In this document: positions 1-64,000 of the stretch, piece by piece
How positions within the stretch are numbered: the stretch's first letter is position 1
Layout of the letters: every line of letters begins with the position of its first letter
From: Citrus sinensis
Lineage: Eukaryota; Streptophyta; Magnoliopsida; Sapindales; Rutaceae
Direction: 5' to 3'
DNA length: 64,000 bases
Assembly: GCF_022201045.2 (NCBI RefSeq)
Contig: NC_068557.1
Span: forward strand, 8,680,001 to 8,744,000
Program-made: the position numbers and the translations under genes
Notes under the pieces: generated by a model
Database searches by the model: none
Seen by the model: only the letters and a program-made list of their open reading frames with translations
Told to the model about the DNA's origin: nothing

Positions 1-199
1 AAATGACTATAATGCCCTTAAAATACATAAATTACTTAATTAAAATAAAACACACGTAATTAAATCACAAGAATGTTAAATACATAAAAGCAAGGGTTAT
101 TAGTAAGACTTGAAATGTAAAATGACGGTTTTCTCCTTTATAAATATGCCTTTTCTAACACTCAACACCCATCTTACTGGTACAAAACTAATTTTTGAA

Positions 200-3100
200 G
201 CAAATGTTGTCTCACATGATCGTGAAAACAATTATGAAAATGGGCATGGCCGTGGGCATAACTGTGGCCGTAGACATAGTTGTGGTCGTGGTCGTGGCTA
301 TTATTGAGGTTGAGGACATAATAAAAGCCATTATTATCGACCTCGTGGTGGGTATAAGAAGCACAAAAAGGGGAAAAATGAGGGCAGAACATCTGCCCAA
401 CATAATATTCAAGAAAACACTTGTGATAAATGTGGAATGTCTTGTCATTTTTAGAGACAATGTCGTACACCCAAACATCGTGTAGATATGTTTTAGGCAT
501 CCTTAAAATCAAAAGGACAGAATGTCGAAACTCACTGTATTGATGACTTAGATCTAGTGGATGTTACACATCTTGATATTTCAGACTTCTTTGAAGATAG
601 AGATGGAAAAATTGATCACTTGATTGGTGATGGAAATGTTCATCACATTTAAAAATTTTACTTGGGTTTTATGTTTGTTCATGTAATTTTTTATTTTTCA
701 TGTTATCTAATATGTATTTCTTTTATTTTTATCTAAGGATATGAATTTCAATAAAATGTTTGATGGAGAAATATGTTTGGCTAATAGTGCAACTACATAT
801 ACGATCCTTCAAAATAAGATGTATTTTTCAAATTTAAATTTAATTAAAGCCAACGTTAATATAATATAAGCTCCATTAGATTTATTGAAGGTACTGGAAG
901 AGCCATGATTATATTAACAAAAGGTACAAAATTAGATATTCATAATACATTGTATTCACCTAAATAAAAAATAAATTTACTTAGCTTTAAAGACATTCGT
1001 CATAATAGTTTTCATATAGAAACAATGAATGAGAATAATGTAGAATATCTATGCATTACTTCTAATATGTTTGGAAAGAAAGAGATATTAGAAAAGCTTA
1101 CAACTCTCTCATCTGACTTATATTATACGACGATAAAATCAATTGAAAGTTATGCAGTCATAAAAGATAAGTTATATGATCCAAAATCTTTTATAATTTG
1201 GTATGACTACCTTGGTCATCTTAGATCAACAATGATGCATAGAATTATTGAAAATTCTCATGGACATCCATTGAAAGATTTGCAAATTTTGATGTCAAAT
1301 AGTTGCACTGTTTGTTCTTAAGAAAAATTGGTAGTTAAACCATCGCACAATAAAATTAATTATGAATCTTCATCATTTTTACAAATGATTCGAGGAGATA
1401 TCGTGGGCTTATTCACCCACCAAGTGGTCCATTTCATTATTTTATGGTTTTGATTGATGCACCTGCATGATGGTCAGATGTTTGTTTATTATCTGCATGT
1501 AAGGTTGCATTTGCAAGATTTCTTGCGTAGATAATCATGTTATGTGCATAATTTCCAGATTATCCAATCAAGACCATATGTGTAGATAATGCTGGTGAGT
1601 TTACTTCTAAAATATTATTGTATGACAGTTAGGATTGATATAGAACATCCAATACCACATGTACATATTAAGAATAAATTAGCAGAATCTCTTATCAAAC
1701 GTCTTCAGGGTATTGCCAAAACTTTATTATTACGAAGTCAATTATCTATTTCAACATAAGGACGTGTTATTTTGCATGCTACGGCATTAATCCACTTAAA
1801 GCCTATTGTCTATCATAAATATTCTTCATCGCAATTGGTATTGGGACATCAACAAGATATATCCTATTTACGCATTTTTAGTTGCGCAATACAAGTGCCG
1901 ATTGTGCCCCCATAACGCATTAAAATGGGACCCCAATGATGTTTGGGAATTTACGTGAGATTTGACTCACCATTTATTACCATATATCTTGAACCATTGA
2001 CGGGTGATGTATTTACCGCAAGATTTGCGGATTGTCATTTTGATGAGACAAATTTTCCCCTATTGGGAGAAAGAAAAAAGGCCCATAAGGTTAGACATGA
2101 TCCTCAATGGAAAATGACCCATATATCTCATTTAGATCCACGCATATCTTAGAGTGAAAATGAAGTGCGTAGAATAGTTCATTTGCAGCAAATTGCAAAA
2201 CAATTGCCAGATGCCTTTACAGATGCAATAAAAATAAGCAAATCATATATACCAGCTGCTAATGTACCTGACCGAGTCATTGTTCCTAAAGAACAATTAA
2301 TGAAAAATGCAGCTGATGAATTATCTATGGCACGCCATAAGAGTGGTAGATCAATTGGTTCAAAATATAATATTCCAAGGAAAAGAAAAGTGATTAATAT
2401 TGTTCTGCTACAAATGATACTAAAAAACTAAAAGAACAAATTGCTCTAGAAAAGCAAATGGTCCATGAAAAGACTAAAAACCTTGACAATATACAAATTC
2501 TTTATGGGAAGCAAAGCCATGAAAAGACACTTGAATAAAAAAATAGTGAGATTTCTATTGATTATACTCAAGGTAATAATTTGAAAAGACGCTTGGTCCT
2601 TGATAAGACCAAACACCATGAAAGACCTCTTAAAGAAACACATGCCCAAAAAATGGCACAAGCCCTTAAAGAGGCTGGAAATAAAGCAATTATCAGCAAT
2701 GATGTGCTTGCGTTTACAGTAGCTACTGACATTATAAATGATCATGATTCGCAAACAATTGATGAATGTAAACTGAGGCATGATTGGCTTAAGTAGAAAG
2801 AAGCAATCCATGCAGAGTTGACTTCTTTAGCCAAACGTGATGTATTTAGACCTGCAGTCCTAACACCTGAGGGTGTCAAACCTGTTGGATATAAATAGGT
2901 ATTTGTACGGAAACATAATGAAAATGATGAAGTCGTAAGATATAAATACAACTACTTGCATAAGGCTTCTCACAGAGACCTGGTATTGATTACAACGAGA
3001 TATATTCTCCCGTTATGTGTGCAATTACATTTCGATTTTTAATTAGTTTGGCTGTATCAGAAAATCTTGATATGGTCTTATGGATGCGGTGACAACCTAT

Positions 3101-4850
3101 CTATATAGGTCACTTGACATTAATATATGTATGAAAATCTCTTGAGGATTTAAAATGCCAGAATCTTGTCAGTGATCACATCGTAGCTTATATTCAATAA
3201 AGCTACAAAGATATTTAGATGGATTAAAACAATATGGACGCATGTGTTATAATTGCCTCGGTGAGTATTTGATAAAAGAATGATATATTAATGATTCTAT
3301 ATGTCCATGTGCTTTATAAAGCAATTAGAATATAATATTTCTATTGTCGCAGTTTATGTTGATGATTTAAGTTTAATAGAAACTCCTGTAGAGCTCCAAA
3401 AGACTGTTGATTGTTTAAAAAATGAATTTGAAATGAAAGATTTAAGGAAAACTAGATATTGTCTGGGGCTGCAGACTGAGCACATACCTAATGGTATTTT
3501 TAACCATCAATCAAATTATATTGAAAAAAATTTTGAAACGTTTCAACATGAATAAAGCTTACCGTTGAGTACCCCAATAGTAGTCCGGTATCTTGATCTT
3601 AAAAATGATCCATTTCGTCCTAAAGATGATGATGAACAGATACTTGGTTCTGAAGTACTATATCTAAATGCAATTGGTGTTCTAATATATTTAGCACAAT
3701 GTACTAGACCATATATAGCATTTTCTGTTAATCTATTAACTCGATTCAGGTCCGAACCAATTAGAAGACACTAGAATGGCGTTAAACACATTTTTCGTTA
3801 TTTTCGAGGAACAATTGATCTGGATTTATTTTATTCTAACGAATTAATGAAAAATTCAGGTCTTATTGGTTATGCTGATGCATGTTATTTTTCTGATCCC
3901 TATAAAGCACGTTTACAAACAAGATATGTTTTTACTTTTAATGGTACAACGATTTCTTAGAAATCTATGAAATAAACTCTCGTTGCAACATCATCAAACA
4001 ACTATGAAATTCTTGCATTTCATGAAGCTAGTCGAGAGTGCATATGGTTGCGATCTATAATTAATCATATTCAAAGTACTTGTAGAATATCTTCAAGTTC
4101 AAATATCCCAACAGTGATATATAAAGATAATGCTGCATGTATAGATCAACTTAGGGAGGATACATTAAAAGGGACAGAACAAAACATATTTCAGCAAAAT
4201 TCTTTTACACTCATGAGTTCCAACAGAACAAGAAGATTGATATCAAACAGATACGCTCCACAGATAATTTAGCTAACCTATTTACAAAAGCTCTACCTAT
4301 ATCTACATTTGAGAAAATAATATATAGAAAATAACATATGGCGTTAGCATGCGTCGCTTCAACAAACTATCAAATTAACATATGTTGCCATTAGAAGGAA
4401 TACTCATCAGGAGGAGCACTCATAAGGAGGAGTGGAATTTAGACATATGTACAGTGTACTCTTTTTTCCTTTTGACCAGGTTTTTGCATTAGGTTTTTAC
4501 TGGCAAAAGTTTTTAACAAGAAAGTTTAAAAGTACATCCAATGTCATCATATGACTCATTAAATGTTAGATATCCAAAGAGAAGTGTTATGAATTATTAT
4601 GCAATCCACCAAGTAAATGGAAGCACCACTTGTGATTAATGAACTCACCACTTTGAAAGTGAATTCATCACTTTGAGTTTTATAAACATATATTGTCACC
4701 CACTCCACTAAGGCACCAACTATATATATAGTTATAGTTTGAGCAAAATATAGAACTCGAAAATGAGCTTATCTTTGTCTATTGATCTTCTTTGAAATGC
4801 TCTGCAATATTATAGTAACATAAATAAAGTTTTGTTACAAATTTTCTTAT
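200..4850 (+). mobile_element. Degenerate Ty1/copia LTR retrotransposon, gag-pol remnant
   Basis: Conceptual translation on the plus strand, broken by many stops and frame changes, gives the copia domain order. There is a Gly/Arg/His-rich gag tail near 220-340 and a CX2CX4HX4C zinc knuckle near 423-465 with an in-frame stop inside it. A protease-like segment near 775-830 reads NSATTYTIL, with Asn where the catalytic Asp is expected. Integrase pieces lie at 1190-1900, reverse transcriptase with the YVDDL motif near 3355-3370, and RNase H near 3950-4270 (the KDNAACIDQL segment). Integrase before reverse transcriptase is diagnostic of copia rather than gypsy. No 5' LTR was recognised, so the element is truncated or extends left of the window. 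It cannot encode its own proteins. Confidence 0.88.
4585..4850 (+). repeat. Candidate 3' LTR of the copia remnant
   Basis: After the RNase H remnant and purine-rich stretches (two GGAGGAG blocks, 4411-4436), a segment starting TGTTATGAAT contains a TATA-like run (4725-4733) and an AATAAA signal (about 4823). That is the order expected of U3-R-U5. No 5' partner is in the window and the right edge is not marked by a visible TSD, so both limits are approximate. Confidence 0.4.
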
Positions 4851-5129
4851 CCAGTTCTAAATGATTTGCTTCCAAATCATACAATGATGATACTGGTGGA
4901 CATATTGACAATATGTTATGTTTTCCATGTTCTTTTTCTTCTTCTTCTTTAACTCAATTAGCTAGATATGTGCTTTTGCTTCCACATATTCTTCCAAAAT
5001 TTATATATCAATTTGTACTTTATTTTTTAACTCAAGAGTGTTATGTTATTTGAGTTAAGTTTTGCTTGTACTCAATTTTAGTTGGCTTTTTGAGATTGAA
5101 TGTTTATTCAGAAGATGATAGGCAATTAA

Positions 5130-5386
5130 GGTTTTGTTTGAGATTGAGGTTAAAATAAGTTTAAAAGTCACAGCACTAAACTATTTAATAAACACTAACT
5201 GTTGTAATTTGAAAAATATATTGATATACTTTTTCACTTGTAGGGTGAAAGAACTATTATATCTTTAATAATTTTATAATTATTATTTAAAAGTTATATT
5301 TACTACATATTATTAATTTTTGTCTCATAATTACAATTTTTTCACAACAGCTCTAATTTAAAAGTTACAACATCTCAATCTCAATT
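5130..5386. mobile_element. MITE, family M1 copy 1
   Basis: AT-rich element whose ends are imperfect inverted repeats (left end contains GTTTGAGATTGAGG, right end CATCTCAATCTCAA). The interior matches two other segments of the window, at 25637-25917 and 59616-59857, notably the shared run around ATATCTTTAATAATTTTAT followed by TATTTA/TTATATATTATTAA. No coding sequence. Target duplication not resolved, so the superfamily is not assigned. Confidence 0.55.
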
Positions 5387-5787
5387 TTTTTTTAGTGGTT
5401 AATTACTTATTTTCTTTCTCTTTTCTCTTGTTTCTTTCAGAAATAGCAAAGCATGAACATGCTTCTGAAAATTGCCTATAATCCACGTGCAAAATGAGAA
5501 TAAGGCTTTATATCCTTGGACACCATACTGGCTGTTGCAAGCTTTCGATTCAACTGGTGAAAGATATCATTTTTGTGTAGTTGAACTATATTCAAAGCTT
5601 AACAAGATAACAATAAAAAGAGAACCGAGAAGTCACTTATTTTAATATATAAGATCATTTCAGCACCAACGAAATTAATTTGTAAAAGGTTTACACAAAT
5701 TTTGTCATAATTTGTTTTTCTTATATGCATTTAGAAATCTAGTACATACTAAAATAAGACGAAATTATAGCTGTAGAGTGGCAATTA

Positions 5788-6123
5788 GGGGTGGGCATAA
5801 ACCTACGACCCATGGGTTTACCCAAATCCAAATCAAATTAATTGGTTTGGATTGAGTAAATCATGAAAGTGGGTTAGATGTGAGTTTTATATAAAAAATC
5901 ATTTCATTATGGGTTGGATATGATTTTCTCATGGGTCATGGATAAAATCCCAATACTCAAATTTGAAATGAAATTTACCATGTGGTTCAAATGTGAAATG
6001 ACAATATTAACCTTGAATTTATGATAACAACAAAAATAGAAAATTGACACAAAGTTGCAAGGGCATAACTGTATTAACCACCTCCCCACCAAGATTCAAA
6101 ATCACACAGCCAACCGTTGAGGG
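5788..6123. mobile_element. hAT-like terminal fragment
   Basis: Begins TAGGGGTGGGCATAAACC, a typical left terminus of plant hAT elements, and continues with repeated words of the ACCCATGGGTTT/GGTTTGGATT kind. No matching right terminus was found before the next element at 6132, so this looks like a truncated copy. Confidence 0.35.
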
Positions 6124-6131
6124 TACAAAAC

Positions 6132-7008
6132 TAGGGATGGCAATGGGCACCGCCCGCAGCGGGTTTGCCATTACCAAATCCAAACCCGCACAAAATTGAA
6201 ATTACCAAACCCACCCGCAACCCGCAGCGGATTTTAATTTTTTTAAAAAAATCCACTCGCAGCGGGTTTTAACAATTACCAAACCCGCAATGGTATCCGG
6301 CGGATTTTTTACGGGTTTCCGTATTTAAAATCACAAATGTTTAATATATAAATTTATAATAATAACCTCAAATTTCATATAACATACTCAATTTTATATT
6401 TAAACAATGTAAATGAAAAATTAAAATTTCCACATCAATTCAACATAAATTCTCAAATTTAAGTATAAATTACACAAATCTATTTAAAAAACACAAACTA
6501 GTATCTAAAAATAATAATTACATTTCATATTATCATTTAAAACAAGCTCCAAGAGAAGATATTCATTTCATTCACCACCATAAGCACCCATCCAACACAA
6601 TGCCTATAATAATAATTAAGATTAATATTTTCAAATACTAATTCGAAGGGAAATGCCTTTAGTTTTCTTTAGGTTATGACTTTAGAATAGGAGATGGGCT
6701 ACATACACACATACACAACTTTGAACCTTTGGTTATTTGGTAATTTGATTAATGACATTATTTTCTTTATACATTTATAGATTAAAATTAAATTAAAAAT
6801 ATTTAGAAAAAATATTGCGGGTTCGGTGGATATCCATGCGGGTATCCACCGGATATAAGGTTAATACCAAACTCACCCACATCCATGTGCGGGTTTTAAT
6901 TTATAATACTAAACACGCCCGCAACGGGTAAAATTACTCACAACGGGCGGGTTTTGGCGGGTGGGTTTGGGCGGGTTCGCTGGTTTGCGGGTACAATTGC
7001 CATCCCTA
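6132..7008. mobile_element. Non-autonomous hAT element, 877 bp, copy A
   Basis: The element starts TAGGGATGGCAAT and ends ATTGCCATCCCTA. It is flanked on both sides by the same 8 bp, TACAAAAC (6124-6131 and 7009-7016). An 8-bp TSD with this terminus is the hAT signature. The subterminal parts are GC-rich and full of CCCGC/GCGGG words that can fold on each other; the middle is AT-rich. There is no transposase ORF, so movement would need a source elsewhere. A second 877-bp copy lies at 50205-51081 in the opposite orientation. Confidence 0.9.
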
Positions 7009-7439
7009 TACAAAACTAAGGCAGCTACCCGATATAATTATATTAAAAACAAAACATTCTAATTAGATTTCTTAATTTATTAAACAAATATTATGAGTAA
7101 AATAACAACTAAATATTTTATCAAACTAATTTTTAGTGGAGTAGTAGGGACCTCCTCACTGACTATTGAGGTTTGAGAATTAGATACACCTAACAGTCCA
7201 TATTTTACTTAGAAAAACGAATAAATAAATATTCGCGAAATAGCGGAAACAAAATCGAATCAATTTGTAAATATCACTAATATTTTTATGAAAGAGTAAA
7301 TATCAAAATATATAAAAAGATTAAAAGCCTAAAACAAAAAGAACCCAAACGTTGATATCTTTCAGTACAAAACCCTGACTTGTGATTTCTCCAAAACCCT
7401 AAAATTGCTCATTATCAAAGCTTCAAAGAGAGGATTTCA

Positions 7440-7732
7440 ATGGTGGAAACAAAGAACCCAGAAGAACCCACATTGCCTTCGAAGCGCAAGCCCGATGTAA
7501 GCTGCGAAGATCACCCGAACAAGGCCCGAAAGCTTCAATCTTCAAACAACAATTCTCAACTTCCAGAGGACAAATCTCGAGGGCCAGATGAAAAGCTCGT
7601 CAATTCAGATGCTCAATTAGACGAAAACGGAGACGATGGTGAAAACGACGACGAAGAGAATAATGGGGAAGTTGTCGTAGATAGAAAGGGCAAGGGAATT
7701 TTAATAGAGGAGGATGATGGAGATGATGATAG

Positions 7733-7769
<37 letters not shown>

Positions 7770-7949
7770 TCGAGTGATGGATGGAATCAATCCGACGGTG
7801 AGAGTGATTTGTCTGATGATCCATTGGCGGAGGTTGATTTGGACAATATTCTTCCGTCCAGGACTAGAAGGAGGGTAACTAAGCCCGGGGAATTTGTTGC
7901 CAATGATCTTGCTGACGATGATAGTGATAGTGACGATGAAGATGCTTGA
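7440..7949 (+). CDS. Small acidic nuclear protein resembling histone chaperone CHZ1
   Basis: Single open frame of 169 codons starting at an ATG in a favourable context (TTTCAATGG). The N-terminal 35 residues carry basic clusters (SKRKP, KARK) that could act as nuclear signals. Residues about 60-125 are extremely acidic, including an unbroken run of 11 Asp. Near residues 132-146 the segment DLDNILPSRTRRR resembles the CHZ motif of Chz1-type H2A.Z-H2B chaperones, in which an acidic stretch precedes a hydrophobic pair and a basic RTR element. The tail is again acidic. By family knowledge such proteins bind H2A.Z-H2B dimers in the nucleus. Assignment rests on one short motif and composition, so it could be another acidic nuclear protein. 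The upstream A-rich leader and lack of competing frames make it a credible gene. Confidence 0.68.
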
Positions 7950-7954
7950 GTTAG

Positions 7955-8179
7955 GTAAGGTTAGTTCAATTGAGTATAATTTTTAGTAGAATCGACAATT
8001 GGGAGCTTAATCCGTGGTTAAATTGTAGTATAAGTATTTTGATGAGATCATGTTAGTTTTGTGTTTGGGTGGAACAATGTGACATTATTGTAACTCAACC
8101 TAAATATGTTCCTTTTTTCATGTTTTTTTTTTTTTGTTCTTCTTGTATGATATTAAAAATTTTGTTCTGCTTATTATAG
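7955..8179 (+). other. Possible 3'-UTR intron of the CHZ1-like gene
   Basis: A strong donor (TTAG|GTAAGG) lies only five bases after the TGA at 7947-7949. A pyrimidine-rich acceptor (TTCTGCTTATTATAG) ends at 8179. An intron this close to the stop codon would not be expected to trigger nonsense-mediated decay. Transcript evidence is lacking. Confidence 0.4.
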
Positions 8180-10585
8180 GAAATGCATTTCTTGATGATT
8201 GAGAAACAAAGCAGTTGATTCATGCTGCCGATTTTTGGTTTATTTGAATTCTTAGTATTGGAAATCCAATGAAGACCTATGAATGCTATCCTCTGTGAGA
8301 ATGGAAAATGTGCAACTTGAAAAAGTAACATGTAGAAAGCTTATCCTTGTAATCATTGAAATGAATTGTTTGTGCATCATTTCACTCAACTTGTGTGAAT
8401 TTTCTTTATCTATGGAAAAATCCTTAACTTGTGCCTTAGCATGATTTCTAAAAGCAAAGTTTTTAAAAGCAAAGTTTTATCCAATTTATCTGAGCTAAAG
8501 AGACAGTGTGAGAATCCCAAATGATGTGTGAGAACTTGACGGTTGGTTGTTTGTGTTTATATGGTTGTGGTTTCACTTGGTGTTGAGAGTGGGGATTAGA
8601 TCACATTAAAGCTGTGACAGACATTTGATAGTTGTTCATGAGAGTTTGTTGAGATATATATCGTTACACTGGTTTTAAAATATAGATTGTGGATATTTTC
8701 TCAGTTTGCTTTTCGCTGTAAGTTTGTTGGCCGTGATTCACCACCAATGTTGCTTTGGATTCTTCCAAGCTTTTCAAACTTTGGGAAACTAGTTCAATTT
8801 TGTAACTCACTTTGAAATAACTGTGACTCTGGTATACATATCCTTCCTGAAACAACTGTACCTTTCCAGTTAACTGTTGTGGAAGCCACAAAGAAACTAG
8901 CTCAACTCAATCCCCTTAAGCTATTTATGGAATTCTACACGTAAACATTATTTTTTTTCAAGCTCAACTCACTGAAAACATTATTAAGCTTCTGAAAGTT
9001 TTCGTTATACTGGTTAGGACATCAAACATTGTTCTTATTTTGCACGCAAAAAGAAACTTATCGTCTTATTCTTTTGTTCTTGTTTTATGATGGGATGATT
9101 ATTTTTGGGGGGTTAGATTTTCAGTGAATGTCAGATAATTTTTTAGTGGTTTTATGCAACCTGGAAACAGTGGTTGTGAATTTTGACTTATTTGTATGAT
9201 TTGTTAGGTTTTCATTGCTAAAGTAGAAATTCATTTTATTTTAGTATGATGTTGGAATTGCCTGGCACAAGTTTTAGTGTAATATCAACTTGCAAATGGT
9301 GTAATTTGGAGTTCACTTTTCTTGTTCCATTTATTTATGTAGAGCCTGCTGGTACTCGAGATGGCAGTGCCCTGCATATTGCGCTAACATATCGATTATA
9401 GTTTCAAATTGCATGGTTTACCCTGCGTGTTAGGATATTATATTTTGGGCAGCAGCAATAGATATCCCTATCTATGTGTCCGATTATTGAAGCCATATTT
9501 GCATGCTTTGTTTGCCATATAAATCGTGAATCTTGATGTAAAGTTGAACGTACCTTATGTGGATGATGAGTCTGAAATCTGACTTCATTGTCTCCAGTAA
9601 AATTGTGCATTACGGACAAAGCACTTAAATTTTCAATTTTTGTGTTTATGTAAATAGTTACTTGGATGATGAAAGTTTACTTTTCGCATGGTGATGAAAT
9701 GAATGCTACAGATTGTTGAAATTCTTATTATGTTCTAGTTGCAACTCTTCAATGGTTTTCCATTTCCTTTAATTGGTTTTATCAGCTTGTTGTGAATGAT
9801 TTTGAATGAGAACCAATGTTAGCTGGGCTACGACAAGACACTTATCATGTTTAGATGCAACTGTAATTGTTGTTTGCCTTACATGCTGTTATTTGTTCAG
9901 AGGATTCACAGTTCAGAATAACTCATCAAGATTGAATAAACTTGGTTTATTTGAACATTCTTAGAAAATGCAAATGAATATATGGGCATCTTTACTGAAT
10001 GAAGCTTTCACAAACCATATGCGGAAGAATTTGTAATGCCTGCTTTTTCTTGGTTCTCTCACAGCGTCTGCTCAATGCATTGGTTACACGTTGTTTATGA
10101 TTGATGGCTAATGAAAATGAAATGCAATAATAAAGTATAGATAATAATAATAATATTCGCACGTTAAAATTATATTTTAAAATCGACATAAATTCAAATT
10201 AATAGAAGATTTTATGATTTAGCCTTTAGGCAACCGTCCGTTGATCATTATTATCTTGCGCCGGCGGCTGGGACATGTAACATGTAAAGTAGTGATACAC
10301 AAACAGTTAGACCAGGGTCCATCTTAAAGTTTAGCATGGACCCTGTGGCCATGGTAAGATTGCGGTTCATATTGTAACACGGCCCTCTTGTATCAATGGA
10401 GCCCCCCACTCAACCTCTTTTTTTGGGCTCTAATAATACCGAACAGGGCATTATCAATTGGCCCATGAGTTACCATGGTCCCTTTAACTGGCTGATTGCA
10501 TCAGACATAAAAGCAGAACATCCCATGAATACCTTCACATCTCATGAAAATGAAAAACAAAATAAAAACTTTTTAGAAGCTTTTA
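8180..10585. other. Gene-free stretch, possibly partly 3' transcribed region
   Basis: No coding frame with family similarity on either strand. Base composition is T-rich on the plus strand, like plant UTR or intron sequence, so part may belong to the transcript of the gene ending at 7949. No transposon ends were recognised here. Confidence 0.5.
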
Positions 10586-10589
10586 TTTT

Positions 10590-11005
10590 GTGTACACGTT
10601 CGTTTCCTTAAATTCTTGTCATGCATGTGCTTGTTTTACGTGATTAGTTTAAAAGTACGATTGTCAAGAATTCAACTGTAACATTGAAAGTACTCGAGAC
10701 CTTTTCGATCGTTAAAATTTAAGATAGTAATTTGAACACATGTAGTGAAAGTGAATCCACCCCTCTACAGTCAGTCAATATATGCTACACTGTATCCATA
10801 ACTAACTAATGCGTAACGTAAGAGCGTAGGCTTCTGTGTACACTCATTAAATTCATATCATGCATGTGCCTATTTCACATGAGTAGTTAAAAAATGTACA
10901 TATGACAAGAATTTAACGATATACAATGTGAATCCACCACTCTACTGTCAGTTGAATAAGCCATGCTATACCAATACTAATCCGTTACGCAAGAGCGGGA
11001 GAGTC
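10590..11005. repeat. Diverged direct duplication
   Basis: Two successive blocks, about 10590-10830 and 10834-11005, share the same ordered words. These are GTGTACAC, then ATTCTTGTCATGCATGTGC or ATTCATATCATGCATGTGC, then CAAGAATT, GTGAATCCACC and CTCTAC, then CAGTC or CAGTTG, and finally ACGTAAGAGCG or ACGCAAGAGCG. The second block has lost about 70 bp. No coding frame crosses them. Confidence 0.6.
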
Positions 11006-12257
11006 GTCAATGTGAGCCAAACCTGAACATTTCTCCAAATGCATGCAGATTGATGGATACTCCCATCCAGGACCAGCTGACAGGAGCACTGCACAATTAG
11101 ATATGATCAGAAATTGCATATGGGTAGGTCTGCTCTTTACGTTACTCTATGGAAAATGAGAGAGGCTAACAATACATCGGCCGACCAAAATTATGTGGTC
11201 CTTTTACACGTTCATTCATTGTCTTTGTTGATTTGTAGTATTAGTAATTGCAAATGAATGTGAAAAATTGGACCACCTCAAAAAGAGACGTCTAATGTTT
11301 CATCTCCCTTTCAACCAAAAAAGCCCGTGGTCATATATATATATGCGAACGAGCCTTAACAGAGGACCACACTGCATTTTCCATGCGTTATCATTTCGCA
11401 TGTTGCTTCAGTTATTCAATTGGCTCCAAAGATATGAGTGTGGATCAAATTTTATTGGATTCAAGTAACCTCATCTATTCAAGCGTTTTGATGTCATATA
11501 CATGCCGAATTCAAATGTCTAACTAAGTACTTGATGGTTCACCTGTTAAGACCTCTAAGAATATTAGGACCCGTTCGGTATTGTTTCTCAATTAGTATTT
11601 TCTAAAAATAAAAATGAGATTGAAAATGATGTTTTGCAGTTGCTGTATTTTTAATTTAAGTATGCATTTGGTATCATTTTCTATATCTTGTATTTTAAAA
11701 TTAGAAACAGTAATATGTGTTCGGTAGACACAATTGAGAATAATAAAAACATTTAAATATGTGTTTGGTAATACCATTTTCAAAAATAGATTTTACTAAA
11801 TATTTAAGTCATACTTATAATTAAAGAGTAATTGTTTAACTAATACATACACAAACATACCATAAATAATTTAAACAAAATAATTATATAAAACTAAATG
11901 ATAATAAAATTTAATTATTAGCATTAATTGAAAAAAGTTTTATATTATCTTTATTTTTACACTATATTTAAAATATTACAATACCTATGATTTAAACAAA
12001 ATAATTATACAAATTACATGATGGACATCATGCATTATGTGTGTAATCATGCTGTATAGAAATTACAATTTTATCTCTTATACCATTCATCTCTGCAATT
12101 TAGATATCATATCAAATCATTCATAGAAAAGAATTAAAATAGAATAATAATTTAATTTTCAATATTCACATTTTATCAATGAGGAATACAACAACAATCA
12201 GTTATTTACAAAAGTAATTAATACAATGGAATCAACCCAATAAAAACAACGTTGTAC
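11006..12257. other. Gene-free, AT-rich; possible DNA-transposon terminus near 11570
   Basis: A motif GGACCCGTTCGGTATTGTTTCTCA at 11569 resembles MITE left ends of the GGSCCGTTYGG kind, and related TTCGGTA/TTTGGTA words recur to about 11775. No convincing right end or target duplication was found. Nothing coding is supported. Confidence 0.3.
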
Positions 12258-12278
12258 GAGAGAGAGAGAGAGAGAGAG
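12258..12278. repeat. (GA)n microsatellite
   Basis: Uninterrupted GA dinucleotide run of about ten units. Confidence 0.95.
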
Positions 12279-15200
12279 GGAGAAAAAGGACACCGGACAA
12301 ACACATATCTTAGTGAAAAAGTGATGACAAGAATCATTCATAAAAAATGATCTAACAGGAAGTGTTTCTTGTGCAATAAATAAATGGTTGAGATTGAAAG
12401 TATTGCCACAAAAATTGCCATGAGCACATGCTTTCGGTTATGATGCGCTACATCTTGATCTCAAGGTCTTAGAGTTTGGGGCCATGCCTTTAATATTGCC
12501 TGCTGCGATGGAAGGTCCAATCTCAGTCTCACATGTCGTTGCAACTTCACGAAATTCATCCTTTTGATTCAAGGTATGAAATGGAAGATATAGTTTAAAA
12601 ATTAAAACAAAATTATCATCGTCGGCGAGGAAATGAGAGAATACAACGAGCCTCTGAAAATTATATCGAACATGCCCTAAATATTCTTGAAAGAAATTCA
12701 TAGTTTGAATTATGTCATATGAAGAGTTAGATTTTTCATTGAAGTAGTAATTAAACACAAGAAAAAACTATCCATTAGACATAACTCGGTTGGTTGTGAG
12801 TATTTTGCATCGTTAATCACATGAGTTTGAATAATGTCAAAGAATGTAAATTAATATTTATTGGGTGAAATTTCCCATCTTTATCTAAGCTCTTTGAAAG
12901 AGTAAAAAAAGAAATGCTATACGAAATCAAAATTTCCACTTCAACATTTATCATCATTAAGTCGTCGAATTTATAATTTTCAATGGATTACATTATTTAT
13001 TTATTTTCTTGCTTTGAAATAATAGAAAAAGCAGATAAGTTAGTTGGATAACGTTGATTTAGTTTCAAAATCTTCATGTACTTCACATGGCAGCAATCGT
13101 TGCAAATGATGGGGGGTAGAGGCATATAAAGATGGAGACGATCATGAGTCATGACCACTTTGAAAAGAATAATAATTTTTATTGCGTCTCAATTATTTTC
13201 TTTCCTCTGCTTGTAATTATATGCAAGTGGGGCTATAATTATATTTGATTAGGCAACCCTTTTGGCCTAACCACTCCTCTTTTTAAATGCAGATCCCAAT
13301 CCTCTGATTGGGGTATTGCCCATGCTCTTTAATTAACGTCATCTCTTGTTACGTATTTCTTGTTGATTTGTGAAGACGGTAGCCCGATGCCAGACAAAAT
13401 TTGCCTCACTTTCACTTGGTTTATATTTTATTTTATTTCTTTCTTAATTTAATCCAAAAGCATATACACTGCACATGTATTCCCATTCTTCTTAAGCATC
13501 ACCTTCGTCTTCACGTTAAATTATATAATTACTTTCTAAAGCGACATAGTTATTTAAGGCTGCCAATTACATATTAAACCAGGCTATAAGCCGATCGAGC
13601 AGTGGCCTTCCCACATAACCATTTATCTAACTTTCATACGAGCATGTAAATGTTTGTGATCAACAATAAATAGATCGTTTCCATAATTAAACAATTTACT
13701 TCACGTGTTATGCCACTGTCAGGATCTGGGTTAACTTCACTAGCAAGATTAGTTAGCAATTATAGAGTAATTAGTATGGCATCTTATACAACTCTAATGT
13801 CTTGCATTTTGATGAGGTATCATAGTATCTAAATCTAATGTCAGTAGCTCGCAATGTTACATTAATGTCTCTAATGTTGCCGATTAAGTTGTTCGTTTTA
13901 TTATCTTAGCAAGTTTTTAGAATTTTGGATTAGGACAAAAGAAGATGCTCATAACATTTTTTTTTTTCTTTTTGTTACCTATATTTCTGCAAACATTCAA
14001 TTTTGGTGAACAAAGGAAGCTTTAGATGGACAAAAATGAAGGGAAAAAGATAGACAAGAATGGCTTGTTCTTTTAACATTTGTGTGACTCAGGGTTTCAC
14101 TGTCACATGCATGCATACGCTGGCTGGACATAAGCTAAATTGCTAACATGGGTCAATTTTAATGTAAAGAAATTAACTCGTAGCGTACGGGCTTACGGTT
14201 AGGCCCACTAAATGATAAAAAAAAGGGAAAGAATCATCGGTAAGTAAAGAAAAAATTTGATGTCCCACCATCACATGGCGATTGATCGATGATCCTTTGG
14301 CTGATGATGGCCCACTTTAAAGAAAAATTGGGGTGGGAAAGAAGAAAAAAAAAAAAAAAAAGAAAGGCGAAAAAATTCAAGTGAAGTAGGTGAAATTTGG
14401 AAATATCAGAGCCACGAGATCCACTAAAAATCTTCCGCATGGCATGGCGTTTGACTGGGGGCTGGCTCTGCATAGGGAGGGTCTATATCAGTTTATTTGG
14501 TTTGGTCTAATCTATGGTCTAGCTAGATTGGTTGCTTTACAAATTATAATTTATATAGCCTTTGTTGCTTTCCTCTGCTTGCTTGCTTGCTTGTGGCTGT
14601 GGATTTGCCTGCTCACAGCTTTTTCAACACAAAATCTCTCACCCTCCAATCTCTCACTCATTTCAACTATCAACAACTTTTTTTTTTTTAATAAAACAAT
14701 CCATGAGGAAAAAAAATTAAACAAACAAAATATTTGATTTCATTTGACGTGAGAAATTTTATAATAATATATCATAACAAACATTTACATCAATTTACAA
14801 ACAATTCATGAAGGTAGATAGATGAATAAATCAATGTGATTTTATTGACAGGCAAGGAGGAAAATTTGTATATAATAAATTTTTAAGTATTACCAAAAAT
14901 ACTCCTATATATATATATATATATTATATTATTCTCCATCGCTTGAGTAGGTCATGCCAGTTGATACGATGATGAACATTCTGAAAAGATCGATATATAT
15001 TATTTATAATTCTTTATATATAAAATCTATAAGTTTTAGATCTACAAACGCAACACACGTTATAATTAAAAACAATAATAAAAGACCCAAGAAAATACCA
15101 CAGATTTAGATAAAAGAAGACCAAATCTTATTCACATATTAGAGATTGAAGAAAACAAACAGAAATATAATAAGGAAAGAAAAGGAAGCGTGTCCGCCAG

Positions 15201-17792
15201 AGAGAAATTCTTTCCGGTTACATTAACACTTATTAGTAGTTTCAAAAAGTCAAATTAGGATTTTATTAGGCAAAAAATGGAATATATTCATACTTTATAA
15301 TCGTTGGTCTAATTTATTTGTTACAAAATTTTGCAACAAGTAACTGAAAAAGGATTTTTTTTTTTAAAAGAAAAGAAAGAATATTATGGTGATTTTTATT
15401 CCAGTGTGTGAAGACTGAAGAATCTCTCCCTTATGAAAAAAAAAAAAAGAAAAAGAAAGAAAGCATGAGTTATCTTCACAGTAGTGTCAACATCTCTAAG
15501 AACAAATTTAGAACATGATGATAAATGCAATCGAAGTTGAATTCATAAGGCTAATCATTATTCATTTAGCTCGTTATCATGGAGATGTTGCAAATATCCT
15601 GGGTTGACTGATTCCTAACCTGTAATGTTGCAGCATCACCAATCATCTTCCCCTCCAGAATATTTAGCTCAACTCCATCAAATTGCTACCAGAAAATTGA
15701 CACATACTTATATTTTATTTTTTGGTAAAAATAACTGCTTTAGGCCCAAATAACTTTCCACATATTTTAAATGCCCGTTATGCATGATATTGAATAATTA
15801 TAATTTTTTCAATTAGAAATCTCTGGTTATATTAAATTTATGAATAAATTAAAAATAATAAAAACACGTACTCTAATACAATATATTTTATTCTGTACGA
15901 TATTAAAATTTTTTGTTTTTTTTTTTTTTATATTTTTCAACTTATCCCAAAATTTAAGTTCTTACAGTAACTTTGATAATATCAAACTGTAACTTTGATA
16001 TCATACTAGTAAAATCACATGACTCAAACAATTGTATGAAAGTAAGATTTAACAGCCAGTGATCAAAAGATTCAGATTAAACAGTTTATTTTATTTTATT
16101 TTTTTCAATGTTCAATCCAAACGAAACAGAAAAGCAAGAGTTTCTTTCAAAAAATACAAAATAAAAATAATTTTTTTGTTCTTCAAGGAGTGCGCTAACT
16201 AGAAGCAAGGATTAACACTTGGCTGTATGTATATAACGACCAAACAAGAGCGAATCCAAGACAGCAACCTTAGGTTACAATTAAGGACACATCAATATAC
16301 AATATATAATATATTTATACACGCCTCAAATTTATCTCAAATTCAAACGATCGCAAATGAAAACGGCCAATACACTGGCCGTTCGGACCAGACACACGAC
16401 AGCCTAATGCCTAGTTATTGCTTACAGTTTATGTCGTCTTGCAAAATGGGTTTTGGTCACGTAACAGAGAAAGATGAAAGGGCAAACTTATGCTCGGCAG
16501 GGAGTGAGTGCGACACAGCCATGCCCGTGTCTCTGTTTAAGGTCAGTCTGTGTGACGCCATGGGTTTAAGAAGCACAGGAACTTACTGTCTGTTACGAAT
16601 CTTGAGACGCTGTGTTTTCGATTCCAACAGAGCTTAGATAATTTTTCACCCACTGTCCTAACAATTACTGCACGTGTCCAGCTGCATTCATTCAAATAAT
16701 TTTATTTGATTGGCCATTCGATTTAAATTTTTTTGAGAGTTAAGTCGTAAAATATCAATTTGAATTTTGTCTATTCTTTTACTTATTTAAGACAAAAAAA
16801 AAAAAAAGTTACTACAACTACGTATTAAATGGATGAGACGAATTTGCAATAATTTTATCAATAAAATATTAGTAATAGCTGATTTTTTTTAATTACTAAA
16901 TATAGTTATATTTCTCAATGGACCTTATCTAGATTGATTTTATTGTAGCACGATTGGGCGTTTGTTGGAATGCATGTGCTCATTTTTAGTTGTCACACAC
17001 CCAAAATTTAGGTGAAATTCAGTCTCAATTATTGAAATGAGAGGCGCAGCTGATGAGCTCAAAGCTATATTATGAGAAGAGAACAAAGGAACCACCAATT
17101 TGACATTTCACGGTAGCCGAAAAGGACAAAAACAAAAATCATGAATTTGCAAAATCTTATAACAAAAGATTTGGACTAGACTTTTGAGCTTAGTGAAGCC
17201 TAATTCTCATTTCCATTTCCACACCGATAATGATTTCAACGTTGCAATTTAAGTTTGACCCATAAGCTAGTGCATCAATTCTTAATGGGAAATTGGATTT
17301 CTTTTTAAATAGGAATTTGGAGAAAAAAAAAAAAAAGGTGGATAATTGAGAGCGTATGGCAAATAGTCAAAGTGATAAATGATTGAGAATTACACAACCA
17401 AACCAATGAAACTCGAACAAAGTCTTCTTTTTCAATTATGCTTAGACACTTTAGCTAGTGATTTTTGTAATGGAATTCTCGTACTACGTATAGTAAAATT
17501 TACTTTTTATTTATTTATTTGTGTATTTAATTTAATTCTCTGGTGAGAATTGATCGCTTATCTTAAACCTTTGCTATTATGATCCAAAATTGACTTAAAA
17601 AAACACTTTACAATCACTTTTTCATTTAGTAATAAAACAATTATTATTTTGCTCACTATTTATGTAAGACTTTTCTAAATACCAAATTAAACAAGATTAA
17701 AAGAAAATATTTATAACTCTCATATGAAAAATATGAGTTCAACTCTAGCTCACATATGTGTTGATGAATAACAAAATTTTTATGCAAAATAT

Positions 17793-17795
<3 letters not shown>
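12279..17795. other. Large gene-poor interval
   Basis: No frame with family similarity. It contains homopolymer A/T runs, a TA-rich run at about 14905-14930, and one moderately GC-richer island at 16340-16640. In that island the longest frame (+, 16227-16637) has no recognisable domain. The interval 14400-14650 contains CTTGCTTGCTTGCTTG and pyrimidine-rich sequence like a plant 5' leader, but no gene follows it. I see no miRNA, tRNA or transposon ends that can be defended. Confidence 0.5.

Positions 17796-17827
<32 letters not shown>
17796..17827. repeat. (GA)16 microsatellite
   Basis: Perfect GA dinucleotide repeat of 32 bases, a likely length-polymorphic marker. Confidence 0.95.
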
Positions 17828-17830
<3 letters not shown>

Positions 17831-18923
17831 AATGTGTACCTTATAAGAATTTCAAAAGGGATTTAAAAAAAAAAATTCAAATGAAACCAAACAAAACATG
17901 CTAAGAATGCCACTAATGTCCATCTTGGACGATGTAGTTGGATTCACTATTTTAAATGTTTCAAGTATCAACAAAATGACAATAAACCATTATGATTGCA
18001 ATTTTCTCACGAGTACTATCACAAATTGTACATCTCTACCTACAAAATCTAGACTTACCCTTTGAGCACATTTGCCGCTACCGAAGTGTGAACATAGAAA
18101 ACTGAATTTACCTTTTCTAGATCATCACTAATTTGTCAATGGGAGACTGGCCGACTTGTCACACGCATGATTTATTTAAAATATGGGGTATCTAAGAATT
18201 TCTTTTTCTCTTAAAACAGAGATTAGGGGATTTGGAATTATTTTTAACATCTTGAAATGGAAAAAAAAAAACTTCATAAAAGAAAGTTTGAATCTCGCTT
18301 ATGGTCACCACTCGCCATGAGTATGATGGATCATAATGACACAAAAATACCATACCTCAAGCTACACCAATACTTGCACAGTGGTTCATCATCATTAATG
18401 GCAGAAAAATACCAAACAAAAAAAAAAAAAAAGACAGAGATGCTCCTCACATTTAATATTATGAGGACACATTTAAAGCAGGTATAAGATTTTGTCAAAA
18501 ATCATTTTCTTCTTCTCTTTTACTGAATTTCCTAATCATTAAAAAGCCCATGATTCAGATATATCCAATGTCATAAAGAGAGAAAAAGGGAAATAAATTT
18601 TTTTTTATAGAAAAAGAAAGATGTACAGTACAGTAAAAGTAAATTTCCTGACAAAACACTAGATTAACTGTAGAAGAAACGCAAAACCCACACCCGCGAG
18701 TATTTAAATCTCACACTCGCTTTTCACAATCTGTATGCTTTTACATCTTTCGCGTCAAACATCCCCCACATGAGGTGTCTTCGTCAGGGGCCGCGAGTTG
18801 AATCCACACGCGCAGGTACGAACAAAAGAATCTTATCTACACCGTGGCATCATCGTAATTTTCAATAAAACGAGTGTCGTTTTTCAGAGAGTCCATTACC
18901 GATCTCTTTGGTAAGACCTTTAT

Positions 18924-18970
18924 CAGAGAGAGAGAGAGAGGGAAAGGGAGAGTGAGAGAGAATGAGAGAG
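18924..18970. repeat. Imperfect GA-rich repeat upstream of the auxin receptor gene
   Basis: GAGAGA blocks interrupted by GGAAAGGG and AGTGAG. It lies about 820 bp before the AFB start codon, in a purine-rich promoter region of the kind common in plants. Confidence 0.85.
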
Positions 18971-19140
18971 ACTTCGAAACGAGAGATAAGGACACATGCA
19001 TGATGCCCCCCTGCTGAACGGTCAAGATTCTCTCAATCTTTTCATCAAAGCAACGCTGACCGTCAGATCCGTAACCCGGTTAATACTCTTAACCACGGTT
19101 GAAAACTAACCCTGGTTAATTACCTAAACTCAGAAAAGAG

Positions 19141-19787
19141 TTTCTTTTTTTTCCCTCGAGTTAGAGCGAGAGCTTCACTGAGTTACAAACACAAGCTCTT
19201 ACATTGTGTTCTTTTTTAAGCTTGTGTTTTTCTTATTTATTTTCTTTCTCTCTGTATAGTTTTATCATTTCATTAGATTTTCGATTTAGTTTTTGTTAGT
19301 TTCTATTTACAGAAAATTTAGATTTTTTTTTCGAGATCTATGAATTTAATCTGTTTTTCAACGTTTTTTCATCGCTGTAATCATTTTGCAGATGATCACT
19401 GAATGAGAAAATAAGAAGATAAAAAAAATTTTCCTTCACTTTCTCTCTAAAAAAACCACGTTTTTTTTTTCCTCGCGAAAATTCGAGTTCTTTCTCTTTC
19501 TCTCTGTTGCCTTTAGATCTTAATAATCTAAAGTAGTAAAGAGAGGCGACACAATCTCAGTTGTCCTTGCACTCACATCATTCTGTCCGTACGTAGTAGT
19601 TTTTAGATTTTCAGATCTGGTCTCATTATTAGATTTTCCAAATAATTTTAAGATATTCCCCAAAATTAGATCTGGGTTTAATTTGTTCTCTCTTAAAAAG
19701 ATAATTTTCTCGGGAAAGTTGGGTTTTTTCTGGGGAATTTTTTTTTTCTGGGAAAGTTGAGGAGTAAGACTGAATGTTAAGCGAAAG
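19141..19787 (+). promoter_or_regulatory. Likely 5' leader/proximal promoter of the AFB gene
   Basis: Pyrimidine-rich DNA with repeated TTTCTCTCT words, similar to long plant 5'-UTRs. No clear TATA box was singled out, and a 5'-UTR intron cannot be excluded. No coding frame other than a 5-codon upstream ORF at its end. Confidence 0.45.
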
Positions 19788-19791
19788 ATGA
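19774..19791 (+). promoter_or_regulatory. Five-codon upstream ORF abutting the AFB start
   Basis: ATG TTA AGC GAA AGA TGA. The TGA stop shares its final A with the second of the two tandem main-frame ATGs (19788 and 19791). A ribosome finishing here sits directly on the main start, an arrangement that could tune initiation. Its function is inference. Confidence 0.6.
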
Positions 19792-22101
19792 TGAATTATT
19801 TTCCAGATGAGGTAATAGAGCACGTGTTCGATTTCGTGACATCGCAGAAAGACAGAAACGCCGTATCGTTGGTGTGCAAATCATGGTACAAAATCGAACG
19901 ACTGAGCAGGCAAAGTGTGTTCATCGGGAACTGCTACGCGATCAGCCCAGAAAGGGTGATCGGGAGGTTTCGGGGGCTGAAGTCGTTGACTTTGAAGGGG
20001 AAGCCGCATTTTGCGGACTTCAACTTGCTTCCGTATGACTGGGGCGGGTGGGTGTACCCGTGGGTCGAAGCTTTGGCTAAGAGTCGGGTCGGGTTAGAGG
20101 AGTTGAGATTGAAGAGGATGGTAGTGTCTGATGACTGTCTTGAGTTGCTGTCGAGGTCGTTTGTGAATTTTAAGTCGCTGGTTCTTGTTAGCTGTGAGGG
20201 GTTTACCACTGATGGATTGGCTGCTATTGCTGCCAATTGTAGGTAAGAATCTTTATTTATCATTGTTATTATTATTGTTTTTGAATTTTTTGTTGTTACT
20301 ATTTGTTTTTGATGAGTTCTTTTATTTGATTGGTGGTGAGTTTTGGAGAGTTCACTGATAGGCTTGTTTCACTTTAGCCTATTTGAAAGTTAGCTTGTGA
20401 TAGACTTGTGATAAGTTATCTAATGAATGCTTAGTCTGATGGTTCTTCCATTTTTGATGTTTTACTGCTAATGTATATCGATCCTGAAATTTGTAAGGAG
20501 ATACAGAAATGTTGCCGATATAGTTTTTATTACTGAGCATGCTTGGCTACTTAATTTAATTGTTGCAGTGTCTTTTATAATTAAAAAACGATATCAATGG
20601 CTAAGTGGACAACTTTCGTTCTGTCAATCAATTTTCTATACTGTCTGTTTAGATGGTCTATTGTGATGTAATTTTCCTCAGTATGTTGGCTGGAGGTGAA
20701 TACTTGGCAATTGGCATGGACTATGTTCCTAACTTTTCTTTGTTTTTGCTGTTCTTAGGTATCTTAGGGAGCTTGACTTGCAAGAAATTGAAGTAGATGA
20801 TAATAGAGGACAGTGGATTAGCTGCTTTCCTGATAGCTGCACCTCTCTTGTCTCCCTGAATTTCTCATGCCTCAAAGGAGAAATTAATTTGACAGCCCTT
20901 GAGAGACTTGTAGCAAGGTCTCCTAATCTCAAAAGTTTGAGGTTAAATCGGGCAGTGCCTCTTGACACCCTCCAAAAATTGTTGATGCGAGCTCCTCAAC
21001 TAGTAGACTTAGGCATCGGCTCATTTGTATATGATCCATCTTCTGAGGCCTACATCAAATTGAAGGCTACCCTTGTGAAGTGTAAGTCAATAAGAAGTTT
21101 GTCAGGATTTTTGGAGGTTGTTCCTTGCTGCCTGTCGGCTATTCATCCTGTTTGCCAGAACCTAACTTCGTTGAATCTAAGCTATGCTCCGGGCATTCAT
21201 GGTAATGAGCTAATAAAGCTAATTCGGTTCTGCAGGAAACTTGAGCGATTATGGGTATGTTCTTAAAACCTGTTCACTCTTGCATATAAGATTATTTTCA
21301 AAGTGAGATGAATGACCATATCTTCCATAACCTATGCAGATACTGGATTCTATTGGAGACAGAGGACTAGGAGTTGTAGCTTTCACCTGTAAAGAATTGC
21401 AAGAATTGAGGGTTTTCCCATCTGGGGTCGACAATGCTGCTGTAACAGAGGAAGGCCTGGTTGCCATATCAGCTGGTTGCCCGAAGCTGCATTCATTGCT
21501 TTACTTCTGCCAGCAAATGACTAATGCCGCCCTAATAACTGTAGCCAAGAATAATTCAAATTTCACTCGCTTCAGATTGTGCATCCTTGACCGTGAAAAA
21601 CCTGACCCTGTCACCATGCAGCCTTTGGATGAAGGTTTTGGGGCAATTGTACAATCATGCAAGCGTCTAAGGCGATTGTCACTCTCTGGCCTTTTAACTG
21701 ACCAGGTTTTCCTTTACATTGGAATGTATGCTGAGCAGCTGGAAATGCTTTCTATTGCATTTGCTGGGAATAGCGACAAGGGAATGCTGTATGTATTGAA
21801 CGGGTGCAAGAAGCTCCGCAAGCTGGAAATCAGGGACAGCCCCTTCGGTAACACAGCACTTCTGACGGACGTGGGAAAGTATGAGACAATGCGATCCCTT
21901 TGGATGTCGTCCTGCGAAGTTACCCTTGGAGGCTGCCAGACACTTGCGAAGAAGATGCCTAGGCTCAATGTGGAGATCATAAATGAAGATGATCAGATGG
22001 AGTTTAGCCTGGATGATAGACAAAAAGTAGGGAAGATGTATTTGTACCGCACCCTGGTCGGGCCAAGGAAAGATGCGCCAGATTTTGTGTGGACTCTCTA
22101 A
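19788..22101 (+). CDS. AFB2: TIR1/AFB-type auxin receptor F-box protein (AFB2/3 clade)
   Basis: Three exons read cleanly: 19788-20242, 20759-21254 and 21340-22101, all with GT..AG introns, giving 570 residues (family about 570-595). The first 45 residues form the F-box ([12 protein letters not shown] then SLVCKSW), which docks on SKP1/ASK in an SCF ubiquitin ligase. The rest is leucine-rich repeats. Known functional segments are present: [10 protein letters not shown] near residues 70-80, FRLCI (Arg at about 396, matching the TIR1 arginine that contacts auxin carboxylate) and LSLSGLLTD near 430-438. The protein binds auxin and Aux/IAA repressors in the nucleus. The N-terminus and sequence style are closer to AFB2/AFB3 than to TIR1. 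Two ATGs occur in tandem; the second matches the AFB2 start. Regulation: a miR393 site in exon 3 and an upstream ORF. The gene converges on the CYSTM-type gene at 22851-24466. Confidence 0.95.
21883..21904 (+). promoter_or_regulatory. miR393 target site in AFB exon 3
   Basis: The run CAATGCGATCCCTTTGGA is perfectly complementary to the first 18 nt of miR393. The only mismatches are three positions facing the miRNA 3' end. The same site, in the same part of the LRR coding region (ETMRSLW), is the established cleavage site in TIR1, AFB2 and AFB3. Confidence 0.93.
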
Positions 22102-22850
22102 GTTTATCTGGGGTGTGCATCATCGTCTTCTTGGCTCGGGTGGTTGTTTTCTTGTTATGAGTAGATGTACTTTGCGTAGGCCAGTTGATTTTATGGACTT
22201 TTAGGCTGTTGGTTATTTAGTTTTATGCTATTGCTTTTTTAATTTACCGAGGGATTTGCTATTTTTGCTATTTTTGCTATTTGTACTCGTTTGTGATTAT
22301 AACAGATTGGTAATGGATCTTCAGGGTCTTGGAGCTGTCTTAGGAATTATGTTCTGTTGCTTGGTGTCTTATGCATCCGAGAACCTACCCTACTCTTTGG
22401 TTAAAAAAAAAAAAAAAAAAAACTCATTTAATATTCTCAGACCAGATCACTAGAACACCCAGACCAATTTGGTACTATCAACGTGTAGCAAACTGAGCAA
22501 TCGATGAGTTGTCATCAGTAACGGCTCACGCTTAAGCCCTTCTAAGCTTAAAACGGTATGAATGAAAGGCTTCTTCAGAAAGGCATGTACAATGTTCAAA
22601 TACAAAGTTTTAATATAGAGATTTATTTAAGGAGAAAGCTTCCATAAAGACGAATGTATTTATTTGTACAGCAAGCACACAGTCACACTACAATGATATC
22701 TTCTGCTTACAAATTCAAGAAAATGAAGTATTACATTTGAACGGGAATAGAACTACCAATATAAACATAAAACCTCTAAACAACCAGAATAGGAATTGAA
22801 AATTTATAAAAGCTGGTTTACAAGCTCCATTTCTCCGCCATGGGAAGCAA
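22102..22850. other. Convergent 3' region between AFB and CYSTM-type genes
   Basis: Holds the 3'-UTRs of both flanking genes. It includes an A19 tract near 22401-22420 and repeated TTTTTGCTA words at 22256-22280. No coding frame or transposon end is supported. Confidence 0.5.
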
Positions 22851-24466
22851 CTAAATGCATCGAAGACAGCAGCAGAATTCCTCCATCATACAACAGCAAC
22901 AAAGTGCAGCCAAACTACAATGTGAAAGAAATTAACTGATCAATTCAACACACAAGTAACATCTAATAGGCTTCTAATTTATTCCAAATATTGGATAATA
23001 CTAGACTCCGGAGAGATATCTGATGCAGCCAATAAATGCTTTTTTGGACCATTCACCTACGTCTATATGAAAGGAAATATTACTACAGTTCTAATAACCA
23101 TGCAAATGCTGCGTTCTTCAGTGACGCCTCTGTATGATAACTGGGAGGATTCAGCAAACCCTAAACACCCAACAGCTGGCACACCTGAACCGTTTACAAC
23201 CTTGGACAGAATTAATTTGCTCATACAGAAAGAAACTCTCTCTGCTAGATGCATCAACTCTTAGGAAGCTTCAACGGGGCCACTTAAGAGGTAAAGGCAG
23301 GATGAGAGACTAGGCCAATGAACTCCTTACTGCCACGCTGAAGTGTAAGCATAAGCTTCAGATGGTAATATTGCAGGCACTAGGGAAGGATAATCTATAA
23401 AAAAATGATTAAAATGATAATATTGCAGGTTTAGCCCTGCTTTGCATCCTCATCCTTCTCTTTACCTGAAACGAGTAAGTAAAAGTCCATTCACGAATGC
23501 CCTCCTAAGCTAGCCTGCTCCAGGTGGCTTTTGGAAAAGATTATGAATCAAAGAGGTAATGACCTAGAGAATGAAAACTCAATGGAGAAAGAGATGCAAG
23601 AAAGGACCAACAGTAGGACTTCTTAGATAATAGCTGAAGGACATGAGATGAAGATACACTACAGTCGTAAGTCCTAAAAACCTAGAAGAGCAAAGGAACA
23701 CGACACTTTTTAAGCATAATCTCCATTGATGATCATTCACTAAACTAGACCACAACTCCTCGTCTAAATGATAATTACACTCCAAAACTACCATCGCTTA
23801 TTGATACTGTCATAATTTCCTCCTGATTAAAGTATAACAGAACTCTTAAATTCAACATAGCCATCAAAAAAGTCCGCTGAGACTAATCAATTATCTATAC
23901 TATAATGAATGCAATTACTAATAGTCTAAATTAAAAGTACACAGCAATCAACAAATATGATATTTTGAATCCCAAATGAAGAAACGATGACAAATCAGAG
24001 AGAAGATATTTGACGTACCAGCCTTGTAAAATCGAAAAACAGCCATCGGACTGGTTCTGGTAATGATAGTGCTCGTAGTGACAGTGCTGCGGCGGAGGCG
24101 GCGGTGGAGGATGAGGATACCCTTCAGCAAAATAACCTTGGTACCCTTCATAAGGACGTGGCCCTCCAGGTGGCGGCGGCGGCTGTGGGTAAGGATACCC
24201 ATGCGGCGCCGGTGGAGAAGGATACCTCTCGTACGGCGGTTGCGGTGGCGTCGGCGCTGAGGGGTACCCTGGTGGTGGTGGATAAGCAGATGAGTAGCCT
24301 ATAAGAAGAAAAATATCCAAAGAAATTAGCAAAAAAATAAAAATTTTGAAACTTAATTGAGCAAAAAACAATTGATAAATAAAAATGAGTTTTAATTTAA
24401 TTTATTTTTCATTTTTGTACCTGGAGGAGGGTAGGGTTCGGGATTATGTTTGTGGTGGTAACTCAT
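22851..24466 (-). CDS. Cysteine-rich transmembrane module (CYSTM) protein, Pro/Tyr-rich
   Basis: Read on the minus strand as three exons: 24421-24466 (start ATG), 24019-24298 and 22851-22914 (stop TAG), with GT..AG introns of 122 and 1104 bp and phases that join exactly to 390 nt, 129 residues. Residues 1-95 are a Pro/Tyr/Gly-rich, His-containing low-complexity segment (PPPPGYP, PPPPPPPQH). The short last exon completes the CYSTM signature, reading SILQGCLAALCCCC and then acidic residues and a second CCC cluster. CYSTM proteins are small tail-anchored membrane proteins linked to stress tolerance in plants; the Cys block is thought to lie in or near the plasma membrane. The last exon encodes only 21 codons including the stop and is easy to miss. 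Gene pairs convergently with the AFB gene. Confidence 0.88.
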
Positions 24467-25214
24467 TTTTCTTTCTCGTCTCTGTGACCGCTGACGCTGT
24501 GTATACTTAAAGAGGGTGGAAAACAAATCGATTTAAAGATTTTTCTTTTCTTTTTCTTTTTTCAGTCAACTTGGTTTTGCCAGCCTGTAACCACTCAGCT
24601 TTTGCCATATCATACAAAGTTGTTTTTTAAATTATTATTTTTCTTGGAACAATCATGCCATTAATGCGGGGCGTTTTAATCGCTTAATCGGAAAGAGATA
24701 ATTGATTCTACTGGCCTATAAACTACAGCCCAATGTTGCAAAGGCTAGTGAAGCTTCGAATTTTGGACTTAAGCCATGACGAAAAGGGTGGGAACACTCC
24801 AAATTTTTCTCTCCATTTATTTAAAAAATTAATTCATTATTAAAAATTTACAATTTTAAGATCTCAAAATTACTCTTTGTTAATCTTTTTTTTCCTCTAT
24901 CTTACAATCACATATTCTCTATTTACTCTCACATCTTATAATGTAAACATTCAATTTTACTCTCTTTAGAATTCATTTTTTTAGTTTTTTCTTATATCAT
25001 AATTTTTATTTCATACTTTTTATATGCAATAACTTTTTTTTATATTCATTAACTTTTGTATTTAGTAAAAATTAATTTTTTGATATTTATTAACTTTCAT
25101 AACGATAAAAATTGGTTAATATTTATTTTTAAATGATGGGTTTTGTTTTTCTTAGTTAATGATACCATTTATTACAACTTAAAGAATAAATTTGAATAAA
25201 CAAACAATAATTTG
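24467..25214. other. Upstream region of CYSTM gene and AT-rich spacer
   Basis: A likely leader and promoter lie at about 24467-24600. From 24790 the DNA becomes very AT-rich with no coding frame. No TIR or TSD could be defined here. Confidence 0.45.
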
Positions 25215-25555
25215 TGAAATTGAGAAGAGAAAGAGAAGAAAAGATTAATTAAGTGATTTTTTAAAAAAAAATTTAAATAATAAAATTCTTAATTAAAAAT
25301 AAGATATAGAGAGTAAATTTATAGATTCAAATAACTCTACCTAAAAACAAATCTACAATGTATGATATAGCCTCCAAATAATTAATAACAAATAGATGAG
25401 AATTTATAAAATTAAGAAGAAAAAAAGAAGAAAAGATTAATTAAGTATTTTTTTTAAAATATTTAAATAATAAAATTATTAATTAAAAAGAGGATATAGA
25501 GAGTAAATTTATAGAATCAAGTAACTCTACCTAACAAAATATCTACAATGTATCA
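25215..25555. repeat. Tandem duplication of an AT-rich segment (period about 180 bp)
   Basis: Two successive blocks, about 25215-25372 and 25396-25555, share long ordered matches. Examples are GAAGAAAAGATTAATTAAGT, GATATAGAGAGTAAATTTAT, AACTCTACCTAA and ATCTACAATGTAT. No coding content. The duplication lies in the 3' flank of the UGT gene. Confidence 0.75.
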
Positions 25556-25636
25556 TCGTATTAACATAACCCACGCATGAAACTATATTATGTTTACAAT
25601 ATAACCTCCAATGATTAACAACAAGTATTATATTTA

Positions 25637-25917
25637 GGATGCGTTTGAAATGAAAGTTAGACTACTGTAACTTAAAAATTACAATAATAAAATATTTAGT
25701 AAACAATAATTACTCTAATTTGAAAATTATATCGATATAATTTTTTTTTATTTGTACAATAAAAATTTTATTATATCTTTAATAATTTTATCAAAATTAT
25801 TATTTAAATTTTATATTTATTATATATTATTAACTTTTATTTCATAATTATAATTTTTTTTCAAAAACTTTAACTTTTTAACTTAAAAGTTAAAGGAACT
25901 TAATTCTAAATATAACC
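25637..25917. mobile_element. MITE, family M1 copy 2
   Basis: Imperfect terminal inverted repeats (left GGATGCGTTTGAAATGA; right, reversed, GGTTATATTTAGAATTAAG). The AT-rich interior is shared with the copies at 5130 and 59616. It ends 56 bp downstream of the UGT stop codon, so it may lie in or next to that gene's 3'-UTR. Target duplication unclear. Confidence 0.6.
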
Positions 25918-25972
25918 TTCAAATGGTTAACAACAAATAGATGTGAGTGATGTATTAAACGAAACCAAATAA

Positions 25973-27442
25973 TTAATTTGTATCGTTTTCTAGGTTCTTC
26001 CACTTTTGAGCCACGTTGGCTAGTGATTTGGTAGAGAATCCATCTGGGCTCAAAGCATTTGCAGCAGCATCCTTTAGTACTCTCATCTTGTCCCTCAACA
26101 ACTTGCCATCTTCTCCTTGAATCAATCCCCTCGCATATGTTGCTACCTCTTCTCTCCCCACTAGTCCATCTTCGTTGACTTTGACCCTCCATGCAACCTT
26201 CAAATCATCTGTGAGAAGCACAGCATTCATCTTTTGCTCTGCATACAGTGGCCACGCAATTATAGGGACACCATGCACAATGCTTTCTAGAACTGAGTTC
26301 CAGCCACAATGGCTCAAGAACCCTCCGGTGGAGCCATGGCTCAGGACTTGAATCTGAGGGGCCCAAGAGGGCACCACTAGACCCACACCTTTGGTTCTAT
26401 CTAAGAACCCTTTCGGTAAATAATCAAAAGGATTTTCTTCTTTCATGCCGTGGACACCAAAGTAAGTGGCATTCGTAGCTTTCTCATCTGGGCATTTTAC
26501 AACCCAGAGAAATCTTTGTCCACTCATCTCAAGTCCTAAAGCCAACTCATTTAACTGCTTTTGTGACAAAGTTCCCCCACTGCCAAAACAAACAAACAGA
26601 ACTGACCCATTTGGCTGGTCATCTAACCACTTCAAACAGTCGGTTTTGTCGGATTCATTGATTGATCCGGTCAGAATCAGCGGTCCAACCGGGTAAACCG
26701 GAGGCAGCCTGAAGCTTGATTCCCTACTTTCCATTAAAGCCTTGAAAGCCCCCGGTTCCAAATCCATGAAACTATTAACCAGAATCCCAGCTGCTAAAGG
26801 GTACTGTTTGGCCAAGTGGATAATAGATTGATAAGTCTCGCTGTTTCTCTCTTGGAGACAGTCTTCCAAATCAGGACCGCAAATCGGGACACAGCCGGGC
26901 AATTGGACCGGTTCTGGCAAGTCTTTAAAGTCACAAGTAAACTTGTGATCAAGCTCAGGCAAATAAAATACCAGAGACAAGTCCATGGCTGTTGTTGAAA
27001 AGAAAACGTATATCGGAACACCGAATTCTCGAGTCACAGTGAAGGCCTCCAAGCCAAAAAGATCAACAACTAGAGCAACCAGTCGAGTTGACTGATCAGT
27101 TGTTAAGTTGTTGAGTGTCTCTCGCAGAGCAGAAAGAGAGCGAGTGAGGGTGAGCGTGATCCGAACTTCGATGCTAACGTCCTCGTGATCAGGCAAGTCG
27201 TCGAAACTCACAGGAGGAAGAAGGATGGTGGAGATGGAAGTGGGTGGCAAAGATTCAAGCACTTGTTTTCGTGGCTGCATGGGGGAGCCGTCGTGGGGGA
27301 TAATGAAAGTGACGTGAAAGTTGTGTTGAAGAACGAGTCGCTTAGCTAGCTCAACTAGTGGAATAAAGTGACCCATGCCTGGTGTTGGCACCAGGGCCAC
27401 GCTGATCGATTGTTTTATGTGTTGCGTGGTCTCCAACTCCAT
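25973..27442 (-). CDS. UDP-glycosyltransferase, UGT72-like (hydroquinone/phenylpropanoid glucosyltransferase)
   Basis: Intronless minus-strand frame. I start it at 27442 (METLE-like N-terminus, then VALVPTPGMGHFIPLVELA), giving 489 residues, the normal length for group E UGTs. The frame stays open 86 codons further upstream, but that extension is AT-rich promoter DNA. The catalytic His is at residue 25 (GMGHFIP) and the partner Asp at 127 (VVDLFG). The 44-residue PSPG sugar-donor box runs from Trp360 to Gln403 (WAPQ, SHCGWNS, WPLYAEQ), and its final Gln is typical of UDP-glucose users. Family members glucosylate small phenolics, monolignols or xenobiotics in the cytosol. The exact acceptor cannot be told from sequence. 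All key residues are intact, so it is probably active. Part of its upstream region is duplicated at 31688-32540. Confidence 0.93.
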   Translation of the reverse strand: MELETTQHIKQSISVALVPTPGMGHFIPLVELAKRLVLQHNFHVTFIIPHDGSPMQPRKQVLESLPPTSISTILLPPVSFDDLPDHEDVSIEVRITLTLTRSLSALRETLNNLTTDQSTRLVALVVDLFGLEAFTVTREFGVPIYVFFSTTAMDLSLVFYLPELDHKFTCDFKDLPEPVQLPGCVPICGPDLEDCLQERNSETYQSIIHLAKQYPLAAGILVNSFMDLEPGAFKALMESRESSFRLPPVYPVGPLILTGSINESDKTDCLKWLDDQPNGSVLFVCFGSGGTLSQKQLNELALGLEMSGQRFLWVVKCPDEKATNATYFGVHGMKEENPFDYLPKGFLDRTKGVGLVVPSWAPQIQVLSHGSTGGFLSHCGWNSVLESIVHGVPIIAWPLYAEQKMNAVLLTDDLKVAWRVKVNEDGLVGREEVATYARGLIQGEDGKLLRDKMRVLKDAAANALSPDGFSTKSLANVAQKWKNLENDTN

Positions 27443-27667
27443 TGAGAGAGATAAAAAAAGAAAGAAATTAAGAAGACGATAATTGCGCATTGAAGATGAG
27501 AACAAAAGGCCACCGTAAATGTATAAATATTGATATGGGGCCATATCGTGCGGTCTTTGCGAGAAAAGATCAGTGGAGTTTTCATATTGATTTTGATGTA
27601 CCACCCAGAAAGCAAATGATGGATGTTCTTGACTTAGTCCTGAATAGTGGTAGCACTGCAACAAAGG

Positions 27668-27870
27668 CATTATCATATGCCACGTACCTGCAATCAACAC
27701 AAGACCTGTGTCGCCTAAAATAATCGGCTGTTTGAATAGGTCTGCAGAAGTTTATTAAGGTGTTAGCTGAAAACTTTTTGTACTTAATAGCAATTTGAAA
27801 TACAAAAGGGTACGAGGGGTTAAATGAAAATTTACATACTGTAACAAATGATAAAAAAGTGACGTGGTAC
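27668..27870 (-). promoter_or_regulatory. Upstream region of the UGT gene (source copy of a duplication)
   Basis: Contains TGCCACGTACCTGCAATC (an ACGT-core G-box/ABRE-like word) 230-260 bp upstream of the UGT start codon. The same segment recurs at 31688-31857 plus 32498-32540. Conservation of the ACGT core in both copies is seen directly. A regulatory role is inference. Confidence 0.55.
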
Positions 27871-28328
27871 GGCTGTTTTAACATAACTTGACGTAGGGTT
27901 GGCAAAAATCTCTACGGGGACGGGTACTCTTGAGGATTTTTCTCATTCGGAAAAGATATGAGGATAATTTTATACCTAATTTTTTATTCGGGGAGGGGAT
28001 GAAGATTATTTTTTACCCAATTTTTTATTCAGAGAGGGAACGGGGATGAGGTGGAATCCCCATCCCCTACCCATTTCCCCATTTTAATTTTTAATTTTAT
28101 TTTTATTTTTAAAATTACTAATAAATAAATAAAAAAATTATAAATATTGTTAAAAATAATAAATATTAAAATAATTATATTATTAAACTTTTAAACTTAA
28201 TTAACTAATTAAAGTCTTAAATTTTTAATCCAAACCACAATGATACAGGAGAGAGCTGCCTAATTATAATTTACAACAGTTCTAATCCTAATTCGTATCC
28301 TACATTAGCTTGAATTGCTAGAGATATT

Positions 28329-28517
28329 TTGGCAATTCTAATTACAACAGTTGCTTCTGAATCAGCTTTTAGTACCGGTGGTAGAGTTGTGAGCCCACAC
28401 CGTAACAAACTTCATCCAAGCACATTAGAGGCCTTAATGTGCTGTCAAAGTTGGTTACGAGCTTACAATAGCAGTATGAGTTTATTTTACATTGTAATTA
28501 TATTATACAGTTATTAA
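28329..28517 (+). pseudogene. hAT transposase C-terminal dimerisation fragment
   Basis: The only conserved piece of the former transposase. It contains the SAFSTGGRVVS motif followed by the RNKLHPSTLEALMC segment, as in plant Ac/Tam3 and daysleeper-like proteins. A donor-like junction follows near 28450, and coding similarity (acidic Glu-rich stretch, QFATFLEEE) resumes at about 28566-28630, suggesting an ancestral intron. The DNA-binding BED finger and the catalytic core are absent. Confidence 0.85.
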
Positions 28518-28663
28518 TATTTGCGCTTATAAGTTACATTACTTATATCATTTTTCTTGTTTTAGGTTTGAAATCTGAGGCTATCTCTCAATTTGCCACA
28601 TTTCTTGAGGAAGAACAGGAGGAGCAGGAGGTGAATAGTTTTATTAAAAATATTAATTAAGTA

Positions 28664-28804
28664 TCTACATTTATTTCATTCATTTTATTGCCGATATAAA
28701 AATAATTTTTTCTACATTTATTTCATTCATTTTATTGCCGATATAAAAATAATTTTTTCTACATTTATTTCATTCATTTTATTGCCGATATAAAAATAAT
28801 TTTT
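28664..28804. repeat. Three tandem copies of a 47-bp unit inside the hAT relic
   Basis: Unit starts TCTACATTTATTTCATTC and contains TTTATTGCCGATATAAAAA. Copies begin at 28664, 28711 and 28758 and are virtually identical, so the expansion is recent compared with the decayed host element. Confidence 0.95.
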
Positions 28805-29189
28805 TTCTTTTTATTGTAGGATTATGAAGATTGAGTTATTGACAAAGATAATTATTTTAATAATTTATATTTTGAATGTGACTTTGTAATGGATCAATAT
28901 TAATGCAAGATATATTTTGAACTTTATTTTTATCTGAATTTTTTATTTTAATATGATTAATTTAAAATCGAAAATAAAAAAATGTATTAGACTATTAGTT
29001 ATTCGGGGACCGGGGACCCTCGAGGACCCCCTGTTATTATTCGGGGAGGGGATGAGGATTCTCTTAAGCAATTCTGACGGGGACGGGGACATAACAAAAT
29101 ATCGGGGATGGGTATGGGGAGATTGGTCCCCTCCCCTCCCCTCCCCATTGCCATCTTGACGTCTCAGCTTTTAGCGCATAATGCAGTGA

Positions 29190-29435
29190 TTAAAATTACA
29201 GTATTAATATCATATTTAAATATAAATTATGTAAATAAAACATAAGATTTATAAATTAACATTAACTATAAAATAAAACATAAATTACGTAAATAAAGTA
29301 TAAGACTTGTAAATAGAAAGTAAAATAAGTAAATTAACATACGAGTGATAAATTGATGTATCAACAGCAAATAAAACAAAAACTTATACATAAAACATAA
29401 AACTTGTAAACTAAAAATAAATGTCAAATAAAACA
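29190..29435. repeat. 155-bp AT-rich tandem array, left part
   Basis: Degenerate units built from words such as AAAATAAAACATAAATTA, GTAAATTAACAT and AAACTTGTAAA, spaced about 155 bp apart. The array stops abruptly at 29435 and resumes in register at 30364 after an inserted LTR. Confidence 0.75.
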
Positions 29436-30363
29436 TGTCTGGGAAATAAATATAATATTGAAAATGAAGCGCAACGTGTCGATGTGAATGTTATATGACT
29501 ATAAGTTATTCTAGTAGGATACCCGACCTATACTAGCTACACTTGGTAATTAAGCGGGTACGTAAGGTACACCACATCAGAGTTAAAGAAAATATCCAAA
29601 AATACCCGCCACGCGTGATATTTCCATCACCCAAAGAGAATATTTGATTTGCCAAAATTAAATAAGGAATATTATATTAAAAAAGAGGATACAACTAGTT
29701 GTCACACCTACAAAAAGCAAAAAGCAACATGTAAAATATAGTGATCCTTAGCTGCCACACCCAAAAATTGTCCAGACAACCTCGGCAGAGCTGTCCTAGA
29801 CCATCGGCAGCATGCGCCACGTGCACAAAACAACAAACCCTACCAAATAACCGACTCCTTACTTCCCAAGCATGCTCCTAATGGCTCAAAAAGCATGATA
29901 AAGGTAAAAATGATGAAAATATCTCATAAATAATAGTAGAATCACCACTACAGATGTGCCACATGGCATGGTACTTAGTGTATACTATATAAAGGCAATA
30001 AGGTTATATCTTTCTCAAACTTATCAAAAAATACACACAAAAAGGGGGCTTACAATCTCTTAACTCTATAAAAAGTTTAAGTAGCTGACTTAAACATCCG
30101 TAGTGGTCGCTAGCTACCGCCGGCTCCATCTCTAACCTCCTTCTATTATTTTACAGGTCCAAAGGCGTTCTTTTAAACCCTCTTCCTCCACGTCTGATCT
30201 CTCGCCATTATAAGTCTTTTTGCCACTCTTTTTCATTTCCTTCAAAGCTCTAAAACAACTCACATATTGTAGTTAAGTGAGGTACCTTAAATCCCAAAAA
30301 ATAAATTCATCGTTGTGGTGGGATTTTGTCTCTTTTTCTTGCATCCAAAATCTACTTAAAACA
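29436..30363 (+). mobile_element. Solo LTR, 928 bp, inserted in the 155-bp array
   Basis: Starts TGTCTGGGAAAT, ends TTAAAACA (TG...CA), and is flanked by the 5-bp duplication AAACA (29431-29435, 30364-30368). Joining the two flanks restores the 155-bp repeat register exactly, an internal proof of the insertion limits. A TATA box (ACTATATAAAGG, about 29985) lies in the expected promoter position on the plus strand. There is no internal retrotransposon region, so it is a solo LTR left by recombination. Confidence 0.78.
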
Positions 30364-30935
30364 AAACATAAATAAAGTAAATAAAAAATAAGACTAACAA
30401 ATGGTAGGTAAAACAAGTAAATAAACATAGAAATAGTAAATATTACTAATAAACAAAGCAAAAACTTATAAATGTAAATTAAAACTTGTAAATTAATATT
30501 AAGTGTAAAATAAAACATAAATTATGTAAAGGAAAAATAATTCTTGCAAATGAAGGGTAAAACAAATAAATTAACATAGGAGTAGCAAATTAATGGATTA
30601 TTAATAAACAAAATATGAACTTACAAATATAATATAAAATTTGTAAATCAACAGTAAGTGTAGAATAAAATATCAATTAAGTAAATGAAATATAAGACTT
30701 ATAAATGGAAGGTAAATCAAGTAAATTAACATGGCAGTAATAAATTAAAATATTATTGGTAAATAAAATAAAAACTGATAGATGTAACATAAAAATTATA
30801 AATCATCATTAAGTGTAAAATTAAATATAAAATATGTAAATAAAACATAAAATTTGTAAATATAAGGTAAATAAATAAATTAATATAAGAATTATATTGA
30901 AAAAAATTAAACCTACAAATGTAAAATAAAAACTC
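30364..30935. repeat. 155-bp AT-rich tandem array, right part
   Basis: About four diverged units. The marker word AAGTGTA recurs at 30501, 30656 and 30811, giving a period of 155 bp. This is satellite-like spacing, but the copies are few and diverged and no coding sequence is present. Confidence 0.82.
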
Positions 30936-31687
30936 ATTATAATAATGATTACCTAAATTGAATAATGATAGTTTTAGGTTTATGTGATACATATGATATT
31001 TGTGAAACTTTATTAAGGATAAAACTTGTACTTAAAATAAGATTTTGAAAATTATTTTTTTATGTTTTCAAAGTTGTTTGTAATATAAAATATCTTGTGT
31101 CCTTCTAAACTTCCTGGACAACAACCCCAAATGAGTTTTAAGTAAAAAAAAATTAAATTATATGAAGTATGTATAAAATATAAAATTAGATTTGATTTTA
31201 TTGATGTGTCATATACGTCTAGTAATATAATAATATTACTTTATTAATAAACAATACTATGATATTATGAATGTCTAGAATGAGTATAGAATTTATAGTT
31301 AACAAATTCAAAATAACACTTATTCTAATTGTTTTCATTACATTTTTTTTTCAATTCTCAATTAACAAGTGACTTTCTTATTTGTTTAACGAAATTTAAT
31401 AAAAAAACTATTTTTTGTTTAATGAAAGTTTAATAGTGTTTAATGAAAATTTAACATTTTTTAAAATAAACTAAACATTTCATTCACCATAAGTGAAAAT
31501 CAGTGCATCATCACATCTAGTACAAACATAGAATTATATAAACAATCTCAGCAGATACCTATTATAAGTACACAATTGATTGAATTAATGTATTTTTACA
31601 TTGAAGCACAAAAGGCCAAAATTGATACACTAAATATATTTGAGTGACGTGTCTCTTCCAACAAAGAAGTACCAAACAGAGATAAGC
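30936..31687. other. AT-rich spacer without recognisable features
   Basis: Very AT-rich, no frame with similarity, no definable transposon termini. Confidence 0.5.
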
Positions 31688-32540
31688 CTTGTGTAATCAT
31701 ATGCCACGTACCTGCAATCAACACAAGACTTGTGTCACCTAAAACAATCAACTGTTTTCATAGGCCTGCAAAAGATTAATAGGAGTTGGTTGAAATATTT
31801 TGTACTTAAAAAACAATTCGAAATAAAAGAGAGTGCGAGGGGTTTTGTGAAAACTAATGGTAAGTTTACTCGAGAGTAAAGAATGGAAATCAAGAAATGA
31901 GAATAAAATTTATATTTATTTGATAAAATATAATTTAGTAATGAGAATAAAATATATGGGTTTTACATAATTTTGGAATAAGAAATGAGAATCTCATTCC
32001 ATAGAAGGGGTTGGGAATGAGGATTTCCATTCTCTGAACTGACTTTTATATCCCTATAATTTTTTTATATTTTCTGAATTATCCTCGTTTAAATTAAAAT
32101 TAATTTTATTATTTTAAATGTCATTACTATTATTATTATTATTATTAAATTTTATTAACTTTATTATTTTAGTTATTATTAATTATTTTTATTATCATTA
32201 TTATCATTTATTATTATTATTAATTTTATTTTTGTAATTAATATCATTTTTATAATAATATTTATACATGTATCTTTTTAATGAAAATTACATTATTTAA
32301 TACTATATGTATTTTGGTAAATTGATTCACATTTCCATTTCACATTCCCATTTATTTTACTAAGTAAACACATCAATGACATTCCAGTACATTTCAATTT
32401 CCATTTATTTTTGCCAAGTAAACATTAGAATCCCATTCTCATTTCAGTTCATTCCTATTCCACCCTATTTCTATTCAATGAAGTAAACACACCATAAGAG
32501 TAGTGTTGTAACAAAAAATAAAAAGGTGAGGTGGCACCAC
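31688..32540 (-). repeat. Second copy of the UGT upstream region, split by a MITE
   Basis: 31688-31857 plus 32498-32540 align with 27668-27870. Shared words include ATATGCCACGTACCTGCAAT, CAACACAAGAC, TTTTGTACTTAA, GCGAGGGGTT/ACGAGGGGTT and GTAACAAA. The copy is in the same orientation, but no UGT coding sequence follows on its gene side. It is therefore an orphan promoter fragment or the remains of a tandem gene copy whose coding part was lost. Confidence 0.78.
31858..32494. mobile_element. PIF/Harbinger-like MITE, 637 bp
   Basis: Left end TGGTAAGTTTACT and right end AGTAAACACACCA are inverted repeats. They are flanked by the 3-bp duplication TAA (31855-31857, 32495-32497), typical of PIF/Harbinger elements. 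The paralogous segment at about 27829-27845 lacks it, giving a natural empty site. The interior is AT-rich with ATT/TTA runs and no ORF. Confidence 0.8.
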
Positions 32541-32813
32541 CATTTCAAGTTTTGGACATAGTTGGACCTCATAATATTTACTGGCTTTAAAAAAAAAAAG
32601 ATAAATCACATGCCATAAATGAAAATTCTATGTCTATACTAGAAAGGGTTATTATATAAAAAAACATATTTAAAAAAAATTGCAGAAAATAGCTGGGACT
32701 TGAGTAAGTTCCAGTAATTTTTCCAAAAAGTTTTTTAATCATATCTTTTTACTCCACTTGAAAGGCCATAAAGGGCCTTTATATAATAATTCTAAATATC
32801 GAGAATTTATTAA

Positions 32814-33430
32814 AGGATAATTTTTAAAAACCTCCCCTGAGGTTTGGGCTTGTTGCAAGTAGATGGCGAGAATCCGTTTATTTATAAAAAACCTCCTACC
32901 GTCAGTTAATTTTAACATTGACCGTTAGTTGACTATGCAAAGACAATATTGCCCTTAACAATAGTTTGTAGACTGACATAACGAAAAAAAAACTAAAATT
33001 ATTGGCGCGAAAAGCACAAATCCTATTTTTTGACAATTTTATCCTTGTCAATTCTAAAAATTTACAATATCATAGGTAAAGATTATGACTATTTCATTTT
33101 CAAGTTTTTAATTTTATTTTTCTTGTATGAACTTTAAGGAAATATCAATAATTTAAAGAGGATTTTTCAAGTTTTTAATTTCATCTTTTTTGTAGGAACT
33201 TTAAGAAAATATCAATAATTTAAAGAGGGTAAAATAGCCAACAATTTTAGTTTTTTTTTTTAGTTATTTCCGTCTACAAACTATTGTTAAGGGTAATATT
33301 ATCTTTGCACAATCAACTAACGGTCAATGTTAAAATTAATTGACGGTAGGGGGCTTTTTACAAATAAATCAATTCTCGCTATCTACTTGTAACAAGCCCA
33401 AACCTCAGGGGAGGTTTTTAAAAATTACCC
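32814..33430. mobile_element. Mutator-like foldback element, 617 bp, long TIRs
   Basis: Terminal inverted repeats of roughly 165-185 bp cover most of both halves (for example CCTCCCCTGAGGTTTGGGCT at the left and its complement at the right, and GTTAATTTTAACATTGACCG with its complement). The flanks carry a 9-bp duplication ATTTATTAA (32805-32813, 33431-33439), the size expected for Mutator. The loop holds a 67-bp tandem duplication starting at 33101 and 33168. No transposase. Such structures produce hairpin RNA when transcribed. Confidence 0.9.
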
Positions 33431-33439
33431 ATTTATTAA

Positions 33440-35610
33440 GCTAAGTAAATATGAAATATTATTTTATAACAGAATTCTCATAATTAAAATAAGAAAAGCA
33501 AAACAAATGGTGTTCAAATCGATATCTAGGAAAAAAAAGATAAAAATCCTAAAAGAAACAGAAAAAAATATAAAAATATCTTAAAACTAAAAAATAACCA
33601 GAAAAGAAGCAGAATTTCTTACTCGACCACGAGACATAATACCACAACGATTGTGGGTTTCGTTTATCTCATTGTAAGATTTGAAATGATGTATTATAAA
33701 CCTAAAACAGACATCTACAGTCCAATTTATGGCCTCTGAAAATATTCTACTCATCCCAAGCAACCGTCCTACCTCAAAATGACTATTACAATTAAAAGTC
33801 TTTTTAATCAATGATTTTTTGCTTGGCTGCAAACGAAATGAATAGAGAGAGGAAGCTTAGGAAGAACAAATATTTAGGTTTATTCTCAATTATGACAAGT
33901 TTGTAATTTCTATCAATTTATTTTATTATCACTCAATAATCTGCGCTTTTCAAAAAAAAAAAAAATTGCAACAAGCTATTGCAAAGTTAAATTTTTAAAA
34001 CATACCGCCCATATTTATTGATTCTTTTTGTTTCTCTCTTTTTTTTAAAAAAAATTATTTATCAGGTACTTCATCAACATTATTTTCTTGTGATTGAGAT
34101 GGCCGATTTGGGTCAAAAGAATACGAGAATTGACTGCAGTGTATAAATCTGGCAAAAGTGTTTTGGAAACTGTGCATTTGAGTCAAAATGAGTCTATTTA
34201 CCTCCCGGCTTTCATGATTTTGATAACCCACCAGAGGGTATTGGATATTGGTTATGTAATGATATGTATGGGAATACTATTTCCCGCTCTGTTTTATCCT
34301 AATTTTTATTAGGCTCCATTGTATCAAAAAAATACATCATCATTCTTGCACCAATGCGGAAGATTGGTTTTGTGATTTAGAGACGATTGTGAAGAACAAA
34401 ACATTGTGTTGCTGCAGGTGAAGAGAAAAAGAAGAAAATAAATGAACAACTAAATAGTTTACTTAACTGACCGAACTTAATAAATTTATAAAAGAAGCCC
34501 CTAAATGGTGATACGAAAAAATTTAGTGGTGAAACAAATATCCTGTTGGTCGGTTGCTTTTTGTATAATTACTTTTTTTTTCCTTCCTCAATATTCATGT
34601 GTATTGAGAGCGATCCAATAGTGGCTGGATTTTGTATTGAATAATTTTTCTCCCTCTTGATCATGTGATCTTTAAGAAGACCCAGATTAAATTATAGCGT
34701 TAAATTAAAAAAGTTGAGAAATCATACCGCACGCATGATTATTAGACACAAAAATAAATGAATTATACCTCACTCAAAAAATTATAATTTGAAAAAAATA
34801 ACATATAAAAATAAAAAGAAATAAACTTTTGAGAGATAAATTGCCGCAATACCCTTCCATGTAAGATATTTTAAAATATTATTCTTATATGTACTTTTTC
34901 GATATTATAGTTAGAATTTTACTTATATTTATTCTGAGAAATCTATCAGTACTATTTTTAATAATTTTAATATGGTACAATCGAGTAATATCGAGGAGAT
35001 ATCTATTCTATTATATTAATAAAAAAACATTTTTTTTACTCCTATTCATATTTATAATAAAAAATTTATTAAAATTATTCTTAATAATTCTAATATGAAT
35101 ACGAACCAACTCAAATTTCTATATAACATAATACTGGAGAAATATCTATTTTATCCTATCAATGAAGAGGCTCAGCATCTAACTTGAATCCGTACATTCT
35201 GGCTTGAGTGCATGGATTGTTTTTTGTGGCCATGGGAGAAGAGCCCATTGGCAAGTCTTACTTTGATATGAGGTAACGTTTTGAGTAGCAATAACATTAT
35301 ATGATATAATTATCCTTTTTTTTTTTCGAATAAGATATAATTATCCTTACGAAAGGACACGGCTAAGCAACCGCCAAATCACTTATTCGGAAACCGCGTA
35401 TCCGATTCCCAAGTCAAAGTTTTCGCTTTCACATGAAAGATCTCTATTTTATATAAATATTAATAATCGAATTGCTCATCCAATTTACGTCTCCCCTTCA
35501 AGAATCAAAACCACCGCACGCCTCACAATATTCCAATCAATCAGGCATAGAATCCCTCAAAGAAGCTCTTTCTTTCTTGCAAATTACTTGGCTTCAAATT
35601 TAAAACCAAA
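33440..35610. other. Gene-free spacer and GEM-like gene upstream region
   Basis: No coding similarity. There is a weak diverged direct repeat at about 34885-34990 and 35035-35145, with the words TTAATAATTTTAATATG / TTAATAATTCTAATATG and GGAGATATCTATT / GGAGAAATATCTATT. The last 150 bases are likely promoter and leader of the gene at 35611. Confidence 0.45.
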
Positions 35611-36695
35611 ATGAACGGCACCACCACCCAGGAATCAAACCCTTCTCATCACCAAACATCACTAAGCAGTACTAATCAAGAAATGCAATCTCATCAAGCT
35701 GCCGGTCCATCATCGTCATCTGGACCAGCAAGCACTGCAAGTGCTGAGAAATGGGGAACTCATGTAATGGGGACGCCTGCTGCTCCCACGTGTCATCCGG
35801 ACAACAAGAAAGCAGCCTTGTGGGGAGCTGGAGCTGCTGGTGATAATCGAGCTCAATACAACAATCATCACCACCCGTACCTCCAGTACAGTCCCGTTGA
35901 AAGGCCAAGCGGCAGCCCCATGGAATCTATTCTCAATGTCTTCAACTCTTGGAGCAACAAGGCTGAGACCTTGGCCAATAACATTTGGCACAACCGTAAG
36001 TGGTTCACACAGCTAGTGATCTGATCGCTTATGCTGTATATTGAATATTGTTTCAAAGCATAATTAATTAGATGCAATGAATATTTTGTTGAAATTAACA
36101 TGGTTAATGCTCTGACTTTGCAGTTAAAACGAACTCATCTGTGTCAGAGGCAGCATGGGGGAAGATGAATCTGACTGCCAAAGCAATAAAAGGAGGAGGG
36201 TTTGAGACTATATACAAGCAAACTTTTGCAACCCACCAGAATGAGACTTTGAAGAAGACATTTGCCTGTTACCTTTCAACATCAACAGGACCAGTGGCTG
36301 GAACTCTGTATCTCTCCAATGTTCATGTGGCTTTTTGCAGCGATCGCCCCCTGTCTTTCACTGCACCCTCTGGTCAGAAGACTTGGAGCTACTACAAGGT
36401 ATAAATTAATTACGTTATTAGGTTTTGAGTTTCCTTAATTAGAGATGTGTAATTTAAGAAATAGTTTGCTGAATACTTGACACAGGTTATGTTACCTTTG
36501 GCCATGATTGGTGCCATCAATCCAGTGATCATGAGGGAAAATTCTTCCGAGAAATACATCCAGATTGTTACAATCGATGGGCACGAGTTTTGGTTCATGG
36601 GGTTTGTTAATTATGACAAAGCAACTCGGCACCTTTCCGAAAGTATCTCAAATTTTGTAGCTACTGGCATAGCGGTTCAACCAAATGGTGCTTGA
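35611..36695 (+). CDS. GEM-like protein with GRAM domain
   Basis: Three exons join in frame: 35611-35995, 36124-36398 and 36486-36695, with GT..AG introns of 128 and 87 bp, giving 289 residues (family about 260-300). Residues 1-100 are a Ser/Thr/His-rich disordered segment. A conserved stretch around 102-150 reads SILNVFNSWSNKAETLANNIW and ends VSEAAWGKMNLTAKAIKGGG. A GRAM domain follows at about 158-240 (LKKTFACYLST, GTLYLSNVHVAFCSDRPL, SYYKVMLPL). The C-terminus has the family signature EKYIQIVTIDGHEFWFMGF. GEM-like (ABA-responsive GER/FIP1-type) proteins are membrane-associated, and the prototype GEM works in epidermal patterning. The specific role here is unknown. No defects seen. Confidence 0.94.
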
Positions 36696-37346
36696 TCTGA
36701 GAGCGGTCGTTTTTGTTAGTTGCTCTTTTTGTGAATTCCATCAGAGATTAGTTTCTGTTTCGGTTTCTCTTTTTCTGCCTTGATTATGTAAGCATGGATT
36801 TGTTGTACTGTAACCAATTCTTATCCTTGTGGTTTCATAAATACCTCGTTTGAGTTTACCTAATAAAGCCAGTGTAACGAAAAATTTTCTAGTTTAATTT
36901 GGTTATGTCATCTAACATGGGCAATGGCATTTCTATTTGTTGATTATCTGCTTGATGTTTTCGTCAAGAACCCTGCAGCTGCAATCCGAATACTTGCCTT
37001 ACGTACACCGAGCAAGTGAGCATACCATTTTTCAGATAACTGAATCATTAGTTATGAATGGTTAAAATGCTAAGCAAGCAAAGGCCAAAATTTCAAATTT
37101 CCTACTTGCAGTGATCATAAAACTAGGCAAAAGGGCTTCGAAAATTACATAGCATCTCTGGGTAATGTTATGCGATGCCAGGAATTTGTTGATTTCTCGT
37201 TTCAGTATTTGTAGCTGCATGTATACTCCCAATATTATAAATGAGTTTATTGTTATGATGCAAGAGCCATGTAATGACCAACAGAAGGCATTTTGAGTAC
37301 TTCCAAGAATACATACACGGAAAAATTCGTGAATTAAAAAAACCTA
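36696..37346. other. 3' flank of GEM-like gene and spacer to tRNA
   Basis: Contains the probable 3'-UTR with AATAAA at about 36861. No other feature supported. Confidence 0.5.
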
Positions 37347-37418
37347 CGCCGTTGCCGGGGATCGAACCCGGGTCACCCGCGTGACAGGCGGGAATACTCA
37401 CCACTATACTACAACGAC
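37347..37418 (-). tRNA. trnD-GUC: tRNA-Asp (GUC)
   Basis: The minus strand reads GTCGTTGTAGTATAGTGG (acceptor 5' strand and A box) and ends GGGTTCGATCCCCGGCAACG plus GCG (B box and T arm). It is 72 nt with no intron, and the acceptor stem closes perfectly. Anticodon GTC lies at 37383-37385 (read on minus) in the loop CTGTCAC. A run of T follows the 3' end on the minus strand (A run at 37336-37342), the normal RNA polymerase III terminator. Sequence is of nuclear-type plant tRNA-Asp. Confidence 0.96.
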
Positions 37419-39205
37419 TTGTTGCCTTTCTTTTCATATGAAATTATATTCTACCTTTCTGTATGTAATAATGCAAACAATACAATTTTTGATGCTATAC
37501 TGTATTAATTTTTTAATAATTAAAATCATATCTTATAAAAAAAATATTTAATATTATGAAAACTTAGAAAAATACTTGATATCAAAACCACTTAATTAGC
37601 TTTTTTTTATAGTATAATATGTAAAATCTATCAATATTTTGCATTATAATAAAACTATTAAATTTTATAATTGTGGACAAACATACCATCTCTTTTTTCC
37701 CACATTTCTCAAATATGTATTTCATGAAAAATAAATCTCCAAGGAAATAAAATGAATAACCTTTAATTTAACAAATATCTCAGTATAAATAAATATTTAA
37801 AAATGTGCTGTATTGAAAAACCAAAAGAAAACTCCCTACTCACTCTACTTCCTTAGAATACAACCAACCAAATAGCTATCCTCAACAGAAAATTAAATTT
37901 GCTACACTCGGACTCAGTTTACTTACACGACACATATTTTCATAGAAACAAATGAAAAATCCTTTCTTTATAAACATATTCACAGTAGACAAAGGATCCT
38001 CTTTTTCCATATCTTAAGAACTTCAAAATTCATCCATGTCTGCCAAAGTCTTGTCCTTCTCTTGGAAACATAAAACATATTAGCTTGAGTGCAAGATTAT
38101 TCCATTTCCATACCACCATAACCATCCTCTTAAAGCACATCAAATTGGTTGTCAAAAAGTACCTTGTCAAAAAGTACCTCAAAAATCACTATATAACCTA
38201 AAAATTAACAAGTAATCACATAAAATAAAAAGGTTAAGAAATGACGAATTTTACAAACATTTGATTACGATATCGAAAAGATCAGGTCTTGCATTTGCAA
38301 GTCTCATTTCAATAATCAACCACCACTAAGAACCCCACAATTCAAGCAGAACATGCAAAACAAAATGATAAAAGTGGACGGCTATACTTACCTATAAATA
38401 CAAGTAGTAGGAGATACCAAGCAAAATCCATATGGTGACAGCTTTAGGTTAAAGGCCCCTTTCAAAAAGTAAAGCAACAAAAACATTCCCCTGGTTCTTG
38501 GTTGATCAATTGGTTGGTTTATTCTTATATAGGAAAAATAGGAACTTCCATCATTTGGAGCAATTGGTTTCCCAACTTTACAAATGCTTCATTATGTCAG
38601 AAACGATTATTTCCCATATATAAAATAGCAAAAATTTTGTCGTAGTTTAAGGGATTAAATTTTTAGCTCATTGAACGAACAATTAAAACAACATTCCAAG
38701 ACTCCAACTAAAGAAATAACTACATTCCATGCTCTGGTTTCATTACCTTCAATGTCTATGATATTAAACTAAGCATTATAAAACAGAATAAAGAAAATGA
38801 TATCAGATATATTTGGGTCCAAATTCAATGTCACAACTCATTCACCTATAATTATTTTCAGATATTAATTATATCCAGTTAAGCAACTGAGATGGTAGCA
38901 CATTAATGTTTGAACTTAAGTGAACGAGTATCCATCAATTTAGTTACAGAAAAACCATCCATGGAGAGGCTAAAAGCAAGGCTCTAAGAAAGAAAGAAAA
39001 GAAATAATTTTAGTAATGCTTGAATTCATTTACTTTATCAAATAGCAGCAGCAAAAAGAACTTTAATGTTAATTATAAAAGTTATGAACAATCAAATTAA
39101 AGAGGGTGTAGTTACAAATTTAAAATAATTTTGTGGACGTATGAACAATCAAATTCTCAATGATTGTTACACAATCAAATTCTCAGTAACTTTTAATTTA
39201 TGTCG
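37419..39205. other. Gene-free AT-rich spacer
   Basis: No frame of 60 codons or more on either strand and no family similarity. Includes a short local duplication at 38151-38180 (GTCAAAAAGTACC twice). Confidence 0.5.
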
Positions 39206-39210
39206 AATTA

Positions 39211-39310
39211 TGGATGCTAGTTAGCTTAACTAGTAAAATCTCTTGTAATGATAAGAGAGAAGTGTCGCTCACATGAGTTGGAAGGGGTTTGGGTTGTTAT
39301 TAGGCAACTT
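39211..39310 (+). mobile_element. Possible SINE fragment
   Basis: Contains GCTAGTTAGCTTAACTAGTA followed by AAATCTCTT, which resembles a tRNA-like A-box region. It shares the GTAAAATCTCTT word with the candidate SINE at 61744. No clear B box or tail, so support is weak. Confidence 0.28.
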
Positions 39311-39949
39311 TTGAAATGAAAACATTCATCTGTCATATTTCGAGAAATCGTGGTGAAGCTAACTCCCGAAATGAAAAAGCTTTCAAACAAGAAGAAACAG
39401 GTGATTCTACATGCACTAAAATTACCCGCCTTTACTATTTCCTGATTTCGTAGATTTCCTTTGGTTGAGGATTATTTATCAATTACATCATGTAATTATT
39501 TGTGCTTTTTCCATCAGGTGTGGCATCCTAATAGTTTCGGATCACAGGGACAATGAATGCAGCAATAGTTACAAATTGAAGGTCTTTAATTGGGATATTC
39601 TTATTCTGAGTTGTTGATATTATTACTTGGGGCTGCTACCTTAGCTTTATAAAATAAGAGCTTGCTAGTCAGGTTTCTCATTAAAGATCATAAATTTCAT
39701 TCGGTTGTGAAAATTCATTTGATAAGACTGATTGACACTAAAAAATGTATATTTAATAATGATATAATTATCAGTTTTTTATTTATAGTGTTGATTAATG
39801 TGCTTATTATTTCAAAATTTTCTTAACACTCTTCAAATATATTTTTATGTTAATTAATTTGTAATATGTTAATTTTATTTTAATTTTATATTGTAAATAT
39901 ATTTCAAGAATAAAGAAGAGTTGGAACTACGAGCGGAAAACAAAAAAGA

Positions 39950-40780
39950 ATTGTTGGATCCATTTAAAATACATTATTAAGGAGATGTAATAAATAAATA
40001 AATAAAAAGAAAAAGTGAGCAAACATGCTCGTGATGGTCAGGTGGTCATTTTGCCACTTGACCATCACACTTCTCTATGTACATATATTATAAAAAATAA
40101 AAAAAAAATAAAAAAATAAAAAAGAGGATGCATTCTTCTCGCCTATAAAAGGTAAGAGAGCTGAAGGAGAAAGCCGGAGGGAAGGGGAGGAATTGTTTCT
40201 TTCTTTCTTCTTATATATATTTTTTTATTTTCTAGTGTAATCAATTTTCTTGTAATATATTCAAGAAATTTGTTAAATAAAATGAGTTTTTTTTTTTCAA
40301 TATGAGTGGCTAAATTTTCTGAGCTAAGATAAAAAGTAAAGCTTAAGAATTTAAATTATTGAATTAATTACTTTCCCAAGTAAGTCTTAAATTTTATTTT
40401 ATTTGTTGTATTTTTCTTCCTTACCAGTTTTTTTATGTCACTTTAATTTATAGATTTAGATCTCTTCAGATTTATATAGTATTTTGACATAATGTCGACA
40501 CTTCAATATAATTGGGACACATTAGGTACTTGGTCTATACTTATCACACTAATAGATAGTTAAGAATTAAATAGCATAATAATTAACTGGCAGAATAAAT
40601 GCAAAATACAAATATAAGTCAGTGTTATAATCATAATTTGAAATCCAAGAGTGGATCCCATAATCTTAGCATATTTTTAGATTGATTCATATTAATTTAT
40701 TTTCCCGCATTTAATTTTCATTGCTTAATAAATTAACTATTATATTTTAAATTCCATGTGGTTCGACTTCAAACTTACCA
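39950..40780 (+). repeat. Possible LTR-like fragment
   Basis: Has a TATA motif (GCCTATAAAAGG, 40141) followed by a purine-rich leader and TTCTTGTAATATATTC and TTAAATAAAA (about 40270). This U3-R-U5-like order resembles plant LTRs. No paired copy or TSD was found, so edges are arbitrary. A near-perfect inverted repeat lies at 40031-40068. Confidence 0.3.
40031..40068. repeat. 15-bp inverted repeat, hairpin-forming
   Basis: GTGATGGTCAGGTGG and CCACTTGACCATCAC, separated by 8 bases, pair with one G-U type mismatch. Confidence 0.85.
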
Positions 40781-41165
40781 GATTATACTATAACTAGACA
40801 CTTTTATACATGAAAGTTATAACACTTTTGAGTCGTGTCAAAGACTATTACCATCTATGTCAAACTTTTGATCAGATCATATAAAGTCATCTAATTATAT
40901 AAAATTTTGCTACTAAAACAGCCCCCTGACTATTGGAAAAGTCACAAAGTTGAAGAAATGAAATGGTCTACTTAGATTTAATTACTCTATTAAATAGCAA
41001 CAGCAAAAAGTAACCATGGTGATGAAAGAGCATAAATCAATTTAAGGTTGTGAAATCAACAACTCATAAATCAAATTGAAATCAAATGGACATCATAATC
41101 AACAACTCAAATCAAACCTAAGAAGATTTAAAAAATAATTTAAGATTCAGTAATCAAAACCTTGT
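40781..41165. other. Spacer without recognisable features
   Basis: AT-rich, no supported coding or RNA gene. Confidence 0.5.
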
Positions 41166-41171
41166 ACTAAC

Positions 41172-41229
41172 CTGCTACTGATGATTGAAGTAATGAAGAG
41201 CAAGCGGGGGATGGCGGAGCAGTGGCCAT
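41172..41229 (-). other. Possible orphan first exon
   Basis: A local GC-rich island on the minus strand starts at an ATG (41229) and encodes MATAPPSPACSSLLQSSVAG. It then meets a donor-like GTTAGT at 41171. The peptide looks like the start of an organelle-targeted protein. No downstream exons with similarity were found between 37450 and 41170, so this may be chance or the remnant of a lost gene. Confidence 0.25.
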
Positions 41230-42116
41230 AGTGTCACGCAACACAGTGATGGCGTCAAGCGACGATGATGCGATCGAGGGCTGGTGCTGGTCTAGGTGAA
41301 ATTTGTCGTGAAGGAATTTTGGTGTGAAAGGTTACAAAATTTTTTAATTTCTTGTTTTGGGTTTGTATTGTGAAGTGGTGTAAACCGCACCCCTCCCTCG
41401 AGTTTGGTTTACGCAGATTTCACTGCATTAATTTTTAAGTTAATGTAATGCCCATGCGTTGAATTTGGAGCCAAACATGAGTTAGTATTAAGTTAATACA
41501 AAATAGAAGTTTTATGTTATGCTATGTCGGCTGCAAAACACAACCATAGGTCATTATTTCACGGGTTGCTAACATTTGACCAACATCAAATGGTCAATCA
41601 ACTCTAGCATACCTTTTGAGTCAAACTTCAGGTTTGTGGCACTACGGTTTCTTCTAAATTCAATATCAGTCTCTACGAAGTTGAATGTTTGAGAGGTGTA
41701 CCTCCACATTTAGCAATATGCGATTTTTCTTTTTTCAAATAATGAAAATGGTTCCTATATATTCATCTCTCGAGTTTAGCTACAGTTCCCTGCTTTTTGT
41801 CCATATTCGGTCTAGTCGTTAGATTTTCATTACTTTAATCCAATGGTTGTGGTTGTATAATGGAATAATGATGTGTAGTCAAGCTACCATGAAAACCAGT
41901 AGCAGCAAATTGGTTATGGGGTTCTGCAAAACTTTTCTATTATTGGAAAATTCGTCAGCCGTTGGCGACTAATCAGAAGTAGCTCTAATTGCTTAAGTCT
42001 GGAGCACAATAACTCAAGCAACAACAACTTGTGAATTCGGATTCATGACATTCATTTATTCAAGCCACTTAATATTTAATCGTTCAACATCGATTTTAAT
42101 TATGCAATAGGTAGTA
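41230..42116. other. Spacer upstream of the gypsy element
   Basis: Ends with the TSD copy ATACC (42117-42121). No coding or RNA gene recognised. Confidence 0.5.
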
Positions 42117-42121
42117 ATACC

Positions 42122-42692
42122 TGATGCCGAAGAAAAAATGAAGCATGAAATCCATAAAGCAGTATGTAGCACAAGTATAGAAAAAGTAAAAAATAGAAAA
42201 AGACAAAAGAACCAAGAACCAGGAACTAGAAACCAGGGACTAGGAACCAGGAACTAGGAACCAAGAATCAGGAACCAGGAACAAGTCAAAAGTAAATAGG
42301 AAACCAACAAATAAAAGAAAGCTGTAATAAAACTCTAATTAGTCTAGAAGCTTTGGAACGTTTTTTGAGAAAGAGACAAAAATAAGGCTTTAAATAAAAT
42401 TCTAACTATGCGGGGGAAGTCAAGGAAAATTAGGAATTAGTAAGACCTAGGACACTAAAAATTTGTATTATAAATAGAGAATCCCAAAGGAGTAAAGGGG
42501 GGAAGAAAAATTTCTTGGCAAGAGAGTAGCAAGAAAAAAAAAATCCATTGTAATCATTATTTCATAGTGAATTTGTTCTCTCGACTTCGTGGACGTAGGC
42601 TAAGCGTTAAACCACGTAAATCTGTGGCGTTTTTGTTCTTTATATCATTCCCTTTATTCAATTCTTTGGTTGACCAAAAATTAGCGTCAACA
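42122..42692 (+). repeat. 5' LTR of the gypsy element, 571 bp
   Basis: TGATGCC...GTCAACA. It contains a TATA-like ATTATAAATAGAG (about 42468) in the promoter position. It is 56 bp longer than its partner because of an expanded block of 6-8 bp AGGAACCA/AGGAACTA units at 42210-42285. Confidence 0.95.
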
Positions 42693-42753
42693 AATTGGCA
42701 CCATCCGTAGGGAAAGATATAATTAAATATAAAAAATCTTTTAACTCAACATC

Positions 42754-44297
42754 ATGAGCCAGCGAAGCCACCGCAGTCATCACAATTTACCGCGAGTCCC
42801 CAGCTCCCCAAGGAGGCAGCATAGCAACATAGGCCCACTCCAACACTTGCCCAAACAAGTGGTTGATTTGACACAAAACATGAATTTGGTGCTCCAGTAC
42901 ATAGAGGGTCAAAGGAATCGAGGGTCTGCCCGACCAATAGAGGAGCAATGGCAGCATCACCATCAGCATGATCGTGAAAATGAAAGATCACAAGATGGCT
43001 AACGAGTCAGGAGCCATGCCAGTCACGCTAATTATGAAGAACTCGATCTACGACAAGCGTTGAACTCTAAAGATCTACGGGAGAAACTAAATGAAAAACG
43101 CCAGTCAAAAATCCAATCCAGAGGGTGTGAACTTGTTGAGTCTAGTGCTGACTCGGCAAGTTTGGAAGCGAAATTGAGAAAGCTCAAGAAAAGAATAGAT
43201 GATATTGAGAAAACTCTGGTTGGACCATATATGGAGGAGACAGATCCTCATTTCACTAAGGATATATTGGATGCACCTCTCCCTTCAAAATTCAAGATGC
43301 CCCAAATAAAATTATACGGAGGAGAAGGAGACCTGATAGAACATCTAGAAACTTATAGATCTTGAATGGAGCTGCAAGGAGCGTCTGGAGCAGCCATGTG
43401 TACAGATTGCTCGCTAACACTCACAGGAGCAGTGTGAAGGTGGTATAGAAAGCTAAGACCAGGATCGATTTCCTCATTTGCCCAGTTAAGTCAAATATTT
43501 ATTAGCCAATTTGTTGGAGATAGAGGCCATCAGCTTCCACCGACTCATCTTTTGTTGGTTAAACAAGGGAAGGATGAGTCGCTGAAAGATTATATTACCT
43601 GCTTCAACAAAGAAGCTGTAAGGGTAGAAAACTATACCGATGTAGTGGCCTTACTGCCATTATAGTAGGATTGCAACCAAGAAAGTTCCATTACTCGCTA
43701 GCAAAAAATCCACCAAGAACTTTCACAAAGCTACTATCAAGAGCCCAAAAGTATTTAAATGCGGACGAATTGAGCAATGTGAAAAGGTGGGCTGATTCAG
43801 ATTCACAAAGAGTGGGAGAAAAGAGGAAGAGAAATGAGGAACAAACTGAGAACAAAGAGAAAATGAGTAGGCCAAAAAACAAAGGTCCAAGAATTCTGCA
43901 GAGCAGGTTTCCAGGCTACACACCACTTGTTCTACCCAGAGAACAAGTACTGATGCAAATTAGAAACCAAGATTTATTGCGAAAGCCAAAAGATATTAAG
44001 GCAGCACCCAATTGGAGAGATATGAGTAAATATTACTGATACCACCGAGATCATGGCCACAACATAGAAGATTGTTTTGATCTAAAGGAAGAAATAGAGT
44101 CCTTGATCCAAAGAGGATATTTTAAAAGATTTGTAAGGAAAGATGGTGGAAGAATAGAGGAGTCGTGTCATGTTCCACAGAAAATAACATCAACTGCAGT
44201 AGCTATACGAGCAAAAGGCCAAGGCATTACGGGTGGCACACCTATAAGGACTATATTTGGTGGACCCGCAGGTGGACGAGATTCTAATAGGGCTTGA
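42754..44297 (+). pseudogene. gypsy gag, interrupted
   Basis: The reading starts at 42754 and shows a conserved retrotransposon gag core (LPSKFKMPQIKLYGGEGD near 43290, then WYRKL and the IFISQFVGDR segment near 43490-43520). This core is split by stops at about 43363, 43436 and 43662 and by a frame change near 43660. A Lys/Arg-rich tail follows. The nucleocapsid motif [12 protein letters not shown] at about 44040-44075 has lost its first Cys to a stop codon. Not functional. Confidence 0.88.
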
Positions 44298-44348
44298 AAA
44301 GCTCACACTAGAGAGGCCGAAAACACAACAGAAGTTTTCCTTGTAGAT

Positions 44349-47300
44349 TTGGCCAGTAGACCTAACAAAGAAGCCAAAATAAGACATAATACCATCACAT
44401 TTGCAGACGAAGAAGCAAGAGAAATACATCAGCCCCATGATGATGCCCTGGTCATCTTCATAATCTTGGCAAATATGAAGGTCTATAGAGTTTTGATCGA
44501 CAATGGACGTTCGGTAAATATTTTGTATGCAGCAGCATTTAACAAAATAGAGAATGGAAGCGAGAAATTAAAACCAGTACGCACACCTTTTATAGATTTT
44601 GAAAGAGAATGTTTGATCCCTTTGGGTAGCATAAAGTTACTAGTGACAATTGGAGAACCACCTCACCAAGCTACTAAAATGATAAATTTTTTAGTAGTGG
44701 AACATCCGTCGGTTTATAATGTCATTTTAGGAAGACCTTCTTTAAATATGTTCCAAGTAGTAACTTCAACTTATCATTTGATGATGAAGTTTCCAACAGA
44801 AGGAGGAGTTGGAGTCTTAAGAGCTGATCAAGAGGAGTCCAGAAGATGCTATGCTACAGCTTTGAGAGGCAAGATTACGCTTGACCCAAGAGAAGAAAAA
44901 GGTGAGCAAAGGGGTTCTCCAGTAGAAGAATTGGACATAGTTCAGTTGCAACAAGGAGATGAAAGTAAGTGCACCTGAGTTAACCAGTCGTTGACTCCAT
45001 AGCTACGTGCACAAATTGAAAATTTCCTTAGGGCTAATTCTGGCGTATTCGCATCATCCCATGAAGACATGTCTGGAATAAATCCTGAAGTAATAACCCA
45101 TCGATTGAATGTTAATCCAGGCTTTAAATCAGTATGACAAAAAAAGAGGTCCTTTAATCCAGAAATGTATGAAGCAATTGTTGAGGTAGTTGATAAACTG
45201 CTAAAAGCGGGATTTATTAGAGAAGTGCATTACCCTGCTTGGTTAGTCAACATAGTAATGGTTAAAAAACCAAATGGAAAGTGGAGAATCTGCATAGATT
45301 TTACTGACTTGAACAAAGAATGTCCCAAGGATAGCTTTCCTTTACCAAGAATTGACCAGCTAGTTGATGCAATCGCCGGACATGAATTACTCACATTTAT
45401 GAATGTTAATCCAGGCTTCAAACCAGTATGACAAAAAAAGAGGTCCTTTAATCCAGAAAGGTATGAAGCAATTGCTGAGGAAGTTGATAAACTGCTAAAA
45501 ACGGGATTTATTAGAGAAGTGCATTACCCTGCTTGGTTAGTCAACGTAGTAATGATTAAAAAACCAAATGGAAAGTGGAGAATCTGCATAGATTTTACTA
45601 ACTTGAACAAAGGATGCCCCAAGGATAGCTTTCATTTACCCAGAATTGACCAGCTAGTTGATGCAACCGCCGGGCATGAATTACTCACATTTATGGATGC
45701 GTACTCAGGTTACAACCAAATTCAAATGCATCATTCAGACAAGAAAAACAACATTCATCACAAATAAATGCTTATATTGTTATAATGTAATGCCTTTTGG
45801 GTTGAAAAATACTGGAGCAACTTATCAAAGGTTGGTCAACAAGATATTTCCGCGACAAATTAGAAGGAATATGGAGGTTTATGTAGATGACATGCTTGTT
45901 AAAAGTAGAAAAATGGAAGACCACGTTGCAGACCTAAAGGAAACTTTCAAAATACTGAAACAATTTAGTATGAAACTTAATCCAAGTAAATATGCTTTTG
46001 GAGTCTCCTCTGAAAAATTCTTAGGATTTATAGTCAGTCAACGAGGAATAGAAGCTAATTCAGAAAAAATTCAGGCTCTCTTAGATATGGAGTCACCAAA
46101 CACGATAAAAGAGGTCCAAAGACTAACAGGGAGGGTTGCTGCCTTGAATCGATTCATTTCGCGAGCAACAAATAAATGCTTGCCATTATTTAAAACTCTC
46201 AGTGGAGGAAAGAATTTAGTATGGATAGATGAATGCAAGAAAGCATTCCAGGAACTGAAAAAGTACATGGGAAGCCCACCAATTCTTTCCAAACCAGTAC
46301 CAGGGGAAAACTTGTACATTTACTTACTAGTGTCGGACTCAGTGGTGAGCTTAATATTAATAAGAGAGGAGGATAGAGTGCAAAAACCTATCTACTACAT
46401 GAGCCATGCATTATTAGACGCTGAAACGAGATATTCGATGATTGAAAAAATGGCCCTGGCATTGATGGTCTTTGCTAAGAAATTAAGACCCTATTTTCAA
46501 GTCCACACGATAATAGTACTGACAAATCAACCCCTTAGACAGGTCATGCAAAAACTAGAAGCGTCTGGAAGATTAGTCTAATGGGCAGTAGAACTGGGAG
46601 AGCACGATATTCAGTATCAGCCTAGAACAACAATCAAAGGACAAGCTGTTGCCGATTTTGTGGTAGAATTTACCAGTATCAGCTCAGAAAGGAAAGAATT
46701 AACTATGGAGCTTTGCAAACCTGGAAGTTATATGTGGATGATTCATCAAATCGACAAGGAAGTGGGGCATGACTAATTCTAGTGACTCCAGAAAATATTG
46801 AACTGAGTTCTGCCCTTTGATTTGGATTCCAGGCCTCCAACAATGAAGCAGAATATGAAGCACTACTCGCTGGACTTAGATGGGCAAAAGAAATGGGGAC
46901 AAAAACGTTGGAAATATATAGTGATTCACAATTGATTGTGAACCAAGTCAAGTCAGAATACTAGGCAAAAGAAGATAAAATGATGGAATATCTTGGGAAA
47001 GTTAAGGGATTGCGACAGTTTTGTGAAATACACCAACAACAAAAATTTCAAAGGAAGAAAATGGTAAAGCAGATGCTCTTGCTAGGTTAGTCTCAATTAC
47101 TGACACAAGCCTAACCAGACTTATTCTTATGGAATTTTTACCAAGCCCAAGTATTAATGAAAGGAAAAGTGTTAAAGTCAGTCTCATTGTCACAAATTGG
47201 AGTTGGATGGATCCCATCATCGATTATCTAAAAAATAAAAGGTTACTAGACAGCAAACAAGAAGCAAGAAGGATAAGACCGAGGTCAGCACGGTACGTGA

Positions 47301-48190
47301 TTCTAAAGGATGTATTATACAAAAGGGGATACTCATTGCCCTACCTTCGATGCCTGGATCCTGAAGAGACAAGTTATGTGATGAGAGAAATCCATGAGGG
47401 AATCTGCGGCAACCATTCTGGTGCTAGGTCCTTAGCTCTAAAAGTAGTTCGCCAAGGATACTTTTGGCCCACGATAAAAGAAGAAACATACAAGTTTGTC
47501 CAGCAGTGTGACAAATGTCAGAGATATTCCAATATCCCTCGCTAGCCTCCAGAACAACTCACCCCAATCACCAGCCCCTGGCTGTTTGCTCAGTGGGGCA
47601 TAGACATCATTGGTCCAATGCCAACATACAAGGGACAAACCAAGGTTGTCGTAGTGGCAGTGGACTATTTTACTAAATGGGCCGAAGCAAAACTTTTGGC
47701 GCAAATTACAGAACAAAAGACAACGGCTTTTGTATGGAAATATATTATATGTAGATTCAGAATCCCTCAAGCTACTGTAATAGATAATGGAAAGCAATTT
47801 GACAATCCTCGTTTTAGGGGATTATGTTAGAGTGTTGGAATCAAGAATTTCTTTTCTTCACCATCCCACCCTCAAGCTAACGGGCAAGTGGAGGCTATTA
47901 ATAAAATAATAAAGCACCACCTAAAGACCAAGTTAGAAAAGCACAAGGGAGCTTGGGCAGATTAGCTCCCATTCGTATTGTGGTCATATAGGAGAACGCA
48001 TACTACAACAACTAGAGAAACACCATATTCCTTAGCGTTTGGTACGGAGGCAGTGATTCCAGTTGAAATAGGGATGCCATCATATAGAGTACAACATTTT
48101 CAGCCAGAGCAAAATGAGGAGCAGCTGAGATTCAGTCTTGACTTATTGGAAGAAAAAAGAGAACAAGCCCGACTTAGAACAAGCAAAAGG
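44349..48190 (+). pseudogene. gypsy pol (protease, RT, two RNase H, integrase), interrupted
   Basis: Protease near 44465-44540 has VLIDNGRSVNILY, with Asn in the usual Ser/Thr position of the D-S/T-G triad. The reverse transcriptase finger/palm region 45107-45400 is repeated in frame at 45401-45694. The YVDDML catalytic box follows near 45880. RNase H ends near 46580 at a stop. The second RNase H lies at about 46720-46960 with three stops. Integrase has a zinc-binding region (HEGICGNHSGAR ... QCDKCQRY, 47390-47525), the core WGIDIIGPMP near 47600, and DNGKQF near 47790. A stop at 47828 and others follow. Order and motifs are clear, but the frame is broken many times. Confidence 0.9.
45107..45694 (+). 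repeat. 294-bp in-frame tandem duplication inside reverse transcriptase
   Basis: Copies 45107-45400 and 45401-45694 are about 95% identical, each starting GAATGTTAATCCAGGCTT or its drifted form. Each includes REVHYPAWLVN and KPNGKWRICIDFT. The period of 98 codons keeps the frame. Confidence 0.93.
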
Positions 48191-48213
48191 TAGCTCGATA
48201 TTTTAATTGAAAA

Positions 48214-48279
48214 GTAAATTCAAGAAGCTTCCGGGTTGGGGACTTAGTAAATTCAAGAAGCTTCCGGGTTGGGGACTTA
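48214..48279 (+). repeat. 33-bp tandem duplication near the gypsy integrase C-terminus
   Basis: GTAAATTCAAGAAGCTTCCG followed by GGTTGGGGACTTA occurs twice back to back with no differences. Confidence 0.95.
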
Positions 48280-48901
48280 GTCCTTAGAAAAATATTTCAG
48301 AACACCAGAGAGCAGAATGTCGGGGTATTGGGGCCAAACTGGGAAGGTCTCTACAAAATAACAGAAATCGTTTGTCCTGGAACCTACAAGATAAAAGACA
48401 TGAGTGGAGTCATGCTTCCACATCCTTGGAATGCAGAACATTTAAGGATCTACTATCAGTAGAAAGTTTAGTAATTCTTCAGTAGTAATAGTAAAGTTTT
48501 CTTTAAGCCATTATAAAATTTTGGTTGTTACCAAAGGACCATTTACGGTCAAGCTTATAGTTATTTATTAATAAAGGCATTTCTTTTGTCACAATCTATG
48601 TTCTTTTCTTTTTAGTTTCATGTTCTAACCAGAAAGAACCAGGAAAAGCTAAGAGCAAAGTTAAAGCAATTTCCTCAAGCGGGAAAAATTAAGGCATGCA
48701 AGAAAAGTTAAAGCATGCCGAAAAGAGTTAAAATAATTGTTAAAGCCTTGGTGCAGGAAACAAGAAAAAAAAAGATTGGTTCTTGAGTGAGAGAGAAAAG
48801 ATCAATTGATGGGTAGAAGAAGTGACAACCAAGTATAAATGAGCAACGAAGTAGCTCTTTTGAGCTTGAGTAATAAAGCCCTAAAAGAGTTAGGGGGCAA
48901 C

Positions 48902-49416
48902 TGATTCCGAAGAGAAAATGAAGCATGAAATCCATAAAGCAGTATGGAGCACAAGCATAGAAAAAGTAAAAAATAAAAAAGACAAAAGAACCAGGAACCA
49001 GGAACAAGTTAAAAGTAAATAGGAAACCAACAAATAAAAGGAAGCTGTAATAAAACTCTAATTAGTCTAGAAGCTTCAGAACCTTTTTTGAGAATGAGAC
49101 AAAAATAAGACTTTAAATAAAATTCTAACTATGAGGGGGAAGTCAAGGAAAATTAGGAATTAGTAAAGACCTATGATACTAAAAATTTGTATTATAAATA
49201 GAGAACCCCAGAGGAGTAGAGGGGGGAAGAAAAATTTCTTGGCAAGAGAGTAGCAAGAAAGAAAAACTCCATTGTTATCATTATTTCATAGTGAATTTGT
49301 TCTTTCGACTCCATGGACGTAGGCTAAGCGCCGAACCACGTAAATCTGTGGTGTTTTTGTTCTTTATATCATTCCCTTTATTCAATTCTTTGGTTGACCA
49401 AAAATTAGCGTCAACA
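48902..49416 (+). repeat. 3' LTR of the gypsy element, 515 bp
   Basis: TGATTCC...GTCAACA, followed immediately by the TSD ATACC. It matches the 5' LTR throughout except about 30 base changes and the shorter AGGAACCA block. Confidence 0.95.
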
Positions 49417-49421
49417 ATACC

Positions 49422-50196
49422 AATAAACTAAAGGTAGGAGATTATAGAGTTTCTAAATGTTAGGCCATGAGGTTGACGCAATTACAAATTTGAAAATACA
49501 TGGGTTATGTCCATTGATGGTTGAATTTAATTATGAGAATGTGGCAACATTTTATTGTGATAGGCAGATTAGAAGGGGGATTCCGCTTGGATGATGCAGC
49601 AGAAGTTTAAGCTTCTAATATTTCGTTGGTTCTTAGAGAATACTAGAATATGAGAATGGTTTAAATTTACATTAATTAAAAAGAATATCATGAATCTAGG
49701 GGGTTAAGGCTAATTGATTCTGTAGAATGCTGAGAATTAACTAAATTAAAAAAAAATCACATAGAGTTCTGATAACTGAAAATATTGTTGAACTCAAATC
49801 TACTTTCAAAAGCTATAAGAAAGAATTATTTATACTAATAGTAATTATTCTAAGCTATAAAGAAAAAAGAAAACAAATTCCTAAACTAGTAACAAAAGAA
49901 AAAAAAAACTTTTAGACAACAAGGAAACAAATTTAGATATGATTTAGATAAGGATTCCTAATCTACATCGATATCACTGAAGAAAAATCTAATACATGAA
50001 ATTCTTTTTATTAGGTTATTGATGAATGAATGATGTTTTTGGATAGAGAAAACTTGAGAGCATGTTTATTTGCAAACAATTTTATGATTAACTAAAACAA
50101 CTTTAACTGATATGTGGGCTTGTAAGTGCTTGGACACTCTTCCCTTATGAGCTAGATTTCAAGGATGATTTCTACATGATTTATGCATAGCAATTG
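49422..50196. other. Spacer without recognisable features
   Basis: AT-rich, no supported gene. Confidence 0.5.
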
Positions 50197-50204
50197 GTAT
50201 CAGC

Positions 50205-51081
50205 TAGGGATGGCAATTGTACCCGCAAACCCGCAAACCCGCCCAAACCCACCCGCCAAAATCCGCCCGTTGCGGGTAATTTTATCCGTTGCGGGCGGGT
50301 TTAGTATTATAAATTAAAACCCGCACATGGATGCGGGTGGGTTTGGTATTAACCTTATACCCGGTGGATACCCGCATGGATATCCACCAAACCCGCAATA
50401 TTTTTTCCAAATATTTTTAATTTAATTTTAATATAAAAATGTATAAAGAAAATAATGTCATTAATCAAATTACCAAATAGCTAAAGACTCAAAGTTGTAT
50501 ATGTGTGTATGTGACCCATCTCTTATTCTAAAGTCATAACCTAAAGAAAATTAAAGGCATTTCCCTTCGAATTAGTGTTTGAAAATATTAATCTTAATTA
50601 TTATTATAGGAATTGTGTTGGATGTGTGCTTATGGTGGTGAATGAAATGAATATCTTCTCTTGGAGCTTGTTTTAAATGATAATATGAAATGTAATTATT
50701 ATTTTTAGATACTAGTTTGTGTTTTTTAAATGGATTTGTATAATTTATACTTAAATTTGAGAATTTGTGTTGAATTGATGTGGAAATTTTAATTTTTCAT
50801 TTACATTGTTTAAATATAAAATTGAGTATGTTATATGAAATTTGAGGTTATTATTATAAATTTATATATTAAACATTTGTGATTTTAAATACGGAAACCC
50901 GCAAAAAATCCGCCGGATACCATTGCGGGTTTGGTAATTGTTAAAACCCGCTGCGGGTGGGTTTTTTTAAAAAAATTAAAACCCGCTGCGGGTTGCGGGT
51001 GGATTTGGTAATTCAAATTTTGTGCGGGTTTGGGTTTGGTAATGGCAAACCCGCTGCGGGCGGTGCCCATTGCCATCCCTA
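50205..51081. mobile_element. Non-autonomous hAT element, 877 bp, copy B (inverted)
   Basis: Starts TAGGGATGGCAATTG, ends CATTGCCATCCCTA, and is flanked by the perfect 8-bp duplication GTATCAGC (50197-50204, 51082-51089). It is the reverse complement of the copy at 6132-7008, the same 877 bp long, with about 95% identity by eye. No ORF of transposase type. Confidence 0.92.
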
Positions 51082-51089
51082 GTATCAGC

Positions 51090-52400
51090 GCAGGTTTTTT
51101 CTTTGAGGACGACCCTTGTTATGGCTGGTCCCGGCTTCGTTCCTTAGTGTGTCACCTAGCCGGGATATGAACCACCGCGTACGTCGGTGGACCTATAGGC
51201 ATTTGAGCTCTTTCTACCCTGTAAACGTCAGTGGACTTATAAGCACCTATACTCCCTCTCCTTACAAGTCGGTTCTTAAAAATAAATTCTTATTTCTACC
51301 CATTGTGTGCGTTATATTAACTAAATTCTAATTACTTTTTCTAACTTTAATCACATTTATCAATATAAAATATTTTCTCGTTGTTATTGACACCAATATT
51401 GCTGCAACATCTTTTATGTCTAATTCAAAATACAAATTTCTAATAATGTTAACTTTTTTATTTCTCACAAATCATTAGATTCGTGAATTCTATTTTTATA
51501 ATACATATTTAATTTTGACATCAATAAAGTTCTTTTTAAAATTTGATTCTCTAAATAGAAATCGAAATCATTTTCAAAAATTAAACTCACCCAAATGAGC
51601 ACGTCTCAAAACACTATGTATGGATAGTACAAACTACTCAAAACAAGAATTTTTGAATAATGAACCATTGGAGCTATTACACAAAATCAATTTAATTAAG
51701 AGTTGAGTCAAGTGAATGAATGGATAGAGCCCTAGGGTTCCAATTATGGGGAAACAAAAAAAATAATGAGATTCAATTCTCAATTTGGATGATTATCCAA
51801 TCTAATTAAATGTTAATAATTCAATATCTTTCCACCTCACACTATTATTGTTAATAGATCAACGAAATAGTGGCTTCGGTTTCAATTCGTTATGAAGGCA
51901 AACAAAGTAAAACAATCCTGTTTCATTTAATGATATCCCATCTAATTTAAATAAATATTGAGTCGATCCCTAATAGGCTATTCTATATGTTGTTAGATTT
52001 TACTTGAGACTTGTTACACAAATGGTTACCTTTTCTTTACCTGCTTAACCGGTTTATCAAGCTGTACACGTGTCATCTTTCGCATTGATAGATTTGCTCT
52101 TATTTCACCCAATGGTTGTTTTCAAAAATGACAAAAAAGGGGGTTGGGGCATGGTGTATCGGGTGCATTGTTGATAGAGCCTCATTTCTCATACTAAAAG
52201 AGTAACAGATTCTTTTCTATCTTTAAAAATAATTAAATAAACACAATTTTATTAAACCAAACATAAATACAACACAGATTTCATTTTAGCAAGATAACAT
52301 CACTTATAAATAAAGTACAACCTCAATAAATTAATAGCTTTGGAATCATAAAAAAATCTATTAATTTAGCAAATATTAAGATAGATTAATAATTTATTAT
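51090..52400. other. Spacer without recognisable genes
   Basis: Contains a GC-richer fragment at 51090-51260 (CCTAGCCGGGATATGAACC and related words), possibly part of an old repeat. No coding frame with similarity. Confidence 0.45.
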
Positions 52401-52408
52401 TTTATAAT

Positions 52409-53201
52409 AGAGTTGGCAAAACCCCGAGTTCAGGTAAGGTTTGGACTTGCTGCGGACTAACTTGGATTCATAAAACAACTGCTTGGAACTAAGTTCATGC
52501 CCGAATTTATCACATACATGCCAGGTCAAGGCCGGCACCTCTTGGACACAAGTTTTTAATCCAGGCTTCCCTTGCCCCGGATATGAACTGAATTAAAAGA
52601 AACTGTAATAGTACAAATTTTACATAAATAAAAATTGTTTCAATCTACTTTATACTACCTAAAGTCATTCAATCTCTATAAAAAATTTAAATTCAGCTTG
52701 GCGGAACGATGGTGGCTGAGAAGGTGACGAGGGAGATTATGGCTATGATGGCAGCGGAGTCAGCTGTAGCGGTGGGTGGTGGCTGCTGGCATGGAGTGTT
52801 GGAGAATTGGAGATGACGCCGATGTGTGGAGGGAGGTTCGGGGAGGCACAACGCAATGGTCGCCGGTGGGTGGTGGGCTGATGGTTGGTGGCTTGGAGTG
52901 TTGGAGGTGCGGCAGCGATAGTACGACTTGTGGCCTTGTGCTTGTTAGAGTATTAATGGGTTACAATTTAGGGTTCATTTTGGGCAATGTTTGTTTGCAT
53001 TTATATTTTCCTTTTTTTAATTTATTTATTAAAAAAGTGGGGGCAAGGGTCCTAGTTCCGGGTTTTTGGTGCCATGCTCAGGCCCGTGCTTGAAAATATC
53101 CAAAACTATTTTATTAATACATGTAGGCCAAGTTTTACTTGGATCACATTGGTTAGGTCCGGTCTGGATCCAGTTCAAGCGTATATTATTGCCACCTCTA
53201 A
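52409..53201. mobile_element. hAT-like element, 793 bp, with GC-rich centre
   Basis: Left end AGAGTTGGCAAAACC and right end TTGCCACCTCTAA are imperfect inverted repeats. Both are followed outward by the same 8 bp, TTTATAAT (52401-52408, 53202-53209). The central part (52690-52960) is unusually G-rich. It holds a local duplication: GGTGGGTGGTGGCTGCTGGC near 52769 and a similar block near 52864, both leading to TTGGAGTGTTGGAG or ATGGAGTGTTGGAG. No recognised protein. Confidence 0.68.
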
Positions 53202-53209
53202 TTTATAAT

Positions 53210-54159
53210 GATAATATTACATTCGTACTATGAATTTTCATGAAATATAGATAGAGGTAATATAATTAGAGAATGTAGTAATTCTATCGAGTTGTAAAAT
53301 ACGATTCTTATTTGAACTTGATTAATTGATTAAATCAGTCACTTGATTATCATTTGGATGGATTACAATTATATAATAACTCATTAGAGTAGACCTATCA
53401 AAGGCAATTTATTAAATCAATCTCTCTTATTTCTCTCTACTTTTCAAATTAGAATACAACAAGGCTTCTCATTTGAAAGGTGTAAAGAAAGCAAAAACAA
53501 CTGATGAAATGTACAAAGCATTATGCCAATACAACAGAGAAAATCATAAATATAAGTATTTAATTTCAAATTAGTTAATTATTAATTTATGTATTGATTG
53601 AGTCTTATAGAAAATTTAAGATTTTTTTAAAAAAATTATTACCTAATAAATTTATTGAATTACTCTTTCGCCTTAAGCTGGGATCAACAAAAACTATTAT
53701 TTAATCAAGATTATCAATTTATTAAATATTAATTTAATAAAATTCTACTGTGATCTATTAATAAACAGGTGGTTGTAGTAATTTATAGTAATTTATCTTA
53801 TTGAAGACCAAGGAGGACGACAATGCACCGAAGATACCTTTTTGAGATATTGCCATTAACGTTTGATATGCAAGTAACAAATTCGAGCCGCACAAGGAAT
53901 AACTCAGCTCTTTTCCAATCCACCAATATATTCAACTATTCCAGCAGACACGATAACAAACTTTCTACAAAGATCCATCTTCTATGGCTTAAAATCTTCG
54001 GAATGTAAAGAGTGGAAGCCTTAGATTTAACGAAAACCATGCCATCACATTGCAAAATAACCAAAAAAAAAAAAAAAAAAAATCCACAAAAGGCATATGT
54101 CTACCTTCACAATAAATGGAAGGACAAAACATGTAAAAGGAGGAATAAAAAGTTTTGGT
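53210..54159. other. AT-rich spacer
   Basis: No coding similarity. A20 tract at about 54063-54082. Confidence 0.5.
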
Positions 54160-54306
54160 GGTGTATATAGAGTCTGGATTGAGCGGGAGAGAGTGAGGGG
54201 GGCTTCGCAGTCGCCCCCTTAAAGATTCCTTTGCCGTCGCAATTCAGACGATGATTCTTCTTCTTCGTCTTTTCCTTTTTGTAACAGCCATACCAAAACA
54301 AACAAG
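54160..54306 (+). other. Possible first exon of an unknown transcript
   Basis: A TATA-like GTGTATATAGAG (54160) is followed by a GC-richer leader. An ATG at 54251 encodes MILLLRLFLFVTAIPKQT, which looks like a signal peptide, and a strong donor AAG|GTAAGT follows at 54307. Only about 430 bp separate this from the convergent TRAP-beta stop codon and no further exon was recognised. It may be a short or noncoding antisense transcript, or chance. Confidence 0.28.
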
Positions 54307-54735
54307 GTAAGTTCGATGACGACAACCTAAAATTCTACCAGGACTAATAATTTAAAATTGGAAGAAGAAAATCTTATTCGTCCATTTAGCAGGACTCAGC
54401 TCATTAAATGATCGACCAATATGCACCGAACAATCTTCCGAATATAGTTCACTATATAACGTTTTGATTTGACCACTCTTCAAAATCAAATCTGATCTAA
54501 TAAGACCCAATGATCTATGTTTAGAATCTTAAAAGCAAAAAATTCAGTACACAATGCTAACTGGAACTAGGATTTAACAGTATATAATCCTGAGGTTCAA
54601 CTTAAAAAGTGAAGATATAATTAATTTCCTCCCAAAAACAAAAATTGTGCTAAGATTGAATCAAATTACAGAAAACTGTCTCAAGTGTGGCTTTGATTGC
54701 ATCGCTCCATTCTGGATTATAGCTCAAACTACTGC

Positions 54736-56902
54736 TTAGCGCTTCTTTTTGCTTCCTTTTGCAGCTGACTTTGATGGGGAAGTGATCAAATACACAAACA
54801 GAACAATAATGGAGATAACCGAGATTTGAGAGCCGTACTTTGCCAACAACCTCTGCAAAATAGGAAATGACGATAAGATCAAGGGAAATGTATACATACA
54901 TATTCGTTTAGGCAGTGATCAAGAGAAATGTATACAATCATTATACAAACCTGATGCATATATGGTATATTAAAACAAGTTTTTAAGATAATTGAAATAC
55001 AATTATTCAGAGTCAGTATAAACAATGCCTCTGCTTTTCAACCTACTTGGGCAAAATACAATATATTTGGCTAAATACTTAAACAAATAATAGGCTTGGT
55101 TAACACGAGATCCAGAAAACCATTAATCCATTGCAAATAGAAAACAATTAATACCTTGCACATTAAGTTGCCAAATACATTTTCAGATCATAAACTGTAA
55201 ATTTCATGGACCAATCAGTAAAGATTTTTAGCATTGTAATTGGAATCTGATTTATCAAATGGAAATTAAACAAAAAAAAAAAAGAATTTTGTACTTTTGA
55301 GATCTGAGAAGCATTTCAAAGACAATTGTCTGAAAATAAAAAAAATCTTAGCTTTGGAACAAGTATCTTATGGAACAGGATTTTGTTTATTTTCTTTGTC
55401 CCACTTTCCAGAAATGTGGAAAGTGTTTTAACTGTTTTTGAATTTTAAAACTTTTTTCTTCAGCATGAATTGAGCTTTATAAATTGCAAGAAAGGCCAGT
55501 CTTCCGAAACAATATAAAACACGGCTTTTGTAGTTTGGTTCCATTCTGTAGTTTATCTAAAACCACTTCACAAAATCCTTAGCAAGCAGGACCAAAATAG
55601 AAACACTGAATTGCTTTTTCAGAAAAAATGCAACACTTGCTCTTCTACTTTCACAATACATATATGAAGTATGATAAAAAACAATCCTTCAATTAGTTAC
55701 CAAATGTAACCATACACAAATCACTTCATCTAATTGCACTGTCATCCAAGGTTAAAAGATTCCAAGATTATTTAAGCAATAAAATTCATAAAATTGTCAG
55801 CTAATCATTATTATTTCAATCATCAAGCCATGCTCCAATAAACTATAGATTCAAGTCACTTCAAATCCATACAGAATCCAAACACAAGTTAAAAGAGAAA
55901 ACTTCATAATTCAAATATTGTAAAGAAAAATATCATTCATACCTTAGCCTGCAGACGTTTTCCCACAACCAATGAAGATCATCCCATGAAACAACAACAA
56001 AGCATTGATGTTAAACCACAAGTTTACTCAATACATCAGCTACATTTTTTAACACAAAGAAAAATAACATACCAACTCCAATTTATTTTCAGTGGGTTTC
56101 TCTGCAAGGACATCTAGTGGCAACATGGGGGTCGAGTATGCCTCCTACATAAAAGAAACAGCACAATAAATTACAACTGCCTACGATTTGTGTTTATGCA
56201 AGATTTGAACACTGAACACTGAACACTGAATAAATCACACCTGAAGGGCAGCCTTAGTAGGGATACGGAAAGTAATGAGAGCTGGAGAACCATGAAACAT
56301 TCCTTTAACTTTGGCATCCAATTCGAAAGAATGTGAAAGAATACCACCGCTGCAATTTCAACATACATAATTCAGCAATTACTCGTCGAATTCAAATTTT
56401 CGTTTAAGAGAAAAAAAATTATGAAAAATAGCATTACTGCAAATAATTATAACTCACGCATCAAGTCTTTCCCATGACTGTGAAATGTTACCGCTGATTA
56501 CATCAAACTTATCTTGTGGCCAGCTATCATCTGTCAGGCTCACATCATAGGCAGTCCTGTCAAAAAGATTCTCAATCAATTTCCTCATACGATGTCGTTT
56601 TAGTTGTGATTATAGATTTAATAATTGAAAACATGCGCGAGATCAATCAAACAAAACATCAAGACTAGATCTGAATGAAGATAACAGAAGTGATTATTAT
56701 TCTACGAAAAATGGACTTACGAAGTGCCTTGATTGTAGATATCGACGGAGACGGAGACCCGCTCGGCGCCGGATTTGAGGCGTTTAAGAGAAGCCTTCTT
56801 GTGGGCAACGATGAAGGGAACGTCTGAGCTGGCAAATGATGACGAGATCAAGAAGAGAGCGATCAAAACTGAGATCAGAGACTTGCTGATCGGACTCGCC
56901 AT
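54736..56902 (-). CDS. Translocon-associated protein subunit beta (TRAP-beta/SSR2)
   Basis: Six minus-strand exons join without frame errors: 56721-56902, 56458-56556, 56241-56349, 56073-56144, a 6-nt microexon 55943-55948, and 54736-54852. They encode 194 residues (family about 190). Signal peptide at residues 1-24, then the luminal domain beginning SDVPFIVAHKKA, with YDVSLTDD, one N-glycosylation sequon (Asn84 in GNIS), SWERLDAGG and ITFRIPTKAALQEAYSTP. The AKRLLAKYGSQ segment spans the microexon junctions. One membrane helix lies at about 166-181 (SVISIIVLFVYLI), followed by a short cytosolic Lys-rich tail ending KKKR. TRAP-beta is an ER membrane subunit that sits beside the Sec61 channel and assists translocation of secretory proteins. 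No defects seen, and housekeeping expression is expected. All junctions have GT..AG on the minus strand. Confidence 0.93.
55943..55948 (-). other. 6-nt microexon (GCTAAG, Ala-Lys) of TRAP-beta
   Basis: Flanked by CTGCAG on its 5' side and GTATGA on its 3' side. It restores the family residues AK directly before RLLAKYG; without it the upstream exon (ENKLEL) would join straight to RLLAKYG. Both neighbouring junctions are phase 0. Confidence 0.78.
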
Positions 56903-57924
56903 TGATGCGGGGGAGATTCGGACGATACGGCGATGGAGGATACGATAGGGCTTTGCAACAATAATTCAGAGGAGACGATGAAGTCAAAATGAGAGTTAGG
57001 GTTCGTCCATTAATTATCGTCAACTGTCGAAAAATCTCGGATCATGATGTGAAACGACGTGGTTTTCATATTTTGTAATTCCTTTTAGTTACTTAATTTC
57101 CAAAAGAAAAGAAAAAGAAAAAGAAAAAGAAAAAAATGGTGGAAGAAATTTGGATAAATATATATTTTCGTTTTTTTTTTTGGGATTAGGATAATAAGGT
57201 AAGGAAAGTTCAAATTCATTTTTTCTTTTACTTCTTTACAGATTCCAACTAAGATGATCAATAAAATAAAAGTACTTAAAAATTAACTGACCACACTTTC
57301 AAGAACATATTTTTATTGTTATAATAATTTATGTGCATATTCTAATATTATTTATTTGAAAATATCCAAAGTGTTTATATTTAACATGATACATTGGATA
57401 TGAAAGGATAACTACGTGATTTTTTTTTCTTTGGTATAAAATACGTTCAATTTTTGTGAAATAATTTTTTTTTTGAAATTTGACATGCCTAAACATGAGA
57501 AAAGGATTGCATTGATTATAAGAATTGGCCACGATGGATAGTGCTGCCATAACGTGATTTTGAGTTGATGCGGTAAATCATAAAATAATTGCTATTTTTA
57601 TTGTTATCCTTTTAATTTGTACTCCCACAACCATAATAAAACTTGAATCTTCATCTAATGATTGTTTATGATTTTCTTTGATATTGAGGTATTGTAATTT
57701 TTAATCTACAGCTGTTATAACATAAAATTAGTAGCAGTACAAAGAAAAAAAAATAGTTAAATATTTAATAAATCTAATAGTTGTGGAGTAAAAATTGATA
57801 ATATTTTTAAAAGAAAATAGTTTTATGACATTAAGAAACTATTATAAAATAAAAAAATAAATTATTTAAATTTTTTGTAAGAGTATTTAATTACTTTCTT
57901 TAATAGACAATTAAGTCAATCTTA
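56903..57924. other. TRAP-beta promoter/leader and AT-rich spacer
   Basis: About 56903-57060 is probably leader and promoter of the minus-strand gene. It contains an ACGACGT word at 57054. The remainder is AT-rich with A/G-rich simple sequence (57104-57134) and no coding similarity. Confidence 0.45.
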
Positions 57925-58338
57925 GAGTGGAGCTTTTAACATCCCTCTAAAATCCTTTTAGCACCCTTTTGAATTCATTTCCTCCGTTCATTTAATAAAA
58001 TACGAATTCAGATATTAAAATTAACCATCTTTCCATAAAATTTTACCCAAAAAAGTATTTATTTTTTAAATCACATGCAAATATTAAAATATTCAATTTT
58101 TATCTTAATTTTTTCTTATTATATAAGTTCTATCTTCATAACTCTATAATTTTATAATTTTTTAAAAATTATTTCTCAATTAAAATTTAAAATATAAATA
58201 TAAATTATGAAATAAGGTGGGTGTAAAAAATATGTTAAAGAATAACTCGTAAATTAATTTATCTTAAATTATTTAAGTAATTTTAATCGAAAGTGAATTT
58301 TAAGAGAAAATATTTTGAGGGGTGTCAAAAGCCAACAC
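57925..58338. mobile_element. MITE candidate, 414 bp
   Basis: Left GAGTGGAGCTTTTAACATC and, reversed from the right end, GTGTTGGCTTTTGACACC followed by CCTC(T/A)AAAAT form an imperfect inverted repeat of about 30 bp. The flanks may share TA. AT-rich interior, no ORF. Confidence 0.5.
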
Positions 58339-59040
58339 TAAATATTATTAATGGACCGACCTTGAGTCCTAAACACACGCAATGTCTCACCCGGCCCATG
58401 TTGTTTTATGCATTTCTGTCTGATATAAAGCATCATTATTCCTTTTGTTTGCATGGAGCGACAGAACTCAAAAGCATTATCGATTGGTGAGCTTTAATGA
58501 TATTTTACTAGCAACTGTATCGTTAGATTACATCAGGGATCAAAAGAATAACCTTTTGCTTGCGTAGAAAATATCTCGTGATGATCTTCTTAGCTTTTAT
58601 CTTAACAAACACGTAAATATTATTTTTAGTGAATAAATTAAATTGTGAAAAAAAGAGATTAATTACATATCTTTAAAATTTCAGAACAACTTGATAATTA
58701 ACGAGAGGCTATCCCACTAAGATATAATTCCTTTCCGTCTTTTAATGATTTGTACAACATGAAGATGTAAGCTGGATCTTTTATAATAACTTCTTAATTA
58801 CTTTACTGAATAATTGAGACAGTGACACGAAAATATCCTTCGGTTCAGGGGAAGGTTTGTTTTTCCATCGATAAATAAAATAAAGTAATTATGCTAATAT
58901 TTAATTAATTCCAAGAAAAACCTATCTAATAATGCTTTTATTCATTACATCGCTTTTCTTCTTCGTTAATTTGACATATATATACTGAACTCTGGAGTTT
59001 CTTCATATTTAATGAAAAATAACAACAGAAGTGCAAGATC
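58339..59040. other. Spacer without recognisable features
   Basis: No coding or RNA similarity seen. Confidence 0.5.
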
Positions 59041-59044
59041 CAAG

Positions 59045-59220
59045 AAGAGAAGGCCTAGCATGAAAGATAAGAGCCTGTGACTTAGCCAAGGAGACTGCCT
59101 GGCAACCAAACAAGAGAGGCTTCCAGCCACTTGAAACCCTCGTCTTGCAATCAAGGTGCAGGCAAGTCATCCTTGGCTAACAAACAATGATATTATATTC
59201 ATGTAAGACCCCTCTCCTTA
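59045..59220 (-). ncRNA. MIR169: MIR169 precursor, type A (hairpin 1)
   Basis: The minus strand carries TAGCCAAGGATGACTTGCC plus TG at 59159-59179 (5' arm), identical to the Arabidopsis miR169h-n type. The 3' arm has GGCAGTCTCCTTGGCTAA (59082-59099), the known star sequence of this subgroup. The arms pair over the whole mature region, and the lower stem extends through CTAGCATGAA / TTCATGTAAG. The star pattern fixes the strand as minus. miR169 directs cleavage of NF-YA transcription factor mRNAs. It forms a pair with hairpin 2, which lies upstream in the transcription direction. Confidence 0.92.
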
Positions 59221-59279
59221 TATTTATCTGCATCAAACCTTTCTGCTAAGTGAGTAAGCACCAAATATTTGAGCTTCGT

Positions 59280-59487
59280 GAAGAAGAGAAAGGCTTACCG
59301 TGAAAGACATGCAAGAGACTGTCAAGTTAGCCAAAAGACGACCGCCTAATAATACCCCAAAGGGGTTTTAATCAAATTAGTAATTTAACCAACATTTGGA
59401 CACCACTTGGAAATTAAGATCAGGCGCGAGTCATCCTTGGCTGCTAAACTATACTCTTGGCTTCAGGTAAGGCCTCTGTTCCTCTAT
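59280..59487 (-). ncRNA. MIR169: MIR169-like precursor, type B, diverged (hairpin 2)
   Basis: The mature position at 59423-59443 reads CAGCCAAGGATGACTCGCGC on the minus strand. The first 15 nt are canonical, but the 3' part differs from TTGCCGG/TTGCCTG. The star arm (59325-59345, TTAGCCAAAAGACGACCGCC on plus) also has changes, so the duplex is weaker. Outer stem GAGAAAGGCTTACCGTGAA / CTTCAGGTAAGGCCTCTG still pairs. It may be a decaying or diverging locus. Confidence 0.68.
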
Positions 59488-59615
59488 TTATAGCCAATCC
59501 AAGATTGCATGTTAGACTCGGATCACCACATCTTTTGCCTCGTCATTGAGTTTCTTTTTTTTGTTTTAATATTTATTTTAACCCATTCCACTGGAGTTGA
59601 GATGAGGGAATATAG

Positions 59616-59857
59616 GGTGCGTTTGAAGTTGAGGTTGGACAATTATAATTTTTAAGTTATAATATTAAAATATTTAATAAATAATAACTACTATATTGAT
59701 ATAATTTTTTATTTATAAAATAAAAAATTTATTATTTAATAATTTTATTAAAATTATTATTTAAAATTTATATTTATTATATATTATTAATTTTTATTTT
59801 ATTATTATAATTTTTTTCTACCACAACTGTATTTTAAAACTCAATTCTAAATATGAC
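59616..59857. mobile_element. MITE, family M1 copy 3
   Basis: Left GGTGCGTTTGAAGTTGAGG and right (reversed) GTCATATTTAGAATTGAG. The AT-rich interior matches copies at 5130 and 25637, including TATATTATTAATTTTTAT. It lies in the spacer between the two MIR169 pairs. Confidence 0.6.
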
Positions 59858-60689
59858 AATATTCTATTAACTTGCAGTGATCCCATGCAATTTATTTCAA
59901 CTATTGTGGAGATAGAATTTCCACTGCTAATTAGGAAAGCCCTGGAAGGTATCCGCGTGGCAGAAGTGGAACTGCTTTCCAAGCACAATTGCTGGTGCAA
60001 CTTGCTCTGACTCTGACCTCCAGAAATATCTTCATCCCTCAAAAGATAATGTAATAAACTAAAGCTGTAAGCTGATATTATGCCTTGCTTGTCCATGTTA
60101 CATTGAACACTGATGTTGGCCATGGCACTTGGCGTGCACATGCATTTTGAGAGTTTGGATTCGATCGATCTGGTTGGCTCCAGTTGATACAAATTAAATT
60201 CATGGGCTTAAAGGCATACATAAGCCAAGCTTACATGCAAGCCAATTATGGCAAGCGATATAAGCCAGGGTTCATTCCATGATGTCCATATATATTCTTT
60301 AAGGACATTATCTTTATGTATGGCGCTCCTCTGACCTCTTTTATTTAATTTCTAGTAAAATATTTCTGACCTTTAAATTTCGAAACCTTTTGATACTTGA
60401 TGATTTTGACCTCACATATAGAAGGGTAGAATAATATTATCAAGAAAAGATTTATTTGAAAGGTTTGTATATGGTTGATTTGCTCACAGACGAGAGCCAC
60501 CGACCACGTCCCATTCTTATGCCTTTTCCCTATTCTTCTCTTCTTTAGGAGGCATCGTCAATCCATTAAGATTTCCATAAAATTTAAAGTTCTAGAAATA
60601 ACATTAAATGTTATTTTCAGCATCTATGGAAGTGAATGCAACAGCTTATTAAATGACTGTTTTTAGTAGATTTTGAGAGTGTGAGTGAA
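59858..60689. other. Spacer without recognisable genes
   Basis: No family similarity. Contains TAAGCCAAGC / AAGCCAATTATGGC words near 60220-60260 that superficially recall miR169 but do not form a precursor. Confidence 0.45.
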
Positions 60690-61600
60690 AGTCACAAAAT
60701 TAAATTAAGAAAAATGAATTTATTTTTGTTGGGATGTAGGATGTTTCGCTTGCTCTGGGTGAATTTTTTTTTTTTTCATAAATTTTAAGGAGTGAAGGAA
60801 GAGTGAGAGGATGATGGATAAAGTGAGAGGTTTTAATCCCGGCTAGGAGAGCTTGTCGAGTCGCCTTAGACCTACAAAATAATGAAAAAAGAGGTCATAG
60901 GTGGAGCTGAGGGTGGCTGACGACCACACTCTGACACTCAAATTAGAGTTGCTCAGGTTAGAGAGCTTGCAAACTCTTAATAATGGAGGTTGGAGGTAGA
61001 AGAAACTTAACCCTTGTGGTGTGTGTGTTGGCCCTTCTGATAAAAATAAAACACGGGTATTTTATAAGGTGTACCCTGACTGACGTACCACCTGGCGTTA
61101 TTTTATTGGTGTTCCTTATTGGTACATCAGAGATATTCTTATCTTTCTCACGTGTGACTGCTTCAGTGTTTCAAAATATGCTTGGAGAGCAAGTATGAGG
61201 CGCATATACGTGTTAGGCGTAGAGGGATGGTCCCACATACCTTTGCTAAAGCTGTTGAGAATTTGCAGGCTTGGCAGGAGAGGACAGGTGGTCCCAACTG
61301 TCCTAATAACAACCTTTTGGCCTGTTTGAAGGCGTGACATGTTGTTGTTTCCTCTTTTTCAGCACAATATTCCCTCGTTGATTTCTTATTTTTTACTAAG
61401 GAATCAACCAATCTTTTTTCAAATAATGCCTCTTTTATCTCCTGACATTTTTAAAATATATTTTTGAGCTTTTTACCCTTACTCGGCGTACTTCGGGTAT
61501 CCCACAGAACTACTGGAGTACTCGGTGTAAGCCAACATTTTTGTGATGACTCCAGCTACAAAACTCCATATCGACACCTGACATTTTTATTTCGTCTTCT
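60690..61600 (+). repeat. Possible LTR-derived sequence
   Basis: Words such as CCCGGCTAGGAGAGCTTG, GACGACCACACTCTGACACT and CTCAAATTAGAGTTGCTC resemble the R/U5 of plant gypsy or LARD/TRIM-type LTRs (the usual form is CGACGCTCAAGTCAG). No paired copy or TSD seen, so limits are approximate. Confidence 0.32.
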
Positions 61601-61743
61601 ACTTCTCCCCCAAACAATGACCTCATTATATATATATATTTTTTCCCATCAAATTTCATTGCTTGACTTGTTAGTAACATCTTCATTAGTTTTATCCATT
61701 TATATTGATGAATTTAACATCTACTCTTACTATATATCTTAGT

Positions 61744-61870
61744 GGTGACTAGTCGAATAGGTGGTAAAATCTCTTTGGATGTGGTACAAGTGATTTGAGA
61801 TTCAAACCTCATACTCCTACTTATATTGGAAGAGATTTATTTTTATTATGTAATATAAGAAAAGAGTAGG
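61744..61870 (+). mobile_element. Candidate tRNA-derived SINE
   Basis: ACTAGTCGAATAGGTGGT resembles a pol III A box, and GAGATTCAAACCTC, about 40 bases later, a B box. An AT-rich tail follows. The GGTAAAATCTCTT word is shared with 39211-39310. No target duplication was established. Confidence 0.38.
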
Positions 61871-63378
61871 TATACACGCACTCTAATTAAAAATATTATG
61901 AATAAACACCCTTATTTTAATAAAATTATTTATTGCAAAAGTATAAATAAGCTTTCTTCAAATACATAATCTCCAATTCACAGGCTTCTTTTACATTTAT
62001 ATTTCTATACTTATCTCAATTGACAAGTCACTATTCGAAATCTGTCATATATTAGATGTTTTTCATCATAATTGTTATAATTTCACATTATATGTCAATA
62101 AATTTCAAATCATATATATACCATATCATTTCAGATACAAGCTATAAATCCCAAACCAAATACATATTTGTAGCATTGCTCTATACATCATCAATGTTAA
62201 ATGCTTTCTTACAGGAGTTTATTCATCAATTATTAACGTTTCAACAGTGTGACACTTATGTTCTAATACAATTTCCTAGATGATAATTTTTCTCTTCAGG
62301 CTGAAGGGGATACTTTCAAATATTTAAAAGAAATGACCTCTCCATTGATGCACACAGAACTTGAACCTCTTATCATTCATTAAAAAAGAAAAGTAATTTA
62401 CCATTAACCAAATGGATAGCTTCCCAAATAAATATCAAAATTTGTGGACATTGAAGGGTCGACGGTGAATGCGCGTGCTTATAAGAATTTTTTGGCGTTC
62501 GGTTGATTAGCTAGCTTTTGCTGTCAGTCATGTCTTCTATTATAGTTCCAAAAACTGTGTTTTTGGAAGAATTTGTTCACCGTCGAGTTCTGAACAATAT
62601 GGATTAACTATATATTGCCTTATATAACATGTCGAATAACGGACTTATTTCAAAACAATAAAGCTACAGTTTTCAATTAATATCTCAAAATTTTCATTAA
62701 TTTACTAGTAAATTTTTGAGAATTTTAAAATTACTTATTAATTAGGAAGTGTATAGTAATATTACTCATTTATAAAAGTGAGGATTATACGTATAAGAAT
62801 TCTTGAATTTTTTGTGAATGAAACTGCGAACGTTCCTTGATTCATCTTGCAGACAATACAAGGGACAATACGTACTACTTACAAGTTTGTGCGTAAATTA
62901 ATAGAAATAAGGAAAGCTACCAGTGCGGTAATTACCTCCTGAATATTGATCTTGTTTACTAATAATTAAATAACACATTACTAGCCATTTGAGTATGATT
63001 ATGGCTTGTAACGGTTGGTGAAGATACTGCTTGATTTCCTTTGATTTTTTCATGTGCAGAATTACAGAGTAATTAAAATGACTCCTTGATGGAGAATCCA
63101 TTAGCCACGGCAGCAAAAAGGTCATGGAATTATATACAATGAAAATAAGAAAGCTGCATGTCATCTATCATAATTCAGAAGTGGCGTATATGTTTGTAAT
63201 TCGTGTTACCATTTTAGTTTTTAGATTCGCCTCTGTAGCTTGCATTGCATATCTATTTACATACCTCTAATTTTCAGTTGTCCATTGTTTCACGAAATGC
63301 ATTAATATGTAATTGCTGGCTAGTTTGAGCCCTTCGCACGACGGTACATAAATCAAACGAGCTGTGTCTTTATCGAGG
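61871..63378. other. Spacer between the MIR169 pairs
   Basis: AT-rich with no supported gene or RNA. Confidence 0.5.
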
Positions 63379-63380
63379 AG

Positions 63381-63552
63381 GAAGAAAAGGTTTAGCATGA
63401 AAGAGAAGAAGCTGTCAGCTTAGCCAAGGAGACTGCCTGGCAACCAAACAAAAGGCTTCAAAGCTTGAAACCTAATTATATTGCAAGCCGCAGGCAAGTC
63501 ATCCTTGGCTAACAAAAATTACTCTTATCTTCATGCAAGACCCCTCTTCCTT
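63381..63552 (-). ncRNA. MIR169: MIR169 precursor, type A (hairpin 3)
   Basis: Minus-strand mature TAGCCAAGGATGACTTGCC plus TG at 63491-63511; star GGCAGTCTCCTTGGCTAA at 63420-63437. The flanks of the star (CTGGCAACCAAACAA on plus) are identical to hairpin 1, so the two are duplicates. Lower stem TTTAGCATGAAAGA / CTTCATGCAAGACC pairs well. The loop is shorter than in type B. Confidence 0.93.
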
Positions 63553-63624
63553 ATTAGATTATTCATGCTTCATTTAGCACAATGCAATTGCTTTTATATA
63601 GTTTTGAGAGATCTTACTTAGCTT

Positions 63625-63823
63625 GGAGAAGAAGAGAAGGCCTAGCATGAGAGACAAGAGACTGTCAAGTTAGCCAAGGTGACTGCCTGGTAACCCATCA
63701 ATGGCTTCATTTAAAAAACTAATTAATCAATATGATTAATCTGAAACCGCTTAATTGGAAGAATCAGGCAAGTCATCCTTGGCTACCAAACTAGACTCTC
63801 ATTTTCATGCTAGGCCTCTCTCC
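63625..63823 (-). ncRNA. MIR169: MIR169 precursor, type B (hairpin 4)
   Basis: Minus-strand mature TAGCCAAGGATGACTTGCC plus TG at 63765-63785; star-like GGCAGTCACCTTGGCTAA at 63670-63687. The lower stem is very good (AGGCCTAGCATGA / TCATGCTAGGCCT). The segment AGAGACTGTCAAGTTAGCCAA is shared with hairpin 2, identifying the two as duplicates, and this copy keeps the canonical mature sequence. It is the first hairpin in the transcription direction of the cluster. Confidence 0.93.
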
Positions 63824-64000
63824 CTCTATCTATGATATCGTATTCATTCACCAATATGGGAATTGTGGAATGGTTTTGTTGTGTTTTCAAGTGTCTATTT
63901 ATAGGCGCCAACGAAAGGCTTGTTAGGTTCGGTCCATTGGTACCCAATTTAGCTAGTGATATATCATCTTATCAAATTGCCACATCGATAAATTTCTCTT
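63824..64000. other. Upstream flank of the MIR169 cluster
   Basis: A minus-strand promoter for the cluster would lie here or beyond the window. On the plus strand TCTATTTATAGGCGCC (about 63894-63909) holds a TATA-like word that on the minus strand reads CTATAAATAG, well placed for a start just upstream of hairpin 4. Confidence 0.4.

Follow-up and report, generated by a model that had tools for sequence, protein, structure and literature searches.

A probable six-nucleotide microexon in a plant TRAP-beta gene

The window, by which we mean the whole 64,000-nucleotide stretch of DNA that was analysed (C2:8680001-8744000), carries on its minus strand, at 56902-54736, a TRAP-beta (SSR2) gene with six coding exons, read and assembled by script from the minus strand between 58500 and 54001 (Table 1). 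TRAP-beta is a subunit of the endoplasmic reticulum protein-import machinery. All five introns of the gene are of the GT-AG type, and exons 3 and 4 as well as the putative microexon, GCTAAG, end in phase 0. The spliced reading frame of 194 residues matches the Pfam TRAP_beta family, PF05753, from position 4 to position 176 of a 178-position profile (E 4.8e-54), and this near full-length match stands above the gathering cut-off of 22.4 bits both with the six bases (182.9 bits) and without them (183.4 bits). Animal TRAP-beta chains in the PDB also match the spliced product (three distinct sequences, E 4.4e-13 to 1.7e-11), in alignments that stop at query residue 123 or 124, N-terminal of the microexon residues; two weak matches (E 0.47 and 0.71) among the five distinct PDB sequences up to E 1 bear unrelated names. 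Both the Pfam and the PDB matches uphold the original prediction's identification of the gene. A C-terminal membrane helix is found in the product, the most hydrophobic 19-residue stretch past residue 60 being 163-181, and the basic tail that follows it ends in KGSKKKR.

Table 1. Coding exons of the TRAP-beta gene and the two introns flanking the predicted microexon; a slash marks an exon border.
Feature	Position in window	Strand	Remarks
Exon 1, coding part	56721..56902	-	ATG at 56902; donor TTC/GTAAGT; open frame; N terminus hydrophobic by eye
Exon 2	56458..56556	-	donor TGC/GTGAGT
Exon 3	56241..56349	-	donor CAG/GTGTGA
Exon 4	56073..56144	-	ends in phase 0; donor TTG/GTATGT
Intron upstream of microexon	55949..56072	-	124 nt, 34% GC
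Predicted 6-nt microexon, GCTAAG (Ala155-Lys156)	55943..55948	-	phase 0; CTGCAG/GCTAAG/GTATGA
Intron downstream of microexon	54853..55942	-	1090 nt, 29% GC
Exon 6, last coding exon	54736..54852	-	start TTTTGCAG/AGG at 54852; membrane helix, basic tail, TAA stop

No second copy of TRAP-beta was seen when the genome to which the window belongs (299.7 Mb in 11 contigs) was searched with the protein, all five matches falling inside one gene. No retrocopy was seen either: the 195-nt spliced cDNA of exon 4, microexon and exon 6 matched the same genome at exons 4 and 6 only. Such a search scores the best candidates only, and its outcome for retrocopies and paralogs speaks neither for nor against inclusion of the microexon. 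Relatives of the locus were confirmed neither in viral_contigs (6 pattern stretches) nor in genome_contigs (73 stretches).

Several other features lie elsewhere in the window. On the plus strand, an open reading frame at 19788-20246 matches the F-box and TIR1-type Transp_inhibit domains and another at 21334-22101 has a weak LRR match alone, below the cut-off; judging from these frames, 19788-22101 is probably an auxin-receptor-like (TIR1/AFB) gene, the open reading frame between them (20778-21266) having been left out of the scan. A long uninterrupted open reading frame on the minus strand, 25973-27700, matches UDP-glycosyltransferases (PF00201); the GTG listed mechanically as its start probably lies upstream of the true initiation codon, an ATG within the frame. 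The F-box gene with its TIR1-type domain and this glycosyltransferase gene accord with a plant source of the window. Pieces of a reverse transcriptase, an RNase H and an integrase zinc-binding domain occupy separate plus-strand reading frames at 45658-47545, as in a decayed retrotransposon; the frame just upstream of them, 44349-44978, has no Pfam match. An acidic plus-strand reading frame at 7440-7949 weakly matches the CHZ histone-chaperone motif (20.9 bits, cut-off 23.3).

Within the TRAP-beta gene, the interval between exons 4 and 6 spans 1220 nt and would be a single intron if GCTAAG were skipped. The original prediction had placed a six-base exon in this interval, and, read on the minus strand, its coordinates for the end of exon 4 (56073), for the six bases (55948-55943) and for the start of exon 6 (54852) are exact to the single base. 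Equally correct are the GT-AG sites that it described around GCTAAG, with CTGCAG before and GTATG after, and the in-phase supply of Ala-Lys: the flanking exon ends in phase 0 and GCTAAG reads as these two residues, so that inclusion would give Ala155-Lys156 in the context KLEL-AK-RLLAKYG. Keeping either of the flanking introns in the transcript leads to an early stop. The spliced reading frame is 194 residues long with GCTAAG and 192 without it, and because both versions are open the frame cannot choose between them; the splice sites and the chance level of the site must decide.

The donor of the microexon, AAG/GTATGA, agrees with CAG/GTAAGT at six of nine positions, while the gene's other four donors agree at five or six. 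On the acceptor side, the earlier description of a perfect CTGCAG is accurate for the last six bases but not beyond them, the preceding 20 nt holding just 8 pyrimidines. Counted over the 20 nt before CAG or its like, pyrimidines number 11, 9, 14, 8 and 15 in introns 1 to 5, which makes the tract upstream of the microexon the poorest of the five (8/20) and gives the downstream intron 15/20. The 124-nt upstream intron contains branch-like sites of the form YTNAY with the A at -39 and -25, and its last 78 nt are free of AG besides the acceptor itself. Visual inspection also showed two stretches upstream of this acceptor, one U-rich (TTTGTTGTTGTTTC) and one G-rich (GGTTGTGGG); motifs of both types are enriched near the microexons of plants (PMC8831610, section 7).

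A pyrimidine tract as poor as this could permit skipping. GCTAAG would then be a cassette exon, with inclusion varying between transcripts or tissues, and the gene would produce two forms of TRAP-beta that differ by Ala-Lys before the membrane helix. The length of the exon, a multiple of three, and the openness of both products are compatible with such a switch, and coding plant microexons do show alternative splicing, with PSI values mostly above 0.5 (PMC8831610). However, the same source describes most plant coding microexons as usually belonging to the major isoform, and the donor of GCTAAG is no weaker than the other donors of the gene; we consider alternative inclusion unlikely. The splice sites bear on a further reading, in which AAG/GTATGA at 55943/55942 is a zero-length recursive splice site at which the intron is removed in two parts and no coding bases are left. 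An AAG directly followed by a good donor does provide the necessary AG/GT juxtaposition, but CTGCAG, six bases upstream, is closer to the acceptor consensus. The first AG after the branch point is usually the one used as acceptor, and 1220 nt is short for an intron removed by recursive splicing; both points count against a ratchet site here, and its probability appears vanishingly small.

How readily could a site of this kind arise by chance? Leaving aside the outermost 40 nt on each side, the 1220-nt interval contains six candidates of the form AG-N6-GT, and CAG is joined to GTRNG in GCTAAG alone. The bare form is common: 20000 dinucleotide shuffles of the interval contained a mean of 2.87 candidates, at least one in 19025 shuffles and six or more in 1298. 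This abundance, like the poor pyrimidine tract before GCTAAG, favours the view that GCTAAG is a decoy, an AG-N6-GT that arose by chance and never serves as an exon, with exon 4 joined directly to exon 6 and a protein devoid of Ala-Lys. The more specific the match, the rarer it became: a CAG-N6-GTRNG candidate appeared in 647 of the 20000 shuffles, an Ala-Lys-encoding AG-N6-GT in 68, and one candidate with both properties in only 2, a figure that argues against a decoy. With the donor restricted to GTAA, GTAT, GTAC or GTGA followed by G, 5000 shuffles gave 0.34% for Ala-Lys, 1.58% for CAG plus donor and 0 for both. In the whole window, with both strands counted (128 kb), two sites have the form AG-GCNAAR-GT, namely GCTAAG and one at 20380 that has neither CAG nor GTRNG; four have the form CAG-N6-GTRNG, GCTAAG among them.

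Other candidates in the interval were compared with GCTAAG. A point against GCTAAG is a rival six-base site at 55329-55324 (TTTTCAG/ACAATT/GTCTTT), which has a richer pyrimidine tract but a poor donor; the sixth candidate, TGATTT, contains a stop. Other in-frame sizes yielded 2, 3, 1 and 2 candidates of 3, 9, 12 and 15 nt, respectively; none of them is Ala-Lys, and one of the 3-nt candidates, the 12-nt candidate and one of the 15-nt candidates contain a stop.

Plant TRAP-beta proteins presumably carry Ala-Lys before RLLAKYG. The original prediction had attributed the two residues to the family as a whole, which may hold for plants. For eukaryotes at large the Pfam profile does not support it, scoring the protein 0.5-0.6 bits higher without the insert. 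For the C-terminal part of the protein the scores are 66.9 bits with no insert, 66.6 with KK, 66.3 with AK, 65.9 with GG, 65.8 with TI, 65.6 with DF, 64.9 with IL and 64.6 with PP, where KK, TI, DF and IL derive from other candidates in the intron and GG and PP served as controls. With so small a spread, and with no insert scoring best, the profile was dropped as a discriminator between dipeptides. The open product without the insert, with its slightly better Pfam fit, is a further point for the decoy reading; the residues that we take to be present in plant relatives are a further point against it, and on balance we judge it quite improbable.

With the identity of the gene, the coordinates, the phase and the GT-AG sites all correct, and with a match well beyond chance, GCTAAG is most likely a genuine 6-nt microexon at the level of sequence. 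Very probably, then, this TRAP-beta gene contains an exon of only six bases that adds two amino acids. With considerable confidence we further propose that this in-frame microexon is constitutive and that the introns on its two sides are removed one at a time, through intron definition, in two consecutive steps. Two steps are envisaged since six bases would hardly leave room for U1 at GTATGA alongside the factors that bind the 3' site at CTGCAG; one flanking intron, of 124 nt or of 1090 nt, would leave first and the other afterwards.

This stepwise model is adopted by analogy with other ultra-short plant exons. Constitutive exons of this kind are established in plants, and consecutive removal of their introns has been proposed from read data (PMC8831610, PMC4674806). 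The two introns flanking a plant microexon are described as likely to be removed successively, the upstream one being more prone to detention (PMC8831610, section 7), and for a 9-nt exon of potato invertase a two-step order with the second intron first is quoted in PMC4674806. For a 1-nt plant exon that source favours intron definition coupled to removal of the introns in steps. The original prediction's claim that the spliceosome must recognise exons this short in a special way finds no support here.

In the protein, inclusion of Ala-Lys would lengthen the short charged linker before the membrane helix and increase its hydrophobic moment, as computed, from 0.34 to 0.45, with six residues lying between Lys156 and the hydrophobic stretch 163-181. 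In animals the TRAP-beta membrane helix forms a bundle with the helices of TRAP-gamma and TRAP-delta, and the basic C terminus of TRAP-beta makes contact with 5.8S rRNA; for TRAP-beta of the alga C. reinhardtii, binding to the ribosomal protein eL38 is predicted (PMC11186639). A two-residue change in the linker could alter its register. An extension of this idea, in which GCTAAG is a 6-nt cassette exon outside the 45 published plant clusters that switches the spacing and register of the TRAP-beta linker and so tunes the seat of plant TRAP on Sec61 and the ribosome, strikes us as far-fetched. If GCTAAG is included, joining the obvious exons alone gives a plant TRAP-beta that is two residues too short, and the gene would offer a natural test case for how the plant spliceosome handles a six-base exon between a short upstream intron (124 nt) and a longer downstream one (1090 nt). 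No concept is changed by such an exon, its kind being already established in plants.

Plant microexons of 1-15 nt are a known class, with 2398 in ten species; 16 of its 45 conserved clusters are in phase 0 (PMC8831610; MEPDB, PMC12409088). They are defined as internal coding exons of at most 15 nt with canonical AG/GT sites and in phase with both neighbours, and GCTAAG has each of these properties (6 nt, CTGCAG / GTATGA, phase 0); for a conserved cluster (MEP01-45), exon size, phase and flanking peptide have to be shared by three or more land plants. That annotation often misses exons so short, as the prediction had stated, agrees with PMC8831610. That paper also cautions that annotated microexons are without read support in 37% of cases in Arabidopsis, 60% in soybean and more than 90% in rice and maize. 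The main texts of PMC8831610 and PMC12409088, whose cluster lists sit in supplements, gave no word match to TRAP or translocon, and a word search for "translocon" found nothing in PMC10808074 or PMC6600660. We found no paper that combines microexon with "translocon-associated protein" and none that names a microexon in TRAP-beta, and a broader literature search returned no paper with both microexon and a TRAP term among the matches listed. A text search of the literature for the peptides AKRLLAKYG, RLLAKYGS, AKRLVAKYG and LLAKYGSL found no occurrence in the papers it returned. The 6-nt exon of TRAP-beta is perhaps best seen as a further member of the known class, possibly one already among the 45 published clusters.

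With those clusters (MEPmodeler/MEPDB; PMC8831610, PMC12409088) it shares an internal coding position, a length of no more than 15 nt and canonical GT-AG introns, along with U-rich and G-rich stretches upstream, which in TRAP-beta were identified by eye. Among animal microexons, those of chicken cTNT and of the neural gene printed as Abpp1 have six nucleotides like the TRAP-beta exon; the neural Abpp1 microexon is tissue-regulated, whereas TRAP-beta gives no sign of such regulation. As an ultra-short plant exon it resembles the 9-nt invertase exon and the 1-nt exon of Arabidopsis APC11, which are constitutive and for which consecutive removal of the flanking introns has been reported (invertase) or proposed (APC11) (PMC4674806, PMC8831610). 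Unlike those two exons, which belong to other genes and differ in size and phase, the TRAP-beta microexon would encode two residues of a linker.
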